Shown here in pieces: positions 1 through 64,000 of a stretch of DNA of 64,000 bases (position 1 is its first letter; every line of letters begins with the position of its first letter). The position numbers were made by a program, and so were the translations under genes. A model generated the notes under the pieces. The model ran no database searches. It had not been told where the DNA came from and was given only the letters and a program-made list of their open reading frames with translations. This DNA comes from Gemmatimonadota bacterium. GTDB taxonomy: Bacteria > JAAXHH01. The stretch is taken from assembly GCA_009835325.1 (NCBI GenBank), contig VXWP01000049.1:1-64000 (forward strand), written 5' to 3'.

Positions 1-812
1 CCCAGCAACCGGTCTTTCTGATCGTCGGTCAGGAAGTCGTATCCCTCCCGGACCAGTCGAAGCTCGTCGGCCAGCGACAGCCAGTTGTGCTTCACCCTGT
101 GATGGCCCGGGTACCCGGTGCCCCACATGGCCCGTTCCACGCCGAAGGCGTCCAGGAGCGCACGGACAAATGGGTGCATGTCGCGGAAGGGGAAAGGCTC
201 CCGCGACCGCCCCTTCACGTCCGATATCTTCACGAACATCCGCTCGTTCCGGGCGAGGTCGAGAATGGGCTGAAAAACCTCCATCCCGGTTTCCGGGTCG
301 GGATATCCCATGTGGTCGATGATCAGCGTCATGTCCGGATGGCGCCGGGCGATCTCGTCAACCTGTGGGGTGTCCCCGGGCTTCATGTGGAACTGGACCA
401 CCGCGTCCCGTGCGGCGAGTTCCTCCCACATGGCCCGGTTGCCCTCAGCCACGAGAATCTGCTCGTCCGGATAGTAGAAGGGGTGGAAACGGAAACCGAC
501 CAGCCCCCGGTCCTCCATCCAGTGCCGGACCTGCTCGGCGTTCCCTTCGGTATCCTGCGGGTCGATCAGGCCGTGCCCCACGAACCGGTCCGGAAACCGG
601 GCCACAGAATCGGACATGTAGCCGTTGTCCCATGTCGACCACGACGTCTGCACCAGCACGCTTGCGTCCACGCCGTTGGCGTCCATGTCCTCGATCAGTT
701 CGTCGGCCGTGCCGGGCTCGTCCGGTTCCGCCGTCCACGTCGGCGCGGTGGGCCCTACCGGGTATCGGGGCGGGTCGATCTCCCAGACGTGTACGTGGGT
801 ATCGACGATCAT
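1..812 (-). CDS. Amidohydrolase-2 family metal-dependent hydrolase (3' end cut by window)
   Basis: The protein begins MIVDTHVHVWEID, the first metal motif (HxH) of the amidohydrolase-2 (TIM-barrel) family that includes ACMSD, LigW-type decarboxylases and sugar lactonases. Other family landmarks are GLVGFRFHP in the middle, a downstream IIDHMG histidine, and a C-terminal barrel segment. About 270 codons are present and the reading runs off the left edge at FLTDDQKDRLLG, so only the last 10–20 residues are probably missing. The usual G(S/T)DYP motif near the end, whose Asp is normally a metal ligand or base, reads GTGYPGHH here. It is followed downstream on the same strand by nothing visible; upstream is the Hyi-like isomerase 42 bp away, so the two may be cotranscribed. 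Substrate is unknown. Confidence 0.85.
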   Translation of the reverse strand, partial: MIVDTHVHVWEIDPPRYPVGPTAPTWTAEPDEPGTADELIEDMDANGVDASVLVQTSWSTWDNGYMSDSVARFPDRFVGHGLIDPQDTEGNAEQVRHWMEDRGLVGFRFHPFYYPDEQILVAEGNRAMWEELAARDAVVQFHMKPGDTPQVDEIARRHPDMTLIIDHMGYPDPETGMEVFQPILDLARNERMFVKISDVKGRSREPFPFRDMHPFVRALLDAFGVERAMWGTGYPGHHRVKHNWLSLADELRLVREGYDFLTDDQKDRLL

Positions 813-854
813 GCGGTTATCCTTATCCTTTAAGAAATATCAGACTGAGGTATA

Positions 855-1616
855 TCAGACATTGCACGTATCATAGGCCGCCTTCATGGCCGCCAGCGGG
901 TCGCCCAGGGGCACGAACTCGTGGCCCACGTACCCCGTGTAACCGGTCTCGGCGATGGCGCGCATGACGGGCGGGTAGTAGATCTCCTGGGTCTCGTCGA
1001 GGTCGTTCCGGCCGGGGTTGCCCGCCGTGTGGAAGTGGCCGATGTGCGCGATGTTGTCCCGGATGGTCCGGATCAGGTCGCCTTCCATGATCTGCATGTG
1101 GTAGATGTCGTAGAGCAGCTTGACCCGCGGCGAACCGACCCCCTCGCAGACGGACACGCCCCAGTCCGTGTAGTCGCACTGGTAGTCCGGGTGGTTCACC
1201 TTGCTGTTGAGCAGTTCCATGCACAGGGTGACGCCCTTCTCCTCGGCCGCTTTCGCGACGCGCAGCAGGCCCTCGATGCAGTTGTCGCGGCCTTCGTCGT
1301 CGGACTTGCCTTCCCGGTTGCCCGAGAAGCAGATCAGGCCGGGGATGCCGTACTCGACGGCCTGGTCCATGTTGGCCAGCAGTTCGTCCTCGATGCGGTC
1401 GTGGTTCTCCCGTTTGTTCAACCCGTCGGGCAGGGAAGCGTGGCCCACGACGATGGCGATGTCCATGCCTGCGTCGCGCACCCGGTTCCAGTGCTCCTCC
1501 GGCAGCATTTCGACGGACGCGTAGCCCATTCGTGCCGCTTCACGGATGAGCGATTCCGGGGTCAGGCCTTCGCGGTTGAAACAACCGAAGCAGATGGACT
1601 GCCTGATGGTGCTCAT
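855..1616 (-). CDS. Hydroxypyruvate isomerase-like sugar-phosphate isomerase/epimerase
   Basis: This 253-residue protein has the TIM-barrel pattern of the AP-endonuclease-2/xylose-isomerase-like superfamily and resembles hydroxypyruvate isomerase (Hyi) most. Support comes from the N-terminal start MSTIRQSICFGCF, the metal-ligand Glu in TLCMELLNSK, the segment LLYDIYHMQIMEGD with Asp and His ligands, HTAGNPGR, and a final GHEFVPLGD. Length fits the family (about 255–265). The ATG is preceded by an AGGAGAC-like ribosome site on the minus strand. Hyi interconverts hydroxypyruvate and tartronate semialdehyde, but this family is broad and a keto-sugar isomerase is also possible. It lies between a PhyH dioxygenase and an amidohydrolase, all minus strand, consistent with a small catabolic operon. 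Confidence 0.82.
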   Translation of the reverse strand: MSTIRQSICFGCFNREGLTPESLIREAARMGYASVEMLPEEHWNRVRDAGMDIAIVVGHASLPDGLNKRENHDRIEDELLANMDQAVEYGIPGLICFSGNREGKSDDEGRDNCIEGLLRVAKAAEEKGVTLCMELLNSKVNHPDYQCDYTDWGVSVCEGVGSPRVKLLYDIYHMQIMEGDLIRTIRDNIAHIGHFHTAGNPGRNDLDETQEIYYPPVMRAIAETGYTGYVGHEFVPLGDPLAAMKAAYDTCNV

Positions 1617-1677
1617 GAAAGTCTCCTGTCAGATATGGCGTGCCGCAGCCGCCCTGCCTGGCCAGTGCCGCGCGCCG

Positions 1678-2481
1678 TCACCCGTACGCGCCGTGCTCCA
1701 GAAACCCGAACAGGCGTTTCTGGCGGGGATCGGCGTCCCGGTACACGTGCTCGGGCATGGTGTAGTCGATGAAGGGGAAGTACTTGTGACCGATAACGCG
1801 CCGCGCGTAGGTGATCTGGGTGATGTACCGCGTGCGGTCGCTCCGGTTCGGCCCGCCCCGGTGCCAGACCTGGTTGTTGAACATGGCGACACTGCCCGCC
1901 GGGCCGAGGTTGTAGTGGATCCGGTCCTCCCACTCGGTGCCCTCCAGCGAATCGGGACAGGGGCGGCCGAAGAGGTGGGATCCCGGGATGACTTCCGTGC
2001 CGCCGTGTTCGGGTTCGGTGACGTCGGTGAGATAGTAGTTGCAGGTAAAGAAGAGGACCGGAAGTCGGATGTTCTGTGGAGGGTCTCCATCCGTCACCAG
2101 GAAATGCGGCGCGTCGTCCTGGTGCCACTGGAAGGACCCGCCGGGACGCGTCTTAAAGGAGTTGTTGTGGATGACGTGGCAGTTCTCGGCGACCAATGCC
2201 TCGGCGAAGCTGACGATGGGCTCGAGGTCGAAGAGGCGGCGGTTCGTCTCGCTGAACTCGAACATGCGGTGGCACAGGGCCATGTACTCGCTGACTGAAT
2301 TGAGCCCGTTGGGGTTCTCCCGCAAGCCGTAGTCCAGGTCCCCGCGCAGGGCCTCGCACCAGTCGGGCGGCAGCACGCTCTCCAGGAAGAGGAATCCCTG
2401 GCGGTTGAACGTATCGACCCAGTCCTGGATCTGCGCTGGTTCGGCGACTTTGCCACCCAGGGAGATTGTGCCGGTGGTCAT
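1678..2481 (-). CDS. Phytanoyl-CoA dioxygenase (PhyH) family Fe(II)/2-oxoglutarate oxygenase
   Basis: A 267-residue PhyH-type double-stranded beta-helix oxygenase. The iron facial triad is visible as FQWHQDD (His120, Asp122) and NNQVWHRGG (His207), and an Arg in SDRTRYITQ a few residues later is suited to bind 2-oxoglutarate. Other family signatures are the N-terminal FNRQGFLFLESVLP and GGTEVIPGSHLFG. The reading frame stays open 74 codons further upstream, but that extension is low-complexity and covers the promoter region of the neighbouring toxin–antitoxin operon, so the ATG that gives MTTGTISLGG is chosen. Bacterial PhyH proteins hydroxylate many small molecules; the substrate here cannot be told. 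It probably heads the minus-strand run with the Hyi-like isomerase. Confidence 0.86.
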   Translation of the reverse strand: MTTGTISLGGKVAEPAQIQDWVDTFNRQGFLFLESVLPPDWCEALRGDLDYGLRENPNGLNSVSEYMALCHRMFEFSETNRRLFDLEPIVSFAEALVAENCHVIHNNSFKTRPGGSFQWHQDDAPHFLVTDGDPPQNIRLPVLFFTCNYYLTDVTEPEHGGTEVIPGSHLFGRPCPDSLEGTEWEDRIHYNLGPAGSVAMFNNQVWHRGGPNRSDRTRYITQITYARRVIGHKYFPFIDYTMPEHVYRDADPRQKRLFGFLEHGAYG

Positions 2482-2632
2482 GCCGATTCCGATTTTGGCG
2501 TTTAAGGTCACGTACAAAGCGAGTGTGTTCCAGCGTACGTAGCATCGAATAAAACCCGGCGGAAACGACAAGGCAAGGGTTAAGTCCGGCCTCACGGCAT
2601 TGGAAGATGATCGTCCGATGGGTCGGTTTTTC

Positions 2633-2669
2633 TTGACATTCCCAAAATAACTAGTTATCTGACTAGTTA
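2633..2669 (+). promoter_or_regulatory. Promoter with overlapping palindromic operator of the toxin–antitoxin operon
   Basis: TTGACA at 2633–2638 is separated by 17 nt from a weak -10 (TATCTG, 2656–2661). An 8-bp perfect inverted repeat, TAACTAGT (2648–2655) and ACTAGTTA (2662–2669) around a 6-nt spacer, straddles the -10. This is the placement expected for autorepression by a Phd/YefM antitoxin. It lies 55 nt before the antitoxin ATG. Promoter activity is inferred, the sequence symmetry is seen. Confidence 0.6.
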
Positions 2670-2723
2670 GATTATCGTTCTTCGATCCAACTGAGAACGT
2701 CAATCTTTGATCAGGCTACTATC

Positions 2724-3011
2724 ATGGACAGGGAATGGCAGGTCCAGGAAGCGAAGGCGAAGTTCAGCGAACTCCTCGAAACGAGCCGGGAGGAGGGTCC
2801 TCAGGTCGTGACCAAGCGGGGCGTGAAAACGGCCGTGCTGGTTTCCATCGAAACGTGGGAACGAATGGAGCGGTCGGCCCGGCTTGGCCTGAAGGACCTG
2901 CTGCTGTCGCCGGAAGCGCGCACCGAGTCCCTGACGCCACTGCGGGAACGGCGTCGATCGCGCGGGACGGCAGACCCGGCAGGCCCGGCAGGCCCGGCAG
3001 ACCCGGATTGA
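2724..3011 (+). CDS. Phd/YefM-family antitoxin
   Basis: A 95-residue protein with the classic prevent-host-death N-terminal fold: WQVQEAKAKFSELLETS followed by PQVVTKRGVKTAVLVSIETWERM. This part binds DNA as a dimer and represses its own operon. The C-terminal part, which would neutralise the toxin, is short and basic and ends in a Gly-Pro-Ala repeat encoded by a 9-bp tandem repeat (GGCCCGGCA type). The toxin ATG lies only 3 nt after the stop, so translation is probably coupled. The palindrome over the upstream promoter is the likely binding site. Confidence 0.9.
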   Translation: MDREWQVQEAKAKFSELLETSREEGPQVVTKRGVKTAVLVSIETWERMERSARLGLKDLLLSPEARTESLTPLRERRRSRGTADPAGPAGPADPD

Positions 3012-3014
3012 CCC

Positions 3015-3452
3015 ATGTATCTACTGGATACCGAAGTCGTATCGGAACTGCGCAGGAGCCAGCCGCACCAGGATGCGCTGGAGTGGTTTTTGGGACTGGC
3101 CCCGGACCAGGTCTACCTTTCCGCCGTGACCGTGGGCGAGATTCAGACGGGCATCGAGTTCGCCCGGGCAAAGGATGCTTCCCGGGCCGCGGAACTGGAG
3201 ACCTGGATGGGCAAGCTGATGGATTCCCAACGTGTCCTTCCCATGGATCCGGCGGTCTTCCGGGTGTGGGGAAAGCTCCTATACCGCCGGTGGGACGTTC
3301 GCATGACCGACGCCATGATCGCCGCGACGGCCGTGGTGCACCGGCTGACCGTGGTCACCGGAGATCCGGAATCCTATGACCGGCTCGGTGTCGAAACGCT
3401 GAATCCATACGAGAAGGACTCTGCCGTCCAGCGGAGCGCCGGGCATGTATGA
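3015..3452 (+). CDS. PIN-domain ribonuclease toxin (VapC-like, FitB-type)
   Basis: A 145-residue PIN-domain protein of the VapC/FitB kind. The four acidic active-site residues are in place: Asp5 in MYLLDTEVVSEL, Glu42 in TVGEIQTGIE, Asp99 in MTDAMIAATA and Asp117 in VVTGDPESYDRLG. Such toxins cleave tRNA or rRNA in a Mg2+-dependent way and are held inactive by the cognate antitoxin encoded just upstream. The natural family end would be around LNPYEKD; the extra tail AVQRSAGHV is read from the first copy of a 37-bp tandem repeat that begins at 3423, so the tail looks like an accidental extension. The family usually pairs with Phd- or VapB-type antitoxins. Confidence 0.9.
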   Translation: MYLLDTEVVSELRRSQPHQDALEWFLGLAPDQVYLSAVTVGEIQTGIEFARAKDASRAAELETWMGKLMDSQRVLPMDPAVFRVWGKLLYRRWDVRMTDAMIAATAVVHRLTVVTGDPESYDRLGVETLNPYEKDSAVQRSAGHV

Positions 3453-3533
3453 CGTGGACGCCGTCCAGCGGAGCGCCGGGCATGTATGACGTGGACGCCT
3501 TTCAGAGGAGCACCCGGCATGTATGACGTGGAC
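3423..3533. repeat. Three tandem 37-bp units spanning toxin end and enolase-gene start
   Basis: Units lie at 3423–3459, 3460–3496 and 3497–3533. The first two are identical; the third has several differences in its first half. Each unit ends in GCATGTATGACGTGGAC, i.e. a copy of the start codon and first codons of the downstream enolase-superfamily gene together with a GGAG-like ribosome site. Because 37 is not a multiple of 3, the two upstream starts are in other frames. Only the third copy, with GAGGAG 8 nt before ATG 3519, leads into the gene. Confidence 0.9.
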
Positions 3534-4901
3534 GCCATCGCCGCCTTCGACCGGGAGAACGTGGCGGACATCAAGGCCCGCCAGGGCCGGATCAACGAGG
3601 ACGGGTACTCGGCCGGTCTGAAGATCACGGACGTGCGTACCTGGCGTGTGCTGATGCCGTGGCGGGGCACGAAGCGATGGGACGGGTCCGCGGAGGGGTT
3701 CTCATTCGCCGAATTCGAAACAGACCAGGGCCTGGTGGGCGTAGCCGAAGGTTTGTCCAGCGAGGCCGACGCGCTGCGTTCCCGGGTCCTGGGAAAAAAC
3801 CCCTTCGAACCGGAGGTCCGCGGGCTTTTGGGCCTGGCCTACTGGGACCTGGCCGGCAAGGTCGCCGGCAAGCCCCTCTACCGGTACCTGCGCGAGGTCT
3901 TCGAACTCGACACGCCCGTGGCCACGAAGATCCCCATCGCAGCCTACACCTGGTGCCGCTTCCCCGATGTCAACGGCGAGCACGAGGTGGCCTTCGACAC
4001 CTATCCGCAGCACGTGAAGTCGCTCATGGAGGACGAGACCTTCCGGATCATCAAGCTGTCCATGTGCGATTTCGAGCCTCACCGTTACGTCGAACTCGTC
4101 CACAACATCCGCGACGAGGCCGGCTTCGACGTGGACATCCGCGTCGATCCCCACGCGTCGTGGAGCGAGAGCGAAGCCCTGCGGTTCATGCAGGGGGTGG
4201 AGGACTGCCGGATCGAGTGGATCGAGGAACCCGTCGGCGGCCGGTTCGAGAACATCTTCCGCGCCGGCCACCGCCTGCGGCTCATGAGCAGCATCCCCAT
4301 ATCGTCCCATGCCTGGCTGCCGCCGCTCCGGCGGGATTCGGCGCCCCGTCCCTACGGTGCCTATGTTTCCGGCCGTTACGGCGACGAGACGCTGGACCAG
4401 CCGCTGGACCTTGGCGTCATGCGCCGCCACGTGGCCGCAGACGTGACCGCGCCGGACGCCTACGCGGGGCCGCTGGCCCTCAAGCGGTACTACGACACCG
4501 CCCGGTTCATGGGCATGGAACTGGGCATGCACAGCGCCTACGAACTGGGGCCGGGCACGGCCATACGCCTCCACGTCGCCGCCTTCGCCTTCCCCTACAC
4601 CATACCCTATCACATCGTGCACGGAAACGGGACCATGCCCATGTCGCTCCACGGCCTGGACGCCCATTACAACCAGTGGGTGGGCGACGTCATCAAGGGC
4701 GGCAAGATGCCCTACGAAGACGGGTGCCTCCGCGTACCCGAGGGACCCGGCCTGGGCGTGGAACTCGACCTCGACCTGCTGGACGAATACCGGTGGACGG
4801 AAGAGAAGCAGGATCTGCACACCCGCCACATCGAGGCGATCCGGGCGAACCATCTCGACCGGCTGGGCTGGCGCAAGGACCGGATGGGATGGCTGAGGTA
4901 G
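3519..4901 (+). CDS. Enolase-superfamily (mandelate racemase/muconate lactonizing-like) enzyme
   Basis: A 460-residue member of the enolase superfamily. The N-terminal capping region contains ITDVRTWRVLMPWRG and GLVGVAEGLSSEAD, followed by the barrel with GLAYWDLAGKVAGKPLYRYL. Further on come FRIIKLSMCDFEPH, DIRVDPHASWSESEALRF (metal Asp), IEWIEEPVGG (metal Glu) and, near the end, MELGMHSAYELGPGTA. These fit acid-sugar dehydratases or racemases, which abstract an alpha proton next to a carboxylate using Mg2+. ATG 3519 is chosen over the upstream in-frame ATG 3486 because it has GAGGAG at good distance and belongs to the intact third repeat unit. Substrate is unknown; the neighbourhood suggests a sugar acid. 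Confidence 0.85.
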   Translation: MYDVDAIAAFDRENVADIKARQGRINEDGYSAGLKITDVRTWRVLMPWRGTKRWDGSAEGFSFAEFETDQGLVGVAEGLSSEADALRSRVLGKNPFEPEVRGLLGLAYWDLAGKVAGKPLYRYLREVFELDTPVATKIPIAAYTWCRFPDVNGEHEVAFDTYPQHVKSLMEDETFRIIKLSMCDFEPHRYVELVHNIRDEAGFDVDIRVDPHASWSESEALRFMQGVEDCRIEWIEEPVGGRFENIFRAGHRLRLMSSIPISSHAWLPPLRRDSAPRPYGAYVSGRYGDETLDQPLDLGVMRRHVAADVTAPDAYAGPLALKRYYDTARFMGMELGMHSAYELGPGTAIRLHVAAFAFPYTIPYHIVHGNGTMPMSLHGLDAHYNQWVGDVIKGGKMPYEDGCLRVPEGPGLGVELDLDLLDEYRWTEEKQDLHTRHIEAIRANHLDRLGWRKDRMGWLR

Positions 4902-4920
4902 ACGAGCCGACTGCGCCGCC

Positions 4921-5016
4921 GCGCCGACCGCGCCGCCGCGCCGACCGCGCCGCCGTGCCGACCGCCAGCCGTCCACGCGGCGCCAGCCGTCCACGTGGCG
5001 CCAGCCGTCCACGTGG
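4921..5016. repeat. GC-rich minisatellites between convergent genes
   Basis: Two kinds of tandem unit sit between the enolase-gene stop and the MFS-gene stop. A 17-bp unit (GCGCCGACCGCGCCGCC) occurs twice at 4921–4954, with degenerate flanking copies. An 18-bp unit (CGCCAGCCGTCCACGYGG) occurs three times at 4963–5016. No coding or hairpin role is evident. Confidence 0.85.
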
Positions 5017-5026
5017 CCGTCGCTCC

Positions 5027-6256
5027 TCAGTCCTTCCGCAACCCGCCCAACCTCCACAGCACACTGACGACCCCCAGGCTGGCGATCCCGCCGCAAATCG
5101 TGAGGGCCAGGGGCGCGCCCGCCACCGCGGCCAGCCCGCCGACGAGCAGGCGGCCGGGCGGACCGCCGCCGATGGCGAGGACGAGTAGGCCCATGACCCG
5201 GGGCCGCATGGCGTCGCTGGACGTGCGGAGGACGATGGAGGACTGCATGATCCCGAACCCGGTCTGCCCGACGCCCACCAGGATCAGCATCAGGAGCGAA
5301 AGCGGGAAGGACGTCGACAGGGCGAAGACCAGCGTGGCCAGGGCGTTGACCAGGGAACTGATGGAGAAAACCAGGCCGTCGCGGTAGTGCTGGCCCAGCC
5401 GGTCGATGAGGGCGATGCCGAGGATGGATCCGACGCCGGTGCCCGCGCCGAGGATGCCCAGTTCCAGGGGGCCGAGGAAGAGGACGTCCCGTACGAAGAC
5501 GGGCAGCAGGACCTGGTAGGAGAAGGCGAAGGCGTTCATGATGAAGGTGATGATCAGCACGCCCGAGATCCTGGGATGCCGGCGCGAATACCGGTAGCCG
5601 AGGAGCAGGTCCTTCCAGGGACCGAGCCGTCCCTTCTTCCGGCCTTTCCGGTCCGTAGCGGCGGAGAGCCGGACGATCACGACGATCTGGACGACCTGCA
5701 GGAGGAAGAGAGCCAGGAAGCCGCCCTTCGTCCCGGCGAACTCGAGCAGGATGCCGCTCATGAGCGGCCCGATCAGCCGGGAGATGTTCTGGGGCACCGT
5801 CTCCAGCACCATGGCGTCCGTCGTCCGGTCCTTGCCCACCAGGTCCGGGATGAGCGCCCGGCGGCAGGACCAGTCGTAGGCGCTGCCCAGGCCGATCAGG
5901 ACGGATCCGATGACGACGTGCCAGAAGGCCAGGTGGCCGAGCAGGGCGAGGATCCAGAAGAGGCCGTTGACGAAGCAGTTGATGAACTGGGCGTTGACGA
6001 TCAGCCAGCGGTAGCTCACGTACCGGACCACCGTGCTGAAGAAGGGGCCGAAGAGCATGAACGGCGCCATGCGGCAGAAGCTGACCAGCGCCACCATGCC
6101 GGCCGAGTCGGTCAGTTCCAGCACGACCCAGCCAACGATCAGTTCATCCATCCAGCGCGTCTGCCACCAGATGCTGCTGGAAATCCAGAGGTTACGGAAA
6201 TCGGGGATGGAAAGCAGGCGGGCCGCTTTCCAGCGTGAGCCGAGCCGGACGAACAT
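5027..6256 (-). CDS. Major facilitator superfamily transporter (MFS_3/EntS-like)
   Basis: A 409-residue integral membrane protein with about 12 hydrophobic segments in two halves, split by a cytoplasmic loop rich in Lys/Arg (ATDRKGRKKGRLGPWKD). The start RLLSIPDFRNLWISSSIWW and the motif-A-like loop region resemble the MFS_3 group that includes enterobactin exporter EntS and many uncharacterised proton-driven exporters. It is likely an inner-membrane exporter, with substrate unknown. It is convergent with the enolase gene, with tandem repeats between them, and divergent from the PIG-L gene. The start ATG gives MFVRLGSRWKAARLL, a plausible positive N-terminus. Confidence 0.85.
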   Translation of the reverse strand: MFVRLGSRWKAARLLSIPDFRNLWISSSIWWQTRWMDELIVGWVVLELTDSAGMVALVSFCRMAPFMLFGPFFSTVVRYVSYRWLIVNAQFINCFVNGLFWILALLGHLAFWHVVIGSVLIGLGSAYDWSCRRALIPDLVGKDRTTDAMVLETVPQNISRLIGPLMSGILLEFAGTKGGFLALFLLQVVQIVVIVRLSAATDRKGRKKGRLGPWKDLLLGYRYSRRHPRISGVLIITFIMNAFAFSYQVLLPVFVRDVLFLGPLELGILGAGTGVGSILGIALIDRLGQHYRDGLVFSISSLVNALATLVFALSTSFPLSLLMLILVGVGQTGFGIMQSSIVLRTSSDAMRPRVMGLLVLAIGGGPPGRLLVGGLAAVAGAPLALTICGGIASLGVVSVLWRLGGLRKD

Positions 6257-6278
6257 GGACGCCCTGTGGAAAATCCTG

Positions 6279-6306
6279 TTGACGGGCAGGTGGGACCATC
6301 TATATT
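6279..6306 (+). promoter_or_regulatory. Candidate sigma-70 promoter upstream of the PIG-L gene
   Basis: TTGACG (6279–6284), 16 nt, then TATATT (6301–6306). It points rightward into the PIG-L–mutarotase–isomerase run, with a leader of about 170 nt before ATG 6482. The match is good but untested. Confidence 0.45.
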
Positions 6307-6481
6307 CCGATTTATCTTAAGCGATCGGCACCACCGATAACCGGATCTCCTCGTCGTCTGCCGACAATCCGGCCCGCGGTGATTCTGGGACAAGAAAGCC
6401 TTTCTATCGGCCACAGTCAAGCGTTCCGCATACCCTTTCGAACACCGTGATCACGCCTGCTCGAAATAGGGGAGTGTCGTC

Positions 6482-7342
6482 ATGAGCGACGGGCTTCGCA
6501 TCCTGTCCATCGGTGCGCATCCGGCGGACATATTCGACCAGTCGGGCGGCGCCATGGCCCATCACACCGCCCGCGGCGACTGGGTGGGATGCGTCGTGCT
6601 GACCCACGGCGCTCGCGTGCACGACAAGGTCATCAGCGACGACATGTTCCACGCGGATGAGGTGCCGGACGGGGACACCCTGAAGCGGATGATGGCGGAA
6701 CGGTCCGACGTAAAGGCGGAAGAGGTGAAATCGGCGTGCCGTGCCCTCGGCGTGGAGGACGTCTGGTTCATGGGCGCGGATGATGCCGTGCTCCTGCCCG
6801 ACCGGCCGATCGTGCGCCAGCTCGCCAGCCTGCTGCGGGAACTGAAGCCGGATATCATCCTCACCCATTTCCCCGACGAGGGCGGCGGCACCTGGAACCC
6901 CCACGCGGTGGCCGGCCGCATCGTCATGCTCGCCATGGGGCTGGCCGGTTCCGTCGACCCCGGCGACCGGCATCCGCCCCACCAGGTGGCCCAGGTGTTC
7001 TACTGGGGCTGCGGCGGGGCGAGCCTGCCCAGGAACGTCTGGGACGCCCGCGGCGGGTACTACAACGATGTCTTCATCGACATCACGGACGTGGTCGAGA
7101 AGAAACTGGCGGCGCTGGACGCACTGGTGAGCCAGGGCTACGGCGGCGCCTACGCGCGCAAGCGCATCGAGACGTCCGACGGGGCCTTCGGAAGCGCGGG
7201 CCACGTCGCCTACGCCGAAGGTTTCATTTCGCTCAATGCCGAAACCCACTACTACTTCCCCGTCTCGTCCTACGCCCTCGAACGGGCCCGCAGGTCGGAC
7301 CACGAGAACATCGAGAAAGTCAGTTACAAGTACGAAGCGTGA
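6482..7342 (+). CDS. PIG-L (LmbE/MshB-like) family protein with altered AHPDD motif
   Basis: A 286-residue protein of the PIG-L/LmbE fold, a family of zinc N-deacetylases acting on GlcNAc-type sugars (MshB, BshB, DacB). It starts ILSIGAHPADIFDQSGG, matching the AHPDD zinc-binding motif, and has the later THFPDEGGGTWNPHAVAG segment with the other likely ligands. In the first motif the residue equivalent to the general base (Asp15 in MshB) is Ala, whereas His13 and Asp16 are retained. So zinc may still bind while normal deacetylation chemistry is in doubt. GGGGAG lies 7 nt before the ATG. Its stop overlaps the mutarotase region, and both are probably cotranscribed. Confidence 0.85.
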   Translation: MSDGLRILSIGAHPADIFDQSGGAMAHHTARGDWVGCVVLTHGARVHDKVISDDMFHADEVPDGDTLKRMMAERSDVKAEEVKSACRALGVEDVWFMGADDAVLLPDRPIVRQLASLLRELKPDIILTHFPDEGGGTWNPHAVAGRIVMLAMGLAGSVDPGDRHPPHQVAQVFYWGCGGASLPRNVWDARGGYYNDVFIDITDVVEKKLAALDALVSQGYGGAYARKRIETSDGAFGSAGHVAYAEGFISLNAETHYYFPVSSYALERARRSDHENIEKVSYKYEA

Positions 7343-7353
7343 AGGAGATTACC

Positions 7354-7674
7354 ATGCAACGGGTCGGGTTCATTTTGAAAGTCAAGGAAGACATGATCGA
7401 AGGCTACAAGAAGCACCACCGGGAGGTCTGGCCGGAGATGCTGGAGGCGTTGCAAGACGCCGGCTGGCGCAACTACTCGCTGTTCATGCGCGAGGACGGA
7501 CTGCTCTTCGGTTACTGCGAGACCCCGGATTTCGAGAAGGCGCTGGCCAGGATGGCGGAGACGGACGTCAACGCACGCTGGCAGGAGTTCATGGCACCCT
7601 ATTTCGAGAACCTCGGCGGCAAGCACGCCGACGAGAACATGGTCCCGCTGGAGCAGGTTTTCTACCTGGAATGA
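7354..7674 (+). CDS. L-rhamnose mutarotase family protein
   Basis: A 106-residue ferredoxin-like protein of the RhaM/RhaU family, which interconverts alpha and beta anomers of L-rhamnose. It has the family marks MQRVGFILKVKEDMIEGYKKHH, VWPEMLEALQDAGWRNYSLF, and MARMAETDVNARWQEFMAP. A GTG at 7339 would overlap the previous stop, but ATG 7354 has AAGGAG six bases upstream and gives the normal family length, so it is preferred. In the context of sugar isomerases and a PIG-L protein, it probably serves uptake of a deoxy-sugar or related aldose. No rhamnose kinase or aldolase is visible in the window. Confidence 0.88.
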   Translation: MQRVGFILKVKEDMIEGYKKHHREVWPEMLEALQDAGWRNYSLFMREDGLLFGYCETPDFEKALARMAETDVNARWQEFMAPYFENLGGKHADENMVPLEQVFYLE

Positions 7675-7701
7675 CAGGTTTCTGCCCGAACTAAAAGTAA
7701 A

Positions 7702-7718
7702 GCGCGCCCCCCGCGCGC
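7702..7718. other. GC-rich hairpin between mutarotase and next gene
   Basis: GCGCGC (7702–7707) and GCGCGC (7713–7718) form a 6-bp stem with a C5 loop. On the plus strand no T-tract follows, but on the minus strand it is followed by TTTACTTTTAG. It may stop antisense transcription or be a transcript-end structure. Two near-copies of GCGCAGGTAACA follow it. Confidence 0.35.
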
Positions 7719-7760
7719 AGGTAACACCCGCGCAGGGTAACAGGGGTAAAACAAGACCAC

Positions 7761-8819
7761 TTGGACACCACCACCCTCGATACGCCCGTCCTTACGCAAG
7801 ACGAAAAGCGGCTGATCCGGGACATCACCGATTCGCTGAAGGAATGCAGGAATCCGGACGCCGCGCACCTCGACCAGGCGATCTGCGAGTCCATCGCCCG
7901 GTTGAGCGACCTGGCCAGGGTCATGAACGCCTATCCCTCCCTGCTGGAAAGCCAGTCCCTCGGCCAGCAGCGGCGGGATGCCGCTTCCCTTATCGAGGCG
8001 CTGTCCAACGCCACGCTCTTCACCGTCGACATGCTGCTTCCCATGCGGGCCGCGGTCGGGCAGGTGTACGTCATGGCGCGGCTGAACCTGTTCCGTCTCC
8101 TGCACCAGGTGGTCCAGGAAGCGCTGGGCGGCCGGGACGAATTCACGGCCGTGGAAGACGCCATCGGCGCCCGGATCAGCCAGAGCATACACAACAAGGT
8201 GATCGAATCGCTGCTGATCGCCATCGTCTGCGACGACAGCCTCGGCCGCGCGGTCCGCATCAAGGCGGCCACCGCCCTGACCCACCTCTGGGAGGACCGG
8301 TTCTCCCGGCGGATCGAAGCCTTCCTGCCCGTCCTCGAAACCACCTGGGAAGCCCGGCGGCAGACGACCGTGCAGCTGGGTACCCTCATGGGGGTTTCCG
8401 AGGTATTCGCCCTGATGCGCGCGGGCGGCGACATCCGGTTCCTCGACTATTTCTCCAGGAAGACCTGTCCGCCGGAGGAACTGCAGGCCTTTCGTGAGTT
8501 CCTCTTCAGCGTGTCCACCGAGGAACTCGAGTCCCTGGGCGACAAACTGAAAGAGGGGCAGCACAGGGCGTCGTTTCCGGGCGTCGACACCACCCTGTCC
8601 CTGTCGCCCACCTATCTCTACGACCATACGGCCACCGACTTCGTCACCCAGCTCTACCTGTTCTTCGTCAAGCGCCACCTCGAAGCCCACGCGCGGCGGA
8701 TCCGGAACCTGCCTGGTCCCAAGCGCACGGCCGAAGAGTACGTCATGGTCTATTTCCTGGAGCAGTCCTGCTCGATGGACGGCGACCGTACCGCCGACAG
8801 AAAGGAAGACACGCAGTGA
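7761..8819 (+). CDS. Uncharacterised, mostly alpha-helical protein
   Basis: I do not recognise this 352-residue protein. It has no signal peptide and no membrane segment, and appears almost entirely helical, with amphipathic stretches such as LLPMRAAVGQVYVMARLNLF and a basic C-terminal tail ending in DRKEDTQ. The only in-frame start after the nearest upstream stop that keeps the N-terminal region is TTG 7761; no strong ribosome site is seen, so a different start is possible. It ends with GTGA, overlapping the start of the next isomerase gene by 4 nt, so it is translationally coupled to a sugar-phosphate isomerase-type enzyme. A role in that pathway is an inference from position only. Confidence 0.7.
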   Translation: MDTTTLDTPVLTQDEKRLIRDITDSLKECRNPDAAHLDQAICESIARLSDLARVMNAYPSLLESQSLGQQRRDAASLIEALSNATLFTVDMLLPMRAAVGQVYVMARLNLFRLLHQVVQEALGGRDEFTAVEDAIGARISQSIHNKVIESLLIAIVCDDSLGRAVRIKAATALTHLWEDRFSRRIEAFLPVLETTWEARRQTTVQLGTLMGVSEVFALMRAGGDIRFLDYFSRKTCPPEELQAFREFLFSVSTEELESLGDKLKEGQHRASFPGVDTTLSLSPTYLYDHTATDFVTQLYLFFVKRHLEAHARRIRNLPGPKRTAEEYVMVYFLEQSCSMDGDRTADRKEDTQ

Positions 8820-9652
8820 TCAAGCTCGGTTGCATGTCCCTGAGTTACAGCCACGCCATTTCCGAAGGCCGCATGGACCTGTTCGAATTCATCGACCTCG
8901 CCCGCGAAATGGGACTCGACGGGATCGACATCCATACCCGGGCGCTGGAATCGGAAGATGACGCGTACCTGCGGGACGTGCGCATGCAGTGCCTGCAGCG
9001 GGGGCTTGCCATCTCCTACCTGGGCATCAGCAACAACTTCGGGAAGCCGCCCGGGGAGATCGCCGCCGAGATCCAGATGGTCAAGCACTGGATCGACGTG
9101 GCCGCGCGGCTGAACGTGCCCATGGTCCGGATCTTCGCGGCCTGGGACCGGGAGGACACGCCCGCGCGCGTCACCTGGTCCCGGATGATTTATGGCATCT
9201 CCGAAGTGGTGGATCACGGGGCCGCCAGAGGCGTGGCCGTCGGGCTTCACAACCATAATCACGGCTGCGTGACCCGTACCGGCGACGACGTCGTGCGCAT
9301 CCTGAACCAGGTGGATCGCCCCACGTTCACCCATATCCTCGACACGGGCCAGTATGCCGGCTCGCCGGGCGCTTCGGGCAGCAGGGGCAACCCGGACCCC
9401 GCCTACGATTTCTACGGCAGCATGGAGAAGAGCGCGCCGTACGCGGCGCATGTCCGGGCGAAGTTCTACCGCATCCAGTCCGGCGAGGAGGAGTGGCTGG
9501 ACTATCCCCGCATTCTGGGGATCCTGAAGCAGGTCGGTTTCAATGGCTGGATGTCGGTCGTCTACGAAGGGCAGGACGTCGAAGCCGAGGAGATCGCGGT
9601 ACCCAAGGCCGTCGCCTACCTGCGGCGCCTTCTCGCCGAAAACGGCATGTGA
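8816..9652 (+). CDS. Sugar-phosphate isomerase/epimerase (xylose isomerase-like TIM barrel)
   Basis: A 278-residue AP-endonuclease-2-like barrel. Landmarks are MDLFEFIDLAREMGLDGIDI near the start, MVRIFAAWDRED, VAVGLHNHNHGCV (metal His), ILDTGQYAGSPG (Asp) and HVRAKFYRI, with SVVYEGQD near the end in place of the usual final Glu strand. Relatives isomerise or epimerise keto-sugars, or dehydrate inosose (IolE-like). The GTG start overlaps the stop of the preceding helical protein, with AAGGAAG about 8 nt upstream. The gene is convergent with the methyltransferase gene, their stops being 2 nt apart. Substrate is unknown. Confidence 0.83.
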   Translation: MIKLGCMSLSYSHAISEGRMDLFEFIDLAREMGLDGIDIHTRALESEDDAYLRDVRMQCLQRGLAISYLGISNNFGKPPGEIAAEIQMVKHWIDVAARLNVPMVRIFAAWDREDTPARVTWSRMIYGISEVVDHGAARGVAVGLHNHNHGCVTRTGDDVVRILNQVDRPTFTHILDTGQYAGSPGASGSRGNPDPAYDFYGSMEKSAPYAAHVRAKFYRIQSGEEEWLDYPRILGILKQVGFNGWMSVVYEGQDVEAEEIAVPKAVAYLRRLLAENGM

Positions 9653-9654
9653 GG

Positions 9655-10386
9655 CTAAGAGAGAAGCGACGTGATGTGCCGGCAGGAATCGGGGTTCAGT
9701 TCCACGGAGACGCTGCGGCGCCCGAGCGCGCGCGCGGCCAGGGCGATCGTGCCTTGCCCGGCAAAGGGGTCCAGAACCGTATCGCCCGCGTATGACCAGA
9801 GGCGGATCAGGCGCCGGTAGGGCTGTTCCAGGTTATCGTCCGGCGTCCAGACGGCCTGGCGGCCCGCCCGCCATGTTGAAGCGGGTATTCTGCTTTCTTC
9901 CACGACGCCAGGCGGCGGCGCTTCGGATTCACCGGGCTTCCGGTAGGCCAGGATGGTCTCGGCATGCACCTTGGGCCGGCATCCGAGCGGTACCCGGCCA
10001 TCCGCCGGTTCCTCCTTCACCGCTTTCCCCGGTTCGAACCAGTACCAGGTGGCCTCGTACTGAAATCCGGCCTCCTGGAGACCGCGGTGCGTATCCGCCA
10101 CCAGCGCGACCGGTTCATCCCGCCAGAGCAAGTCGGCGATCCAGACGATCATAGCCCTGCCGGGCATGAGGCACCGGTGGCACTGCGCCCATACCTCTGA
10201 GAGCGAGGCCAGGAAGTCCGGATAGGTCTGGCCGAAACCGATCTGGTCCGGGTGGCCGTAGTCGCCGCTCTCCCACCAGGGCGGACAGGTCAGGACCAGG
10301 CCGGCGCGCCCGTCTGGAATCGGGTCCATCCTGCGCGCGTCGCCCAGCCAGAGCTGGACCTGGTCGTCATCGTGGTAAAGGCGCAT
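9655..10386 (-). CDS. Orphan DNA methyltransferase, beta-class order (N4-C or N6-A)
   Basis: A 243-residue SAM-dependent DNA methyltransferase of the N6-adenine/N4-cytosine group. The catalytic motif IV, TCPPWW, is near residue 33 and the SAM-binding motif I, DPFAGQGT, near residue 208. Motif IV before motif I is the beta-class order, as in CcrM-like enzymes. ATG 10386 gives MRLYHDDDQVQLWLGD, a normal start for the family; a GTG at 10434 would add 16 residues and leave just 7 nt after the upstream gene. No recognisable restriction endonuclease is adjacent, so it may be a solitary regulator-type methylase, or form a pair with the unknown protein encoded upstream. Confidence 0.88.
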   Translation of the reverse strand: MRLYHDDDQVQLWLGDARRMDPIPDGRAGLVLTCPPWWESGDYGHPDQIGFGQTYPDFLASLSEVWAQCHRCLMPGRAMIVWIADLLWRDEPVALVADTHRGLQEAGFQYEATWYWFEPGKAVKEEPADGRVPLGCRPKVHAETILAYRKPGESEAPPPGVVEESRIPASTWRAGRQAVWTPDDNLEQPYRRLIRLWSYAGDTVLDPFAGQGTIALAARALGRRSVSVELNPDSCRHITSLLS

Positions 10387-10441
10387 TGAGGAAGCGTCGT
10401 ATCGCGGGAAATGAGTCCTGGCGGCGGCCTTCACCGCCGCG

Positions 10442-11326
10442 TCAGGCTTCGGGCCAGATTTCGGCCAGGGTGCTTGAGATGATCACGGGACTGGGGCCGT
10501 CCACCCGGAAGCATTCCTCGGCCGACAGGGCTTCGTCCATGAGCCCGCCCGTCATGGACCGGGGCCAGCCGAACCACCGGTAGACCGCTTTCTCGTCGAC
10601 GGCTCCGGCGGACTCAACGGCGCCCACGAGCAGACTGCGCATGGCATGACGGCGGGTCATGGAAACGGCTTCCCTCGCCGTCTCGTCGGGCACCCACCGC
10701 TTCGTCAGCTCCCATACGCACGAGGCCGCGTCATGGACGTTCCTTCCAGGCTGTCCGGACCGTCCGGGTACGATCAACCACAGCTTCTCGAGTTCCAGCA
10801 GCGCCTTTCGGAAAGTCCGCCTGTCCATGCGGACGGATCCTGCGAGCCGGTCCCGCAGCGCCCGCCCCGTGGCCGGGCCGTCCCGTTCGATGCAGTCGGC
10901 CAGCCGGAACGCCGCCGGGGAGATCCGGTTGCGCTCCCGGGCGCCCCGGAAGCCTTCCCCTTCCATGGCCAGCAGGGCAGCCCAGTGCTTCCGGGCGACC
11001 AGCGTGGGCTTGCGCTTCACGAAGGTGCCGAACAGGCAGGGAACGGCTTCGGGCAGGTCGCTCAGCCAGATGCTGGCGATGCCCTGTCCCGTGCTGATCC
11101 CGTTACCGTTGCCGGCAAGGCCGGTCCTGCCGTCTATGGCCTCCTGGATACTGGGTAGTTCGGTGCCGGAGTAGACCGAGACGAAACACCGTTCCAGGAT
11201 GAACTCGCCGGCCTGTTTCCTGCTCTTCAGGCGGCGGGACGGGGACAGGCGATGGTTTTCGGTCACGCGCCCGCGGACGCCGTCGGGCAACATGGGAAAC
11301 AGTTTCGACTTGCTGAGTATGGACAT
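10442..11326 (-). CDS. Uncharacterised protein with winged-helix-like region
   Basis: This 294-residue protein is not recognised with certainty. It is basic at the N-terminus (SPSRRLKSRKQAGEFI), and its middle contains a helix-turn-helix-like stretch around RALRDRLAGSVRMDRRTFRKALLELEKLWLIV, reminiscent of winged-helix DNA-binding proteins. No PD-(D/E)xK or HNH nuclease motif is obvious by eye. The reading frame is open much further upstream, but that would cover the glucokinase gene on the same strand, so ATG 11326 is taken as start. It ends just before the methyltransferase gene, which makes a functional pair conceivable. Other possibilities are a transcription factor or a DNA-repair protein. 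Confidence 0.6.
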   Translation of the reverse strand: MSILSKSKLFPMLPDGVRGRVTENHRLSPSRRLKSRKQAGEFILERCFVSVYSGTELPSIQEAIDGRTGLAGNGNGISTGQGIASIWLSDLPEAVPCLFGTFVKRKPTLVARKHWAALLAMEGEGFRGARERNRISPAAFRLADCIERDGPATGRALRDRLAGSVRMDRRTFRKALLELEKLWLIVPGRSGQPGRNVHDAASCVWELTKRWVPDETAREAVSMTRRHAMRSLLVGAVESAGAVDEKAVYRWFGWPRSMTGGLMDEALSAEECFRVDGPSPVIISSTLAEIWPEA

Positions 11327-11364
11327 GTAAGGCGCTTTCTGCAGATCTTGCGACGGCCTGCGGG

Positions 11365-12102
11365 TCACGCGGCGGTCTGCGCGGCCAGGGCCGCCCCGAT
11401 GATCCCGGCCTGGTTCCTCAGCCGGGCGGGGACGACCTCGGTATCCACGGTGAAGCACGATGAGAACTTCTCGTACTTGTTGCTGGCGCCGCCGCCCACG
11501 ATGATCAGGTCCGGGCGGATCAACTCGTCCAGCCTGCACAGGTACTCGTTCACCCGTCCGCCCCATTCCTCCCAGCTCAGGCCTTTCGCTTTCCGAATGC
11601 TTTCGGCGGCGTATTTCTCCGCGACGCGGCCTTTCATCTCGATGTGGCCGAATTCCGTGCTGGGCACGAGCGTGCCGTCGACGAACAGGGAGGTACCGAT
11701 ACCGGTACCCAGGGTCGCGATGACCACCACGCCGTCCCGGTCTCTGCCCGCGCCGAACCGCATCTCCGCCATGCCCGCGGCATCCGCGTCGTTCACGAAA
11801 ACGACCGGCCGGCCGGTCGCCTTCGCCATGCGTTCTACCGCGTTGACGCCGATCCAGGACGGGTCGATGTTCGCGGCGGTCCGCACCGTACCTTGCTTGA
11901 TGACCGCGGGAAAGCCGAATCCCACGGGACCCCGCGGGTCGAAGTGCCGGACGATCTCCGCCGCGGTCTCGATCACTTTCTTTGGCGTGGCCGGCCTGGG
12001 GGTGCCGATCCTGAAGCGTTCCGTCTCGAGTCTTCCGGATTCCAGGCAGACCGGCGCGCCTTTGATGCCCGTTCCGCCGATATCGATCCCCAGCAGACTC
12101 AT
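11365..12102 (-). CDS. ppgK: Polyphosphate glucokinase (ROK family)
   Basis: A 245-residue ROK-fold kinase matching polyphosphate glucokinase, which phosphorylates glucose using polyphosphate and often ATP. Evidence is LLGIDIGGTGIKG (phosphate binding), GPVGFGFPAVIKQG, VFVNDADAAGMAE (catalytic Asp), TLGTGIGTSLFVDG and LVPSTEFGHIE, and IIVGGGASNKYEKF. The absence of the ROK zinc-finger CGCG motif is normal for PpgK. Its ATG overlaps the stop of the upstream CSD–VOC gene by 4 nt, so the two are translationally coupled. It supplies glucose 6-phosphate in the cytoplasm. The symbol is used by family resemblance; the phosphoryl donor has not been tested. Confidence 0.85.
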   Translation of the reverse strand: MSLLGIDIGGTGIKGAPVCLESGRLETERFRIGTPRPATPKKVIETAAEIVRHFDPRGPVGFGFPAVIKQGTVRTAANIDPSWIGVNAVERMAKATGRPVVFVNDADAAGMAEMRFGAGRDRDGVVVIATLGTGIGTSLFVDGTLVPSTEFGHIEMKGRVAEKYAAESIRKAKGLSWEEWGGRVNEYLCRLDELIRPDLIIVGGGASNKYEKFSSCFTVDTEVVPARLRNQAGIIGAALAAQTAA

Positions 12103-12731
12103 GCGGGTTCACCTTCCGTCGATTCTTCTTCGGCCTGGACGGCATCTCGGTCGCGTGGGGACGTGATCCGCCAGTAATAGCCGTCCGGGTCCAGCATGCG
12201 GAAGTCCGTGGCGCCCCATGGTTGCGCTGTCAGAGGTTCGTGTATGGACACCCCGGCCTGTTGCATCTTCGCATGGAACTGGCCGATATCCGAGATCTCC
12301 AGGACCAGTTCGACTCCCACGCCGCGGGCGAGCGACTCGACAGGCTGTTCCCCCGGGTCCGGATACCAGAGCAGTTCGTCGGTCTTCAGTCCGAGGACCA
12401 GTTCGTTCCGTTGGAGCAGGATGTAACCGGGGTCGTTCGACAGTTCCTTGAAGCCGAAGGTCTCCGTGTAGAATGCCGCGGACACCTGCAGGTCCTTCAC
12501 GGCAAGGTTCACCTGGAGTCTCACGGACTGACTCTGGACCTGGACCTGATCGGCCCGGGGGCCGCGGGAAGTGAACTGGACGGTATACGTCACCTGGTCG
12601 CCGACCTGCAGCAACGAAAACTGCCCGTCCGTAATGTTGGATCGATGGAAAAACAGGTCTTCGTTCTCCGGGGTGTTGATGAACCCGTAACCCCTGGTGT
12701 GGTTCAGCCTGGTGATCGTACCCTGCGGCAT
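12099..12731 (-). CDS. Cold-shock domain fused to a VOC/glyoxalase-like domain
   Basis: A 210-residue two-domain protein. Residues 1–65 are a cold-shock (CSD) OB-fold with both RNA-binding motifs, RGYGFINTP (RNP1) and DLFFHRSNI (RNP2). Residues about 70–190 form a VOC (glyoxalase/bleomycin-resistance) domain: VNLAVKDLQVSAAFYTETFG, then GVGVELVLEISDIGQF and ATDFRMLDPDGYYWRI, ending in an acidic tail. CSDs bind single-stranded RNA or DNA, and VOC domains bind small molecules or metal, so the fusion may be a ligand-sensing RNA-binding protein or a misassigned pair of functions. No frameshift or internal start with ribosome site separates them. It is the first gene of the operon with ppgK, and a promoter lies about 200 nt upstream. 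Confidence 0.85.
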   Translation of the reverse strand: MPQGTITRLNHTRGYGFINTPENEDLFFHRSNITDGQFSLLQVGDQVTYTVQFTSRGPRADQVQVQSQSVRLQVNLAVKDLQVSAAFYTETFGFKELSNDPGYILLQRNELVLGLKTDELLWYPDPGEQPVESLARGVGVELVLEISDIGQFHAKMQQAGVSIHEPLTAQPWGATDFRMLDPDGYYWRITSPRDRDAVQAEEESTEGEPA

Positions 12732-12927
12732 GACTGTCCAGTCCCGGTTCCTGGGAACCGCCTTGGAAGAAGACCCGGTTTATCGAAAAGAGGAGGTGGA
12801 ATCTGGCAAGACCATGCCGGCCATTCCCACCCGGGGCAGGCATGGCAAAGTAGATGAACGCTCGTGCTCCGCCTGCCTGAAACAACATGCCGGCCAACCC
12901 CGGGAAAGGAGTCGCCGGCGAAGTTCC

Positions 12928-12957
12928 ATGTTAGGTCTGCGCAACAGGTCAAGTCAA
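12928..12957 (-). promoter_or_regulatory. Candidate promoter for CSD–VOC/ppgK operon
   Basis: Reading leftward, TTGACT (12957–12952) is followed after 18 nt by TAACAT (12933–12928). It would give a leader of about 190 nt before the CSD–VOC ATG, which is typical of cold-shock genes with long 5' leaders, though no specific structure was identified. Confidence 0.5.
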
Positions 12958-12992
12958 GGCTTTTCTTGTTCCTTAGCGCGGGTACATAGAGG

Positions 12993-13021
12993 TTGACAAC
13001 CGGCGGGGGTTCGCCTAGACT
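12993..13021 (+). promoter_or_regulatory. Strong-looking promoter for lipoprotein/aminotransferase run
   Basis: Perfect TTGACA at 12993–12998, 17-nt spacer, then TAGACT at 13016–13021. It points to the lipoprotein ATG at 13107 with a leader of about 80 nt. A short inverted repeat TCCGG/CCGGA follows immediately. Confidence 0.6.
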
Positions 13022-13106
13022 ATCCGGAGTGTCCGGACGACGCAAAACACCCTTCAGTACTGGGCCTTCCCGCTGGACGGCACCCTTTACAGGACCTTTT
13101 GCAGGC

Positions 13107-13640
13107 ATGCGTCCATTACATTTCAAATCGATATTGCTGGGGGCGCTGATCTGGTGCGGATGCGATCAGAACCTGCGTCCCTTGCCCGAAGACGGCGGAC
13201 AGCCGTCCGGCAGGTCCTTCGTGGAGGCGCAGCGGCCGATCGACGGCAGCCGGGTGGCCGGCCGAAGCTTCGAGGAAGGACAGCCCACCGCGGTCCCGGC
13301 AGGCGGTGCGAGCGTATCGGGAACCATCGACATCACGCCGGAACTCTTCGCGCGGCTCAGGGGCTCGGAGACCATGTACGTCATGGCGAGACGAAGCCAG
13401 GACGGTCCGCCCATGGCCGTCAAGCGTTTCAGAAGCCTGCGGTTCCCCATGCCGTACACGCTGACCGGAGCGGACCAGGCCGTCCAGGGTCCGGCATTCA
13501 CCGGGGAAGTCACCATCGTCGCGCGCATCGACCTGGACGGGAACGCCGGCGTACCGCAGGCGGGCGACATGGAAGGGGTCAACCCGCGGGTGGTCGTCGG
13601 AGCCTCCGGTGCGGACGTCGTCATCGACCGGCTGTACTAG
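13107..13640 (+). CDS. Lipoprotein with CcmI C-terminal-like domain
   Basis: A 177-residue protein starting MRPLHFKSILLGALIWCGC, a short signal with a cysteine suited to lipidation. The second half, from SGTIDITPELFARLRGSETM through YVMARRSQDGPPMAVKRF, FPMPYTLTGADQA and VARIDLDGNAGVPQAGDMEG, matches the C-terminal domain found in cytochrome c maturation protein CcmI/NrfG-type proteins. That domain normally sits in the periplasm and helps present apocytochromes. Here it stands alone, without TPRs or other ccm genes nearby, so its target may differ. ATG 13107 is chosen because it starts the signal; upstream codons overlap the promoter region. The next gene starts 11 nt after its stop. Confidence 0.75.
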   Translation: MRPLHFKSILLGALIWCGCDQNLRPLPEDGGQPSGRSFVEAQRPIDGSRVAGRSFEEGQPTAVPAGGASVSGTIDITPELFARLRGSETMYVMARRSQDGPPMAVKRFRSLRFPMPYTLTGADQAVQGPAFTGEVTIVARIDLDGNAGVPQAGDMEGVNPRVVVGASGADVVIDRLY

Positions 13641-13651
13641 TCGCCAACCAC

Positions 13652-15016
13652 ATGATGAATACCGAACTGCTCACCGCGCCTGAATCCTTGCGACGGCTCG
13701 TCCTCGACCTGCGCCAGATGGAGACCTTCATCGAGGACCCTCTCGTCGTCCGGAAGGCGGACGGGGTCTGGTACGAGGACATAAACGGCCGGAGGATCCT
13801 GGACGGCCTGTCGGGCATCTTCACCGTGAACGCCGGCCACGGCAACCGGAGGATCATCGAGGCGATCAAGGCCCAGCTGGACGCGATGGCCTTTGCCCCT
13901 CCGCTCCACGCCACCAGCCCGCCGGCCATCGAGCTGGTCCAGCGGCTGGCGGAAGTCACGCCGGAAGACCTGAACACCATCAAGCTCCTGTCCGGCGGAT
14001 CGGAAGCCACCGAGGCGGCCATGAAGCTGGCGCGGCAATACCACCGGCAGACCGGCAACCCGGGCAAGTTCAAGGTGATCTCGCGGTTTCACGGGTACCA
14101 CGGCGCGACCATGGGGGCCCTGTCGGCCACGGGCACGCGCCGGCGCAAGACTATGTTCGAACCCACGCTGCACGGATTCCTGCACGTCCACCCGCCGACC
14201 TGCTACCGGTGCCCTTACGAAAAGACCTTTCCGGACTGCGAGGTCTTCTGCGCCCGGACGGTGGAGGACCTCATCGAGCTGGAAGGCGCCGAGACCATCG
14301 CCGCGCTCATCCTGGAACCCGTGGGGAACACCGGGGGGATCATCATGCCGCCGCCGGGGTATCTCCCCGAACTGCGGGATATCTGCAACCGGCACGATAT
14401 CCTCCTGATCTACGACGAGATCATCACCGGCTTCGGCCGCACCGGCAGCATGTTCGCCGCCCAGACCTTCGAGGCGGCGCCCGACATCCTCTGCATGGGC
14501 AAGGGCATGTCCAGCGGATACGTGCCCCTGGCAGGGATCGCCTTCCGGGATTCCATCGCGGCCGCCTTTCTCGGTCGCGAAGAGGACGAGGTCGAGTTCT
14601 CCCACGGCCACACCTTCGGCGGCAACCCGCTGGCCGCGGCGGCCGGACTGGCGAACCTGGCGGAGATCCGGGAAAGGGACCTGTGCGCACGTGCACGCGA
14701 GACGGGTGCCTATGTCCGGCAGCGGCTGGAGGAACTGCGGGAATTCGGCATCGTGGGCGATATCCGGGGCTGCGGCCTGCTGGCCGGCGTTGAATTCGTG
14801 GAAGATCCCGAAACCCGCACGCCGTTCAATCCATCGGTGAAGTTCGGCGTGCAGGCCGGCCATGCCGCGCTCGGAAAAGGGCTGCTGACGCGCTTCGATC
14901 CCAACTGGATCGCCCTGGCGCCGCCGCTCGTCATCACCAGGGAAGAGACGGACCTCATGCTGGACATTTTGTCGGAGAGCATCCGGGAAACGGTAAAGGA
15001 GTTGAAGACGTCATGA
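13652..15016 (+). CDS. Class III (omega-type) PLP aminotransferase
   Basis: A 454-residue fold-type I PLP enzyme of the class III aminotransferase group, which moves amino groups to and from omega or non-alpha positions. Motifs include GRRILDGLSGIFTVNAGHGN at the start, LLSGGSEATEAAMKLARQY, FHGYHGATMGALSATG, ILLIYDEIITGFGRTG (PLP Asp) and CMGKGMSSGYVPLAG (Schiff-base Lys). A Cys-rich insert, CYRCPYEKTFPDCEVFC, is typical of a subgroup near taurine/alanine–glyoxylate-type transaminases. The reading frame is open upstream through the lipoprotein gene, but the ATG ATG at 13652/13655 gives the family length. The stop overlaps the ATG of the next aminotransferase gene by 4 nt, so both work together in one pathway. 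Substrate is unknown. Confidence 0.86.
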   Translation: MMNTELLTAPESLRRLVLDLRQMETFIEDPLVVRKADGVWYEDINGRRILDGLSGIFTVNAGHGNRRIIEAIKAQLDAMAFAPPLHATSPPAIELVQRLAEVTPEDLNTIKLLSGGSEATEAAMKLARQYHRQTGNPGKFKVISRFHGYHGATMGALSATGTRRRKTMFEPTLHGFLHVHPPTCYRCPYEKTFPDCEVFCARTVEDLIELEGAETIAALILEPVGNTGGIIMPPPGYLPELRDICNRHDILLIYDEIITGFGRTGSMFAAQTFEAAPDILCMGKGMSSGYVPLAGIAFRDSIAAAFLGREEDEVEFSHGHTFGGNPLAAAAGLANLAEIRERDLCARARETGAYVRQRLEELREFGIVGDIRGCGLLAGVEFVEDPETRTPFNPSVKFGVQAGHAALGKGLLTRFDPNWIALAPPLVITREETDLMLDILSESIRETVKELKTS

Positions 15017-16233
15017 AACCAGATTCCAACCTGTCGCGCCGTGGATTCATCGGGGGAACGCTGCTTGGGGGCCTGGGCGTCCTGGCGGCCGATCCGATGG
15101 TGATGGCGCAGGCCCTGGTGTCGGGCAAGAAACCGGAGGATATCCAGGGTCACGGTATCGCACCGGGCTACGTGAACCTGTCGTCCAACGAGAACCCGCT
15201 GGGACCGTCTCCGCGGGCCGTCGAGGCGGTCGCCGCGCGCATTTTCGATGTGAACCGCTACCACTGGAGTTTCATGCCGGACCCTGTGGAAGGCCTGATC
15301 AACGCCCTTGAACGGAAACACGGGTTGCCGGTCACCGAGACGACGTGGGACAACTGGGAAGAGGTGACGAAAGACCGCCGGATGATCCTGAGCGCGGGTT
15401 CCAGCATGATCCTTCACTCGGTGGGTCTGGCGACGGTCCGGGACAAGGCGGAACTGGTCCAGGCCCAGCCCGCCTACTTCGATACGGCGGATGTCTGGAG
15501 GCGGTTCAGGGAAGAAGAAGGCGCCGACGTCAAGGTCAACAACGTCCGACTGACCCGGGACCTGCGGCACAACCTGAACGCCATGTACGAAAGGATCAAC
15601 GACAATACGACGGTCGTGGTCGTGACGAATCCCAATAATCCCACCAGCACCGTGGTGGAACATGACGCGCTGGCGGATTTCGTCCGGTCCGTACCGTCTC
15701 ACGTCACGGTTTTCATCGACGAAGCCTATATCGACTACACGACCGATCCCGGTTACCGCGACGCGATGTACCTGACGCTCGAACAGGATAACGTGATCGT
15801 ATCCCGAACGTTCTCCAAGATCTACGGACTGGCGGGCATGCGCGTCGGGTACGCCGCGCTCTCGCCCCGGCTGAGGCGGAAGCTGTCGCTTTACAACCTG
15901 GGCGGCCCGCCGGGCAACCTGGGCGTGTACGCCGCCCTCGCCGCGCTGGACGACCACGCCCACTACGAACGGAGCCGGCAGACGGTGGAGGAAGGCAAGG
16001 CCTACCTGGGCGAGGCCTTCGAACGGCTGGATATCCCGTACACGCCCAGCGATGCCTGCTTCGTCCTGTTCAGGCTCGGGGACAGGGCCGAATCCGTGTT
16101 CAACGCGCTCCAGGAGCGCAACGTCTGGATCGGCGACGCCATGTGGTGGGGGCTGAAGGGGTATTTGCGCGTTACCGTCGGCACGCCGGACGAAAACGAG
16201 GCCTTCATCAACACGCTGGAAGCGGTGTTGTAG
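15013..16233 (+). CDS. Histidinol-phosphate aminotransferase-like PLP enzyme with Tat signal
   Basis: A 406-residue aspartate-aminotransferase-fold enzyme of class I/II, closest to HisC-like proteins. The core shows VNLSSNENPLGPSPRAVEAV, VVVTNPNNPTST, VFIDEAYIDYTT and SRTFSKIYGLAGMRVGYA (Lys for PLP). It is preceded by a twin-arginine signal, LSRRGFIGGTLLGGLGVLAA, ending near MAQA, so it appears to be exported folded with its cofactor to the periplasm. That is unusual for an aminotransferase. It is translated after the class III enzyme with a 4-nt overlap, the other member being predicted cytoplasmic. Function is not histidine biosynthesis by context; other his genes are absent. Confidence 0.82.
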   Translation: MKPDSNLSRRGFIGGTLLGGLGVLAADPMVMAQALVSGKKPEDIQGHGIAPGYVNLSSNENPLGPSPRAVEAVAARIFDVNRYHWSFMPDPVEGLINALERKHGLPVTETTWDNWEEVTKDRRMILSAGSSMILHSVGLATVRDKAELVQAQPAYFDTADVWRRFREEEGADVKVNNVRLTRDLRHNLNAMYERINDNTTVVVVTNPNNPTSTVVEHDALADFVRSVPSHVTVFIDEAYIDYTTDPGYRDAMYLTLEQDNVIVSRTFSKIYGLAGMRVGYAALSPRLRRKLSLYNLGGPPGNLGVYAALAALDDHAHYERSRQTVEEGKAYLGEAFERLDIPYTPSDACFVLFRLGDRAESVFNALQERNVWIGDAMWWGLKGYLRVTVGTPDENEAFINTLEAVL

Positions 16234-16261
16234 CGCGGCATTCGGACGAGACACGGGTCCC

Positions 16262-17272
16262 ATGGACAATCCGATGCTGAAATTCGCGGACGTCCCGTTG
16301 GATCGGGCGGAGGACCGGCGCGGCGATCCGGAGTGGCTCGCAGGACGGCTGGCCCAGGACGATACCCGCTTCATTCCCGTCTGGCGCGACCTGAGCCTGA
16401 TCGATGACGGTCATGGGGCGTCCCTGCCGTCCGCCGTCATCTGCGGGGGCACGACCGGAGCGCTCGATACGGCCGACGCGGCCGACCCGAGCGGAGCGGT
16501 CGGCGCGGACGTGCTGGCGGCCAGTTGCGAAACCGTGTTCCTGGGCATGGAGGGGGACCGCGCCGTTTTCGCGGTGGACCTTTCGGGTTCCGATGAAGAA
16601 GAGGCGGTCGCGGCGGCCGGGGGCCGGGGGAAGTACCAGGACCTCTGGCGCGCGGGTCCGTCGATCGACGCGCGCGGGGCCGCGCTGATGGCCTATGCGC
16701 GGGGGATGCTGTACTGGCATCGCGAGAACCGGTACTGCGGCCGGTGTGGCCATGCGACCGAAAGTCGGGAAGGAGGCCGCCGGCGCCGGTGCACGAACGC
16801 GGAATGCTGCAGGAACGCCTTTCCCCGCATCGACCCCGCGGTAATCACGCTGGTGGAATACCGGCCGGAAGACGGCCGTGCGCCCATGTGTCTCCTGGGC
16901 AACCACCACCGGCCGCCGCCGAACGTGTTTTCCACGCTTTCCGGCTTTACGGAACCGGGGGAAAGCCTGGAGGAAACCGTGGCCCGGGAGGTGTTCGAAG
17001 AGGTCGGTGTCCACGTGAGCGCGGCGCACTACCAGGCCTCCCAGCCGTGGCCCTTCCCCTCGTCGTTGATGCTGGGTTTCCGCGCGCGGGCGGAAACCAC
17101 TGCCATCGTGGTGAACACGGAAGAACTTGTGGAAGCCCACTGGTTCACCGCCGAGGAGGTTCGGGGTTTCGGCGAGTGGGGCGACGAATCGGCCTCCCAC
17201 GCCCTTCCGCGCAGGGATTCCATCGCACGGTTCCTGGTCGATTCCTGGGTGTCCGAAGTGACTGACCGCTGA
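16262..17272 (+). CDS. nudC: NAD(H)/RNA-cap pyrophosphatase NudC (Nudix)
   Basis: A 336-residue Nudix hydrolase of the NudC type, which cleaves NADH to NMNH and AMP and removes NAD caps from RNA. A zinc ribbon is formed by CGRCGHA and CTNAECC. The Nudix box follows as GFTEPGESLEETVAREVFEE, and the NudC-specific SQPWPFPSSLMLGF is present just after it. The N-terminal domain (about 130 residues) is divergent, as is usual. No clear ribosome site precedes the ATG. It lies between the aminotransferases and the GH32-like gene, with no evident functional link. Confidence 0.9.
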   Translation: MDNPMLKFADVPLDRAEDRRGDPEWLAGRLAQDDTRFIPVWRDLSLIDDGHGASLPSAVICGGTTGALDTADAADPSGAVGADVLAASCETVFLGMEGDRAVFAVDLSGSDEEEAVAAAGGRGKYQDLWRAGPSIDARGAALMAYARGMLYWHRENRYCGRCGHATESREGGRRRRCTNAECCRNAFPRIDPAVITLVEYRPEDGRAPMCLLGNHHRPPPNVFSTLSGFTEPGESLEETVAREVFEEVGVHVSAAHYQASQPWPFPSSLMLGFRARAETTAIVVNTEELVEAHWFTAEEVRGFGEWGDESASHALPRRDSIARFLVDSWVSEVTDR

Positions 17273-17344
17273 AACATTCAACGTGTCCGGCATCATGAGG
17301 CGGAGCGCCGCCGGCCGCCATCGAATCCAAATATGGAGCGCAAA

Positions 17345-18874
17345 ATGGAAGACTACACGTCCCTGGTCCCCTACTACACTTTTCCCACAGATACGCTCGA
17401 GGCGCAGGAGGCCGCGCTGGCGGACAACCCGCTCCTGCAGCGCCTGAACGCGTCCCGCAGGAGCTACGCGGGGGATCCGCACCGGCCCGCGTACCACTAC
17501 GTGAATCCCGAGGCCATGCTCAACGACCCTAACGGCCTGTGCTTCTGGCAGGGCCGCTGGCACCTGTTCTACCAGGCCTACCCGCCCGAGGACACGCGCC
17601 AGCACTGGGGCCACGCCATTTCCGACGATCTGGTGCACTGGCGCGACCTGCCCTACTGCATCTACCCCAACCCGGAGCGCTGCTGTTACTCGGGCGCCGC
17701 GCTGGTGGAGGAAGACCGCGTGATCGCCATGTATCACGGCACGGTCGCGGGCAACATGGTCGCCGTTTCCGACGATCCCCTGCTGCTCAACTGGGAGAAG
17801 GTAACCGGAGGCCCTGTCATTCCCATGCCGCCGAAGGACGGTCCGCCCGCGCCTTACAACGTGTTCGATCCGTGCATCTGGAAGAAGGACGGGGTCTACT
17901 ATTCGCTCTCCGCGGGCACCAAGCCGACAGGGCCGGCCGGCAAGAAGAGGCGTGCGAACTACCTCTTCCGCTCCGAGGACCTGGCCACCTGGACCTACCT
18001 CCATCCCTTCGTAGAGGACGACGACTACACGCTGGTAGGGGACGACGGCGCCTGCCCGTATTTCTGGCCCATCGGAGACCGCCACATCCTGCTCTTCTTC
18101 AGCCACATGAGCGGTCCCCAGTACCTGATCGGCGACTATGACACGGATCGGGACAAGTTCGTCGTCACCTACGGCGCCAAGTTCAATTTCGGCGCGTACA
18201 AGCCGTCCGGGCTGCACGCGCCTTCGGCCACGCCGGACGGCAAGGGCGGTCTCGTCGCGATATTCAACATGAACCACGGCAAGCCGACGGAGGGTTGGAA
18301 CCAGATCATGTCCCTGCCCCGGCGCCTGACCGTCGACGGCGACGACCTGTACCAGGAGCCGGTCGAGGCCCTCGAATCGCTGCGGGAAGCCCCGGTCCGG
18401 TTCGACGGCTTCGACCTTTCGGCCAACCGGGAGGTCGTCCTGCCCGCGCCGGAGGGCGGCAACACCATGGAATTCGAGGTGGAGATCGACCCGGGATCGT
18501 CGCCCATGGTGGAGATGAACGTGCTGCGGTCGCCGGACCGGGAGGAGTTCACGCGCATCGCCTTCTACCGGGGCCGCGGGTTCCACGGCGGGAGCCTCCT
18601 TTCCGTCGACACCTCCTACGCGTCCACCGCGCCCGACGTCCTGTCCCGCGCGCCCGAGACCGCGCCGCTGGCGCTGGAGGAGGACGAGACGCTGAAACTG
18701 CGGGTGTTCGTCGACCGGAGCGTCGTGGAGGTCTTCGCCAACGGCCGCCAGTGCGTTGCGCTGCGGGTCTACCCCGACCGGCCGGACAGTACGGGCGTGT
18801 CCTTCCGCTCCCAGGGCGTCGACAGCCGGGTTCGGTCGCTCCGGGCATACAAAATGAAATCGATATGGACCTGA
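17345..18874 (+). CDS. Glycoside hydrolase family 32-like protein lacking the EC glutamate
   Basis: A 509-residue five-bladed beta-propeller plus C-terminal beta-sandwich of the GH32 type, whose members hydrolyse sucrose and fructans. The nucleophile motif MLNDPNG (Asp61) and transition-state Asp in NVFDPCIW (Asp175) are present. The third hallmark, EC with the acid/base Glu, is replaced by GACPYFWPIG (Ala236–Cys237). The sandwich contains LRVFVDRSVVEVFANGR, a strong GH32 C-terminal signature. No signal peptide is seen, so it is likely cytoplasmic. ATG 17345 has GGAG 6 nt before it; the ATG at 17333 lacks a site. It is either an inactive carbohydrate-binding relative or uses another residue as acid. 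Confidence 0.82.
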   Translation: MEDYTSLVPYYTFPTDTLEAQEAALADNPLLQRLNASRRSYAGDPHRPAYHYVNPEAMLNDPNGLCFWQGRWHLFYQAYPPEDTRQHWGHAISDDLVHWRDLPYCIYPNPERCCYSGAALVEEDRVIAMYHGTVAGNMVAVSDDPLLLNWEKVTGGPVIPMPPKDGPPAPYNVFDPCIWKKDGVYYSLSAGTKPTGPAGKKRRANYLFRSEDLATWTYLHPFVEDDDYTLVGDDGACPYFWPIGDRHILLFFSHMSGPQYLIGDYDTDRDKFVVTYGAKFNFGAYKPSGLHAPSATPDGKGGLVAIFNMNHGKPTEGWNQIMSLPRRLTVDGDDLYQEPVEALESLREAPVRFDGFDLSANREVVLPAPEGGNTMEFEVEIDPGSSPMVEMNVLRSPDREEFTRIAFYRGRGFHGGSLLSVDTSYASTAPDVLSRAPETAPLALEEDETLKLRVFVDRSVVEVFANGRQCVALRVYPDRPDSTGVSFRSQGVDSRVRSLRAYKMKSIWT

Positions 18875-18930
18875 GCCACCCGTAGCACCGGAGGACGGTT
18901 CGGCATCAGGCCGACAGATATGGAGGAAGC

Positions 18931-19983
18931 ATGGCAACCGTGGATGGCATCGAGCTGCAGCAACTCGTCTGCAACAACGCCTTCGAACCCCGATGGGAAT
19001 CCTATACGCTGGACGATCTCGGCCCCGATGAAGTCCGCGTCCGCAGCGAACTCACCGCGGCGAAACACGGGACGGAGAAAGGCGAGATCACGGGTGAATC
19101 CATCTACTGCAGCGTGCCCATGGACCCGGACGGCCGGGTCTTCGACCGGTCGCGGACCCATTCTTACGACCCGACGGCCTGGAAGCCCGTGGGCAATACG
19201 ACCGTGGGTACGGTCATGGCCGCCGGCAGAGAAGTCGAAGACCTCAAGGAAGGCGACCGGGTATATGGCTACGGCGGGTTCAGACCGGTCCACCAGGGCC
19301 GTCACTTCAAGCTGCTGCTCCCGGGGATGAGCGAGGAAGCCGCCTGCTGCATGGACCCCGCCGACTTCGCCCTGGCGGCCGTGCGGGACGGACAGGTGCG
19401 GATCGGCGAGCGGGTCATCGTCTTCGGCATGGGCGCCATCGGGCTATTCACCGTCCAGCTGGCCCGGCTTTCCGGCGCGGTTGACGTGGTGGCGGTGGAC
19501 CCGATCACTCGCCGGCGCGAACTGGCCCGGCTGCACGGCGCGACCATGGCGGTCGATCCGAAGGAAGTCGGCGATTTCGGCATGGCGTCCCGCGATTGGC
19601 TCGAACACGGCGCGGACGTCGCCATCGAGGCCAGCGGGAGCTACCACGCGCTCAACCAGGCGATCCGTTCCACCCGGTACGCGGGGCGGGTGGTGCCCCT
19701 GGCCTTCTACCTGGGGGACGCGAAGGGACTCTACCTGGGCGAGGAGTTCCATTTCAACCAGATCGACATCGTCTCGGCGCGGGCCTGCAGTCGCCCGCAG
19801 CGGAACCTGTTCTGGGAAGAGGACCGGATCTTCGAAACCCTGGTCCGCCTCTTCCGGGAGGGCACGCTCCATCCGCACGGTCTGCCCGATCCCGTCGTGA
19901 CGCCCGACGAATTGCCGGAAGCGTACGGCAAGATGCGGCACGCGCCGGACGAGGTGATCAAGGTGGCCGTACGGTGGACGTAA
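18931..19983 (+). CDS. Medium-chain (MDR) alcohol dehydrogenase-like protein
   Basis: A 350-residue MDR-superfamily oxidoreductase. The nucleotide-binding Rossmann motif is VIVFGMGAIGLFTVQLARL, followed by DVVAVDPITRRRELARLHGA and the family stretch DVAIEASGSYHALNQAI. The N-terminal catalytic lobe has LTAAKHGTEKGEITGE where zinc-dependent members carry a Cys, and the structural-zinc Cys cluster is missing, so it is probably zinc-poor or zinc-free. GGAGGA precedes the ATG by 3–4 nt. The gene follows the GH32-like gene by 56 nt on the same strand, suggesting joint sugar metabolism. Substrate is not predictable. Confidence 0.8.
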   Translation: MATVDGIELQQLVCNNAFEPRWESYTLDDLGPDEVRVRSELTAAKHGTEKGEITGESIYCSVPMDPDGRVFDRSRTHSYDPTAWKPVGNTTVGTVMAAGREVEDLKEGDRVYGYGGFRPVHQGRHFKLLLPGMSEEAACCMDPADFALAAVRDGQVRIGERVIVFGMGAIGLFTVQLARLSGAVDVVAVDPITRRRELARLHGATMAVDPKEVGDFGMASRDWLEHGADVAIEASGSYHALNQAIRSTRYAGRVVPLAFYLGDAKGLYLGEEFHFNQIDIVSARACSRPQRNLFWEEDRIFETLVRLFREGTLHPHGLPDPVVTPDELPEAYGKMRHAPDEVIKVAVRWT

Positions 19984-20046
19984 GGTAGCCCCGTAGGGAG
20001 CCTGTAAGCCGGCCGTAAGGCATCGAGGAAACGGAGGACGAGGCTC

Positions 20047-21114
20047 ATGGGCCTGGAAAAGCAACTGACGAGCGCGGCGTGGTCCGGCGACCTGGACGCG
20101 ACGAAAGCCCTGCTGACGGAAGACCCTGAGGCCGCCCGGCACTGGCAACCCATCATGACGGCCGCCTTCACGGGGAGTACGGAGATCGTCAGGCTGCTGG
20201 TCGAACACGGCGCCGATCCCAACGTGATCAGCCGCAACAACCATCGGCACCGGCCGCTGCATCGCGTGCTGGAACACAAGAAGACGATTCCCAAGGGCCC
20301 GCACCACGTGGACACCGTGCGCGCCCTCCTCGAACTCGGCGCGCGCATCGACCTGCGGGGCGGCCATGGCCGCATGACGGCGCCTTGTCTCGCCGCCGTG
20401 GGCGGGGAGATCCAGTTCCTGCCGGTCCTCCGCGAATACATTGAGGACTGGGATATCTTCACCAGCGTGGCCCTGGGCGAGGCGGATCGCGTCCGCGCGC
20501 TTCTGGACGAGGACGAAGGCCTGGTCGACGCGGTGGACGAGAACCGGTGGCGGCCCCTGAACTACGCCGCGGCTTCCGGCGCGGGCCGGGACGATTCGGC
20601 AGTCGCCGCCCGTCTTGAAGCGATCGTCGTGTTGCTCCTTCAGCGGGGCGCCGAGGTCAACTGTCCTCCTCCGCCGCTGACCTCCGCCATCGGAAACCCG
20701 GCCATGATGCAGGCGATGCTGGACGCCGGCGCGAAACCCGATCCCGGCCTGGTCCACGCCCTGTGGAGCGTGGACTACGATTCGGTGGAATTGCTGCTGG
20801 CGGCCGGGGCGGACATCCGGCATCCCGCGGTGGACGACACCCTGAGCGAACTCGTGCAGTACGGCAGTTACAACATGGCCCGTTTCCTGGTCGACCGCGG
20901 CGCCAACGTGAACGCCGTCGACGATCACCGCGGACGCACCGCGCTGCACTGGGCCGCCGTCCGCGGCGCCGGGAAGGCATTCGTCACCTACCTGCTCGAC
21001 CAGGGGGCCGATCCGTCGATCCGGGACCCGGACGGCGCCACGGCGCTGGACATCGCCCGCGAGAAGAAAAGGAAGGCCATCGAATCCATGCTCCTGGAAA
21101 GAGGGCGCGGATGA
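20047..21114 (+). CDS. Ankyrin-repeat protein
   Basis: A 355-residue protein made of ankyrin repeats, visible as GSTEIVRLLVEHGADPN, DTVRALLELGARIDLRGGHG, VVLLLQRGAEVNCP, YDSVELLLAAGADIRHP, NMARFLVDRGANVNAVDDHR and VTYLLDQGADPSIRDPDG, followed by a final helix. There is no signal peptide, so it is likely a cytoplasmic protein-binding scaffold. Its stop overlaps the start of the GNAT gene (ATGA), which in turn overlaps the glutaminyl cyclase gene in the same manner, forming a tight three-gene operon. What it binds is unknown. Confidence 0.88.
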   Translation: MGLEKQLTSAAWSGDLDATKALLTEDPEAARHWQPIMTAAFTGSTEIVRLLVEHGADPNVISRNNHRHRPLHRVLEHKKTIPKGPHHVDTVRALLELGARIDLRGGHGRMTAPCLAAVGGEIQFLPVLREYIEDWDIFTSVALGEADRVRALLDEDEGLVDAVDENRWRPLNYAAASGAGRDDSAVAARLEAIVVLLLQRGAEVNCPPPPLTSAIGNPAMMQAMLDAGAKPDPGLVHALWSVDYDSVELLLAAGADIRHPAVDDTLSELVQYGSYNMARFLVDRGANVNAVDDHRGRTALHWAAVRGAGKAFVTYLLDQGADPSIRDPDGATALDIAREKKRKAIESMLLERGRG

Positions 21115-21611
21115 TCCGGATACGCCGGGCCGGCGAAGACGACTTCGATACCATCTGGTCCATCTTTCACCGGGTCGTCCGGTCGGCCGACACCTATCCC
21201 TATCCGCCCGACACGGACAGGGACCAGGCCCACGCGCTGTGGATGGCGCCGCCGAACCGCACCTACGTCGCGCTGGAAGGCCACAAAGTGGTGGGCACCT
21301 ACTATCTCCGTCCCAACCAGCCGGGACAGGGTGCCCACGTGGCGAACGCGGGGTTCATGGTCGATCCGGACATCCAGGGACGCGGCGTGGGGCGGGCCAT
21401 GGGGATTCACGCCCTCGAAGAGGCGCGCCGCGCGGGATTCCTGTCCATGCAGTTCAACATGGTCGTCGGCACGAACCAACGGGCCGTCGCACTCTGGCGG
21501 GACCTGGGGTTCTCGATCATCGGCACTGTACCGGCCGCGTTCGAACATCCCGAACACGGCCTCGTGGATGCACACATCATGTACCGGAAGTTGCAGGAAC
21601 CTGACCCATGA
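21111..21611 (+). CDS. GNAT-family N-acetyltransferase
   Basis: A 166-residue acetyl-CoA-dependent acyltransferase. The acetyl-CoA pyrophosphate loop is seen as PDIQGRGVGRAMGIHALEEA (Q/RxxGxG/A). It is preceded by the strand ANAGFMVD, and followed by MQFNMVVGTNQRAVALWRDL and GFSIIGTVPAAF, the typical C-terminal half. The ATG overlaps the ankyrin gene stop, and its own stop overlaps the next ATG, so all three are translationally coupled. Such enzymes acetylate small molecules or protein N-termini. Substrate is unknown. Confidence 0.9.
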   Translation: MIRIRRAGEDDFDTIWSIFHRVVRSADTYPYPPDTDRDQAHALWMAPPNRTYVALEGHKVVGTYYLRPNQPGQGAHVANAGFMVDPDIQGRGVGRAMGIHALEEARRAGFLSMQFNMVVGTNQRAVALWRDLGFSIIGTVPAAFEHPEHGLVDAHIMYRKLQEPDP

Positions 21612-22477
21612 AGCGATACCTCTGCGCGCTCCTGGTCAGCATCGCGGCCCTGAACGGCATCGTGGCGCTGTCCAGCCTCGCCGCCTGTACCGAGCCGACG
21701 AATTCGAGCACCAGTCCCACCGATACGCAGGCGGGAAACGACACCACGGCGGTCGCGGCGAAGTCCTATACCTACGAGGTGGTCCGGTCCTTCCCCCACG
21801 ATACGGGCGCCTTTACCCAGGGCCTGGCAATCGAGGGCGATACGTTGTACGAGAGTACCGGGAACTACGGCCAGTCCTCACTGCGTCAGGTGGCGCTGCG
21901 GACCGGCGAAGTGGAACGGGTACGCCGGCTTTCCGCGACGATCTTCGGGGAAGGGCTCGCCCTCTACGACGACAAGATCATCCAGCTCACCTGGAAATCG
22001 GGCGTCGGGTTCATCTACGACCGGGATAACTTCGAGCTACTGCGGAGCGTGTCCTATCCCGGCGAGGGATGGGGCATCACCTACGACGGCGCTCGGTTCA
22101 TCATGAGCGACGGGTCGTCCAACCTGTACTTCCGCGACAAGGTGACCTTCGCGGAGACCGGCCGGGTGGTCGTGAGGGACGGGGACGGACAGGTACGCAA
22201 CCTGAACGAACTGGAGTACGTGAAGGGCGAAGTCTACGCCAATATCTGGCAGGAGGACCGCATCGTCCGCATTGATCCCGAAACGGGCCGGGTCACGGGG
22301 TGGATCGACCTGGAGGGACTGCTCGAATCGGCAGGACTCGGCGAGGGGAGCGGCACGGTGGACGTGCTCAACGGCATCGCCTACGATGCCGCGGGGGACC
22401 GCCTGTTCGTCACCGGGAAGTATTGGCCCCGGCTCTTCGAGATCCGGCTGGTCGAAAAACAGGACCCCTCCGGGTAA
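21608..22477 (+). CDS. Glutaminyl-peptide cyclotransferase (plant-type QC), exported lipoprotein
   Basis: A 289-residue protein whose N-terminus is a signal peptide ending near ALSSLAAC, suited to lipidation. The rest matches the five-bladed-propeller glutamine cyclotransferase family (papaya/bacterial QC), which converts N-terminal Gln to pyroglutamate: GAFTQGLAIEGDTLYESTG, YGQSSLRQV, FGEGLALYDDKIIQLTWK, GEGWGITYDG, NLNELEYVKGEVYANIW and DVLNGIAYD with VTGKYWPRLFEI. It would act in the periplasm or outer membrane, maturing exported proteins. The last codons overlap a hairpin that probably ends transcription of the facing PorV-like gene. Confidence 0.92.
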   Translation: MKRYLCALLVSIAALNGIVALSSLAACTEPTNSSTSPTDTQAGNDTTAVAAKSYTYEVVRSFPHDTGAFTQGLAIEGDTLYESTGNYGQSSLRQVALRTGEVERVRRLSATIFGEGLALYDDKIIQLTWKSGVGFIYDRDNFELLRSVSYPGEGWGITYDGARFIMSDGSSNLYFRDKVTFAETGRVVVRDGDGQVRNLNELEYVKGEVYANIWQEDRIVRIDPETGRVTGWIDLEGLLESAGLGEGSGTVDVLNGIAYDAAGDRLFVTGKYWPRLFEIRLVEKQDPSG

Positions 22478-22497
22478 CCGTTTACCCGGCCGGTCCT
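22455..22497 (-). terminator. Rho-independent terminator for the PorV-like gene
   Basis: An interrupted hairpin, AGGACC + CCGGGTAA (22461–22477) pairing with TTACCCGG + GGTCCT (22482–22497) around a 4-nt loop. Read leftward it is followed by GTTTTTC (22460–22454), a usable U-tract. It lies 55 nt past the PorV-like stop and inside the last codons of the convergent glutaminyl cyclase gene. Confidence 0.65.
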
Positions 22498-22551
22498 GCC
22501 CTGTTCGACCATACCGGTTATGCCGACCATCGGATCTCTGCCTTCCCTGTC

Positions 22552-23490
22552 TTAAAACCTGGCCGAAATGGTGAACTTGGTGATGTCCTGGAGCGTCGAA
22601 CTCGTGGTGTAGCTGAAGTCGATACGGTACATCTTCCACTGCAGTCCGCCGCCGAACGTGGGCGTTTTCACATCGCCGTCCGCGTCGTGCACGTACCCCG
22701 TCCGAAGCGCGATCAGATCCTGGTACCAGTACTCCAGCCCGACGTTCAGGATGTTACCGCTGTCTTCAAGCAGCATGCGATTGAGGTCGACGGCAAGTAG
22801 CAGGCTGTTCGACTCGTCCTCGAGCGCCTTGAGCGCGGCCCCCACCTTGAGGTTCCGCGACAGCGGGTCTCCCTGGTTCGAATCCGTGTACTTGATTTCC
22901 GTCCCCAGGTTCTGAAGGACGCCGGCCACGGTGAACCGGGACATGACGCGGGCGGTCACCCCGACGTCCAGGGCGAAGCTCGTGCCCACCCCGTCGTCCT
23001 CGTCGGTCAGGGTGCTCCGGATGACCTTCAGGTTGGAACCGAATCCCAGGCGGTCGTTGACCAGGGCGCCGTAGGAGAAGGACACCGCCATGTCCGAACT
23101 CTTGAACGTCCCCTGGATGTCCCCGGTCGCGCTCACCCGCTGTTGTTCACCCAGCGAGAGATATGGCACACTGACGCCGAAGGTCCCGATGCCTTCGACC
23201 GGATGCACGTAGGAGAAGTGCAGGTAGTAGAGATCGTCCGCCAGGTAGGGAAGCCATTTGAAATAGGTCCCCGACACCCCGCTGTACTCCAGGAATCCCA
23301 GTCCGCCCGGATTCCACGCGGGGACCTGGGCGTCCCGGGCGTGGGCGACGCCGGTTTCGCCCATGGCCGTGGACCGCGCGTCGGGGGCGATCTGCAGGAA
23401 CAGACCGCCGCCCTGCCCGACACCGGCCCGGGACGACCCGGCCGGAATCGAAAGCAGCGTTGCGATGAGCAGGTAGCTTAGCTTTCTCAC
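22552..23490 (-). CDS. PorV/PorQ family outer-membrane beta-barrel protein
   Basis: A 312-residue exported protein with signal MRKLSYLLIATLLSIPAG cut near SRAGVG. The start of the mature part, GGLFLQIAPDARSTAMGETG and DAQVPAWNPGGLGFLEYSGV, is the hallmark of the PorV/PorQ (UPF0164) family. It is followed by repeated amphipathic beta-strands and an aromatic C-terminal end, KFTISARF, as in outer-membrane barrels. In Bacteroidota PorV is a type IX secretion shuttle, but this family is wider and no other por genes are visible. The GTG start 23490 has AAGGAG just upstream; the longer in-frame reading lacks a signal at its front. Confidence 0.85.
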   Translation of the reverse strand: MRKLSYLLIATLLSIPAGSSRAGVGQGGGLFLQIAPDARSTAMGETGVAHARDAQVPAWNPGGLGFLEYSGVSGTYFKWLPYLADDLYYLHFSYVHPVEGIGTFGVSVPYLSLGEQQRVSATGDIQGTFKSSDMAVSFSYGALVNDRLGFGSNLKVIRSTLTDEDDGVGTSFALDVGVTARVMSRFTVAGVLQNLGTEIKYTDSNQGDPLSRNLKVGAALKALEDESNSLLLAVDLNRMLLEDSGNILNVGLEYWYQDLIALRTGYVHDADGDVKTPTFGGGLQWKMYRIDFSYTTSSTLQDITKFTISARF

Positions 23491-23663
23491 GTTTTCTCCT
23501 TCATGCCAATCTCTACATTTCAGCCCGCCAGGACAACTGAATTTCAACCGGTCGCAATATAACGGCGAAGTATGACGAATCTATGACGGTGAAATGAAAA
23601 TTCGGTGGTGCGGGTTTTGGGGCGGTCCGCGGCGGATGGATGCGAGGCGGTGCTGGATTCGAC

Positions 23664-24761
23664 TCACCCCGGCACGTCCACCCACTTCCGGGACGCCGCC
23701 GCCTCGAGGATGGCCTCCGCCACGACCTGGGCGCGCATGCCGTGGAAGAAGGAAGGCACGCAGTCCCGTCCCTCGCGGATGGCGCAGACGAACTCCCAGG
23801 CCTGGTCGAAGCGAAAGGTCTGGGCGGGGTCGCCTTCTTTCGGGTCGCGGGGGGAACCGGGCAGGGTGAGGAAGCGCTTCGGCACGCTGCGCCGCCTGTA
23901 TTTCTCCCGGCGCGGTCCGGCCTGGATGTCAAAGGGGGTGTGTAGGCGGTAGGCGGCAGAGCCTTCACTTCCGTTCAACTCGCAAAGGTCGTGGTCGCCG
24001 GCGGGCCCGTGGCCCTTGGTCAGTTTTCCCATCTCAAACACGCCCGTAGCCCCCGATTCGAACTCGGCGATCCAGGCGACCCAGTCCTCCACGTCCTGCG
24101 GCTCGCAGGGCCGCCCGTCCTCCGTGCGGTCCCGGGGAACGACCTGCTTGAGCGACGCGCACACCGACCTGATCGGACCGAGCAGGTCCTCGGCGAAGTC
24201 GATGCGGTGGATGCCCATGTCGCCGAGTTCTCCGGTCGCCGCCATGCGCCGGTACTGGCGCCATCCCACAGAACGCTCGCCCCAGTCCTGGAGACGCTGG
24301 AAGCGCGCGTGGCGTATCTCGCCGAGTTGGCCTTCGTCGACCAGATGCTTCAGGTAGCGCATGCCGGGCACGAACCGGTAGGTAAAGGCGGTCATGTGCC
24401 GGACGCCGGCGTCCCGGGCGGACTCGTACATGTCGACGGTCTCCGCGACGGTCATGCCGATGGGCTTCTCACACAGCACGTGACAGCCCGCGGCGATGGC
24501 CTTGAGCACGATATCGCGGTGGTACACGTTCGGCACGGCTACGGTCACGGCGTCCGGCTTGACGGCGGCCAGGAACCGGTCCACGTCCGTGAAACCGGCC
24601 GCGACGCCCCACTGCGCCTGCCTGCGGGCCAGCAGGTCTTCGTCCACTTCGCACAGGCCGGCGATCTCCACCCCCGGAATGCGGGAGAAACCCGGGAAAT
24701 GGACGAATTCGCAGACCGTTCCGAGTCCGATGAGCCCGATGCGTATATTGCCTGCCGTCAT
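23664..24761 (-). CDS. Gfo/Idh/MocA-family NAD(P)-dependent oxidoreductase
   Basis: A 365-residue sugar-type dehydrogenase. The N-terminal Rossmann fold starts IRIGLIGLGTVCEFVHFPGF, and the family's CHVLCEKPIGMTVAE (EKP motif, Lys in catalysis) is present, along with FTYRFVPGMRYLKHLV. A C-terminal alpha/beta domain with GELGDMGIHRIDFAEDLLG carries the usual Gly-Asp/His region. Members oxidise sugars, inositols or amino-sugars at a ring hydroxyl. Its start is 22 nt after the end of the ceramidase-like gene, so they may be cotranscribed. Substrate is unknown. Confidence 0.88.
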   Translation of the reverse strand: MTAGNIRIGLIGLGTVCEFVHFPGFSRIPGVEIAGLCEVDEDLLARRQAQWGVAAGFTDVDRFLAAVKPDAVTVAVPNVYHRDIVLKAIAAGCHVLCEKPIGMTVAETVDMYESARDAGVRHMTAFTYRFVPGMRYLKHLVDEGQLGEIRHARFQRLQDWGERSVGWRQYRRMAATGELGDMGIHRIDFAEDLLGPIRSVCASLKQVVPRDRTEDGRPCEPQDVEDWVAWIAEFESGATGVFEMGKLTKGHGPAGDHDLCELNGSEGSAAYRLHTPFDIQAGPRREKYRRRSVPKRFLTLPGSPRDPKEGDPAQTFRFDQAWEFVCAIREGRDCVPSFFHGMRAQVVAEAILEAAASRKWVDVPG

Positions 24762-24783
24762 GTCTTAAGCTCCTGTCTTTTAA

Positions 24784-26235
24784 CTACTTCAGTTCCCAGG
24801 CCGTAAGTTGCCGCTCGATCGCGGCGATCACCGCTTCGAGTCCGCCCGGGCCGACGGCCGCCGCCTCTTCCTGGTAGAGCCCCTTGCCGTAGTCGTCCGC
24901 GGGCAGCAGGTAGCCGCCCGTACCCAGGTTCTGGTTGCACAGGACGACCACGACGATGGCGGTGGCCGGGAAGCGTGCCCGAAGCTCGCGCTGAAGCACG
25001 CTGTAGGGTTCGCCGCTGACCAGCACGAGGACGCCTTCGCCGATGCGCCAGAGCGTGACGCCGTAGGGGACGGTCTGCCTGCCCGGTGGGATGCTCTCTA
25101 TGCGCCGCATGGCCCGCCGGACCCGTTCGATGTGCGCGCGGCAGTCGGCGGCTTCCCGGTCCTGCCCGTCTTGCCTGGCGGCCGCTTCGCGGGCCGTCCA
25201 TTCGGTGAGTTGCCCGTCGAGCTCCGCCTGCCCGGGCAGGTCCAGCAGGGGAAGGTCCAGGGTCATGGCGGCGGCGTCGAAGGCTTCGAGCCCTTGCGCG
25301 CGCCCGGCCTCCATGGGGTTTTGACGCCACACCCCGATAGTAGCGCCCGATATCACGGGGCCGTCGTAGCGCATCTCGGTCCCGTCGGGCAGCAGGCCTT
25401 CCAGGGCAGACAATGCGGCGTAGCCCAGTTGAAGGCCGTTCCGGTCTGCCGCCTCCGTTTCGCCCACGAACCCGTACCGCGGCCCGAGATCGCCGCTTGC
25501 GCCCAACAGGAACACGCAGGGCGCGCCCGTTTCCCGCTCCACGACTTCCCGCATGGCGCCGGGGTAGTCGGGGCTGATCAGCGTATTGTCCCAGGCCAGG
25601 GTCGTCGGGTGGCAGCTATAGTTGACGAGGGTGGCGACCAGCCGGCCTTTCCGGTCGCTCGCGCGGGTGACCACGACCGTGTCGTCGGCGGTCCGATCCG
25701 GGTTGGACCCAACGGCGTACAGCCGGTTTTCGTCGTCCCAGTAGTCGCGGTTGTACGCCAGGTCGCACCGGCCGTATCCGAAGGCCAGGTCGACCGGCTG
25801 CACGGCGGCCATGGCCGCTGTAACGAGGCCGGCGAGCCCCTTGCCGAGATCGTCCAGGTATCCCGGGATCAGCGCGCCGCCCTCGTGCTCCAGGCGGTCC
25901 GGATCGTAATTGCCCGCGGCGTGGGTATGGGAGAAGGTGATGACGACCCGTTCGCCCGGCAGGCCCGTTCCGGCGGAAACGGTTTCCGAAAGACGCTGCA
26001 GGTCGCCGGCCTGCAGCCAGCCCAATTCGAGGGCCACGAGGGCGTGTTCCTCAACGGACCCGGAGCCCGCGAACACCAGCGCGGAGGCGGTCAGTTCCCG
26101 GTGCACGCCCGTCGACGCGTCATGCTTCGCTGCGCCCCAGCTGCGGTGATAGATCCCCGCGGGCGGGGTGATGTCGATCCGTGCGAAGCCCAGGCCGCAC
26201 CGGCCGGCCGGCATGGCGATTACGCGCTGGCTCAA
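24784..26235 (-). CDS. Neutral/alkaline ceramidase-like (N-terminal domain) hydrolase family
   Basis: A 483-residue protein similar to the N-terminal catalytic domain of neutral/alkaline non-lysosomal ceramidases, a family often annotated as 'hypothetical' in these phyla. Support: GFARIDITPPAGIYHRSWGA, VVITFSHTHAAGNYDPDRL (zinc His pair), NYSCHPTTLAWDN (His), and VFLLGASGDLGPRYG, plus VLVSGEPYSVLQRELRARFP later. These give a zinc amidase fold, although ceramide is not a likely substrate here and no signal peptide is seen. TTG 26235 has AAGGAAG about 5 nt upstream and is chosen over ATG 26214, which has no site. A far-upstream extension of the frame covers the MOSC gene and is rejected. Confidence 0.78.
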   Translation of the reverse strand: MSQRVIAMPAGRCGLGFARIDITPPAGIYHRSWGAAKHDASTGVHRELTASALVFAGSGSVEEHALVALELGWLQAGDLQRLSETVSAGTGLPGERVVITFSHTHAAGNYDPDRLEHEGGALIPGYLDDLGKGLAGLVTAAMAAVQPVDLAFGYGRCDLAYNRDYWDDENRLYAVGSNPDRTADDTVVVTRASDRKGRLVATLVNYSCHPTTLAWDNTLISPDYPGAMREVVERETGAPCVFLLGASGDLGPRYGFVGETEAADRNGLQLGYAALSALEGLLPDGTEMRYDGPVISGATIGVWRQNPMEAGRAQGLEAFDAAAMTLDLPLLDLPGQAELDGQLTEWTAREAAARQDGQDREAADCRAHIERVRRAMRRIESIPPGRQTVPYGVTLWRIGEGVLVLVSGEPYSVLQRELRARFPATAIVVVVLCNQNLGTGGYLLPADDYGKGLYQEEAAAVGPGGLEAVIAAIERQLTAWELK

Positions 26236-26257
26236 GGGGTCTTCCTTTCTGGAGTAT

Positions 26258-27079
26258 TCAAGCGGATTCCCGCACGTCCAGGATCTGTATGGCCATCCCG
26301 GCTTCGAGTACGCCGGGCGACCGGTGCACGGCATTATAGCCGAAGGACGGGGCCGGCCGGTCGAACTTGCGGTAGGCCGCCAGCGTGCGCAGCGGTTCCT
26401 TGCCCGGCGTCCCGCTCTCCTGCTCGACCAGGGTCGTGGCGCACCGTCCGCAGGGCTTGACCAGGTCGATTTCCATCTCCCCCACGCGGATGTGCTTCCA
26501 CGTGTCCTCCGCGTATGGAGGGCTGTCGGCCACGACGACATTGGGCCTGAAGCGGTTCATGCGGATCGGGGTCTCGAGCCGCGCGTTCAGGTCCGCCAGG
26601 GAAGCCTCGGAGATCACCAGCAGCGGGAACCCGTCCGCGAAACCCACCTGGTCGCCGGGCCGTGCTGCGTAGTCCGGATCCACGGGCCGCACGAAGTCCG
26701 GCTTAAAATATAGCAGGTGGCAGGACACGTCCAGGTACGTGCTGAACCATTCCGCCGCATCGTCGCCCTGGTCAATCCCGTCGCAGAGGTCTCCCCACAC
26801 GTCCACGTTCCGGGTAAGGCCATCCTCGATTCGCGGAACTGTCAGGTCCTCCATGCCCGGAGCCGAAAGCGCCAGTCCGCCTGAGGAAAGGGCCGGCTGG
26901 ACGAGCGCCAGGGCGGGCGCTTCACGCTGGGTAAGCATTCCGGACGGCCCGCCGCCGTCACCGACGACGATCCACGACCGGTCGTCCCGGATGCCCCGGG
27001 TGTCCAGTTCCGCCCGCGTCAGCTCGTGCCCGGCGCAGGACTTGACGGGATAGACGTGGAGGGAGGAAATGTACGGCAT
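26258..27079 (-). CDS. MOSC-domain protein (YcbX/mARC-like)
   Basis: A 273-residue protein with an N-terminal MOSC beta-barrel, beginning ISSLHVYPVKSCAGHELTRA and RGIRDDRSWIVVGDG, followed by the MOSC domain with FPLLVISEASLADLN, PIRMNRFRPNVVV and DLVKPCGRCATTLVEQ. The Cys in PCGRC is the candidate molybdenum-cofactor ligand. Relatives (YcbX, mARC) reduce N-hydroxylated bases in the cytoplasm with an electron-donor partner. The separate ferredoxin domain of YcbX is absent. It sits in a minus-strand run, 22 nt before the ceramidase-like gene. Confidence 0.9.
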   Translation of the reverse strand: MPYISSLHVYPVKSCAGHELTRAELDTRGIRDDRSWIVVGDGGGPSGMLTQREAPALALVQPALSSGGLALSAPGMEDLTVPRIEDGLTRNVDVWGDLCDGIDQGDDAAEWFSTYLDVSCHLLYFKPDFVRPVDPDYAARPGDQVGFADGFPLLVISEASLADLNARLETPIRMNRFRPNVVVADSPPYAEDTWKHIRVGEMEIDLVKPCGRCATTLVEQESGTPGKEPLRTLAAYRKFDRPAPSFGYNAVHRSPGVLEAGMAIQILDVRESA

Positions 27080-27199
27080 CGAAGTTCCTTTCTATTAAAA
27101 GCCCCCGGATGTTATTCGTTTGACCCGTTTCACATTCCATAACACCGGGTCCGGGGTACTCGTTCGCACGAGGCGCACGGTCGACCCCGCTAAGGCCGG

Positions 27200-27928
27200 C
27201 TAATCCTTCTTCATCCGCGGCGGCCCCTTGCGGGCTTTGCGCGCTACCTGCGTCCGTTGCGGCCGGAGGACGATCTGCGTGATCACCGTACCCTCCCGCT
27301 GGTCCACGGCCTGCGCGACGGCGTCGGCCACGCATTCGGGCGTGATGTGGGCGCCGGGATCCTCACCGGGCTCGAAGTCCGCCTCGTCGTAGAAGGACGT
27401 CCGGGTCATGTCCGGGTAGAGGGTCACCACCCGGGCGCCGCTCTTCCGCACCTCGCTGAAGAGCGCCTGCCCGAACTGGTGGAGACCGGCCTTCGTCGCG
27501 CCGTAAGCGGCCCCGAAGGAACCGGGAATCAACGCCGCGGTCGATGCGATGTTGACCACGTATCCCCTGGATTCCTCCAGGTGCCGCAGGGTCGCACGCG
27601 TCAGGACCATGGGCGCGATCAGGTTGGTCCGGACCATGCGTTCTATCCGGTCGGGCGCCATGGTGGCGTGGGGGCCGAAGAAACCGACGCCGGCGTTGTT
27701 GACCAGGATCTTCAGGCTTCCAGTCGATCTGAGCAGTTCCTCGGTGCGGTCCAGCAGGACCCGGGTATCGGTGACGTCGCATTCGACCGCTGTGTACCGG
27801 TCATGACGGAAATCGGACTTCTCGTGGTCCCGGGCATAGCCGTACACGTCGTAACCCATTTCCACCAGGCGTGCGGCGATGGCCAGGCCGATCCCGGAGG
27901 AAGCGCCGGTGACCAGTGCTACGTCCAT
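27200..27928 (-). CDS. Short-chain dehydrogenase/reductase (SDR)
   Basis: A 242-residue classical SDR. It begins VALVTGASSGIGLAIAARL (dinucleotide loop TGxxxGIG), has ILVNNAGVGFFGPHA (NNAG), the catalytic Ser in VNIASTAALIPG, and YGATKAGLHQFG (Tyr and Lys). The basic residues after beta-2 (GYARDHEKSDFRHDR) suggest NADP preference. The C-terminal tail is basic (KARKGPPRMKKD). Its start overlaps the stop of the SPL gene by 10 nt, so both are probably coexpressed. Substrate cannot be told. Confidence 0.9.
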   Translation of the reverse strand: MDVALVTGASSGIGLAIAARLVEMGYDVYGYARDHEKSDFRHDRYTAVECDVTDTRVLLDRTEELLRSTGSLKILVNNAGVGFFGPHATMAPDRIERMVRTNLIAPMVLTRATLRHLEESRGYVVNIASTAALIPGSFGAAYGATKAGLHQFGQALFSEVRKSGARVVTLYPDMTRTSFYDEADFEPGEDPGAHITPECVADAVAQAVDQREGTVITQIVLRPQRTQVARKARKGPPRMKKD

Positions 27929-28959
27929 GCGAAGATCTGCTCCTCTCCGAAGTGGTCTCCCAGGCGCTTCCGCATGAAGGCGGTCATTTCCTCACGCCGC
28001 TCGGCGGGGTAGGTCACTGTAGTGTTCTCCTGCGCGAACTCGCCGTACAGAAGCGGCGTATCCCGCCGCTGGCGCCTCATGCGCTGGAAATGGTGCTTCG
28101 ACAGGCGGAAGGCGCCCACGGTCACGTCGCGCACCTCGGCCGGGTCGATCCTCTGGACGACCTCCTCGACCAGGTCTCCGTAAAGGGACGCCCAGGACGG
28201 AACGGCGAGGACCGGGTCGAAGCAGAGCCGGACCGGCCAGCCGTCGTCAATGGCCGACCGGACGGCCTCCAGTCTCCGGCGGAGCGGCGCCGTCCCATGT
28301 TCGTAGCGCGCGGCGACCGGTTCGGGAGAAAGCGTCCAGGCCAGGATGACGCGGTCCGAGGAGGGCAGATCCCGTATGGCGCGGTACGCGGCGCTCTTGG
28401 TACGTATTTCGATTAGCAGGTCCGGCTCCTCGCGGGCGAATTCGATCCACGCGCGGCAGTAGGGTACGACCGATTCGAAGGCGAGCAGGTCGGTATCGTA
28501 CGAGATGCACAGGTAAAAGGGCTGCGCCGGGTTCGATCTGTCGCGTATGCCCTCGCGCGTCGCGGTAAAATAGTCTTCCAGGTTCACGAAAACCACGATA
28601 TTCGCCGAGGGGTACATGCCCTGCAGGTAGCAGTAGTCGCAGTTATACACGCAGTTGAACGTGAGCGTGTTGTAGTGGAAGTCCTCGAGGTTGAAGTCCT
28701 GGCTGTTTCCCGATCCGTCGTAGAGGAACCGGTCCTTCTTCACGGCCAGGATCAGCTTCATGCTCTCCTTCTGCGCCTGGAACTTCTGCCGCGGCCGGGC
28801 GAATACCGTCTTGTAGTCGTCGATCTCCACCACGCGGGCCTTCGCGAAGCGTTCCCGGATGCGCCGCGTGAGCGGGAATTCCTTCGCGCCGCGCTCGATG
28901 TAGAGGTGGGAGAAGTTACTCCACCGAGAGGATGCCCCGAAGTCGCTCAAATTGCGCAT
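27919..28959 (-). CDS. SPL-family radical SAM protein (spore photoproduct lyase-like)
   Basis: A 346-residue radical SAM protein of the spore photoproduct lyase family. The iron–sulfur cluster motif is CVYNCDYCYLQGMYP (CxxxCxxC), flanked by FNLEDFHYNTLTFN. The N-terminal HLYIERGAKEFPLTRRI and C-terminal FAWT tail fit SPL-type proteins. In Bacillus the enzyme repairs UV dimers of thymine in spores; in non-sporulating bacteria the role is open. ATG 28959 has AGGAAGG just upstream (spacing only about 2 nt), and the frame starts 44 nt inside the nucleosidase gene, so translation is overlapping. A later start within this overlap is possible. Confidence 0.83.
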   Translation of the reverse strand: MRNLSDFGASSRWSNFSHLYIERGAKEFPLTRRIRERFAKARVVEIDDYKTVFARPRQKFQAQKESMKLILAVKKDRFLYDGSGNSQDFNLEDFHYNTLTFNCVYNCDYCYLQGMYPSANIVVFVNLEDYFTATREGIRDRSNPAQPFYLCISYDTDLLAFESVVPYCRAWIEFAREEPDLLIEIRTKSAAYRAIRDLPSSDRVILAWTLSPEPVAARYEHGTAPLRRRLEAVRSAIDDGWPVRLCFDPVLAVPSWASLYGDLVEEVVQRIDPAEVRDVTVGAFRLSKHHFQRMRRQRRDTPLLYGEFAQENTTVTYPAERREEMTAFMRKRLGDHFGEEQIFAWT

Positions 28960-29761
28960 CGCCTTCCTGTCTCGTATTCACGGAGACGTGGGTAAACCGC
29001 GTTAGATCGGGCAGATCCGATCCGGTGTGGAGCTTGTAGTACCGGGCAAGATCGGAAAGCATCCGGTGCCGGCTGGCCGTCAGACGCAGCCGGTCGCGGA
29101 TGTCTTCCACGAGCTGCAGGTCCGCATCGGTCAACACGTCCGGTCCTCCGTCGTCGATCGATCGGTAGGCCGCGACCGTCGCTTCGAATTCATTCAGGGC
29201 GCCCTCGATCAGTTCGCCTACCCTGTTTTTGTCGAGCCGCCGCGTTTCGAGATGGTCGGAAACGACCTTTACGCACCCGATCCGGTGGGGCGGGATGAAG
29301 GTCGCCGCCGCCTGGTAGAACCCGGCCGCCTCCATGTCGGCCAGGCCCGGTTCCACGGTCCCGGCATCCGCCCGGTCCAGGGGCCGTTCCATGGTGGTGA
29401 CCACGGATTCCGCCAGGGATGTCTTCGCCAGCAGGTCGGGGAAGAAGGAACGGCCCGTGCTCCGCTCCGTGATCTTGTTTGCGAGGAACCGGTCTCCCAC
29501 CGAAACGGGACCTTCCCCGGCCGTCTGCGTATGGCCGGCGATGCCGAGGTTGAACAGGACCGTGTCCTCATCCCGTTCGACCCGGGTGAGCAGGCACGTG
29601 GTCGCGATGGCGGACTTCATGCCTCCCGTGCCCGTCACGGTGAGCCAGACCTCGTCCCGCCGGAAGACGGGCAGGCCGAAGGATGCGTCCTGCTTCAGGC
29701 GGAAACGCTCGATCACGGGCCGCGCTTCCGCGTGCAGGGCGATGGCGAGGAGGACGGGCAT
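28916..29761 (-). CDS. Nucleoside phosphorylase/MTA-SAH nucleosidase-superfamily protein
   Basis: A 281-residue member of the phosphorylase superfamily (PNP/UDP). It starts MPVLLAIALHAEARPVIERF, has VTGTGGMKSAIATTCLLTR and LFNLGIAGHTQTA, and the hallmark DMEAAGFYQAA (Met–Glu for ribose, as in MTA/SAH nucleosidases). The C-terminal 100 residues (VKVVSDHLETRRLDKNRVGE onward, then a helical tail) are longer than in MtnN. It overlaps the radical SAM gene by 44 nt. A radical SAM product, 5'-deoxyadenosine, is a known nucleosidase substrate, so a role in clearing that by-product is an attractive inference. Confidence 0.83.
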   Translation of the reverse strand: MPVLLAIALHAEARPVIERFRLKQDASFGLPVFRRDEVWLTVTGTGGMKSAIATTCLLTRVERDEDTVLFNLGIAGHTQTAGEGPVSVGDRFLANKITERSTGRSFFPDLLAKTSLAESVVTTMERPLDRADAGTVEPGLADMEAAGFYQAAATFIPPHRIGCVKVVSDHLETRRLDKNRVGELIEGALNEFEATVAAYRSIDDGGPDVLTDADLQLVEDIRDRLRLTASRHRMLSDLARYYKLHTGSDLPDLTRFTHVSVNTRQEGDAQFERLRGILSVE

Positions 29762-29793
29762 GAAGAGGAATCCCTGGTGAGAAGGGCACGATC

Positions 29794-30417
29794 CTATTTG
29801 GGTTCGATGACGACCCGGCCGTCCTCGACTTTCACGGACTTCACCAGGCCCATGAACCGCTCCAGGGAGGGATCCTGGAGAAGGGTTTCGACCAGGTTGT
29901 TCTTCCGGATTTCATTCATGAACTCTTCGGGAATGTTCCGGCCGCCGACCTCCAGCCGATCGATGTTGACCTCGAGCCGTCCGTCCCTCATCTCGACGGA
30001 GAGCTCGCCCGTGCCGTTGAGGTACCTGCCCTCGAATCGTTCGTTGAACAGGTCGAGGGGCACGCTGATCTCGGCCAGCAGCCTGTCGTCCTGGATGTCC
30101 ACGCGGGCCATCCCGTGAAACTCCCGCAGCAGGTCTTCATACTCCAGGAGGGCATTGATGTCGTCCGCCGACAGCGAGAAGCTTTCGGTCTCATCGCCCC
30201 GCTCGAGGGCGATGACGAAGTCCCTGAACCGGTCGATTACAGACAGCGCCTCATCCCGTCCCTCCTCCACGCGGGCGAAATCGCGGGGCTCCGGGCTGGT
30301 GTAGGTGTCCACCAGTTCGTCGCTCGCCTGGAGGATGAAATAGTAGGCTGCGCCGACGATAACGGCGAGCAGGATGATCGCGGACAGGCATCCGCCCACC
30401 CAGTATCTGGCTTTCAT
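29794..30417 (-). CDS. Membrane-anchored protein, uncharacterised
   Basis: A 207-residue protein with one N-terminal transmembrane segment, SAIILLAVIVGAAYYFIL, after a short positive start (MKARYWVGGC). The remainder is soluble and hydrophilic, presumably outside the inner membrane, with alternating beta-strands such as LLAEISVPLDLF, LSVEMRDGRLEVNIDRLEVG and VKSVKVEDGRVVIEPK that suggest a lipid-binding or beta-rich fold. It is not a recognised family. It lies between the nucleosidase and amidohydrolase genes on the same strand and may be cotranscribed. Confidence 0.75.
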   Translation of the reverse strand: MKARYWVGGCLSAIILLAVIVGAAYYFILQASDELVDTYTSPEPRDFARVEEGRDEALSVIDRFRDFVIALERGDETESFSLSADDINALLEYEDLLREFHGMARVDIQDDRLLAEISVPLDLFNERFEGRYLNGTGELSVEMRDGRLEVNIDRLEVGGRNIPEEFMNEIRKNNLVETLLQDPSLERFMGLVKSVKVEDGRVVIEPK

Positions 30418-30423
30418 GGTGCG

Positions 30424-31584
30424 TTATCTCCGTTCATATACGATTTCCCCGTCCAGCAGGGTCATTTCACAGGTCAGGCGCCGTGGCCACCTCCGGCGGT
30501 TCCCGTGCGAATCGCTGAATTCGAAGTCGCCTTCCTCCAGTTCGAATACCGCCACGTCGGCGGCTGCGCCCGGACGAAGCGTGCCCAGCTCGTTTCTCCC
30601 GATCGCCGCGGCCGGTATGGAGGTCGTGCTTTCCACGATGTCTTCGAGCGGCATACCCAGATTCAGCATCTTGGACATGGTAGTCGGCAGGTCGAATACC
30701 GGTCCGTTGACGTTCACCGTGTACAGGTCCGTGCTGATGGCGTCCGGGAAGAACCCCTGTTCGAAGGCCGACCTGGCCACGTCGAAACTGAAGCTGCCGG
30801 CGCCGTGCCCCACGTCCATCAGGATGCCTCGGGAACGCCCCTCGATGACGTCCTCCCAGACGGCCCGGTGATCGTCCAGGATGCCGTGGGGGTGGCCGTG
30901 ATAGGCGTGCGTGATGATGTCGCCCGGCCGGAGCAGGTCCATGATGCCGGCAAGGGGACAGGGGGTATTGCCCACGTGGACCATGACGGGGACGTTTGCC
31001 TGATCCGCCGCCTCCACTGCCAGGCGCATCGGTTCGATCCCATTGTCGCCGATGAGGTGCCGGCCCATGCGGATCTTGATGCCGGTCATCAGGTCCCGGT
31101 TCCCGGCCACCGCAGCAACGGAACGGTCCACGTCCACGAACCGTAGGCTGGCCAGTTCTGGCGTACCCGCCGTCGGGATGCCCACGCTGGAGATATTGGA
31201 AAAACCGAAGACCCGTGTCCTGGAGGGCTCCGCCACGATGCGGCGGAAGGCGTCCTGGCTAGGCCAGCTCGAGCTTCCGGCGTCCACGATGGCCGTCACC
31301 CCGGTGGAGGGACAGATGTCGTCCGGGACCAGGCCGATGTCGGTGAACCCCCAGCAGATGTGGGCGTGCAGGTCGACCAGGCCGGGAAAGACGTACCGCC
31401 CGGACACGTCAAAGACGCGGCAGCCATCGTCCGGCAGGCCGTCGCCGACGGCCGAAATCGAGCCGTCGCGTATGGCGACGTCGCAGATGCGGTTCAGTGC
31501 CTGCGACGGGTCCACGACGGTCCCGCCGCGAAGCAGGAGGCCGGGGTGGTTTTCGACGAGTGTTGGCATGTACTGAATGGCCAT
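30424..31584 (-). CDS. Amidohydrolase/deacetylase-family metallohydrolase
   Basis: A 386-residue amidohydrolase-superfamily enzyme. The metal-binding start is GRYVFPGLVDLHAHICWG (HxH). Then MTGIKIRMGRHLIGDNG holds the residue equivalent to the carbamylated Lys, VPVMVHVGNTP and ITHAYHGHPHGI give the two later His, and FPDAISTDLYT the final Asp. This fits the deacetylase subgroup related to N-acyl-amino-acid or dihydroorotase-type hydrolases. Upstream, LLLRGGTVVDPSQALN and downstream GTLRPGAAADVAVFELEEG are the typical urease-alpha-like beta-sandwich ends. ATG 31584 is preferred; a TTG 9 nt earlier and an ATG at 31569 are alternatives. The substrate is unknown. Confidence 0.86.
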   Translation of the reverse strand: MAIQYMPTLVENHPGLLLRGGTVVDPSQALNRICDVAIRDGSISAVGDGLPDDGCRVFDVSGRYVFPGLVDLHAHICWGFTDIGLVPDDICPSTGVTAIVDAGSSSWPSQDAFRRIVAEPSRTRVFGFSNISSVGIPTAGTPELASLRFVDVDRSVAAVAGNRDLMTGIKIRMGRHLIGDNGIEPMRLAVEAADQANVPVMVHVGNTPCPLAGIMDLLRPGDIITHAYHGHPHGILDDHRAVWEDVIEGRSRGILMDVGHGAGSFSFDVARSAFEQGFFPDAISTDLYTVNVNGPVFDLPTTMSKMLNLGMPLEDIVESTTSIPAAAIGRNELGTLRPGAAADVAVFELEEGDFEFSDSHGNRRRWPRRLTCEMTLLDGEIVYERR

Positions 31585-31611
31585 AGCGCCCAATGCGGCG
31601 CATTCGGCCGG

Positions 31612-32526
31612 TTATTCTGCTTTCTCTTTTTCCAGCGGGTTTTTCTCAAGCGGCGGCAGCATTTCCTTGATCTGCCTGAACCGTTCCGTATCCGTGATCA
31701 GTCCCTCCAGGGACGGAAGCGCCGCGGCCTGTTCCCGGGTGTTCTCAATACGTTCCCTGCTCGGCGGATGGGTCGCGAACATGGTCGCAAACGCACCGGG
31801 ATCGCGGTCGTTGATCTCCAGCAGCTTCTCGAAGAAACCCGTGAGGCCTTCGGGATCGTAACCGGCCTCCCGGAGGTTGACGACCGCGAGGGTGTCCGCC
31901 TCCCGTTCCGCCTCCCGGGAATGGTGCAGCATGGAGAGGATGCCGCCGATCCCCGCCAGTTGCGCCGCGACGCGCCGGACGCCCGTGGGGTTTCTTCCCG
32001 ATATCATGCCCAGCATGATCTCCAGCCCGAGTTGCCGGGTAAGGGCCTTGGCCCCGTGGCGCGCCACCACGTGGCCGATTTCATGGGCGATCACCCCGGC
32101 CAGTTCCGCCTCGGTTCCGGAGATGGAAATGAGCCCCCGGTTGACGTAGAGATAGCCGCCGGGAAGGGCAAAGGCGTTGACTTCATCCGTATCCACGACC
32201 TTTATGTAGTAGGGTATATTCGACCGTTTTGAATGCAGGACCAGGGCCTGGCACAGTCCGTCGACGTAGCGGACCACCTCCGGGTCCCGGTACAGCTTGA
32301 GCTCTCTTTCGATCTCTCTCGAAAACTCGCGCCCGAGCGCGATTTCATCCGCCTCGGAAAGCACGTTGACGTTCTGAAATACGCTGCCGCAACCCGACGT
32401 CGTCAGCAGGAAGGCGGTGAGCGGTGCGACGGCCGTCCTGAGCGTCAGGAACCGGGCCGGGCGGGCCAGGCGGACCAGGCGGGCCAGGCGATTTGCGGCG
32501 CGCCGTAAAAGACTAAGGGATCTCAT
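31612..32526 (-). CDS. M48-family zinc metalloprotease lipoprotein (BepA/YcaL-like)
   Basis: A 304-residue exported zinc protease. The N-terminus is very basic (RRAANRLARLVRLARPARF) and followed by LTAFLLTTSGCGSVF, a lipoprotein signal. The zinc site is VIAHEIGHVVARHGAKAL (HExxH), with the third ligand in REAEREADTLAV. FATHPPSRERIENTR is another M48 landmark. Periplasmic M48 proteases clear misfolded outer-membrane proteins. The long basic leader is encoded by a short imprecise repeat (GGGCCAGGCG type), which may have expanded the n-region. It is transcribed with or next to the amidohydrolase gene. Confidence 0.9.
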   Translation of the reverse strand: MRSLSLLRRAANRLARLVRLARPARFLTLRTAVAPLTAFLLTTSGCGSVFQNVNVLSEADEIALGREFSREIERELKLYRDPEVVRYVDGLCQALVLHSKRSNIPYYIKVVDTDEVNAFALPGGYLYVNRGLISISGTEAELAGVIAHEIGHVVARHGAKALTRQLGLEIMLGMISGRNPTGVRRVAAQLAGIGGILSMLHHSREAEREADTLAVVNLREAGYDPEGLTGFFEKLLEINDRDPGAFATMFATHPPSRERIENTREQAAALPSLEGLITDTERFRQIKEMLPPLEKNPLEKEKAE

Positions 32527-32670
32527 CTGGAATCACCCCGGAATCCGGGACAGGCCGGGCGTGGCCCAGGCCGGTCATGCTGACCAGTCCGGCCGCAGGT
32601 TCTGAGCACTGAAGATACGGACCTCATGTACCGCGGGCAATTGGAAAAGGCCGCGTGGAGACCGCCAGCC

Positions 32671-33669
32671 ATGAATCAACCAACGGCCCCTGCGGCCGTT
32701 TTACGTTATCTGGCCCGGCTTGCTGCAGACGGACACGCGTTCGCCGCCGGACCGCACCGTATCCGGCCGATGGCGGGCGGATTCAACAACCGTATATACG
32801 AAGTAGATACAGGCGGCGGGTCCTACCTCCTCAAGGTGTATCCCCATGACCGCGTCCGGCGTCTTGAACGGGAATACGCCGCGATGAAGCGGCTTTCCGC
32901 CCTGGATGGCGTGCCGGTCGCCGTATCGGCGGACGCACGGGCCGCCGGACTGAATGCGCCCGTGCTGATCTACGGGAAACTCCCGGGATCGCCGGTGGAA
33001 CCCGCCGGCATGACCCGGGAAGACCTCGACCAGCTCCTTGGGATCGTGATCCGTGTACACGGTATTGGAGATCCCGGCGATCCGGTACTGGCTCAGTCGG
33101 TGGGTCCGTCCCGTCCCGAAGACTGCCTCCGGTACATGGATGAGACCCTGCGCACCCTGTCCGCGTCCGCCACCATGAACGATCCGTCCTTTCGCCGGAC
33201 CATGGACCGGCTGCGCGAACTGAGACGCGGCCTGGACAGGATGGACCTGCGGCCCGCGTTATGGGCGGATGCAACGCCTCGGCTGTGCCACGGGGATTTC
33301 CGGCCGGCCAACGTGATCAAAGCGGATCCGGACCGCGTCGCGCTGGTCGACTGGGAACACGCGGGGATCATGGACCCGTTCTACGAGGTCGCCGGTTTCT
33401 TCTGGCATCCGGAATATACGGAAATGGAGGCGAGGTTGCGGGAAGAGGCCCTGGCGGATTACTGCGAACGAAGCGCCGACCCCCACGCGATCGGAAAGAT
33501 GGAAGTGTACCAGGCCGTACTTCCCGTGCAATGGTCCGTGCGGGTCCTGTCCCTGATCGAAGGCTACGGCCGGCAGGCGGTCCAGCCCTGGAACGTACCC
33601 CGGCCGCTGGACGCGCTGTGGGAGGACCTCGAGCACTACATCGGGCTGGCCGCTCAGCGTCTGGTATAG
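32671..33669 (+). CDS. Aminoglycoside phosphotransferase (APH)-fold kinase
   Basis: A 332-residue protein kinase-like small-molecule kinase. It has the ATP-binding start GGFNNRIYEVDTGGGSYLLK, the Brenner motif LCHGDFRPANVI (catalytic Asp and Asn), and LVDWEHAGIMDP (Mg-binding Asp). APH-fold enzymes phosphorylate antibiotics, choline, homoserine or sugars; no resistance context is visible, so a metabolic substrate is more likely. An ATG 45 nt earlier is in frame, but GGAG before ATG 32671 favours this start. Its end overlaps the end of the convergent era gene by 16 nt. Confidence 0.84.
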   Translation: MNQPTAPAAVLRYLARLAADGHAFAAGPHRIRPMAGGFNNRIYEVDTGGGSYLLKVYPHDRVRRLEREYAAMKRLSALDGVPVAVSADARAAGLNAPVLIYGKLPGSPVEPAGMTREDLDQLLGIVIRVHGIGDPGDPVLAQSVGPSRPEDCLRYMDETLRTLSASATMNDPSFRRTMDRLRELRRGLDRMDLRPALWADATPRLCHGDFRPANVIKADPDRVALVDWEHAGIMDPFYEVAGFFWHPEYTEMEARLREEALADYCERSADPHAIGKMEVYQAVLPVQWSVRVLSLIEGYGRQAVQPWNVPRPLDALWEDLEHYIGLAAQRLV

Positions 33670-34595
33670 CCCAGCCGCCTCAGCTCCTGCTCTTTCTTCC
33701 GCCAGGAGGGTCGGACCTTGACCCGCAGGTCGAGGTAGACGGGGCGGTCCAGGAATTCGACGATGGCCTTCCTGGCGGAGGATCCGATGCGTTTGAGCAT
33801 GCGCCCGTTCTTGCCGATGATGATGCCCTTCTGGGAATCCCGTTCGATGATGATGCCGGCCTGGATGAACGCCGTGCCGTTGGGACGGTCCGTGAAGTCC
33901 TCCACGATCACGGCCGACGCGTAGGGCAGTTCCTCTCGCAGGGCCAGGAACAGGTGCTCGCGGATGATTTCTCCCGCAAAGAACCGCTCCGGCTGGTCCG
34001 TGAGCATGTCGGCGGGGTAGAGCGCCGGACCCGACGGAAGTATGCGGATCACGGCGGACAAAAGCGGTTCGAGGCCGTCTCCCTTGAGGGCGGACACGGG
34101 CACGATTTCGGTGAAGGGGAACCGGCCCGTGGCCCGTTCGATCATGGGCAGCAAGGCAGTCCTGGGTATCCGGTCGATCTTGTTGATGGCCAGGATGACC
34201 GGTCCGCGGCTCTGCTCGAGGAAGCCGGCGACCCGGTCGTCGAGATCGCGTTCGAAACGGGTGGCGTCCACGATGGCTACGGCCGCGTCCGAGTCGTGCA
34301 GCGTATGGACCGCGGACTGCAGCATGTATTCCTGGAGCCGGTAGCCGGGCTCGAGCAGTCCGGGCGTATCGAGGAACAGGACCTGGCAGTCGTCTTTCGT
34401 CAGAATGCCCAGTACCCGCTGGCGGGTCGTCTGGGGCCTCGGCGTCACGATGGAAAGCCGGTGTTGCAGCAGCGCGTTCATCAGGGTGGACTTGCCCACG
34501 TTCGGCTTCCCGACCAGGGCCACGAACCCCGCGCGATGGGATCCGTCGCCGGCGGCGTCTGCCATTTGCCCTGCCATCTGCCCGGTGCTTTCCAT
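33654..34595 (-). CDS. era: GTPase Era
   Basis: A 313-residue GTPase required for 30S subunit assembly at the 16S rRNA 3' end. The G domain shows GKPNVGKSTLMNALL (G1), TTRQRVLGIL (G2), LDTPGLLEPG (G3), AINKIDRIP (G4) and PVSALKGDG (G5). The C-terminal KH domain is FIQAGIIIERDSQKGIIIG followed by KNGRMLKRIGSSARKAIVEF (GxxG loop). A 20-residue N-terminal extension (MESTGQMAGQMADAAGDGSH) precedes the G domain and offers alternative internal ATGs. It stands alone here, divergent from the class IV aminotransferase gene, without the usual rnc or recO neighbours. Confidence 0.94.
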   Translation of the reverse strand: MESTGQMAGQMADAAGDGSHRAGFVALVGKPNVGKSTLMNALLQHRLSIVTPRPQTTRQRVLGILTKDDCQVLFLDTPGLLEPGYRLQEYMLQSAVHTLHDSDAAVAIVDATRFERDLDDRVAGFLEQSRGPVILAINKIDRIPRTALLPMIERATGRFPFTEIVPVSALKGDGLEPLLSAVIRILPSGPALYPADMLTDQPERFFAGEIIREHLFLALREELPYASAVIVEDFTDRPNGTAFIQAGIIIERDSQKGIIIGKNGRMLKRIGSSARKAIVEFLDRPVYLDLRVKVRPSWRKKEQELRRLGYTRR

Positions 34596-34699
34596 GAGAA
34601 GTTATCCTTTACGTTACCCTTTGTTCACCCTTGTTTCACTATACGTAACACGCCGGCCGCAAAAGAGAAAGTCTTTTACCCACAGGAGCATAGCGCGCC

Positions 34700-35617
34700 A
34701 TGAATGAACCGGTCGTCTATCTCAACGAAGGATTCGTCCCCGCCTCCCAGGCCCATCTGAACATCTACGACCTGGGGATCGTCCTGGGGGCCACCGTGAC
34801 CGAAATGACCCGGACTTTCAGGCATGAACCGTTCCGCCTGGACGAACATGTGCGGCGGCTGCTGCGGTCGTGCAAATACGCGGGCTTCGAGCTGGACCTG
34901 GACCACGACGGCCTGGTCGCGTGCACGCGGAGCCTCATCGAGACCAACGGCAGGCTGATCGGCCCCGAGCAGGACCTGGGCGTCGTACACTTCGTGACGC
35001 CGGGGGAGAACCGGATCTACGCGGGGAGCGCGGGCAGCACGGTGCGTCTCAAGCCCACGCTGTGCATCCACTCCTTTCCGCTGCCCTTCTCCGTGTGGCG
35101 CCCCTACTTCCGGCAGGGCGCCCACGTGGTCACGCCCTCCATCCGCCACGTGCCGCCCCAGTGCGTCGATCCCAAGACCAAGAACCGCTCGCGCCTGCAC
35201 TACTGGCTGGCCGACCGGCAGACGCAGGCCGTCGACCCCGCCGCCACCTCGCTGCTGCTCGACCTGGACGGCAACCTCACGGAGTGTTCCGGCGCGAACT
35301 TCGTCCTGGTGGCGGACGATACGATCTATACGCCCACCAGCCGCAATATCCTGGAAGGGGTCAGCCTGGTGACGCTGCGGGAGATGGCGCCGGAACTGGG
35401 CCTGGGCTGGGTCGAGAAGGAACTGCAGCCCTACGACGCCGTCAATGCCGGCGAGGCCTGGTTGACGAGCACGCCGTACTGCCTGGCGCCCTGTACGCGC
35501 ATCAACGACACGCCCATCGGCGACGGCCGGCCCGGTCCGCAGTTCGGCCGGGCCATGGAAGCCTGGAGCCGGCGGGTGGGCATGGACATCCTGGCGCAGA
35601 TTGAAAACACGGACTGA
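34700..35617 (+). CDS. Class IV PLP aminotransferase (branched-chain/D-amino-acid type)
   Basis: A 305-residue fold-type IV PLP enzyme, related to branched-chain amino acid aminotransferase, 4-amino-4-deoxychorismate lyase and D-amino acid transaminase. Signs are VYLNEGFVPASQAHLNIYDL, FRLDEHVRRLLRSCKYAGFE, the likely PLP Lys in CVDPKTKNRSRLHYWLADRQ, and LLLDLDGNLTECSGANFVLV (E–G–xxxN) with NILEGVSLVTLREMA. AGGAG stands 11 nt before the ATG. It precedes the tetrapyrrole cluster but is separated from it by a probable promoter, so a link to haem is not implied. Confidence 0.86.
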   Translation: MNEPVVYLNEGFVPASQAHLNIYDLGIVLGATVTEMTRTFRHEPFRLDEHVRRLLRSCKYAGFELDLDHDGLVACTRSLIETNGRLIGPEQDLGVVHFVTPGENRIYAGSAGSTVRLKPTLCIHSFPLPFSVWRPYFRQGAHVVTPSIRHVPPQCVDPKTKNRSRLHYWLADRQTQAVDPAATSLLLDLDGNLTECSGANFVLVADDTIYTPTSRNILEGVSLVTLREMAPELGLGWVEKELQPYDAVNAGEAWLTSTPYCLAPCTRINDTPIGDGRPGPQFGRAMEAWSRRVGMDILAQIENTD

Positions 35618-35632
35618 ACCGCCCCTTTCGAC

Positions 35633-35661
35633 TTGATAAATACTTGATAAGACGGTATTTT
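35633..35661 (+). promoter_or_regulatory. Candidate promoter of the tetrapyrrole cluster
   Basis: TTGATA at 35633–35638, 17-nt spacer, TATTTT at 35656–35661, about 55 nt before ATG 35717. The motif ACTTGATAA occurs twice here (35631–35639 and 35642–35650), so a second -35 copy with another spacing is also present. Activity is inferred. Confidence 0.55.
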
Positions 35662-35716
35662 ACGATACCTTGTCGGGCCTGAATTCCTGGAGCGGTTTCA
35701 CGTGGAGGCTGGATCC

Positions 35717-36538
35717 ATGGGCATCTACATTCTGCATGGGATGATTCTGGCGGGTTACGCGGTCGCCACCGTGATCTATTTCCGCCATTTCTGGACGAAG
35801 CATCCCGGGTCAGGGATCTATGCCAGCCTCTTCCTGGTGTTCGCCCTGGCCTGCCACAGCGCCTTTCTGATCGCCCGAGCCGTCGAATCCAGCCACGCGC
35901 CCTTCGTGGGTCTACACGAGTCGATGAGCTTCTTCGCCTGGCTCATCGCCGTGGTCTACCTGTTCCTGGAGCGGCGATTCCACGACCGGTCGCTGGGCGT
36001 GTTCGTCCTGCCCCTCGTCCTGGCGGCCCAGGCGGCGTCCACGGCGTTCATGAGCCCCGTCGATCCGCTGCCGCCCCTGTTGCAGAGCCCGTGGTTCAAT
36101 TTCCACGTAACGGCGAGCTTCCTGGCCTACGCGGCCTTTTCCTTCTCCTTCATCACCGGGCTGCTGTATGTGATGCAGATGTACTACATCCATCACCGGC
36201 GCGTGGGCCTGGTGTTCTCCCGGCTGCCCGCGCTGGGCATGCTGGACGAAATGAACCTGAAGGCGACGCTCATCGGCTGGGTGTTCCTGTCCGCGGGCAT
36301 TGCCACGGGCATCTGGTGGGCGACGGCCGCGTGGGACTCGATCACGCCCTGGCTGCTGGATCCGAAAGTACTGTGCGTGATGCTGACCTGGGTCATCTAC
36401 ACCTGCCAGCTGGTTACCCGCTATACCGCGGGCTGGCAGGGTGAACGGGCGGCTATCATCTCCATGGCCGGGTTCGCCTCCGTGCTGCTGGCCTATCTCG
36501 GCGCCGGACTCTGGACAAATCTGCATATATTCGACTGA
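35717..36538 (+). CDS. CcsA/HemX-like cytochrome c assembly membrane protein
   Basis: A 273-residue integral membrane protein with about eight hydrophobic segments. It matches the CcsA/CcmC-HemX family: early YFRHFWTKHPGSGIYASLFL, the conserved FNFHVTASFLAYAAFSFSF, and the WWATAAWDSI segment resembling the tryptophan-rich haem-handling region. HemX-type members sit next to hemA and limit its level; CcsA members export haem to cytochrome c. The gene is first in a run leading to hemA, so a HemX role is favoured. ATG 35717 has GGAGG 8 nt before it; the GTG at 35702 would only add five residues. Confidence 0.85.
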   Translation: MGIYILHGMILAGYAVATVIYFRHFWTKHPGSGIYASLFLVFALACHSAFLIARAVESSHAPFVGLHESMSFFAWLIAVVYLFLERRFHDRSLGVFVLPLVLAAQAASTAFMSPVDPLPPLLQSPWFNFHVTASFLAYAAFSFSFITGLLYVMQMYYIHHRRVGLVFSRLPALGMLDEMNLKATLIGWVFLSAGIATGIWWATAAWDSITPWLLDPKVLCVMLTWVIYTCQLVTRYTAGWQGERAAIISMAGFASVLLAYLGAGLWTNLHIFD

Positions 36539-36589
36539 CGACGTCGACTGGACGACGACAACTGGACGACAACTGACGGAAATGAAGCC

Positions 36590-37234
36590 ATGAAAAAATA
36601 CTATCCCGCCTTCGTCGACATCGAAGACCAGCCGTGCCTGGTGGTGGGCGGCGGTGCGATCGCGGAGGAGAAAGCAAGATCGCTGCTCGAATGCGGCGGG
36701 GTTGTTACCGTGATCAGCCCCGATCTGACGGACGGACTGCGGGACCAGGTGGACCGCGGCGCACTGCGCTGGCTTTCGAGGCCGTACGGACCCGGCGACG
36801 TCCGCGGCTACAGGCTGGTCATCTCGGCGACCGATTCCACGGAAGTCAACGAGCGGGTCTACCGGGACGCCGAGGCGGAGGGCATCATGGTCAACGTGGT
36901 GGACGTGCCGCCGCTTTGCCGGTACATCGTACCCTCCATCGTCCGGCAGGGCGACCTGTGTATCGCCATTTCCACGGGAGGCAAGAGTCCCGCGCTGGCG
37001 AAGAAGATCCGCGGGCAGCTGGAAGGGGCCTACGGGCCCGAGTACGCCGAACTGCTCGACCTGCTGGGCGCGTACCGCCCCCGGATGAAGGCCGCGTACC
37101 CCGATGAAACCGAAACGCGCGCGAGGTTATGGACGTCCCTGGTCGAATCCGACCTCCTCGATCTCCTGCGCGCGGGACGCGCGGAAGAAGCGCGCGACAG
37201 GGTGGAGTCATGCATCTCACACTCGTCGGACTAA
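36590..37234 (+). CDS. Precorrin-2 dehydrogenase/sirohydrochlorin ferrochelatase (Met8p/CysG N-terminal type)
   Basis: A 214-residue bifunctional enzyme that oxidises precorrin-2 to sirohydrochlorin with NAD and inserts iron to give sirohaem. It starts YYPAFVDIEDQPCLVVGGGA (GGGxxA nucleotide loop), has VTVISPDLT, and MVNVVDVPPLCRYIVPSIV holding the Asp used in both reactions; ISTGGKSPALAKKIRGQLE follows. The C-terminal helical region is present, but the CobA-type methyltransferase half of full CysG is not; that activity is supplied by the cobA–hemD fusion four genes on. Its end overlaps the hemA start by 25 nt. An imperfect GACGAC-rich repeat lies just before it (36536–36580). Confidence 0.9.
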   Translation: MKKYYPAFVDIEDQPCLVVGGGAIAEEKARSLLECGGVVTVISPDLTDGLRDQVDRGALRWLSRPYGPGDVRGYRLVISATDSTEVNERVYRDAEAEGIMVNVVDVPPLCRYIVPSIVRQGDLCIAISTGGKSPALAKKIRGQLEGAYGPEYAELLDLLGAYRPRMKAAYPDETETRARLWTSLVESDLLDLLRAGRAEEARDRVESCISHSSD

Positions 37235-38508
37235 GCCACCATACCGCGCCCATCGACGTGCGCGACCAGGCGGTGCTGACGAAGTCGCTCCAGGAAAAGG
37301 CCCTCTCCTTCGTGAAGGCCTCGAGCGGCATCCTGGAAGCGGTGCTGCTGTCCACGTGCAACCGCAGCGAAATGTACGCGACCACCGACGAGGAACATAC
37401 CGATCCCGGCCCTATCGAGGCGTGGTTTCACGAGATCCACGGCGTGGACGAGGGCGTCCTGTCGCCCTACCTCTATCACCGGAGGGACGAGGCGGTCATC
37501 CGGCACCTGTTCCGGGTGGTCTCCAGCCTGGATTCGATGGTCGTCGGGGAGCAGCAGATCCTCGGCCAGGTCAGAGAGGCTTACATGCAGTCGCTGAATA
37601 CGAAGAACACGGGACTGGTCCTCAACCGGTTGTTCGAAAAGGCGCTGGCCGTGGGCAAGCAGGTGCGGGAGACCACGGAGATCGGGACGGGCTCGGTTTC
37701 CGTCAGTTCCGTGGCGGTCGAACTCGCGCGGAAGATCTTCAAGGACCTGCGGCAGCATACGGCCATGCTGATCGGCGCGGGAGAGACCGGCGAGCGGACC
37801 GCGGAGTACCTCGTCGACCAGGGCGTGAAGCGGCTGATCGTCGCCAACCGGACCTACGACCGGGCCGCGGACCTGGCCCACCGCTACGACGGGATCGCCG
37901 TATCGCTGCAGGACGGGCTGCAGATGATCTCCGACGTCGATATCGTCATCAGTTCCACCGGCGCCACGGAACCGGTGGTGGGAAGGGACCGGATGGCGGA
38001 GATCATGCACGACCGCCGCAACCGCCCCATATTCCTGATCGATATCGCCGCGCCACGGGACATCGACCCTCGCGTGCGCGATCTCTACAATGTCATACTC
38101 TACGACATGGACGATCTGCAGTCGGTGGTGGACGACAACGCGGAGGCGCGGAAGGCGGAAGCACAGAAGGTGGAGGCGATCGTCGAGACCGAGGTAGAGC
38201 GGTTGCTCGCGTGGTACCAGAACCTCTCCATCGCGCCCACCATCGCCCAGCTCCGCCACTTCGCGGAGGATGTCCGGCACCAGGAGATTGGCCGCGCCTT
38301 CGCCCAGCTCGGTCATCTCTCCGTTGACGACCGGGAGACGGTGGAGAAGATGACCCGCGCCATCGTGAACAAGCTGCTTCATCAACCGACGGTCCAGCTC
38401 AGGAACACTTCCGATCCGGAGCACCGGGACTACCACCTCTACAGCCTGCGCCATCTCTTCGGACTCGACGAACACGGGAACGACAAGAACGGCGCCGAGC
38501 AGGAATAG
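37210..38508 (+). CDS. hemA: Glutamyl-tRNA reductase
   Basis: A 432-residue enzyme of the C5 pathway that reduces glutamyl-tRNA to glutamate-1-semialdehyde using NADPH. The catalytic Cys is in AVLLSTCNRSEMY, and further signatures are SMVVGEQQILGQVREAY, the Rossmann motif AMLIGAGETGERTAEYL, LIVANRTYDRAADLA, and IDIAAPRDIDP. The C-terminal dimerisation helix extends through LRHLFGLDEHGND. ATG 37210 gives the classical MHLTLVGLSHHTAPIDVR start. It overlaps the precorrin-2 dehydrogenase gene by 25 nt. Its product feeds HemL, encoded at the end of this cluster. Confidence 0.95.
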   Translation: MHLTLVGLSHHTAPIDVRDQAVLTKSLQEKALSFVKASSGILEAVLLSTCNRSEMYATTDEEHTDPGPIEAWFHEIHGVDEGVLSPYLYHRRDEAVIRHLFRVVSSLDSMVVGEQQILGQVREAYMQSLNTKNTGLVLNRLFEKALAVGKQVRETTEIGTGSVSVSSVAVELARKIFKDLRQHTAMLIGAGETGERTAEYLVDQGVKRLIVANRTYDRAADLAHRYDGIAVSLQDGLQMISDVDIVISSTGATEPVVGRDRMAEIMHDRRNRPIFLIDIAAPRDIDPRVRDLYNVILYDMDDLQSVVDDNAEARKAEAQKVEAIVETEVERLLAWYQNLSIAPTIAQLRHFAEDVRHQEIGRAFAQLGHLSVDDRETVEKMTRAIVNKLLHQPTVQLRNTSDPEHRDYHLYSLRHLFGLDEHGNDKNGAEQE

Positions 38509-38565
38509 CGCGGCGCGTCCGGTTGGCCGGGAACGAATAGCGCGGCGCGTCCGGGTGGCCGGGAC
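38503..38565. repeat. Tandem duplication at the hemA stop codon
   Basis: GAATAGCGCGGCGCGTCCGG followed by TTGGCCGGGAAC (38503–38534) is repeated as a 31-bp near-copy (38535–38565). The unit includes the hemA stop TAG; the second copy lies in the hemA–hemC spacer. Confidence 0.88.
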
Positions 38566-38580
38566 ATCGATATCCTTTCC

Positions 38581-39552
38581 ATGGCTTCTTCACTGATCAT
38601 AGGCACCCGCGGCAGCAGGCTGGCCCTGGTCCAGGCCCATTCGGTGGCCAGGGACCTGGAAGCGGACCGCGACGACCTGGCCGTGGAGGTGCGCGTCCTC
38701 ACGACGAAGGGCGACGCGGACCGGGACGCCTCTCTGGACACCTTCGGCGGCGAAGGCGTCTTCGTCAAGGAACTGGAACGGGCCCTGGTCTCGGGAGAGA
38801 TCGACGCGGCCGTGCACAGCCTCAAGGACCTGCCCACGTCCCTTCCCGACGGCCTGGCGATCGCCTCGGTTCCGGAGCGCGTGGACGCGCGCGACGCCCT
38901 GATCAGCCGCGCCGGCGCCGGGCTGGACGACCTGCCGACGGGCGCCCGCGTCGCCACGGGGAGTCCGAGGCGGCGGGCTCAACTGCAGCACTACCGGCCG
39001 GACCTGCGCTTCACGGGGATCCGCGGGAACATCGACACCCGGCTGAAGAAACTGGAAGAACCGGACGGTCCGGACGCCATCGTGCTGGCCGTGGCGGGGT
39101 TGCAGCGGTTGGGCTGGACGGACCGCATCTCCGAAATATTGGCTCCGGAAGTCTGCATGCCGGCCGTGGGCCAGGCTGCGCTCGCGATCGAAACCCGGGA
39201 GGACGATCAGCCCACCCTGGAAGCGGCGAGGCGCATCGATGACCTTCCGGCCAGGCAGGCGGTGACGGCGGAACGGTCCTTTCTCCACCGTATCGGCGGC
39301 GGTTGCCATACACCGGTCGGCTCCTGGGGGAGGATCGAGGATGGAGGCCTGGTACTGGATGCCGTCCTGGCCGCCGATGACGGCGTATGGCTCGTGCGTC
39401 AATCCCTGCGCGGACAGCCGGAAGAGAGCGCCGATCTGGGCCGCCGGCTGGCCGAGGCGGTGCTGGAACAGGCCGCACAGGCCGATCCGTCCCGGCCGGC
39501 TGATCCCGCTCGGCCGTCCCTGCCGTCTAGTCCGACCACGGAATCCCAATGA
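38581..39552 (+). CDS. hemC: Porphobilinogen deaminase (hydroxymethylbilane synthase)
   Basis: A 323-residue enzyme that joins four porphobilinogens to hydroxymethylbilane. Recognisable parts are SLIIGTRGSRLALVQA, VFVKELERALVSGEIDAAVH, SLKDLPTSLPDGL (catalytic Asp nearby), GNIDTRLKKLEEPDG and the cofactor-binding Cys in RIGGGCHTPVGSW. The C-terminal end (from about residue 300) is an Ala/Pro-rich tail that looks low-complexity. Its stop overlaps the ATG of the cobA–hemD gene by 4 nt, coupling synthesis of successive enzymes. Confidence 0.95.
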   Translation: MASSLIIGTRGSRLALVQAHSVARDLEADRDDLAVEVRVLTTKGDADRDASLDTFGGEGVFVKELERALVSGEIDAAVHSLKDLPTSLPDGLAIASVPERVDARDALISRAGAGLDDLPTGARVATGSPRRRAQLQHYRPDLRFTGIRGNIDTRLKKLEEPDGPDAIVLAVAGLQRLGWTDRISEILAPEVCMPAVGQAALAIETREDDQPTLEAARRIDDLPARQAVTAERSFLHRIGGGCHTPVGSWGRIEDGGLVLDAVLAADDGVWLVRQSLRGQPEESADLGRRLAEAVLEQAAQADPSRPADPARPSLPSSPTTESQ

Positions 39553-41159
39553 ACGCCGAGTTCCCTGACAAGACCGAATCTCCGGGCGGGTCCGCATCCG
39601 AATCGTCGTCGGGCGGGTCCGCATCCGCCGCGACGCCGGGCATGGTGTACCTGGTCGGTGCGGGCCCCGGCGACCCAGGGCTGATTACCGTGAAGGGCCT
39701 TTCCTGCGTGCGGCGGGCCGACGTCGTCGTTGCCGACTTCCTCGCCGACGACCGGCTGGTGGCGGAAGCGCCGGGCCACGCCGAGCGTATCCGCGTGCCC
39801 TGGCGCCCGGGGCGTCAGGCGGAGATCAACGACCTGCTGGTGCGGCACAGCCGGGCCGGGAAGACCGTGGTCCGGTTGAAGGGCGGCGATCCCTTCGTGT
39901 TCGGCCGGGGCGGCGAGGAGGGGCTGCATCTCCAGCGCTCCGGGATCCCCTTCGAGGTCGTTCCCGGCATCACGGCGGCCGTCGCGGTACCGGCCTACGC
40001 CGGCATACCGGTGACCCACCGGGAGATCACTTCGTCCATGACGGTCGTCACCGGCCACGTTTCGCAGGACAGGGACCGGACAGATCTCGACTGGGAGGCG
40101 CTTGCCAAACGGATCGGCACATTGATCTTCTACATGGGCGCGCGGAACCTGCCCTTCATCGCGGAAAGACTGATCGAACACGGCCGGCCGAAGGACACGC
40201 CCGTCGCGCTGATCCAGTGGGGCACCACGGCGGAGCAAAGGACCCTCGTCGGCACGCTGGACGACATCGTGTCCAGGGCCCGGTCCGCTTCCTTCACGCC
40301 GCCCGTGCTGATCGTCGTAGGCGAGGTGGTGGCGCTGCGTCCGCAGCTCGACTGGTTCGAATCGAAACCGCTTTTTGGCGTACGCGTGCTGGTCACGCGC
40401 GCCCGGGACCAGGCCGGCGAGCTGTCGGAGGCGCTCGTACGCCATGGCGCGGAGCCGGTCGAAGCACCGCTGATCCGGATCGAAGCGCCCGATGACTGGA
40501 GGGCGGTGGATGCCGCGCTGGCCGATCTCTCCGGTTTCGATCACGTGGTGTTCACCAGCCGGAACGCCGTGGAGGCGTTTTTCTCCCGGCTGAATCATAA
40601 GGGCCTGGATGCCCGGTCCCTGGGCGGGGTCCGCGTCGCCGCGGTGGGCCGGGCCACGGCCGGCGCGCTGCGAAGTCGCGGGATCGAAGCGGACGATCAA
40701 CCCGAGGTATTCCGGGCCGAAAAGCTCGTTGAAGCCCTGGCCGGCGACCGCGACCTTCATGATGCGCGGATCCTCTTCCCCGCGGCGGACATCGCGGGCC
40801 CCGCCGTGGAGGAAGGACTGGCCGCCGCCGGCGCGTACGTGACCCGGGTGACGGTCTACCGGACCGTCCTGGAGGAGGGCTTGCCGGACGACATAGCGTC
40901 CATGCTGGAGGACGGGAAGATCCATTTGGCCGTGTTCGCGAGTTCGTCGACCGTGTCGGCGTTCGCGAAGGCCGCGGGGCCGGACGGTCCGCAACGATGG
41001 ACCCGGGGCGTACGCATCGCGTGCATCGGTCCTTCCACGGCGGAAACCGCCGCGGAGGCGGGCCTGTCCGTGGATGTCGTGCCCGTCCAGGCCACGGTCC
41101 CCGCGCTCGTGGACGCGATCGTGCGCGACCGGCTGGCCGCGGGGGAGCGGCTCGAATAA
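39549..41159 (+). CDS. cobA-hemD: Fused uroporphyrinogen-III C-methyltransferase (CobA) and uroporphyrinogen-III synthase (HemD)
   Basis: A 536-residue bifunctional protein. Residues about 33–270 are a SUMT: VYLVGAGPGDPGLITVKGL, VVRLKGGDPFVFGRGGEE, EVVPGITAAVAVPAYAGIP and VALIQWGTTAEQRTLVGTL. The remaining residues are a HemD domain: FGVRVLVTRARDQAGELSEA, HVVFTSRNAVEAFFSRL, RVAAVGRATAGAL and RIACIGPSTAETA. HemD closes hydroxymethylbilane to uroporphyrinogen III and SUMT methylates part of it to precorrin-2, so the fusion sits at the haem/sirohaem branch point. The N-terminus is a Gly/Ser-rich linker with a GGSAS repeat. It is translated right after hemC. Such fusions are known in Firmicutes and other phyla. 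Confidence 0.95.
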   Translation: MNAEFPDKTESPGGSASESSSGGSASAATPGMVYLVGAGPGDPGLITVKGLSCVRRADVVVADFLADDRLVAEAPGHAERIRVPWRPGRQAEINDLLVRHSRAGKTVVRLKGGDPFVFGRGGEEGLHLQRSGIPFEVVPGITAAVAVPAYAGIPVTHREITSSMTVVTGHVSQDRDRTDLDWEALAKRIGTLIFYMGARNLPFIAERLIEHGRPKDTPVALIQWGTTAEQRTLVGTLDDIVSRARSASFTPPVLIVVGEVVALRPQLDWFESKPLFGVRVLVTRARDQAGELSEALVRHGAEPVEAPLIRIEAPDDWRAVDAALADLSGFDHVVFTSRNAVEAFFSRLNHKGLDARSLGGVRVAAVGRATAGALRSRGIEADDQPEVFRAEKLVEALAGDRDLHDARILFPAADIAGPAVEEGLAAAGAYVTRVTVYRTVLEEGLPDDIASMLEDGKIHLAVFASSSTVSAFAKAAGPDGPQRWTRGVRIACIGPSTAETAAEAGLSVDVVPVQATVPALVDAIVRDRLAAGERLE

Positions 41160-41206
41160 CATCGTGCGCGACCGCAAGGCCGCGGGGGAGCGGCCCGCGT
41201 AATAAC
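41118..41206. repeat. Tandem duplication of the cobA–hemD 3' end
   Basis: A 43-bp segment holding the last codons and TAA (41118–41160) is followed directly by a diverged 46-bp copy (41161–41206). The second copy has its own TAATAA and no role in the protein. Confidence 0.88.
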
Positions 41207-41276
41207 GATTGCCCCGAAATGACGCACCGGTATATATTTGTCGGGCGTGATTTCAGTTAACAAACGGCCGAATACT

Positions 41277-41897
41277 ATGCCTTTCTGTCCGGAATGCGAA
41301 TGTAAATACGCCCAGGGTGTGGCGCAGTGCCCCATCTGCGCAACAACCCTGGTCGAAACGCTGAACGAGGCGTCGACCTGGGTCTGCGATGAGTGCAAGG
41401 AAGAAATCCCGGGCGACGCGAAATCCTGCCCGGTCTGCGGGACGGTTTTCGTCGACGACCTGCGCTGCCTGACCCATCCGGACCAGCCCGCCCACGGACG
41501 ATGCGTCGTCTGCGGACAGCACGTGTGCGGGGACTGCGGGATCCGCCGGCTGGGCCGGTATTTCTGTGAAAGACACGGGTTGGAAGAGGAAATCCCGGTC
41601 GAGGAGGAGATCCTCTACCGGGCGGAAGACCGGGAAGCGCTGAACTACCGGCGGTACCTTGCGCAGCAGGGCGTGGATTGCCGGGTGTTCTCGGCCCGGC
41701 AGGACGCCGGCCTCCTCCTGGACGCTCGATCGATCGGAGAGGCCAGGATCATCGTGCCTTCGAAACACCGGGCGCCGGCGCGGGAGTGGATGGCATTACG
41801 ATCCATCGACGCCGGTCATGTCCTTTTCCAGTGTGAACGCTGCAGCGCCCTGAACGGATTCGACGGCGGCGGCTGCGCCAACTGCGGCGGGTCCTGA
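41277..41897 (+). CDS. Zinc-ribbon protein with DUF2007-like middle domain
   Basis: A 206-residue protein with several zinc-binding pairs: MPFCPECECKYAQGVAQCPI, WVCDECKEEIPGDAKSCPVC, a B-box/RING-like CVVCGQHVCGDCGIRRLGRY ending in FCERH, and a last ribbon FQCERCSALNGFDGGGCANC. The middle (EEILYRAEDREALNYRRYLA, then GEARIIVPSKHRAPAREWM) resembles DUF2007, a small signalling-like domain. No signal or membrane segment is seen. It lies between hemD and hemB on the same strand, so it may regulate or assist haem synthesis, but that is inference by position. ATG 41277 is chosen; an upstream TTG is unlikely. Confidence 0.78.
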   Translation: MPFCPECECKYAQGVAQCPICATTLVETLNEASTWVCDECKEEIPGDAKSCPVCGTVFVDDLRCLTHPDQPAHGRCVVCGQHVCGDCGIRRLGRYFCERHGLEEEIPVEEEILYRAEDREALNYRRYLAQQGVDCRVFSARQDAGLLLDARSIGEARIIVPSKHRAPAREWMALRSIDAGHVLFQCERCSALNGFDGGGCANCGGS

Positions 41898-41977
41898 TGC
41901 GCCAACTGCGGCGGCTGCGCCAACTGCGGCGGGTCCTGATGCCCGGATAGCGGGCCCCAATAGCGAGCCCCAATAGC
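41874..41977. repeat. Repeats at the zinc-ribbon gene end and hemB leader
   Basis: A 25-bp unit TGCGCCAACTGCGGCGGG + TCCTGAT occurs at 41874–41898 and 41916–41940, with a partial copy between; it contains the CANCGG zinc knuckle codons and the stop TGA. It is followed by two copies of a 13-bp unit, GRGCCCCAATAGC, at 41952–41977. Confidence 0.85.
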
Positions 41978-41992
41978 TAACTGAGAAACCTG

Positions 41993-42970
41993 ATGGCATT
42001 TCCCGTACACAGACTGCGGCGCCTGCGCCGCACCGAGCGGTTGCGCAGAATGGTCGGCGAGACCCGGCTGTCCGTGGACGACCTGATCTACCCCCTGTTC
42101 ATCTGCCCGGGAGAAGGCGTCCGTGCCCCGGTGGATTCCATGCCCGGTGTGGAGCGGCTGTCGGTGGACCAGGGCGCGGAGGTCTGCCGCGAAGTCTCGG
42201 ACCTGGGCATCCCGGCCGTCATGCTCTTCGGCATTCCGGAGCACAAGGACACCTACGGTTCCGGCGCTTACGCGGACGACGGCATCGTCCAACGGGCCAT
42301 CCGCGCGATCAAGCAGGCGGCGCCGGGACTCACCGTCATCGGTGACGTGTGCCTCTGCGAGTACACCGATCACGGCCATTGCGGGGTCATCAAAGAAGAC
42401 GACGTGGAGAACGACGCCACCCTTCGGCTGCTCGTCCGGACGGCGCTCTCACAGGCGAAGGCCGGCGCCGACCTGGTCGCGCCGTCGGACATGATGGACG
42501 GCCGCGTGGGCGCGATACGGGAGGCCCTCGACGACGAGCGGCTTACGCACGTCCCGATCATGGCCTATTCCGCCAAGTACGCTTCGGCCTACTACGGGCC
42601 CTTTCGCGACGCCGCGGACTCGGTCCCGCAATTCGGCGACCGCCGTTCCTACCAGATGGACCCGGCGAACTCCAACGAGGCGCTCCGGGAAGTGGAGCTG
42701 GACCTCGAGGAAGGCGCCGATATCGTCATGGTCAAGCCGGCCCTGGCCTATCTCGACGTGATACACCGGGTGAAATCGACTTTTGAAGTGCCGGTGGCCG
42801 CCTACAACGTGAGCGGGGAATACGCCATGATCAAGGCGGCGGGACAGATGGGATGGATCGATGAAGAAAGGATTGTCCTGGAGTCGCTGACCGCCATAAA
42901 GCGCGCCGGAGCCGACATGATCCTTACCTACTTCGCGCGGGAGGTCGCGCGCGGACTCCAATCCGGTTGA
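41993..42970 (+). CDS. hemB: Delta-aminolevulinic acid dehydratase (porphobilinogen synthase)
   Basis: A 325-residue TIM-barrel enzyme that condenses two 5-aminolevulinates to porphobilinogen. The zinc-type metal loop is [15 protein letters not shown] (three Cys). The Schiff-base lysines are in [20 protein letters not shown] and [12 protein letters not shown]. Also typical are [13 protein letters not shown] near the start and [16 protein letters not shown]. The start is ATG 41993, giving [20 protein letters not shown]. It is followed by hemL after a 37-nt spacer full of GAACCGAA-type repeats. Confidence 0.95.
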
Positions 42971-43007
42971 ACCGAACGAACGGAATGAACCGAATGGGAC
43001 GAGCCGA

Positions 43008-44297
43008 ATGAACCGTTCCCGATCCAGCACGCTCTTCGACCAGGCCTTGCGATCCATGCCGGGCGGGGTGAACAGCCCCGTGCGCAATTTCGGCCGGGTC
43101 GGAGGCCGCCCCGTCTTCATGGAACGGGGCGCGGGGTCGAAGGTCTACGACGTGGACGGCAACGCGTACATCGACTACCTGGGATCCTGGGGGCCGCTGA
43201 TCCTGGGCCACGGCCATCCCGCCGTGGTCGAAGCTTTGAAGAAGGCCTGCGAGCGGGGCACGAGTTTCGGCACGCCCACGGAGGCCGAGATCAGGCTGGC
43301 GGAACGGGTCAAGACCGCCTTTCCGTCCATCGAACTGATTCGCATGGTCAACTCCGGTACGGAAGCGACCATGAGCGCCCTGCGCGTAGCCCGCGGATAT
43401 ACGGGACGGGACCTGGCGGTCAAATTCGAGGCGGGGTACCACGGCCACGGGGACAGCTTTCTCATTCAGGCCGGGTCGGGCGCCGCCACGTTCGGCATCC
43501 CCGACAGCCCCGGCGTGCCCTCGGACCTGGCGAAGATGACCCTCAACCTGCCGTACAACGACATCGGTGCCGTCCGGGCTGCCCTGTCGGAGCGGGGCGA
43601 CGACATTGCCTGCGTGATCGTCGAGCCGGTCGCCGGCAACATGGGCATGATCCCGCCGGCCGAGGGATTTCTTGAATGCATCCGGGAAGAAACGGAGAAG
43701 CGGGGCATCATCCTGATCTTCGACGAGATCATTACGGGATTCAGGATCGCTTTCGGCGGCGCGCAGGAACGGTTCGGCATCACGGCAGACATGACCTGCC
43801 TGGGTAAAATCATCGGCGGAGGCCTCCCCGTCGGCGCCTATGGCGGGCGAAGGGAAATCATGGAAACCGTGGCCCCCGTCGGGGCGGTCTACCAGGCCGG
43901 CACACTATCGGGCAATCCGCTGGCCATGACCGCGGGCGATGAAACGGTGAAACAGCTTCAGGAACCCGGTGTCTACGAGCGGCTCGAAAACCTGGCTTCC
44001 CGGCTCGGCGACGGCCTTCGCACCGCGGCGGCAGCGGCCCGCGTTCCCGCGTACCTGACGCGCGTCGGGTCCATGATGTGTACCTTCTTCACCGACCAGG
44101 CCGTCGATAACTTCGAGGCCGCTTCCACTTCGGACGCGGATACGTACGGGCGTTATTTCTGGAACATGCTGGACCGGGGCGTCTACCTGGCGCCCTCGCG
44201 CCTCGAAACGGGGTTCGTGTCCCTGGCCCACACTGAAGAGGACATCGACCGGACCCTCGACGCGGCCCGGGAGAGCATGAATATTCTGGTAAATTAG
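43008..44297 (+). CDS. hemL: Glutamate-1-semialdehyde 2,1-aminomutase
   Basis: A 429-residue PLP/PMP enzyme that converts glutamate-1-semialdehyde to 5-aminolevulinate. Seen are MPGGVNSPVRNFGRVGGRPV, DVDGNAYIDYLGSWGPLILG, VNSGTEATMSALRVARGYTG, FEAGYHGHGDSFLIQAGSG, IILIFDEIITGFRIAFGGAQ and the PLP Lys in MTCLGKIIGGGLPVGAYGG. It is last in the tetrapyrrole cluster, downstream of hemB, so the window encodes hemA, hemL, hemB, hemC and hemD, i.e. all steps to uroporphyrinogen III. hemE and later genes are not here. Confidence 0.95.
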   Translation: MNRSRSSTLFDQALRSMPGGVNSPVRNFGRVGGRPVFMERGAGSKVYDVDGNAYIDYLGSWGPLILGHGHPAVVEALKKACERGTSFGTPTEAEIRLAERVKTAFPSIELIRMVNSGTEATMSALRVARGYTGRDLAVKFEAGYHGHGDSFLIQAGSGAATFGIPDSPGVPSDLAKMTLNLPYNDIGAVRAALSERGDDIACVIVEPVAGNMGMIPPAEGFLECIREETEKRGIILIFDEIITGFRIAFGGAQERFGITADMTCLGKIIGGGLPVGAYGGRREIMETVAPVGAVYQAGTLSGNPLAMTAGDETVKQLQEPGVYERLENLASRLGDGLRTAAAAARVPAYLTRVGSMMCTFFTDQAVDNFEAASTSDADTYGRYFWNMLDRGVYLAPSRLETGFVSLAHTEEDIDRTLDAARESMNILVN

Positions 44298-44412
44298 ATT
44301 GTTCAAGACATAGACATTTAAAAGCATAGACTATCCATATCCGATCTATTAAGATCATGTGCGGAAGAATCAAACGAACCGCATTACCGTCCATATCCGA
44401 GAGGAGTCCAAC

Positions 44413-46791
44413 GTGATTCGCCCATTCAGTCGTGCGTTCGTCATGATCACGGCTTCCATGTACTTCATGATCCTCGCAGGATGCGGCGGCGGTGACAGCG
44501 GCCCGACGAGTCCCACGCCGTCCACACCGACGCCGCCGACCCCACCGACACCCCCACCGACGCCCGTGGCGACGAGCCTCACCGTCGCGCCTTCTTCGCA
44601 CACCCTGGCGTCGATCGGAGCGACCGTGCAGTTGTCGGCGACAGTGAGGGACCAGAACAACAACCCGATGACCGGCCAGACGGTGACCTGGTCGAGCAGC
44701 AACACCGCCGTGGCGACGGTCAGCGGCAATGGCCTGGTGACGGCGGTGAGCAACGGTACGACCCAGATCACGGCGCGTTCCGGCAACGCGTCGGGCACCT
44801 CGAACATCACGGTGGCCGAGCCGGTGCCGACCCGGATCGCGGTAACACCCTCCTCGCATACGCTGGAGGCGATCGGGGAAACCGTACAACTCAGGGCAAC
44901 GGTACGGGATCAGCGGAACAACGCCATGTCCGGCCAGACCATCACCTGGTCGAGCGGGGACGAAGCCGTGGCGACCGTGGACGGCAACGGTCTCGTGACG
45001 GCGGTGAGTAATGGCATGGCGGAGATCACGGCCAAGTCCGGCAGCCTGTCTGCCAATGCGGCCATAACCGTATCTCAGGCGCCGGCCAGCATCGCGATCA
45101 CACCGGAGTCCGCTTCGTTGAGCGAACTCGGGCAGACGGTTCAGTTCATGGCCACGGTGAGCGATGCGAACGATTTTACCATTGAAGACGCTGCGGTCTC
45201 CTGGTCGAGCAGCGATGAATCAGTGGCGACCGTGAACGAGGAAGGTCTTGTAACCGCCGTAGGCGACGGCATGGCGGATATCACAGCCCAGGCCGGCGAT
45301 ATCCGCAAAAGTACTGCGATTCGTGTGTTCGTTCCCAGTCCGGACAGGTCGGCACTTGTGGCGTTGTACAATGCGACAGACGGTCCAAACTGGGAGTATC
45401 AGGAAAACTGGCTTAGCGATGAACCTATCGAATCCTGGAATGGCGTGATCGTCGATGATACAGCCCGGGTTACCAGGTTGCTCCTTAGCAACAATCGCCT
45501 GGCCGGCGAGATCCCCGTTGAACTGAGTCAATTGAGCCATCTGAATGATCTTTATCTGTCAGAAAACCAGTTGACGGGCGAGATTCCCGTCGAACTGGTC
45601 CAATTGAAACGTATGAAGAGATTGCATCTGGAGGATAACCAGTTAACGGGGTCCATTCCTCCAGAATTGGGTACGCTGACTGAACTGGAGGCGTTGTGGC
45701 TGCGGGGCAACCGGTTGACAGGGAACATACCTGTCGAACTGGCCCAGTTGGCTCAGTTAAACACCTTGTTGCTGGAGGACAACCAGTTAACTGGTTCGAT
45801 TCCGGTCGAGTTGGGCCGACTTAGTAATCTCACATTCCTTATACTCAAAGAAAACAGTTTAACAGGTGAAATACCTGTTGAACTTGCCCAACTGGCAGCA
45901 CTTGAACACCTGTCACTGAATGATAACAGCTTAACTGGAAGCATACCGTCCGAATTAGGTCAGTTGAGTCAACTTAAACGCCTGTATTTGTTCAACAATA
46001 AGTTAACGGGCTCAATACCGTCCGAATTGGGCCAACTGAGCGAACTGACTTTACTGAACCTGGGCAATAACCAACTACAAGGGTCTATCCCGCCCGAGTT
46101 AGGCCAAATGGGAAAACTGGATATACTGATACTCCATCATAACGAATTGACAGGAGAATTGCCTCCAGAACTTGGCGATCTCTCTGATCTGGAATTACTT
46201 CTCCTGGCGTCGAATGCCGGACTGACAGGTACACTGCCCAGAGAGTTCCTGAATCTCAATCTCAATTCACTCACTTTGGTCGGCACCCAGATCTGCGTGC
46301 CACCGGAAGCCGAATTCCAGGCATGGGTGGCCGGAATCATAGATGCGCGAGGGATAACCGAATGTGAAGTCGAAGACGGTGGAGAAGGCGGAGAGGGTGG
46401 TGACGGTGAAGGCGGGGAAGAGATAGAATACGTCGAGTGGGAAGGCGTGAGGGTTGAGCGCGGTAAATTGATATTCAGCGCTTCAATAGCTACAATTGAA
46501 ATAACTGGATGCTTCACTGAGCACAGTCTTATCGGAGCTTTGCTTCCCCCGGAGGGACTGAAAGACTGGACCAATGCCTTCACTAATGATACCCTTACCG
46601 TCCATTACTCCATGTGGCAACGAAGCGTCGATATGGGCAGTACATGGGAGAATATCGAGGACACACGAGTGATGTATAACGCTTGCGCATACGATCCTGA
46701 AGTCGCCGGCGAGTATCGACTGGTCGGTGAAATTACGCTCAATGGCGAAAGGAGTCATCGCCGCAGCGAGAACACGTTCGAGGTTCCCTGA
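44413..46791 (+). CDS. Surface lipoprotein with three BIG2 Ig-like domains and leucine-rich repeats
   Basis: A 792-residue lipoprotein. The signal ends in YFMILAGC (lipobox LAGC), then a Pro/Thr-rich linker, three BIG2 bacterial Ig-like domains (each with VTWSSSNTAVATVSGNGLVT-like cores), and an LRR N-cap DRSALVALYNATDGPNWEYQ. About ten plant-type repeats of about 24 residues follow (NQLTGEIPVELVQL pattern), then a Gly/Glu linker and a C-terminal beta domain. Such proteins bind partners at the cell surface. GTG 44413 has GAGGAG 6 nt upstream; an earlier GTG 44359 is less likely. From about 45.3 kb its codons are visibly more AT-rich than the BIG2 part, hinting at a mixed origin. A clear terminator follows. 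Confidence 0.88.
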   Translation: MIRPFSRAFVMITASMYFMILAGCGGGDSGPTSPTPSTPTPPTPPTPPPTPVATSLTVAPSSHTLASIGATVQLSATVRDQNNNPMTGQTVTWSSSNTAVATVSGNGLVTAVSNGTTQITARSGNASGTSNITVAEPVPTRIAVTPSSHTLEAIGETVQLRATVRDQRNNAMSGQTITWSSGDEAVATVDGNGLVTAVSNGMAEITAKSGSLSANAAITVSQAPASIAITPESASLSELGQTVQFMATVSDANDFTIEDAAVSWSSSDESVATVNEEGLVTAVGDGMADITAQAGDIRKSTAIRVFVPSPDRSALVALYNATDGPNWEYQENWLSDEPIESWNGVIVDDTARVTRLLLSNNRLAGEIPVELSQLSHLNDLYLSENQLTGEIPVELVQLKRMKRLHLEDNQLTGSIPPELGTLTELEALWLRGNRLTGNIPVELAQLAQLNTLLLEDNQLTGSIPVELGRLSNLTFLILKENSLTGEIPVELAQLAALEHLSLNDNSLTGSIPSELGQLSQLKRLYLFNNKLTGSIPSELGQLSELTLLNLGNNQLQGSIPPELGQMGKLDILILHHNELTGELPPELGDLSDLELLLLASNAGLTGTLPREFLNLNLNSLTLVGTQICVPPEAEFQAWVAGIIDARGITECEVEDGGEGGEGGDGEGGEEIEYVEWEGVRVERGKLIFSASIATIEITGCFTEHSLIGALLPPEGLKDWTNAFTNDTLTVHYSMWQRSVDMGSTWENIEDTRVMYNACAYDPEVAGEYRLVGEITLNGERSHRRSENTFEVP

Positions 46792-46857
46792 TTGCCAGGA
46801 ACGCGTATCAGCGATTCGTAAGTTCAGCATCGTAATAGTTTCCAACAAGCAACATTT

Positions 46858-46895
46858 AAGGGGATCGGCGGGTTGAAACCGTAGATCCCCTTTTT
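46858..46895 (+). terminator. Rho-independent terminator after the LRR lipoprotein gene
   Basis: AAGGGGATC (46858–46866) pairs with GATCCCCTT (46884–46892), followed by TTT on the plus strand. It lies 66 nt past the stop. Confidence 0.88.
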
Positions 46896-46912
46896 ATACC
46901 TCGAGGTTCGAG

Positions 46913-46943
46913 TTGCCTTCGTAAAGTCTTGCCGTCATATAGT
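46913..46943 (+). promoter_or_regulatory. Possible promoter of the permease gene
   Basis: TATAGT (46938–46943) is a near-perfect -10, with TTGCCT (46913–46918) 19 nt upstream, longer than ideal. It is located between the terminator and the permease ATG (46970). Confidence 0.35.
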
Positions 46944-46969
46944 CGTACGTTGCAGGGGACAGAACGGCC

Positions 46970-49351
46970 ATGCTGAAAAACCACTTCGTCATCGCGCTGC
47001 GACACCTCTTCGCCAACAAGGGCTACTTCTTCATCAACACGATGGGGCTATCGACAGGTATCGCCTGCAGCCTGCTCGTATTCCTCTTCGTGCGCCAGGA
47101 GTGGACCTTCGACACCTTCCACGAGAAAGCGGACCGGATTTACCGCGTGAACGTATCGGGACAGGGATTCGACGGCACGCCGTTCCGCACCGCGACTACA
47201 CCGATTCCGCTTGCGCCGGCGCTGAAACGCCAGTTCCCCGGGGTGGTCGAAACAGTCAGGATTCGACAGTTCGGGGGTGGTTTGGTGGTGCGTGTCGGGG
47301 ACGATACGTTCAGGGAAGATCGCATGCTCACCTGCGATCCCTCGTTCTTCCAGGTGTTTTCGTTTCCGCTTATCGAAGGAGATCCCGAGACGGTATTCGC
47401 CGATTTCAACGCCCTGGTAATCAGTCGGTCCATTGCGGAGAAGTACTTTGGGCAGGAAAGCGCGCTGGGCCGGCAACTCACGATCAGGGATGAGCCGTTT
47501 ACCGTGACCGGCGTGACGGAGGATATCCCGGGCAATTCCAGCATCCAGTTCGATTTCCTGCTTCCCTTCGAGCGGACGATCGGCATGAACCCCTTTCTCG
47601 CCGATGCCGTTGACAGCTGGAACTACTCGGTCACTTCCACGTACGCGGAATTGTCGGATCCTCAACAGGCCGATCTGCTCACGGAGCAGTTCCCCGATTT
47701 CTCCAGGGCCCATTTCTCGGGGCAGATGTCCAGGATGCTGGAAACCCAGGCGCTCACGGACACCCACCTGGACCCGGGCGTAGGGAACGGCCTGGGTACC
47801 GCCAGCGATCCGAACAGGTCCTACATACTGATCAGCGTCGCGCTGCTCGTCCTTTTCATTGCGTGCGTCAACTTCACGAACCTGGCCATATGCCGTTCGT
47901 CGACCCGCGCGAAGGAGGTCGGACTCCGCAAGGTGTTCGGCGCCCAACAGTCGCAGATCGCGGGGCAGCACCTGGGCGAATCGCTGGTGCTGAGTTGCTT
48001 CGCCCTCGTGCTCGGGGTGATCCTGGCCCATCTCTTTCTGCCTATCTTCAATTCGCTGTCGGGGAGTTCGCTCGTCCTCGACTACCTTTCAAGCGGTTCC
48101 ACCTTGGCCGCGCTCCTGGCGTTCACCTTGCTGGTCGCCCTTGTATCCGGCAGCTACCCGTCCATGGTCCTTTCCCGGTTCAATCCGGTCGCAATCTTCC
48201 AGCAGCGGATCCAGGTCGGCGGTCCTAACCTGCTCATCCGGGGCCTCATGGTCGTGCAGTTCGGGCTGTCCGCGGCGCTCGTCGTCTCCATTCTCGTCAT
48301 GACGCGGCAGCTGGAATTCGCCCGGACCGGGGATCTTGGATACAATGCCGAGAACATCGTCGTGATCGAGAAAGACCAGGATTCCGGCAGCCTGGATGTT
48401 TTCCGGAATCGGGTGATATCCTACGAGGGCGTGCTGAACGTGACCGGTGTATCAAACTCCTTCGGTCCGAACCAGGGACTGGCCCAGGCCGCGTACGCCG
48501 ACACGGCCGGTAACCGGTTGGAAGCGTTCATGTATACCGTGGACTACGACTACGTGAAGACCCTGGAACTGAACCTCGTCTCTGGTCGCGATTTCTCGAG
48601 GGAGTTCGGGGGTGACGAATCGGGATCATGCATCATCAACGAGGCCGCGGCCAGGTCGATGGGATGGGAAGATCCTGTGGGCCGCACGCTGCCGCACGGC
48701 GTCACGGTCGTCGGCGTGGTGGAAGACTACCATTACCGGTCCATGCACCACGAGATCGAACCCGTCATACTCACCCTCAATCCGGTGGTGTTCGGGGATG
48801 ATGATATGGATCGGATCAATTTTTTCATGGTGCGCGTCAGCGAGCGGGGCCTGCCCGCCACGCTGGATCTGCTGAGAGAAGCATGGGCCGAAGTGGCGCC
48901 GGGATCGCCCTTCGGGTACTTCTTCCTGGATGACGACCTTGCCCGTTTCTACGTGGAAGAGGCCAACCTGGCGCGGATCTTCACCTATTCGGCGGTATTC
49001 GCCCTGCTGATCGCCTGCCTGGGTGTATACGGCCTGGTTTCCCTGGAGGTCGTCCGACGCACACGGGAGGTCGGCATCCGCAAGGTGATGGGTGCCGCCG
49101 TATCGGACATCATGGGCCTGCTGTCGAAACAGTTCGTCTACCTCGTCCTCATCGCGAACGTCCTTGCCTGGCCGGCAGCCTGGTTGCTCATGAACGAATG
49201 GCTGGCGGACTTCGCCTACCGCGCCGAACTCGGCGTGGGGCCATTTGTCCTGGCAGGTCTCGTGGTCCTGGGCATAACCCTGGTCACCGTCAGCCTGCAG
49301 ACCTTCCGGAGCGCCCTGATCAATCCGGCGGATACCCTGCGCCGCGAGTAG
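46970..49351 (+). CDS. ABC transporter permease, MacB/FtsX type, duplicated
   Basis: A 793-residue membrane protein with the layout of two MacB_PCD-plus-FtsX modules. The N-terminal anchor is FFINTMGLSTGIACSLLVFL, then a periplasmic domain, a first FtsX helix set with CVNFTNLAICRSSTRAKEVG, LRKVFGAQQSQIAGQHLGES, a second periplasmic domain (VVGVVEDYHYRSMHHEIEPV), and final helices with VRRTREVGIRKVMGAAVSDI. MacB-type transporters push substrates or release lipoproteins across the periplasm using an ATPase. No ATPase gene is visible here, so the partner is encoded elsewhere. This duplicated, ATPase-free permease is common in FCB phyla. Confidence 0.88.
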   Translation: MLKNHFVIALRHLFANKGYFFINTMGLSTGIACSLLVFLFVRQEWTFDTFHEKADRIYRVNVSGQGFDGTPFRTATTPIPLAPALKRQFPGVVETVRIRQFGGGLVVRVGDDTFREDRMLTCDPSFFQVFSFPLIEGDPETVFADFNALVISRSIAEKYFGQESALGRQLTIRDEPFTVTGVTEDIPGNSSIQFDFLLPFERTIGMNPFLADAVDSWNYSVTSTYAELSDPQQADLLTEQFPDFSRAHFSGQMSRMLETQALTDTHLDPGVGNGLGTASDPNRSYILISVALLVLFIACVNFTNLAICRSSTRAKEVGLRKVFGAQQSQIAGQHLGESLVLSCFALVLGVILAHLFLPIFNSLSGSSLVLDYLSSGSTLAALLAFTLLVALVSGSYPSMVLSRFNPVAIFQQRIQVGGPNLLIRGLMVVQFGLSAALVVSILVMTRQLEFARTGDLGYNAENIVVIEKDQDSGSLDVFRNRVISYEGVLNVTGVSNSFGPNQGLAQAAYADTAGNRLEAFMYTVDYDYVKTLELNLVSGRDFSREFGGDESGSCIINEAAARSMGWEDPVGRTLPHGVTVVGVVEDYHYRSMHHEIEPVILTLNPVVFGDDDMDRINFFMVRVSERGLPATLDLLREAWAEVAPGSPFGYFFLDDDLARFYVEEANLARIFTYSAVFALLIACLGVYGLVSLEVVRRTREVGIRKVMGAAVSDIMGLLSKQFVYLVLIANVLAWPAAWLLMNEWLADFAYRAELGVGPFVLAGLVVLGITLVTVSLQTFRSALINPADTLRRE

Positions 49352-49464
49352 ACGGTTTTAGATTGACCTCCTCGACACCGGCCTGTACGTTTCCAGCATA
49401 ATGGGAAACGACGATGGTATTCCCCACCCCTGGCGGTAGCACGCGCCCACTACACCGTTCAACC

Positions 49465-52032
49465 ATGTCCAGATACTGCGTACTGCTCATTGCGGCCCTG
49501 GTGATCTGTGCATCGCAGCGTCCCGTCCAGGCCCTGCCCGCGTCCTCACCTGCGGCTTCGCTCACGTCCGCGCTCTTGTTCTCACCTGCACCCTCGCCCT
49601 CGTACTCACCCGCGCCTGTGCCGTCGCCTCCGAATCCCGTCTCTGAGAATCTCCATGATTCTTCGTTGGAATCGGGCAAAGCGCTTTACGAAGCGGAGCG
49701 ATTCGAGGAAGCGCTGGCGCAGTTTCAGCAGGCGGTTACGGAGGACGACCGCTCGGCCCCTGCTCACTACTGGCGGGGCATGGCTCAGTACGAACTTGCG
49801 GCATACCGGAAAGCGGTCGTCTCGTTCAAGCGTACGGTCGAACTGGACGAAAACTGGGCATCTGGTTACATGGGACTGGGCAAGGCTTACTTGCAGATGA
49901 AATACCGGAGACTGGACGCTCGCAATGCCTTTCGCAGGGCGGCCAGGCTGGCGCCGGAGGACCCGGAAATCCAGTACCAACTGGGCATGGCCCATATGAA
50001 CGTGCGAAAGACCGACCAGATTGTCGGCGGCGAAAGGGACGGCCGGTCCTTCTTCCTGAAGGCGGCGGTACTGGATCCTGCCCATCCCGATGCGTTTTAC
50101 CAGGTCGGCCGTTGTTACGAACGGCCCGAGTCGCCCGGGCCGCCCGAATTCGACAAGGCGATGGCGGCCTACATCTCGCAGTTCAGGATTAATCCCCATC
50201 ATTACGACGCGCTCAGCCGTTTCGTCTACCTGGCCGTGCTAGCTGAAGAATACAGTTTGGCCGCGAAGCTGCTCGAAGGGGCCGCGGACGACCTGGGCGC
50301 AGTTGTCGAATCGGGAACATCCGACGACCTCGACGCAGCCGACGACCCGGACGCATCGGGTCCGGCTGTAGTCAGGGCCCTGCAGAAGCGTTTCAGCACG
50401 CTTTCCGAAGCCGCAAAACCACGGCCCGACGTGTTGCATGAGGTGATTGAGACCTACTTTTCCCTTATTGAACCTGACGAAAGGGAAGTCTACCGGGACC
50501 TGGCGCACGTAGCCCCTCCGGACGCACTGGCCTCCAGGCAAGAATCCGGCGACAGCGAACGCGATGCGCGCTGGCGCGCTTTCTGGAACGCCAGGGATTC
50601 GAATCCCGCAACGGTAGTGAACGAACGTCTGGTGGAGCATTACCGGCGGGTCATGTACGCCCGGTACCATTTCTCGCAGGGGCAGCACCCCTATGACCGC
50701 CGCGGCGAAATGCACGTCCGATTCGGAGCACCGGAAGACCGCCGCAGCGACGTCCATATAGCAGATCGAAACGCCTACAGGTCGGCCTCGCTTTCCGATG
50801 ATCCGGTCGTGGACGCGATCCGGGAGCAGAATGACCGGTACGGTTATCGATTGCGTGTCGACCGGGGCCGTATGACGATCGTCCCGCCCGAGGGCATGAC
50901 TGAAGAAGAAATCAACGATGCCGGCGAACTGCTGGCCGGCGGGATCGTCGCATCATCAGGACAACTGACCATGCAGGAAGAGAGAAAGTTGATGGGGCAT
51001 GGATACGCCACCGAAAGCTGGGTATACGCCCGGTACGGCCTGGAACTGTTCTTCGTCGACCAGTTCGGTGGGGGCAGGTTCGATTACCCCTGGGGAAACC
51101 TGCTTTCCTCCCAGCAGGAGACGGTCCGGCAGGAACGGTTCAGCCCCCGGCGGCTCGCGGAGGAACTGATCGCCAAAGCACCCGAGGAATACCTGCATGA
51201 CCTCGGCGGGGAACATCTCGAGTACGCGTTCGATGCCATCAGCTTCAGGGCGGACAACGGCGCGACGGAACTGGACCTGTCCTACAGCATCCCCGTCTGG
51301 CAATTCGGCGACGTATCGGACGGCCAGGGGATCCTTACCCGGCTCGATCACCAGGTCATTCTGCGAGATTCAACCATGAGCCCGCAGTTTACCCACGCCT
51401 TCGGATTCGGGCCCTTTGACCGGCCGAAGCGGCGGCTGGCCGAAAGCATCGTGAAAGTCCCGGTGTATACCTTGCCGGAAAGCGTCGTTGCGCCGTCGGG
51501 TGATTTTACGATGGCGGTCCAGGTGAGGGACGAAATCTCCCAGCGGATCGGAGTGTATCTAAGGCCGGTCAGCGTTTCCGATTACAGTGGCGAGGAACTG
51601 CTCATAAGCGACCTCAAGCTGGCCACCCTGATCACGCCGTCCGGCGTGCAGGGGCCCTTCGTGCGCAAGGGGCTGAACATTACGCCCAATCCGGGACGGC
51701 TCTACATCCGGGAAAACCCCGTTTACGTCTACTACGAAATCTACAACCTGGTTATGAATCCGGACGGGAAGACCGAGTACGAGATCCTCTACGAGATCAG
51801 CCCCCGCGAAGGTAGTTCGCGGCCCAGCTGGTCGGCCCGCAGGCAACGGGACATGCAGACGGTGATGATGGCTTTCTCGGGAGAGGGGTATTCGACCGAG
51901 GACCGGGAGTACACGTCGCTGGATACCTCCGGCCTGCCGGCGGGTGAGTACGTGCTCACCGTCACCTTCACCGACCAGAACGCGGGAAGCACCGTATCCA
52001 AAACGGTCAACTTCCTGGTCATGGAACGGTAG
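49465..52032 (+). CDS. GWxTD-domain protein with N-terminal TPRs (first paralogue)
   Basis: An 855-residue exported protein. The signal is SRYCVLLIAALVICASQRPV, cleaved near VQA-LP, followed by a Pro/Ser-rich linker. TPR-like repeats follow (FEEALAQFQQAVTEDDRSAP, YRKAVVSFKRTVELDENWAS, DARNAFRRAARLAPEDPEI). The rest contains the GWxTD domain: NARDSNPATVVNERLVEHYR and GQHPYDRRGEMHVRFGAPED, where the family's usual GWxTD reads HPYDR. A late beta-rich region follows. GWxTD proteins are secreted, of unknown role, in Gemmatimonadota, Acidobacteriota and relatives. An upstream in-frame ATG 49414 adds 17 residues. It is 357 nt upstream of a close paralogue. Confidence 0.82.
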   Translation: MSRYCVLLIAALVICASQRPVQALPASSPAASLTSALLFSPAPSPSYSPAPVPSPPNPVSENLHDSSLESGKALYEAERFEEALAQFQQAVTEDDRSAPAHYWRGMAQYELAAYRKAVVSFKRTVELDENWASGYMGLGKAYLQMKYRRLDARNAFRRAARLAPEDPEIQYQLGMAHMNVRKTDQIVGGERDGRSFFLKAAVLDPAHPDAFYQVGRCYERPESPGPPEFDKAMAAYISQFRINPHHYDALSRFVYLAVLAEEYSLAAKLLEGAADDLGAVVESGTSDDLDAADDPDASGPAVVRALQKRFSTLSEAAKPRPDVLHEVIETYFSLIEPDEREVYRDLAHVAPPDALASRQESGDSERDARWRAFWNARDSNPATVVNERLVEHYRRVMYARYHFSQGQHPYDRRGEMHVRFGAPEDRRSDVHIADRNAYRSASLSDDPVVDAIREQNDRYGYRLRVDRGRMTIVPPEGMTEEEINDAGELLAGGIVASSGQLTMQEERKLMGHGYATESWVYARYGLELFFVDQFGGGRFDYPWGNLLSSQQETVRQERFSPRRLAEELIAKAPEEYLHDLGGEHLEYAFDAISFRADNGATELDLSYSIPVWQFGDVSDGQGILTRLDHQVILRDSTMSPQFTHAFGFGPFDRPKRRLAESIVKVPVYTLPESVVAPSGDFTMAVQVRDEISQRIGVYLRPVSVSDYSGEELLISDLKLATLITPSGVQGPFVRKGLNITPNPGRLYIRENPVYVYYEIYNLVMNPDGKTEYEILYEISPREGSSRPSWSARRQRDMQTVMMAFSGEGYSTEDREYTSLDTSGLPAGEYVLTVTFTDQNAGSTVSKTVNFLVMER

Positions 52033-52389
52033 AGGAGTACCGTGGAGACCAGACAGTTCCCCGTTTCATTCCGTTGGTGGCCCGCTTCATCCCGAGGGCG
52101 GACCGTTTCATCCCGGCTGCGGCGCTGATGTTGCTCATTGGCGTGCCATGCCGCCCGCACTGACTTTCCGCGAACAGGAAATCCTGAGCCGAGGTCTAAT
52201 CAGTACCGAGCAGCAAAAAACCTACAACTTCACGCCCTACTTCTACTTAAACCGGAACGACTAACCCAATCTTGCAAAGGTAGGGTTCTACCCTATTGAT
52301 CTTCCGTCCGGCCGATCCTAAGTTTAGAATCAGATACGAGCAATTTCCGCACCTCTTTCGGTCCTGACATCACCTTCAAGGTACAAAAA
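52033..52389. other. Spacer between the GWxTD paralogues
   Basis: This 357-bp stretch has no supported gene. It holds three 20–22-bp imperfect tandem units (52061–52080, 52081–52102, 52103–52122; CCGTTTCATCCCG core) and a palindrome TAGGGT-TCT-ACCCTA at 52281–52295, which may be a regulatory site. An open frame through 52264 looks like chance. Confidence 0.6.
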
Positions 52390-54876
52390 GTGTGTATCAA
52401 ACGTGTGATTCCGTACGTGTTTGTGATGCTGGTGACGGCAGTAACGTCCGGCCCGTCGCTTGCCCAGTCCGGTCTGTCCGGTTCGACATCGACTAGCCCC
52501 GCGGAGTCTACGCCGGCGAGCCTTTCCCCACTCGAAGAAGGCAAGCGGCTCTACGACCTCGGCATGTACAGCGAAGCGCTGTCTCACCTGGAGCAGGCGG
52601 TCCGCGTTGACGAAAAGGCGACGCCCGCCCACTACTGGATGGGGATGGCCCTGTACGCCCTGTCCAGGGACGAGGAAGCGCTAAAGTCCTTCAAGACGGC
52701 GGTGTGGCGGGACAAAAACTGGGCTCCGGGCCACGCGGGCATGGGACTCGTATACGTGCGCATGCCCTACCGGAGGCTGGATGCACGCAAGGCGCTTCGC
52801 AGGGCGTTAAGACTTGACCCGGGAAACGCCGAATTCCAGTACATCATGGGGCTGACCTTCATGGACCAAAGCGACAAGGGCTGGCTGATAGGCAGTGACC
52901 CCGATGGGCGGAAGTACTTCCATCAGGCCCTTGAGTTGGATCCAATGCATCCGGACGCCTGGTTTCAACTGGGACGATGCTACGAGGAATTGAACGTGAC
53001 GGATCACCATAAGCAGGAAAGGGACCGTTACGACGACTACATCCAGGCAATGAACGCCTATCTGAGACAGTATCGGGTCAATCCGGGACACCCCGAAGCG
53101 CTCCGGCGATTCGCGGGTATCTGCCACCGGTTCGAGTTCTACGAACGGGGCGCGGAGCGGCTGCGGCAGATGGCGGAGGAGATGGAGGGCGCCGTACCGG
53201 ATGTGATCAGGGCCATGCACACGCAGTTCGAAGCGCTGGCCATGAGCAACGAAAAGCAATTCGATCTGCTGCAGCATTCGCTGGAGACGTACATCGAGTC
53301 GCTTGATCCGGCAGAGCAGGAGGTGTACGCGGACCTGTCCCACGTGGCGCCGCCGGACGTCCTTGAAGCATGGCGGTCCGCGGAAGGATCCGACCGGGAT
53401 GAGATGTGGCGGGACTTCTGGAACGCCCGGGATTCCAATCCGGCCACGGTCGAAAACGAACGCCTTGTCGAACATTACAAGCGGGTGATGTACGCCCGGC
53501 TGCTGTTTTCCAGTGGACAACATCCCTATGATCGCCGCGGAGAGATGTATGTCCGCTACGGGGCGCCCGATGATCTTCGCCGTTTCGTGTTCAGCCCCTA
53601 CCAGGATCCCGATATAAACCACCAGCTCACTGGGAATCCCGCCGTGGATGCGATCCGTGAAAGGAACCTTCTTGAGGGTTACAACTTGAAGCTGCAGGGC
53701 GGCCCGGGGCAGCAGGATTTTTTCAGCCCCTTCGGTGACGAGCCTTCACCCATTATCGGTGGGGGGGCGCTCATGGCAGATTACATGGCATTGCAGGGAA
53801 AAAAAGACCTGTACTACGGTTACACGGTCGAAAGCTGGGTGTACGTACAACACGATATGGAGCTTTTCTTCATGGATCTGCTGAATAACGGAAAGTTCGA
53901 CTATCCGCTAGGGACCGCCGATCTGTTCGTGGGTGATATGGTCCGTGAGCACCGGTATCATCCCACCAAGGTTGCCGCTGCACTGATCGAAAAGACTCCC
54001 GAGGACTATGCGCACGATTTCGGTGGCGAGTCTCTGGACTATGCCTTCGACATCACCACCTTCCGGGGCGCCGGCGACGAGACGGTGATGGAACTGGCCT
54101 ACAGCATTCCCGTTTGGCAGTTCGGCGACGTCACCGACGGCCAGGGGACCGAGACCTTCCTGAGCAACCAGGCTACGCTGCGTGACTCGGCATTCAGCCC
54201 TGCGTTCAATCAGAAGTTCCGATTCGGGCCTATCGAACGGCCGAAGCGTAAGATCAGCTCCGATCAGGCCAGGGTGTCGGCCTTCACGCTGGCTGTCGAC
54301 GTACAGGTGCCTCCGGGCCAATTTACGGCGGCGGTGGAGATGAGAGATGAAGCCTCCCGGCGCATCGGCATATACAAGAAACCGGTTACCGTTCCCGACT
54401 ACAGGGGCAATTCGTTGATGATCAGCGATCTCAAGCTGTCCACGGGCATCACGCCGGCCGACCAGCCCGGACCATTTGTCAGGCAGGGCCTGAACATCGT
54501 ACCCCATCCGCTGCGCGCCTACGGAAGCGGCCAGTTGGTTTACGTGTACTACGAAGTATACAACCTGGGGCAGGACGAAGTGGGCAGGACTTCCTACACG
54601 ACCCACTACGAGATCAACCCCGAGGGCATGCCGGATACGCGTGGTCGATTCGGTGGTCAGCCTGGCCGGCCTGGTCAGCCTGGTCGGTCTGATGACCAGC
54701 AGACCGTCGTCCTGACGTACGAAGGCGAGGGCGAAACGTCCGAGGAAGCAGAATACACGGCGATCGACACCGCCGACCTGACCCCCGGTGTCTACGTGCT
54801 CAATGTGACGGTGGAAGACCAGCTTACCGGGCACCGCGCAACCCGATCGACCAGCTTCATTCTATTGGAACAGTAG
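52390..54876 (+). CDS. GWxTD-domain protein with N-terminal TPRs (second paralogue)
   Basis: An 828-residue exported protein, paralogous to the gene before it across the full length. It has signal RVIPYVFVMLVTAVTSGPSL cut before AQSG, TPRs (YSEALSHLEQAVRVDEKATP, LDARKALRRALRLDPGNAEF), and the domain block WNARDSNPATVENERLVEHY, GQHPYDRRGEMYVRYGAPDD. GTG 52390 with AAGG upstream is the start used. The C-terminal part has a short Gly-Arg-Pro-rich insert (GRFGGQPGRPGQPGR) coded by 9-bp repeats. The tandem pair suggests a recent duplication of a secreted envelope protein; partners and ligands are unknown. Confidence 0.84.
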   Translation: MCIKRVIPYVFVMLVTAVTSGPSLAQSGLSGSTSTSPAESTPASLSPLEEGKRLYDLGMYSEALSHLEQAVRVDEKATPAHYWMGMALYALSRDEEALKSFKTAVWRDKNWAPGHAGMGLVYVRMPYRRLDARKALRRALRLDPGNAEFQYIMGLTFMDQSDKGWLIGSDPDGRKYFHQALELDPMHPDAWFQLGRCYEELNVTDHHKQERDRYDDYIQAMNAYLRQYRVNPGHPEALRRFAGICHRFEFYERGAERLRQMAEEMEGAVPDVIRAMHTQFEALAMSNEKQFDLLQHSLETYIESLDPAEQEVYADLSHVAPPDVLEAWRSAEGSDRDEMWRDFWNARDSNPATVENERLVEHYKRVMYARLLFSSGQHPYDRRGEMYVRYGAPDDLRRFVFSPYQDPDINHQLTGNPAVDAIRERNLLEGYNLKLQGGPGQQDFFSPFGDEPSPIIGGGALMADYMALQGKKDLYYGYTVESWVYVQHDMELFFMDLLNNGKFDYPLGTADLFVGDMVREHRYHPTKVAAALIEKTPEDYAHDFGGESLDYAFDITTFRGAGDETVMELAYSIPVWQFGDVTDGQGTETFLSNQATLRDSAFSPAFNQKFRFGPIERPKRKISSDQARVSAFTLAVDVQVPPGQFTAAVEMRDEASRRIGIYKKPVTVPDYRGNSLMISDLKLSTGITPADQPGPFVRQGLNIVPHPLRAYGSGQLVYVYYEVYNLGQDEVGRTSYTTHYEINPEGMPDTRGRFGGQPGRPGQPGRSDDQQTVVLTYEGEGETSEEAEYTAIDTADLTPGVYVLNVTVEDQLTGHRATRSTSFILLEQ

Positions 54877-54893
54877 AAAGTCCCGCCGGTCCG

Positions 54894-56009
54894 TCACTTC
54901 AGCCGTTCCGGGTTCAGGTCCTCCAGTTCCGGAACGACGAACCTGCCGTCTCTCCGGATCACTTCCCCGTCGAACTCGATGGTCCCGCCGCCGTATTCAG
55001 GCGTCTGGATCATGACCATGTCCCAGTGGACGGCGGACCGGTTGCCGTTGTCGGCCTCCTCGTAGGCCTGCCCGGGCGTGAAGTGGAAGGACCCGGCGAT
55101 CTTCTCGTCGAAGAGGATGTCCAGCATGGGCGCGGTGATGTGGGGGTTGAAGCCGATGGCAAATTCACCGATGTAGCGTGCCCCTTCGTCGGTGTCGAAG
55201 ATCTCGTTCAGCTTCTCCGTCCGGTTGCCCGTCGCTTCGGTGATCCTGCCTTCCTCGAACCTCAATTCCACGTCCGTAAACGTCACGCCGTGATACAGCG
55301 TCGGCGTGTTGAACCGGATGACGCCGTTGACGGAGTCGCGCACCGGCGCGGTAAAGCACTCGCCGTCCGGGATGTTGCGGTCGCCCGAGCATCCCACGGT
55401 GGGAATATCGCGGATGCTGAAGGAAAGGTCCGTGCCCGGACCTGTGATCCGGACGCGGTCCGTGCGGTTCATGCGCTCCTTGAGCGGCGCGAGCGCCCGT
55501 TCCATCTTTCCGTAGTCCAGGGTGCACACGTCGAAGAAGAAGTCCTCGAAGGCCTCGGTGCTCATGCCGGCCTGCTGCGCCATGGACGGGGTCGGCCAGC
55601 GCAGCACCACCCACCGGGTCTTCGGCACCCGGATTTCGAAGTGCACGGGCTTCATCCAACGTTGCTCGTAGAGCCGCATGGCGTCGCCCGGCACGTCCGA
55701 CATCTCCATCACGTTCCGGCTGCCGCGCAGGGCCATGTAGGCCTGCACCTGCGCCATGCGATGGGATTCATAGGCACCGGCGGCTTCCATGGCGTCCTCG
55801 TCCCCGGCGCGGACCAGTTCCCGCATGACGCGCTGGTGCTTGATGGATACCAGCGGCACGCCGCCCGCCTCCCGGATCGCGCGGATCAGCGAGATCACCA
55901 TGTCGTCGGGCACGTCGAAGGCCTCGACGAGCACCCGGTCCCCGGTCTTGATCTTTGTCGAGTGTCCAGTGAGCACTTCCGCCAGGTGGCCGTATCGTGG
56001 ATCGTGCAT
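54894..56009 (-). CDS. M29-family metallo-aminopeptidase
   Basis: A 371-residue protein of the thermophilic aminopeptidase (M29) family, which removes N-terminal residues using two metals. Ligand regions are NIPDGECFTAP (Glu), YIGEFAIGFNPHIT (Glu), SFHFTPGQAYEEADNGN (His, Tyr) and SAVHWDMVMIQTP (His, Asp), in family order. It begins MHDPRYGHLAEVLTGHSTKI; an upstream ATG in frame would add 25 unrelated residues. No signal peptide, so cytoplasmic. It is convergent with the GWxTD gene. Confidence 0.9.
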   Translation of the reverse strand: MHDPRYGHLAEVLTGHSTKIKTGDRVLVEAFDVPDDMVISLIRAIREAGGVPLVSIKHQRVMRELVRAGDEDAMEAAGAYESHRMAQVQAYMALRGSRNVMEMSDVPGDAMRLYEQRWMKPVHFEIRVPKTRWVVLRWPTPSMAQQAGMSTEAFEDFFFDVCTLDYGKMERALAPLKERMNRTDRVRITGPGTDLSFSIRDIPTVGCSGDRNIPDGECFTAPVRDSVNGVIRFNTPTLYHGVTFTDVELRFEEGRITEATGNRTEKLNEIFDTDEGARYIGEFAIGFNPHITAPMLDILFDEKIAGSFHFTPGQAYEEADNGNRSAVHWDMVMIQTPEYGGGTIEFDGEVIRRDGRFVVPELEDLNPERLK

Positions 56010-56139
56010 GGGTTTCTGGTCTCCGTGGTTGGTTTGGGGTCGTTTATGCGAGCAATGCCGGACACGCAAGTCGCTGGGTATCATTCCCGGTCTGCAACAT
56101 CTCCCCCGCGCCGGACCGGCGTCGCCCGCGACTGCCGCT

Positions 56140-57984
56140 CTAGTCTTCGATTCGCCCCGGTGTTACGTCCACTGCACCGGACGCCGATATCCTGACCAGC
56201 ATGGCGTCTTCGGGTTCGAAGGCCAGGCGCACCGTCCGCTCACGGCCGTCGACGTGCAGGACGACCTCACGCTCGACCCGTTCCGTGGACCTCCAGCCCT
56301 CGTAGGCCATGGGGTACCGGATCCGCTTCGTATCGGGATGGGCGAAGAAGACGTGGTAGTCGCCATCGACCTCCCGGCACCAGAACTCGGGCGCGTCCCG
56401 GCCGCTGACGAGCGGGGGATGGCGAAGCGCCGCACCTTGTTCCGTGGTGACCGTAGGCTGGTTCATCAATTCCTTCAGGTGATCCTCGAAATCCGCTGGC
56501 GGACTGTGCCCCGGTGCGGAGGGCCGGCGCGGAACGCAGACCCGCGCGCCTTCCCGGGCAAGCCGAAGCAGGGCCGAAAGGCCTTCGCCGTCCAGCCACT
56601 CCACGTCCACGTAGATTATGGAAAACGCGGCCTCGCCGTACCGGACGCGCCTGTCCTCCACCACCGCCTCCTCCAGGAAGGGCGTCGAGATCCAAAGAGG
56701 ATGGTAGCCGAGAAGTCCGGGCGGCCGCTCAACGGTCTGCAGCTCCCAGTAATAGTTGGCGGCCGGTCCGCGCCGCTCTTCGGGAAGCAGGTGGCGCATC
56801 CAGTGGTCTTCCAGCGGGAGGTACACCGCCACGTCCGTGTAGGTTCTGCCCTGCTTGACGAAATCTGCCGCCTCCGCCAGGTAGGCGTTGAAGGCCGGAA
56901 GCCGGCCGGCGAACCCGCTGTCCGGACCGACGTGCGTGGTCGCGTAGAAGGTATTGGTCCCGCCGGGCGCATTGTACGGCATGCCGTGCCAGACGATGTG
57001 GTTGACGCCGTGGGCGAACACCGCGTCCGCCATGAGCTTCAGGTCCTCCACCTTCTCCTCGCCGTGATGGGGCGACGGCGCAGGCCACGGTTCGTAGCCG
57101 TAGATGCAGGTGAAGGTTTCGCAGGTCACGACAGGCCGCCCGCCCAGGGCCGCCGCCGATCCGGGGATGGCCGAGAAGAAGGTCTCGAACAGCAGGGCCT
57201 CGGATTCCGGGACGTCCACGAGCGCGAAGGCTTCAAGCAGGTCGGTCGGCGCCCCGTGGCACTGCACGCGGCTCACGGCGCCGAGGCGGCGGCAGATGTC
57301 GGCGTAGGGCCTGAAGAACCCCTCGATCGTCGCGTCCGACAGGATCTTCCGGTAATCGTACCGCACGTCGGGATGTTCGTCGATCGATGCCTTGAATGGC
57401 TCCAGGTCGTACCCGAATCGGTCCCGGAAGACCGTGTCCAGATGGGCACTCCATAGCCCCTCCGGGAACACCTCCCACGAATCGGAGAACAGTGCCGAGG
57501 TGGTGCCTCGCAGGGCCGGTTCCAACGCGCCGCCGACGTGGCCGGCGTACCGCTCCAGCGCGTCAGGATCCAGGTGGTTCAGGATACGGCCTCGGCCGTA
57601 GTAGGACAGTTCCCACGACTTCTCGAGCCGCTGGTCCGAAGGCCCGCCGAATACCTGTCCCGCGTCCTCCTCGGGTACGATCGACCCGCCGAAGGGCCAG
57701 GAGGTGCTGAAGGTGAAGTCGCACCCGATGCCCAGCCGGTCCGCCTCCTCTTTGGCGCCGGCGACCAGGTCGGTCCAAGCCTCGCTCAGCCAGCGGGGTC
57801 CTTCCCCGGCACCGGGCTGTGGATACATGAAGGCGATCTCCACCCCGCCGAACCCCTGGTCCCGCACCCATTTGAGCTGGCTCCGTACGTCTTCCATCCT
57901 GATGTCGTCGTTGAACCACCACCAGCGCGTGTAGGGACGGGCGTCCGAGAAGGGCCGGTAGGTCCTGGTCAGTTCGTTTGACAT
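56140..57984 (-). CDS. GH106-like alpha-L-rhamnosidase-type glycoside hydrolase
   Basis: A 614-residue protein resembling GH106/rhamnosidase-like proteins from marine bacteria. The TIM-barrel part has ARPYTRWWWFNDDIRMEDVR, QGFGGVEIAFMYPQPGAGEG, SDSWEVFPEGLW, and VVTCETFTCIYGYEPW, with Glu/Asp residues that could be catalytic. Later come NHIVWHGMPYNAPGGTNTFY and the beta-domain. No signal is seen, so a cytoplasmic or non-classically exported enzyme is suggested. The ATG lies in the first unit of a 17-bp tandem repeat shared with the facing gene. The family assignment is by resemblance only. Confidence 0.7.
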   Translation of the reverse strand: MSNELTRTYRPFSDARPYTRWWWFNDDIRMEDVRSQLKWVRDQGFGGVEIAFMYPQPGAGEGPRWLSEAWTDLVAGAKEEADRLGIGCDFTFSTSWPFGGSIVPEEDAGQVFGGPSDQRLEKSWELSYYGRGRILNHLDPDALERYAGHVGGALEPALRGTTSALFSDSWEVFPEGLWSAHLDTVFRDRFGYDLEPFKASIDEHPDVRYDYRKILSDATIEGFFRPYADICRRLGAVSRVQCHGAPTDLLEAFALVDVPESEALLFETFFSAIPGSAAALGGRPVVTCETFTCIYGYEPWPAPSPHHGEEKVEDLKLMADAVFAHGVNHIVWHGMPYNAPGGTNTFYATTHVGPDSGFAGRLPAFNAYLAEAADFVKQGRTYTDVAVYLPLEDHWMRHLLPEERRGPAANYYWELQTVERPPGLLGYHPLWISTPFLEEAVVEDRRVRYGEAAFSIIYVDVEWLDGEGLSALLRLAREGARVCVPRRPSAPGHSPPADFEDHLKELMNQPTVTTEQGAALRHPPLVSGRDAPEFWCREVDGDYHVFFAHPDTKRIRYPMAYEGWRSTERVEREVVLHVDGRERTVRLAFEPEDAMLVRISASGAVDVTPGRIED

Positions 57985-58026
57985 GACTGCACTTTCGACA
58001 TGACTGTACTTTCGAAATGACTGCTC
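57977..58026. repeat. Three tandem 16–17-bp units across two divergent starts
   Basis: TTTGACATGACTGCAC (57977–57992), TTTCGACATGACTGTAC (57993–58009) and TTTCGAAATGACTGCTC (58010–58026). The minus-strand ATG of the GH106-like gene (57984) lies in unit 1 and a plus-strand ATG (58017) in unit 3, so start-codon sequence has been multiplied. Confidence 0.85.
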
Positions 58027-58133
58027 CGAGCATCGATGATTTGGCCATGCATAATCTATACCGGAATCACGCGGGGAACACTATATTATGCGGGACCTGG
58101 ACGCACCGTGTTCCGTTCACATTCGGGGGGGCC

Positions 58134-58916
58134 ATGCAGACCATCGATTTTGCACGTTCAACCTTTACTTTCCGGGTGGATTCCGAGAAGAAGCCGCCGA
58201 AGACCGTGACCCGGAAGGTGCCCTACTCCCTCAACAACGCCCGCATACCCATAGAGGCCGCCTTGACCGTGACCGCGAAGGACAGCGGGTTCAGGGAAGA
58301 GTACGTCCTGGGGGTGAGTTGCAAGACCGAACAGGTCGGTGTGGAACGGGATATCTGGCACATCCCCAATGCGGATTTCAAGCCGATCTTCTCGTCGGAC
58401 ACCTTCATGGCCATCAAGACCTACGAAGTGGCGGACCGGGGCGCCACGCTCTATCCGCCCTCCCTGGGCGAGCAGCCCGAACGGCAGATCGTCGCCATCG
58501 AGGAGACCTTCGAGGACGTCCGGATCGACCTGTCCCGCGTCGACGGCCGCGTCCTGGAGACGCCGCGGGCCATCGTGGAGGCCGTCCTCGGCAACGTTCC
58601 CCTGAACGCCCGGACGACCATCGGGAACGACCGGTATGACGCCGTGCTCGAGTACCCGGTCAAGACGATCAATGCCAACGAGCGGGACTGGATCTACCAG
58701 CCGGACACAGGTCCGGTGCTGCTGCCGGACCTGTCCAGCGACCCTGCAGCCATGATGGAAGGGATCGAACTGGCCTTCGCGGCGTTCAATACATCGGACT
58801 GGGTGGAGTTCATCGTCCGGGTTCCCACGCCGGTCGCCGAGGGCGTCAACGTGTACCACTATGCGGAACCCGTCAGGATGGACTGCGTTAACGAAGTGGT
58901 GGTTCCGCGGCACTGA
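58134..58916 (+). CDS. Uncharacterised beta-rich protein
   Basis: I do not recognise this protein (260 residues from this start). It appears cytoplasmic, beta-rich, with segments such as MQTIDFARSTFTFRVDSEKK, YVLGVSCKTEQVGVERDIWH and VEFIVRVPTPVAEGVNVYHY. No known catalytic motif is apparent. The frame is open from ATG 58017, but the 39 extra residues lie over an AT-rich, promoter-like stretch (58040–58090) and the repeat; ATG 58134 behind a G-rich run is preferred, with moderate confidence. It lies upstream of the beta-lactamase-fold gene on the same strand. Confidence 0.65.
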   Translation: MQTIDFARSTFTFRVDSEKKPPKTVTRKVPYSLNNARIPIEAALTVTAKDSGFREEYVLGVSCKTEQVGVERDIWHIPNADFKPIFSSDTFMAIKTYEVADRGATLYPPSLGEQPERQIVAIEETFEDVRIDLSRVDGRVLETPRAIVEAVLGNVPLNARTTIGNDRYDAVLEYPVKTINANERDWIYQPDTGPVLLPDLSSDPAAMMEGIELAFAAFNTSDWVEFIVRVPTPVAEGVNVYHYAEPVRMDCVNEVVVPRH

Positions 58917-58967
58917 GCGCACTGAGCGCATCGGGCAAACTAAGCATACTGGGAGAAGGTCGGCGTC

Positions 58968-60599
58968 ATGCGGTTATCCCCTGACTTTTCTATCACCTGG
59001 CTGTGTGGTGCAGGCCTCCTGTTTTTGCTCGCCGCGGCGACGGTGGCGTTCTCGCAGGGGACGGCGCACGCACAGGGCACGGCGTTCGCGCAGGGCACGC
59101 GGGGCAACGTGACCGGCAGCGCGGGGAGTTCCGGTGCGGAAGAGGCCGAGGAAGAGGATCCCGTGCAGCGCGTGCTACGGGAGCGCGTCGATGACTATGG
59201 CCAGACGGTGGGCGTCGTCGCCGGGATCATCCGCGGCATCAACCGGTACGTCTATGCCCACGGCACGCTCAACCGCGGCACGATCCGGCGCGTGAGCGGC
59301 ATGACGGTCTTCGAGATCGGCCAGTTGAGCAGCCTGTACACGACGGCCATGCTGTCCCTCATGGTCCAGCGGGGCGACGTGAACCTGACCGATGAGATGT
59401 CCGCCTATCTCCCGGAGACGGTGACCGTTCCAACCACGCGCGCAGGAAACCCCATCCTGATCGAGCACCTCGCCACCCACACCTCGGGACTGCCCCGCCT
59501 GCCGGACAACCTGGTTTCGGATGAACCGGAGTATCCGCTGAAAGGGTACTCGGTGGAATTGATGTACGCATTCCTCGACCGGTACGCCGAGGCGCAGCGT
59601 GACGGGTCCGAGTTCCCGTTTGATTTCGAAGAACCGGACGGCAAAGATCCGGATCGAGAAGATCTCCTGGATCGGGAAGGCGAAGACCGTTCGGATACAC
59701 CAGGCCGTGACGAACCGGAAGACCGCTACGTCTACTCCGATCTCGGCATGGGTCTCCTGGGACACGTGCTCGAACGGGCCGCCGGTGAAAACTATGATGT
59801 CTTGTTACGGGAGTTGCTGGGCGATCCCCTCAAGCTGGCCAACACGGCCAATGCGTCTACGCCGTCCATGCGGACCTACCTGGCGACCGGGCACGACGAC
59901 GCCCGCCGGCCCGTGCCCGCCTGGTCCGACACGACCCTCATAGGCGGCACGGGTCTGCGGTCCAATCTCCTGGACATGATGACCCTGGTGTCGGCCAGCA
60001 TGGGGATCATCTACGCCCTGCCCGAGGACTTCACCGAAGACGACTCGACCCGCTACCACGCGTCCTTCGACAGCCTCATCGTGGCCCGGAAGCCCGCGGA
60101 CGAGGAGGATGTCCAGACCGCGCTGGGGTGGAAGGTGCGCCAGGACACGCGGGGCCGAGACATCCACTGGCTTACCGGCCGGACCAACGGGTTCTACGCC
60201 TTCGCCGCCTTCCTCAAGCAATGGCGCAAGGGCGTCGTGGTCCTGTCCAACAGCTCGGCCAGCGTCGAGGACATCGGGTTCCACCTGCTGAGCGCCCGGA
60301 ACCCCCTGGCGCCACCCCCGAGGAAGGTCGTGCAAATGACCGAGGCCGCCTACGTGGCCTGCACGGGCACCTACGCCTTCTCCACCGAATTCACCGTGGA
60401 CATCACCTACAGCGACGGCAAGCTCTACGGCCAGCCTCCCGGCCAGCCCCGGAGCGAACTCGTCCTCGAATCGTCTGGGGATTTCTACCTGGAAGAAGAG
60501 GATGCCAGGATCACCTTCGTCCCGGACGAAGCGGGAAACGTCGACCACTTCCTCTTTCTCCAGGACGGACAGACTCACCGGGCGGAACGGGTGAGGTAG
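58968..60599 (+). CDS. Beta-lactamase-fold (serine hydrolase family) protein lacking the SxxK motif
   Basis: A 543-residue exported protein. Signal SITWLCGAGLLFLLAAATVA is followed by a triplicated cleavage region. The fold is that of class C beta-lactamase-like serine hydrolases: LIEHLATHTSGLPRLP, RYVYSDLGMGLLGHVLERA, TTLIGGTGLRSNLLDMMTL and a late TGRTNGFYAFAAFL. The nucleophile motif SxxK should fall in FEIGQLSSLYTTAML, where it reads Q119-L-S-S122, with neither Ser nor Lys at the right places. The usual YxN is Y256-S-D258, and the HxG motif is LTG. So it is probably a binding or scaffold pseudoenzyme of the periplasm. An acidic insert (about residues 220–252) is unusual. Confidence 0.82.
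   Translation: MRLSPDFSITWLCGAGLLFLLAAATVAFSQGTAHAQGTAFAQGTRGNVTGSAGSSGAEEAEEEDPVQRVLRERVDDYGQTVGVVAGIIRGINRYVYAHGTLNRGTIRRVSGMTVFEIGQLSSLYTTAMLSLMVQRGDVNLTDEMSAYLPETVTVPTTRAGNPILIEHLATHTSGLPRLPDNLVSDEPEYPLKGYSVELMYAFLDRYAEAQRDGSEFPFDFEEPDGKDPDREDLLDREGEDRSDTPGRDEPEDRYVYSDLGMGLLGHVLERAAGENYDVLLRELLGDPLKLANTANASTPSMRTYLATGHDDARRPVPAWSDTTLIGGTGLRSNLLDMMTLVSASMGIIYALPEDFTEDDSTRYHASFDSLIVARKPADEEDVQTALGWKVRQDTRGRDIHWLTGRTNGFYAFAAFLKQWRKGVVVLSNSSASVEDIGFHLLSARNPLAPPPRKVVQMTEAAYVACTGTYAFSTEFTVDITYSDGKLYGQPPGQPRSELVLESSGDFYLEEEDARITFVPDEAGNVDHFLFLQDGQTHRAERVR
59050..59103 (+). repeat. Three in-frame 18-bp units at the signal-peptide cleavage site
   Basis: Units at 59050–59067, 59068–59085 and 59086–59103 code for FSQGTA, HAQGTA and FAQGTR. 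Two of them create an AxA-Q signal-peptidase site (AHA-Q and AFA-Q), so cleavage sites are multiplied. Confidence 0.85.
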
Positions 60600-60701
60600 G
60601 GGATCGGATTATAACACGAGATAGAAATTTAGTATCAGTCTAATTCTTTGGTATACAGACTCAAAGTAATGGTACGTATTCTTGGGATTCGAGGTTAACA
60701 A

Positions 60702-61955
60702 ATGATCAACCACGTTGGTTCTGCCACTTTCTGGGATTACGCCGAAGACAAGGAAGATCCTATACACAGGATACACAGTTACCCGGCGAAGTTTCCCGCA
60801 TTCATCACGACTAAAGCACTACAATATGCTCAAGCAAAGGGTGTAGAGGTCCATACGGTCGCAGATGTTTTCTGCGGATGTGGGACAACTGCGGTTGAAG
60901 CAAAGAAAAAAGGAATTAACTTTTGGGGATGCGACATCAATCCTGTGGCTACCTTGATCGCACAGGTTAAATCTAGGGATTATTGCGATTACATGTTGGC
61001 AAGATACTTCACCAAAATCAAAGACATGTTTTGTACAGTGTGCGCTGATGAGAATGATTATAAACGTGTCAATGACAGGATAAGGTACTGGTTCGAGGAT
61101 CAGAACATTGATGATCTGCTTAGATTACAGAAAGCAATCAGGCTTGTAATTCCTAGTAACAGTAAGTATAGGAAGTTCTTCCTTTGCGCGTTCTCGAACA
61201 TCTTGAAATCGACTTCTAGATGGCTAACGAAATCAATTAAGGCACAAGTGGATCCGAACAAATCGCGACATGACGTCATGGATGCATTTGAATGTCAAAT
61301 TCATATGATGCAAAAAGCAAACATAAGCAGTATGGAGGCGTACACACGAGGGAAAACCCATAAAACGTCGATTGTAACAAGAGACTTTCTATCCACGCGC
61401 CTGCAGAAACCCGTAGCAGATTTAATCGTCACGAGTCCGCCCTATGTTGTCTCCTACAATTACGCTGATTTACACCAGTTGTCCGCGATGTGGCTTGGAT
61501 ATGCTACAGACTATCGGGACTTAAGGAAAAACATGATCGGTAATCAGTACGGCGTCAAACCGCCACAGGACGCTGATTTACACAATCTTTGCAGTTCCAG
61601 TGTAGAAACGTATCGCGATTTATTGCAGGTAGACCGTGGGAAAGCAGCTTCGGTCATTCGGTATTTCATGGATTTACAGAAAACTACCAACCAATGCTGG
61701 CATTTGTTAAACCAGGAAGGGCTAGCGGTGTTTGTGATTGGAAACACGGAATACAAAGGTGTAACGATAGACAATGCTGGATACTTAAGAGATTGTATGG
61801 TAAATTCACTCTTCGTGGATATTGAGGTTGTTAAGCGAAAAGTATCGTTGAAGATCATGACTCCATATCGGGATTCCAAGGGTCGTTTTACTAGAGATTC
61901 CTCGGAAAGAAAGGTCTATAACGAAGAGTACGTAGTGATCGGTAAAAAACGATGA
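60702..61955 (+). CDS. DNA methyltransferase, alpha order (N4-C/N6-A type), AT-rich
   Basis: A 417-residue DNA methyltransferase. Motif I is VADVFCGCGTTAVEA (residues 53–65) and motif IV is TSPPYVVSYNYAD (Ser245–Tyr248), with about 180 helical residues between, matching an alpha-class order with an inner target-recognition region. The N-terminal HRIHSYPAKFPAFI is a common feature of restriction-associated N4/N6 enzymes. GAGG at 60691–60694 serves the ATG. The gene starts an abruptly AT-rich segment 100 nt after the beta-lactamase-fold gene; the 60600–60701 spacer has no other gene. It overlaps the ATPase gene by 4 nt (ATGA), so the two proteins are made together. Confidence 0.9.
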   Translation: MINHVGSATFWDYAEDKEDPIHRIHSYPAKFPAFITTKALQYAQAKGVEVHTVADVFCGCGTTAVEAKKKGINFWGCDINPVATLIAQVKSRDYCDYMLARYFTKIKDMFCTVCADENDYKRVNDRIRYWFEDQNIDDLLRLQKAIRLVIPSNSKYRKFFLCAFSNILKSTSRWLTKSIKAQVDPNKSRHDVMDAFECQIHMMQKANISSMEAYTRGKTHKTSIVTRDFLSTRLQKPVADLIVTSPPYVVSYNYADLHQLSAMWLGYATDYRDLRKNMIGNQYGVKPPQDADLHNLCSSSVETYRDLLQVDRGKAASVIRYFMDLQKTTNQCWHLLNQEGLAVFVIGNTEYKGVTIDNAGYLRDCMVNSLFVDIEVVKRKVSLKIMTPYRDSKGRFTRDSSERKVYNEEYVVIGKKR

Positions 61956-64000
61956 AAACCTCAGAACTGCCTATAAGACCTTATGCTAGATTGTTGACTA
62001 TGCTCAGTGAGCAGCTCATTAAAAACGAGCGTATTGCCCTGCTCGAGTTGATTAAGAATTCTTACGATGCTGACGCCAATCTTGTACGAGTCACTTTTGA
62101 CGCATTCAATGACGACATGACGGCTCGTAGCGATTCACGAATTATAATTGAGGACGATGGGCATGGAATGAGTCCAGAAGTCATACGCGAATCATGGATG
62201 AATCCAGCTAATCCTCAGAAATATATCAGAAAGAAAAAAGGAAATAGAAGAACCCTCGGTGGGAAGAGAATCGTTCAGGGTGAGAAGGGAATTGGTCGGT
62301 TTGCGTTGTTGAAACTAGGAAGTCATATTACGGTAACTACTCGGACTGAATGTTCGAGTTTCGAGTCTGTGTTGGTACATGATTTTACAAAATACGATTC
62401 GGAATTTACTGAAGACCAGATCGAGAATAGGGACATTTACCTAGATGAGATTAGGGTGCTTTACTCTGAGATTTCACCTCCCAAGACGATAACGCAACAG
62501 CATGGGACCAAGATAGTTATATCGAAAGTAAAAGGAGTGTGGAGTAAACAGGTCGTATCAAGACTGATAAAAGACCTTTCTGCTCTGACTGATCCAATTT
62601 CCAAAATCGCCAAACATGAGACAGCAACTGATAGTTTCCTAGTAACTGTAGAATGCAATGGTTCCCCCTGGCAAATAGAAGATAAAAACGAGGAAATCCT
62701 TAAAAGGTTAATCGAAGACAAATCCGTATTAAGAATACAAGGTAAGTTTGATTCCGAAATTGGATCTTTCTTTTTGAGTGTTAATGAAGATGAGAACAAG
62801 TACACGGAAATCAAGTTAGATGATTCGCTGATTATTGGTCTTTTAAAAAACAATCAGTATTTGGATAGAGAAATCATCATTGCTCGAGAACTTGAGTGTG
62901 GTAGTTTTGAGTTTCACTTCTATGTTTTTGATTTTTCGCGAGGCATTTCGGGTAAACACGAACTTAATACATCGGAAAAAAGAGTACTCAAGGATTACAG
63001 AATATACCTCTACAGAGACGGTGTTCGAGTTTATCCATATGGCGACCCTGAAGATGATTGGTTGAATATCGATGTTGCGAGGGGGACAGGTAGAGCAGGA
63101 AACTTTTTCAGTAATGACCAGCTTGTGGGCTGGATCGATATAACTCAAGAGCACAATCCGAAGTTGCGTGATAAAACGAACCGCGAAGGTCTAATAGAAG
63201 AAGGAAACGCGGTTAGTGAGTTTTTTGGTTTAATCCAGACCATATTGTCATACATAAAGAGCCATCATTATGCACAGTATCAGGCGAAGAACCGTGATAG
63301 AAACGCTGTGGATATCGTACGTAGCGAGGTTGTTTCAGGTAATTTGGCCACTTTAAGGACAGATCTAGAGAGACAAGGTCTTTCATCAGGGGGCCGAGAG
63401 GTTGCTAGAATTGAAAAGTTATACAAAAGGGAAAAAGACCATCTAATTCAAAGAGCTGAAATGGTTGAGGATCTGGCTGGAGTGGGGCTCTCAGTTGAGA
63501 TGGCCTCTCATGATATCATGCTTCTGATGACCAGGGCAATGGATATTGGGAAGGAACTTTCAAGGCTATCGCGAAAACTTGAAAATGACACGATCCTGCG
63601 ACTTTCGGACATGTTGGTGGGGGTTCTCTCACAAATCGCAGATGGGATAAATGACATTCAGAGTCTATTCAAGTCAGCTAAAAGACGTAGAAAAGCACTT
63701 CGAATTGAACCAATCTTAGACAAGATGTACCAGCTATATCAAGGGTTACTTGAAAAGAGAGGCATTCGATATGAGAAGACCGTAGTTCCTGGCTCGCCCC
63801 TGGTCGCCGACACAAACGAAGGTGTTGCAATGCAGGTCCTGATTAATCTGTTTGACAACGCCTCATACTGGCTTGATACCGTAGATAACAACGACAAGAA
63901 GATTAACGTAACGGTGGACGGAACGAATGGAGATTTAGTCTTTTCAGATAATGGGCCTGGAATAGACGAAGACGATTTACCCTACATTTTCGAACCCTTT
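61952..64000 (+). CDS. Dual GHKL ATPase: Hsp90/MutL-like N-domain plus histidine-kinase-like C-domain (3' end cut)
   Basis: The frame is open for 683 codons to the window edge. An N-terminal GHKL ATPase shows ERIALLELIKNSYDADA (Asn36, Asp39), IIIEDDGHGMS (Asp69) and a lid/G2 loop VQGEKGIGRFALLK, as in Hsp90, MutL and MORC-type proteins. A central region of alternating strands follows, then helices with GVGLSVEMASHDIMLLM (candidate His520) and a second GHKL ATPase: MQVLINLFDNASYWL (Asn636) and LVFSDNGPGIDEDDLPYIFE (G1), a histidine-kinase-type site. It is coupled to the DNA methyltransferase gene. GHKL ATPases are known in restriction islands; whether this one acts as kinase, chaperone-like motor or both is not settled by sequence. 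Confidence 0.88.
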   Translation, partial: MKTSELPIRPYARLLTMLSEQLIKNERIALLELIKNSYDADANLVRVTFDAFNDDMTARSDSRIIIEDDGHGMSPEVIRESWMNPANPQKYIRKKKGNRRTLGGKRIVQGEKGIGRFALLKLGSHITVTTRTECSSFESVLVHDFTKYDSEFTEDQIENRDIYLDEIRVLYSEISPPKTITQQHGTKIVISKVKGVWSKQVVSRLIKDLSALTDPISKIAKHETATDSFLVTVECNGSPWQIEDKNEEILKRLIEDKSVLRIQGKFDSEIGSFFLSVNEDENKYTEIKLDDSLIIGLLKNNQYLDREIIIARELECGSFEFHFYVFDFSRGISGKHELNTSEKRVLKDYRIYLYRDGVRVYPYGDPEDDWLNIDVARGTGRAGNFFSNDQLVGWIDITQEHNPKLRDKTNREGLIEEGNAVSEFFGLIQTILSYIKSHHYAQYQAKNRDRNAVDIVRSEVVSGNLATLRTDLERQGLSSGGREVARIEKLYKREKDHLIQRAEMVEDLAGVGLSVEMASHDIMLLMTRAMDIGKELSRLSRKLENDTILRLSDMLVGVLSQIADGINDIQSLFKSAKRRRKALRIEPILDKMYQLYQGLLEKRGIRYEKTVVPGSPLVADTNEGVAMQVLINLFDNASYWLDTVDNNDKKINVTVDGTNGDLVFSDNGPGIDEDDLPYIFEPF

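What the first reader, a model, noticed from the sequence alone, without database searches (positions are those of the whole stretch)
60600..64000. AT-rich methyltransferase plus dual-GHKL gene pair: candidate new restriction or defence system
Seen: base composition changes abruptly at about 60.6 kb, two genes overlap by 4 nt (ATGA), the first is a DNA methyltransferase with FCGCGTT and TSPPY motifs, the second a large GHKL ATPase. Known: GHKL (MutL/MORC-like) ATPases occur in some restriction–modification islands alongside methylases, nucleases and helicases. Inferred: this is a horizontally acquired modification-plus-effector system whose nuclease or helicase lies past the right edge. The pairing of a methylase with a histidine-kinase-bearing ATPase is not one I can match to a named defence system.
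Basis: partly seen in the sequence, partly recalled or inferred. Interest (0 to 1): 0.82.

Follow-up and report, generated by a model that had tools for sequence, protein, structure and literature searches.

The report
Methylase, sensor-kinase, MazF-like receiver island
A small, mobile three-gene island joins a DNA-marking enzyme to a two-headed sensor kinase and to a receiver protein whose tail is predicted to fold like the bacterial toxin MazF; this suggests an uncharacterised bacterial immune switch that would detect unmarked DNA and respond by signalling rather than by simple DNA cutting.

Summary
The island is small and complete: a 4.95-kb insertion (GC 40-43% against about 62%) behind a serine-hydrolase gene, flanked by 158-bp direct repeats and absent from nine congeners' equivalent sites. 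It holds three genes, not two: an N4/N6-type DNA methylase, a protein with an N-terminal MORC/MutL-like GHKL module plus a complete C-terminal histidine kinase, and, just past the window edge, a receiver-domain protein. No helicase, integrase or recognisable nuclease follows; the chromosome resumes.

The same gene order occurs in all 20 further close-family loci with readable context, including Bacteroidetes, Firmicutes, an Allorhizobium plasmid, the archaeon Methanoperedens and viral contigs. The key kinase and receiver residues are conserved. The receiver protein's C-terminal domain, absent from Pfam, gives a pLDDT-91 model whose 50 best PDB matches are all MazF/PemK toxins. Some distant relatives instead place HNH or metallo-beta-lactamase genes after a short receiver.

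Best explanation: a methylation-gated two-component defence module in which unmodified DNA triggers phosphorylation of a MazF-fold effector. Linkage of such kinases and receivers with restriction systems is published (2021); the MazF-fold output and compact N4/N6 operon appear unreported in the library searched. RNase activity is unproven.

The parts
60442..60599 (+). left 158-bp direct repeat = last 158 bp of the host serine-hydrolase gene including its stop codon; the island begins right after it. The right copy lies outside the window at contig 65393-65550 (L002:5393-5550)
   Evidence: the repeat finder D1, 95% identity; empty sites carry one copy
60702..61955 (+). N4/N6-type DNA methyltransferase, 417 aa (P0001); motif I FCGCGTT at 60870-60890, motif IV TSPPY at 61431-61445, motif I before motif IV
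   Evidence: Pfam N6_N4_Mtase E 1.6e-10; PADLOC MTase_II E 3e-44; motifs conserved in the 19-sequence alignment
61952..64000 (+). dual GHKL / histidine kinase (P0002), 734 aa; the gene runs to contig position 64156. Directly after it, outside the window (contig 64158-65336 = L002:4158-5336), lies the third gene: a 392-aa receiver-domain protein (P0003) with receiver residues 1-158, helical linker and a MazF/PemK-fold domain at about 241-392
   Evidence: ORFs; HATPase_c_3 residues 28-136 and HATPase_c 626-728; P0003:
62033..62359 (+). N-terminal MORC/MutL-like GHKL ATPase domain of P0002 (N box ELIKNSYDAD, G1 EDDGHGM, G2 QGEKGIGRFA)
   Evidence: Pfam; near-invariant motifs; NCBIfam BbrUII/HgiDII restriction-enzyme model E 7e-18 over residues 29-246
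63491..63523 (+). H box SVEMASHDIML of P0002 with predicted phospho-acceptor His520 (His520 and Asp521 invariant)
63827..64000 (+). start of the C-terminal histidine-kinase ATPase domain (residues 626-728; continues outside the window)
   Evidence: Pfam HATPase_c E 1.6e-23; N, G1, F and G2 boxes conserved

Best explanation
A mobile, self-contained three-gene module that links DNA modification to a two-component phosphorelay and a toxin-fold effector. Proposed mechanism: (1) the methylase marks a DNA sequence on the host chromosome; (2) the N-terminal MORC/MutL-like GHKL module of the kinase acts as an ATP-driven clamp that senses DNA lacking the mark, such as phage or plasmid DNA; (3) this lets the C-terminal histidine kinase autophosphorylate at His520; (4) the phosphoryl group passes to Asp69 of the receiver protein; (5) this releases its MazF/PemK-fold C-terminal domain, which arrests the cell or blocks the invader, most simply by cutting RNA. 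Shown here: gene content, mobility, strict three-gene linkage, conserved key residues of both GHKL modules and of the receiver, and a predicted MazF-like fold for the output domain. Inferred: anti-phage role, DNA sensing by the GHKL module, phosphotransfer and effector activity.
For: Operon: methylase-kinase-receiver in the same order and strand in all 18 relatives with both sides readable and in L167 and L169, found by a methylase-only search. Hosts span Cloacimonadota, Bacteroidales, Gastranaerophilales, Firmicutes, Methanoperedens, Omnitrophota, an Allorhizobium plasmid and viral contigs. Catalysis: both ATP-binding modules, H box and receiver D/D/K conserved, most key positions invariant. 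Cognate pair: kinase-receiver distances correlate at r 0.90, methylase-kinase 0.76, methylase-receiver 0.67, Mantel p<0.001. Effector fold: domain-only AlphaFold pLDDT 90.9, pTM 0.83; all 50 listed PDB matches are MazF/PemK toxins, probability 0.98-1.00, TM up to 0.71 by target length; the full-length model separately hit receivers and MazF. Effector exchange: the domain lies in the gene after the kinase in 58 of 105 loci, with N4/N6 or C5 methylases; others have a short receiver plus a separate HNH (one PtuB-like) or metallo-beta-lactamase gene. Restriction link: the same methylase subfamily in L166 sits with a GHKL protein, a C5 methylase and a FokI-domain nuclease. Neighbours include HsdM, HsdS, Mrr, DpdF, recombinases and integrases. 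Mobility.
Against: No experiment shows defence. MazF similarity is fold-level only: Foldseek E about 5e-3 or weaker, profile-profile probability 1.7%, no Pfam or PDB sequence match. The domain's invariant residues (G266, D267, C284, P366, R381, G383) do not evidently correspond to the MazF catalytic Arg and Thr (those known to me from the literature, not tested by superposition); the conserved RP lies after, not before, the second strand. DNA sensing by the GHKL module is an analogy. No matched control was run for the defence-gene neighbourhood. PADLOC has no model for the receiver and only weak generic matches for the kinase.
Confidence: 0.5

Rival explanations
1. A conventional DNA restriction-modification system: the receiver protein's C-terminal domain is a divergent DNA endonuclease, and the GHKL and kinase modules regulate it or loop DNA for cleavage.
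For: The methylase falls in type II methylase models; the GHKL module matches the BbrUII/HgiDII restriction-enzyme model; the L166 relative pairs the methylase with a FokI-domain nuclease; HNH genes stand in for the output domain in distant relatives.
Against: No nuclease motif found in the receiver protein; its predicted fold matches MazF, not a restriction-enzyme fold. A phosphorelay is not needed for direct cleavage.
Confidence: 0.2
2. A selfish addiction module: loss of the methylase leaves the chromosome unmarked, the kinase reports it, and the toxin-fold domain kills the cell. Maintenance of the island, not phage defence, is the selected function.
For: Mobile and patchy, on a plasmid and viral contigs; compact; toxin-like fold.
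Against: Kinase and receiver-effector are more complex than usual addiction modules; neighbouring genes are often defence genes. Not mutually exclusive with defence.
Confidence: 0.15
3. An epigenetic regulator: the methylase and phosphorelay control host or island gene expression, and the output domain binds nucleic acid without cleaving it.
For: Receiver proteins usually control transcription (general knowledge); the MazF catalytic residues are not evidently present; sequence-level MazF homology absent.
Against: No recognised DNA-binding output domain; the output slot is taken by HNH and metallo-beta-lactamase genes in relatives; the island is sporadic within its genus.
Confidence: 0.1

Closest known systems
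Response_reg_2 / HEF_HK two-component-like elements with restriction-modification genes (Bellieny-Rabelo 2021, PMC8011034)
   Same: Soluble kinase with N-terminal HATPase_c_3 and C-terminal HATPase_c next to a receiver-like protein with conserved D/D/T/K, in restriction-modification neighbourhoods
   Different: N4/N6 rather than mostly C5 methylase; HEF_HK not detected and Response_reg_2 barely above cut-off in P0003; strict three-gene operon without a nuclease gene; a MazF-fold output domain is not described there
MORC and paraMORC GHKL ATPases of restriction-modification operons (Iyer 2008, PMC2292703)
   Same: GHKL plus S5-like module encoded beside DNA methylases
   Different: Those operons mostly carry helicases and/or endonucleases; here a histidine kinase is fused and a receiver protein follows instead
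Detocs (two-component anti-phage system; own knowledge, not read here)
   Same: Kinase signals to receiver-effector proteins with exchangeable effectors
   Different: As far as I know no methylase and no MORC-like GHKL sensor; different effectors
MazF/PemK mRNA interferases
   Same: Predicted fold of the output domain
   Different: Joined to a receiver and phosphorelay instead of paired with an antitoxin; no sequence-level match; catalytic residues not evidently conserved
BbrUII/HgiDII restriction enzymes (NF050001) and VcSduA Shedu (PMC12137116)
   Same: N-terminal GHKL module in restriction or defence proteins
   Different: Those are restriction enzymes or nuclease fusions; here the C-terminus is a histidine kinase

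Membership tests
Response_reg_2/HEF_HK two-component-like systems (PMC8011034) | Response_reg_2 (PF19192) domain in the receiver protein | tested here: met
   P0003 29.4 bits against cut-off 27; but only 2 of 19 family members match at E<=0.1
Response_reg_2/HEF_HK two-component-like systems (PMC8011034) | HEF_HK (PF19191) domain in the kinase | tested here: not met
   not listed for P0002 at E<=1 nor for four wider relatives at E<=0.05, although an invariant H box is present
Response_reg_2/HEF_HK two-component-like systems (PMC8011034) | HATPase_c_3 + HATPase_c architecture, adjacent to the receiver gene | tested here: met
Response_reg_2/HEF_HK two-component-like systems (PMC8011034) | association with restriction-modification genes, mainly C5 methylases | tested here: inconclusive
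   a methylase is always present in this branch but of N4/N6 type; C5 in more distant relatives
Two-component signal transduction | H, N, G1, F and G2 boxes in the kinase; acidic residue, phospho-acceptor Asp and Lys in the receiver | tested here: met
Two-component signal transduction | phosphotransfer from kinase to receiver | not testable with these tools
   needs biochemistry
Type II restriction-modification | DNA methylase with catalytic motifs I and IV | tested here: met
Type II restriction-modification | cognate restriction endonuclease | tested here: not met
   no nuclease domain recognised in the three proteins and chromosome genes follow; a cryptic nuclease cannot be excluded
MazF/PemK toxins | MazF/PemK fold | tested here: met
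   in a predicted model only: 50 of 50 listed PDB matches
MazF/PemK toxins | sequence family match (PF02452) | tested here: not met
   hhalign probability 1.7%
MazF/PemK toxins | catalytic Arg/Thr and RNA cleavage | tested here: inconclusive
MORC/paraMORC ATPases | GHKL motifs plus S5 domain in a restriction-modification context | tested here: inconclusive
   GHKL motifs intact and a conserved DKTNREGL block lies where S5 would be; the S5 fold was not modelled

The most novel reading that the evidence does not exclude
A class of immune system in which restriction is replaced by signalling: a MORC-like clamp checks DNA methylation, a histidine kinase reports the failure, and phosphorylation of a receiver switches on a MazF-type RNA-cutting toxin, with the effector exchanged for HNH or metallo-beta-lactamase proteins in related systems.
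Probability: 0.4. Interest if true: 0.88.

Novelty: new variant of a known kind. Interest (0 to 1): 0.68.

Why it matters
Kinase-receiver pairs beside restriction-modification genes were published without a known output. A MazF-like fold gives that output a concrete, testable identity, suggests that self/non-self DNA discrimination can feed a phosphorelay instead of a nuclease, and extends two-component signalling in immunity to a methylation-gated design found in bacteria, an archaeon, a plasmid and viral contigs. It also bears on how MORC-like ATPases, linked to silencing of foreign DNA in eukaryotes, work in prokaryotes.

Tried and rejected
Nuclease, helicase or integrase right of the edge: read the rest of the contig (19 kb with overlap), none. 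Conserved housekeeping locus: rejected by empty sites. Sequence proof of MazF homology: hhalign against 30 PemK proteins gave probability 1.7%, above 60 column shuffles (maximum 0.7%) but not significant; PDB and Pfam profile searches gave nothing. Origin of the 158-bp repeats: both copies are about equally close to congeners, so the direction of transfer could not be read. First scan of viral contigs with the receiver protein alone found nothing, and the receiver alignment was too variable for a scan. Sigma-70 promoter and terminator patterns: fewer than in shuffles, uninformative. Prevalence survey in Bacteroidota not run: the tool needs a genome handle.

Full report
What was checked. The window is contig C49, bases 1-64000, of a 3.68-Mb genome assembly; the contig runs on to 79278.

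Anatomy. The contig beyond the edge holds one more gene of the island and then the chromosome. The island is methylase 60702-61955 (417 aa), kinase 61952-64156 (734 aa) and receiver protein 64158-65336 (392 aa), with a 4-nt overlap and then a 1-nt gap. Its genes have GC 40-43% and GC3 41-48%, against 62-67% and 63-88% for neighbouring genes. It is flanked by a 158-bp direct repeat, 95% identical, equal to the 3' end of the preceding serine-hydrolase gene with its stop codon. Four congeneric chromosomes examined in detail are colinear across the site with one copy of the repeat and no island. In all, ten congeners besides this genome have the host gene end; in nine the DNA match stops within a few bases of the stop codon, and only G007 matches on into the island. 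G007's island shares the left junction; its right end joins host DNA about 2 kb further on. Its methylase DNA is 88-97% identical to ours (flanks 81-93%), while the start of the kinase gene drops to 71-79% and the receiver's C-terminal half to 48% of residues. The island is therefore mosaic, with the signalling half diverging faster. No integrase is present; insertion by homologous recombination of a donor piece carrying the gene's 3' end is an inference.

Proteins. P0001 matches N6_N4_Mtase and type II methylase models, with motif I before motif IV. P0002 has HATPase_c_3 at the N-terminus and HATPase_c at the C-terminus. Its N-terminal part resembles the BbrUII/HgiDII restriction enzymes and its C-terminal part ordinary histidine kinases. 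P0003 matches Response_reg_2 over residues 21-144 just above the curated cut-off.

Relatives. A scan of 84,980 genomes with a three-sequence kinase alignment, and of viral contigs, gave a clear close family at 40-45% identity plus L106 and L073 at 32-33%. In all 18 such loci with both flanks readable (two of them from plasmid and phage records) the order is methylase-kinase-receiver on one strand, overlapping or within 40 nt in all but one (106 nt, where the methylase ORF is short). A methylase-only scan found two more trios (L167, L169) and an instructive exception, L166, where the same methylase subfamily is followed by a GHKL protein without kinase, a C5 methylase and a FokI-cleavage-domain protein. 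In the Allorhizobium plasmid and in L130 a second, related methylase lies upstream on the other strand, as would fit an asymmetric recognition site (inference).

Residue conservation over 19 sequences: kinase GHKL-1 N box, G1 and G2; H box His520-Asp521; kinase N, G1, F and G2 boxes; receiver D15, D69 and K140; output part W190, G266, D267, C284, P366, R381 and G383. Distance matrices of the three proteins correlate, kinase-receiver most strongly.

The output domain. It has no Pfam family and no sequence relative in the PDB. AlphaFold2 on the whole protein (17 sequences) gives a (beta-alpha)5 receiver, a helical linker and a small beta-rich domain, pLDDT 82.6. Foldseek hits include receivers and MazF proteins, and PemK-like proteins among viral models. 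A domain-only model with 36 sequences has pLDDT 90.9 and pTM 0.83, and all 50 listed PDB matches are MazF/PemK toxins, with TM-scores up to 0.71 by target length but E-values only near 0.005-0.05. Sequence-profile comparison is not significant. I take the fold as well supported and the activity as open, because the conserved residues do not evidently match the MazF catalytic pair.

Effector exchange. Of 105 loci with a kinase of the wider family, 58 carry this domain in the next gene, with N4/N6 methylases (28) or C5 methylases (16) nearby by profile or motif. Others have a short receiver protein followed by a separate gene: HNH nuclease (L121, L138, L139, L142 by motif, three of them confirmed by Pfam; L121 resembles Septu PtuB), metallo-beta-lactamase fold (L067, L070, L102, L134, L136, L137 by motif, four tested in Pfam), or unknown proteins. 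A replaceable slot that elsewhere holds nucleases fits an effector, which is the main reason to read the MazF-fold domain as one. The motif-based methylase typing is approximate and no matched control was run.

Setting. Neighbours of 17 close-family loci include type I methylase and specificity subunits, an Mrr-type enzyme, DpdF, ResIII-type proteins, serine recombinases, integrases and a holin. Several loci are viral contigs. Congeners carry further, different members of the kinase family at other sites.

Literature. The linkage of such kinases and receivers to restriction-modification genes is published (PMC8011034), as is the paraMORC concept (PMC2292703). The former states that Response_reg_2 was found in proteins lacking any other known domain. 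A 2026 defence-prediction paper lists HATPase and REC among domains of predicted but unvalidated systems (PMC13092281). Nine full-text searches of the open library found no report of a MazF-fold output; subscription papers and preprints are largely outside it.

Verdict. Not the left end of a larger restriction island but a complete, mobile three-gene signalling module, best read as methylation-gated defence, new in its output domain and compact N4/N6 form, within a known but functionally uncharacterised kind.

Noticed in passing
60442-60599 and contig 65393-65550 (L002:442-599, 5393-5550): 158-bp direct repeats flank the island and reproduce the host gene's 3' end to the stop codon, with no integrase; the insertion mechanism is unexplained.
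   Followed up: partly
L040 (G007:C108) and L041 (G007:C99): A congener has the island at the same left junction but a different right junction, with a near-identical methylase and a receiver C-terminus only 48% identical: mosaic evolution within the island.
   Followed up: partly
L166:8001-14685: Viral contig pairs the same methylase subfamily with a GHKL-only protein (weak MzaB match), a C5 methylase and a FokI-cleavage-domain protein: a different restriction arrangement around the same methylase.
   Followed up: partly
L078:10640-11275 and L155:10885-11535: Proteins after short receivers show HG-type motifs that resemble caspase-like peptidases by eye; no Pfam or PADLOC match.
   Followed up: no
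L100, L104, L108, L110, L116, L117, L119, L120, L123, L163 (second gene after the kinase, about 230-280 aa): A recurrent unnamed protein of about 250 aa follows the receiver gene in another branch of the kinase family; no Pfam match for the one or two tested.
   Followed up: no
L044, L006, L007, L015, L017 (congeners): Other members of the same kinase family, with different methylases or long receiver proteins, lie at other sites in the same genus.
   Followed up: partly
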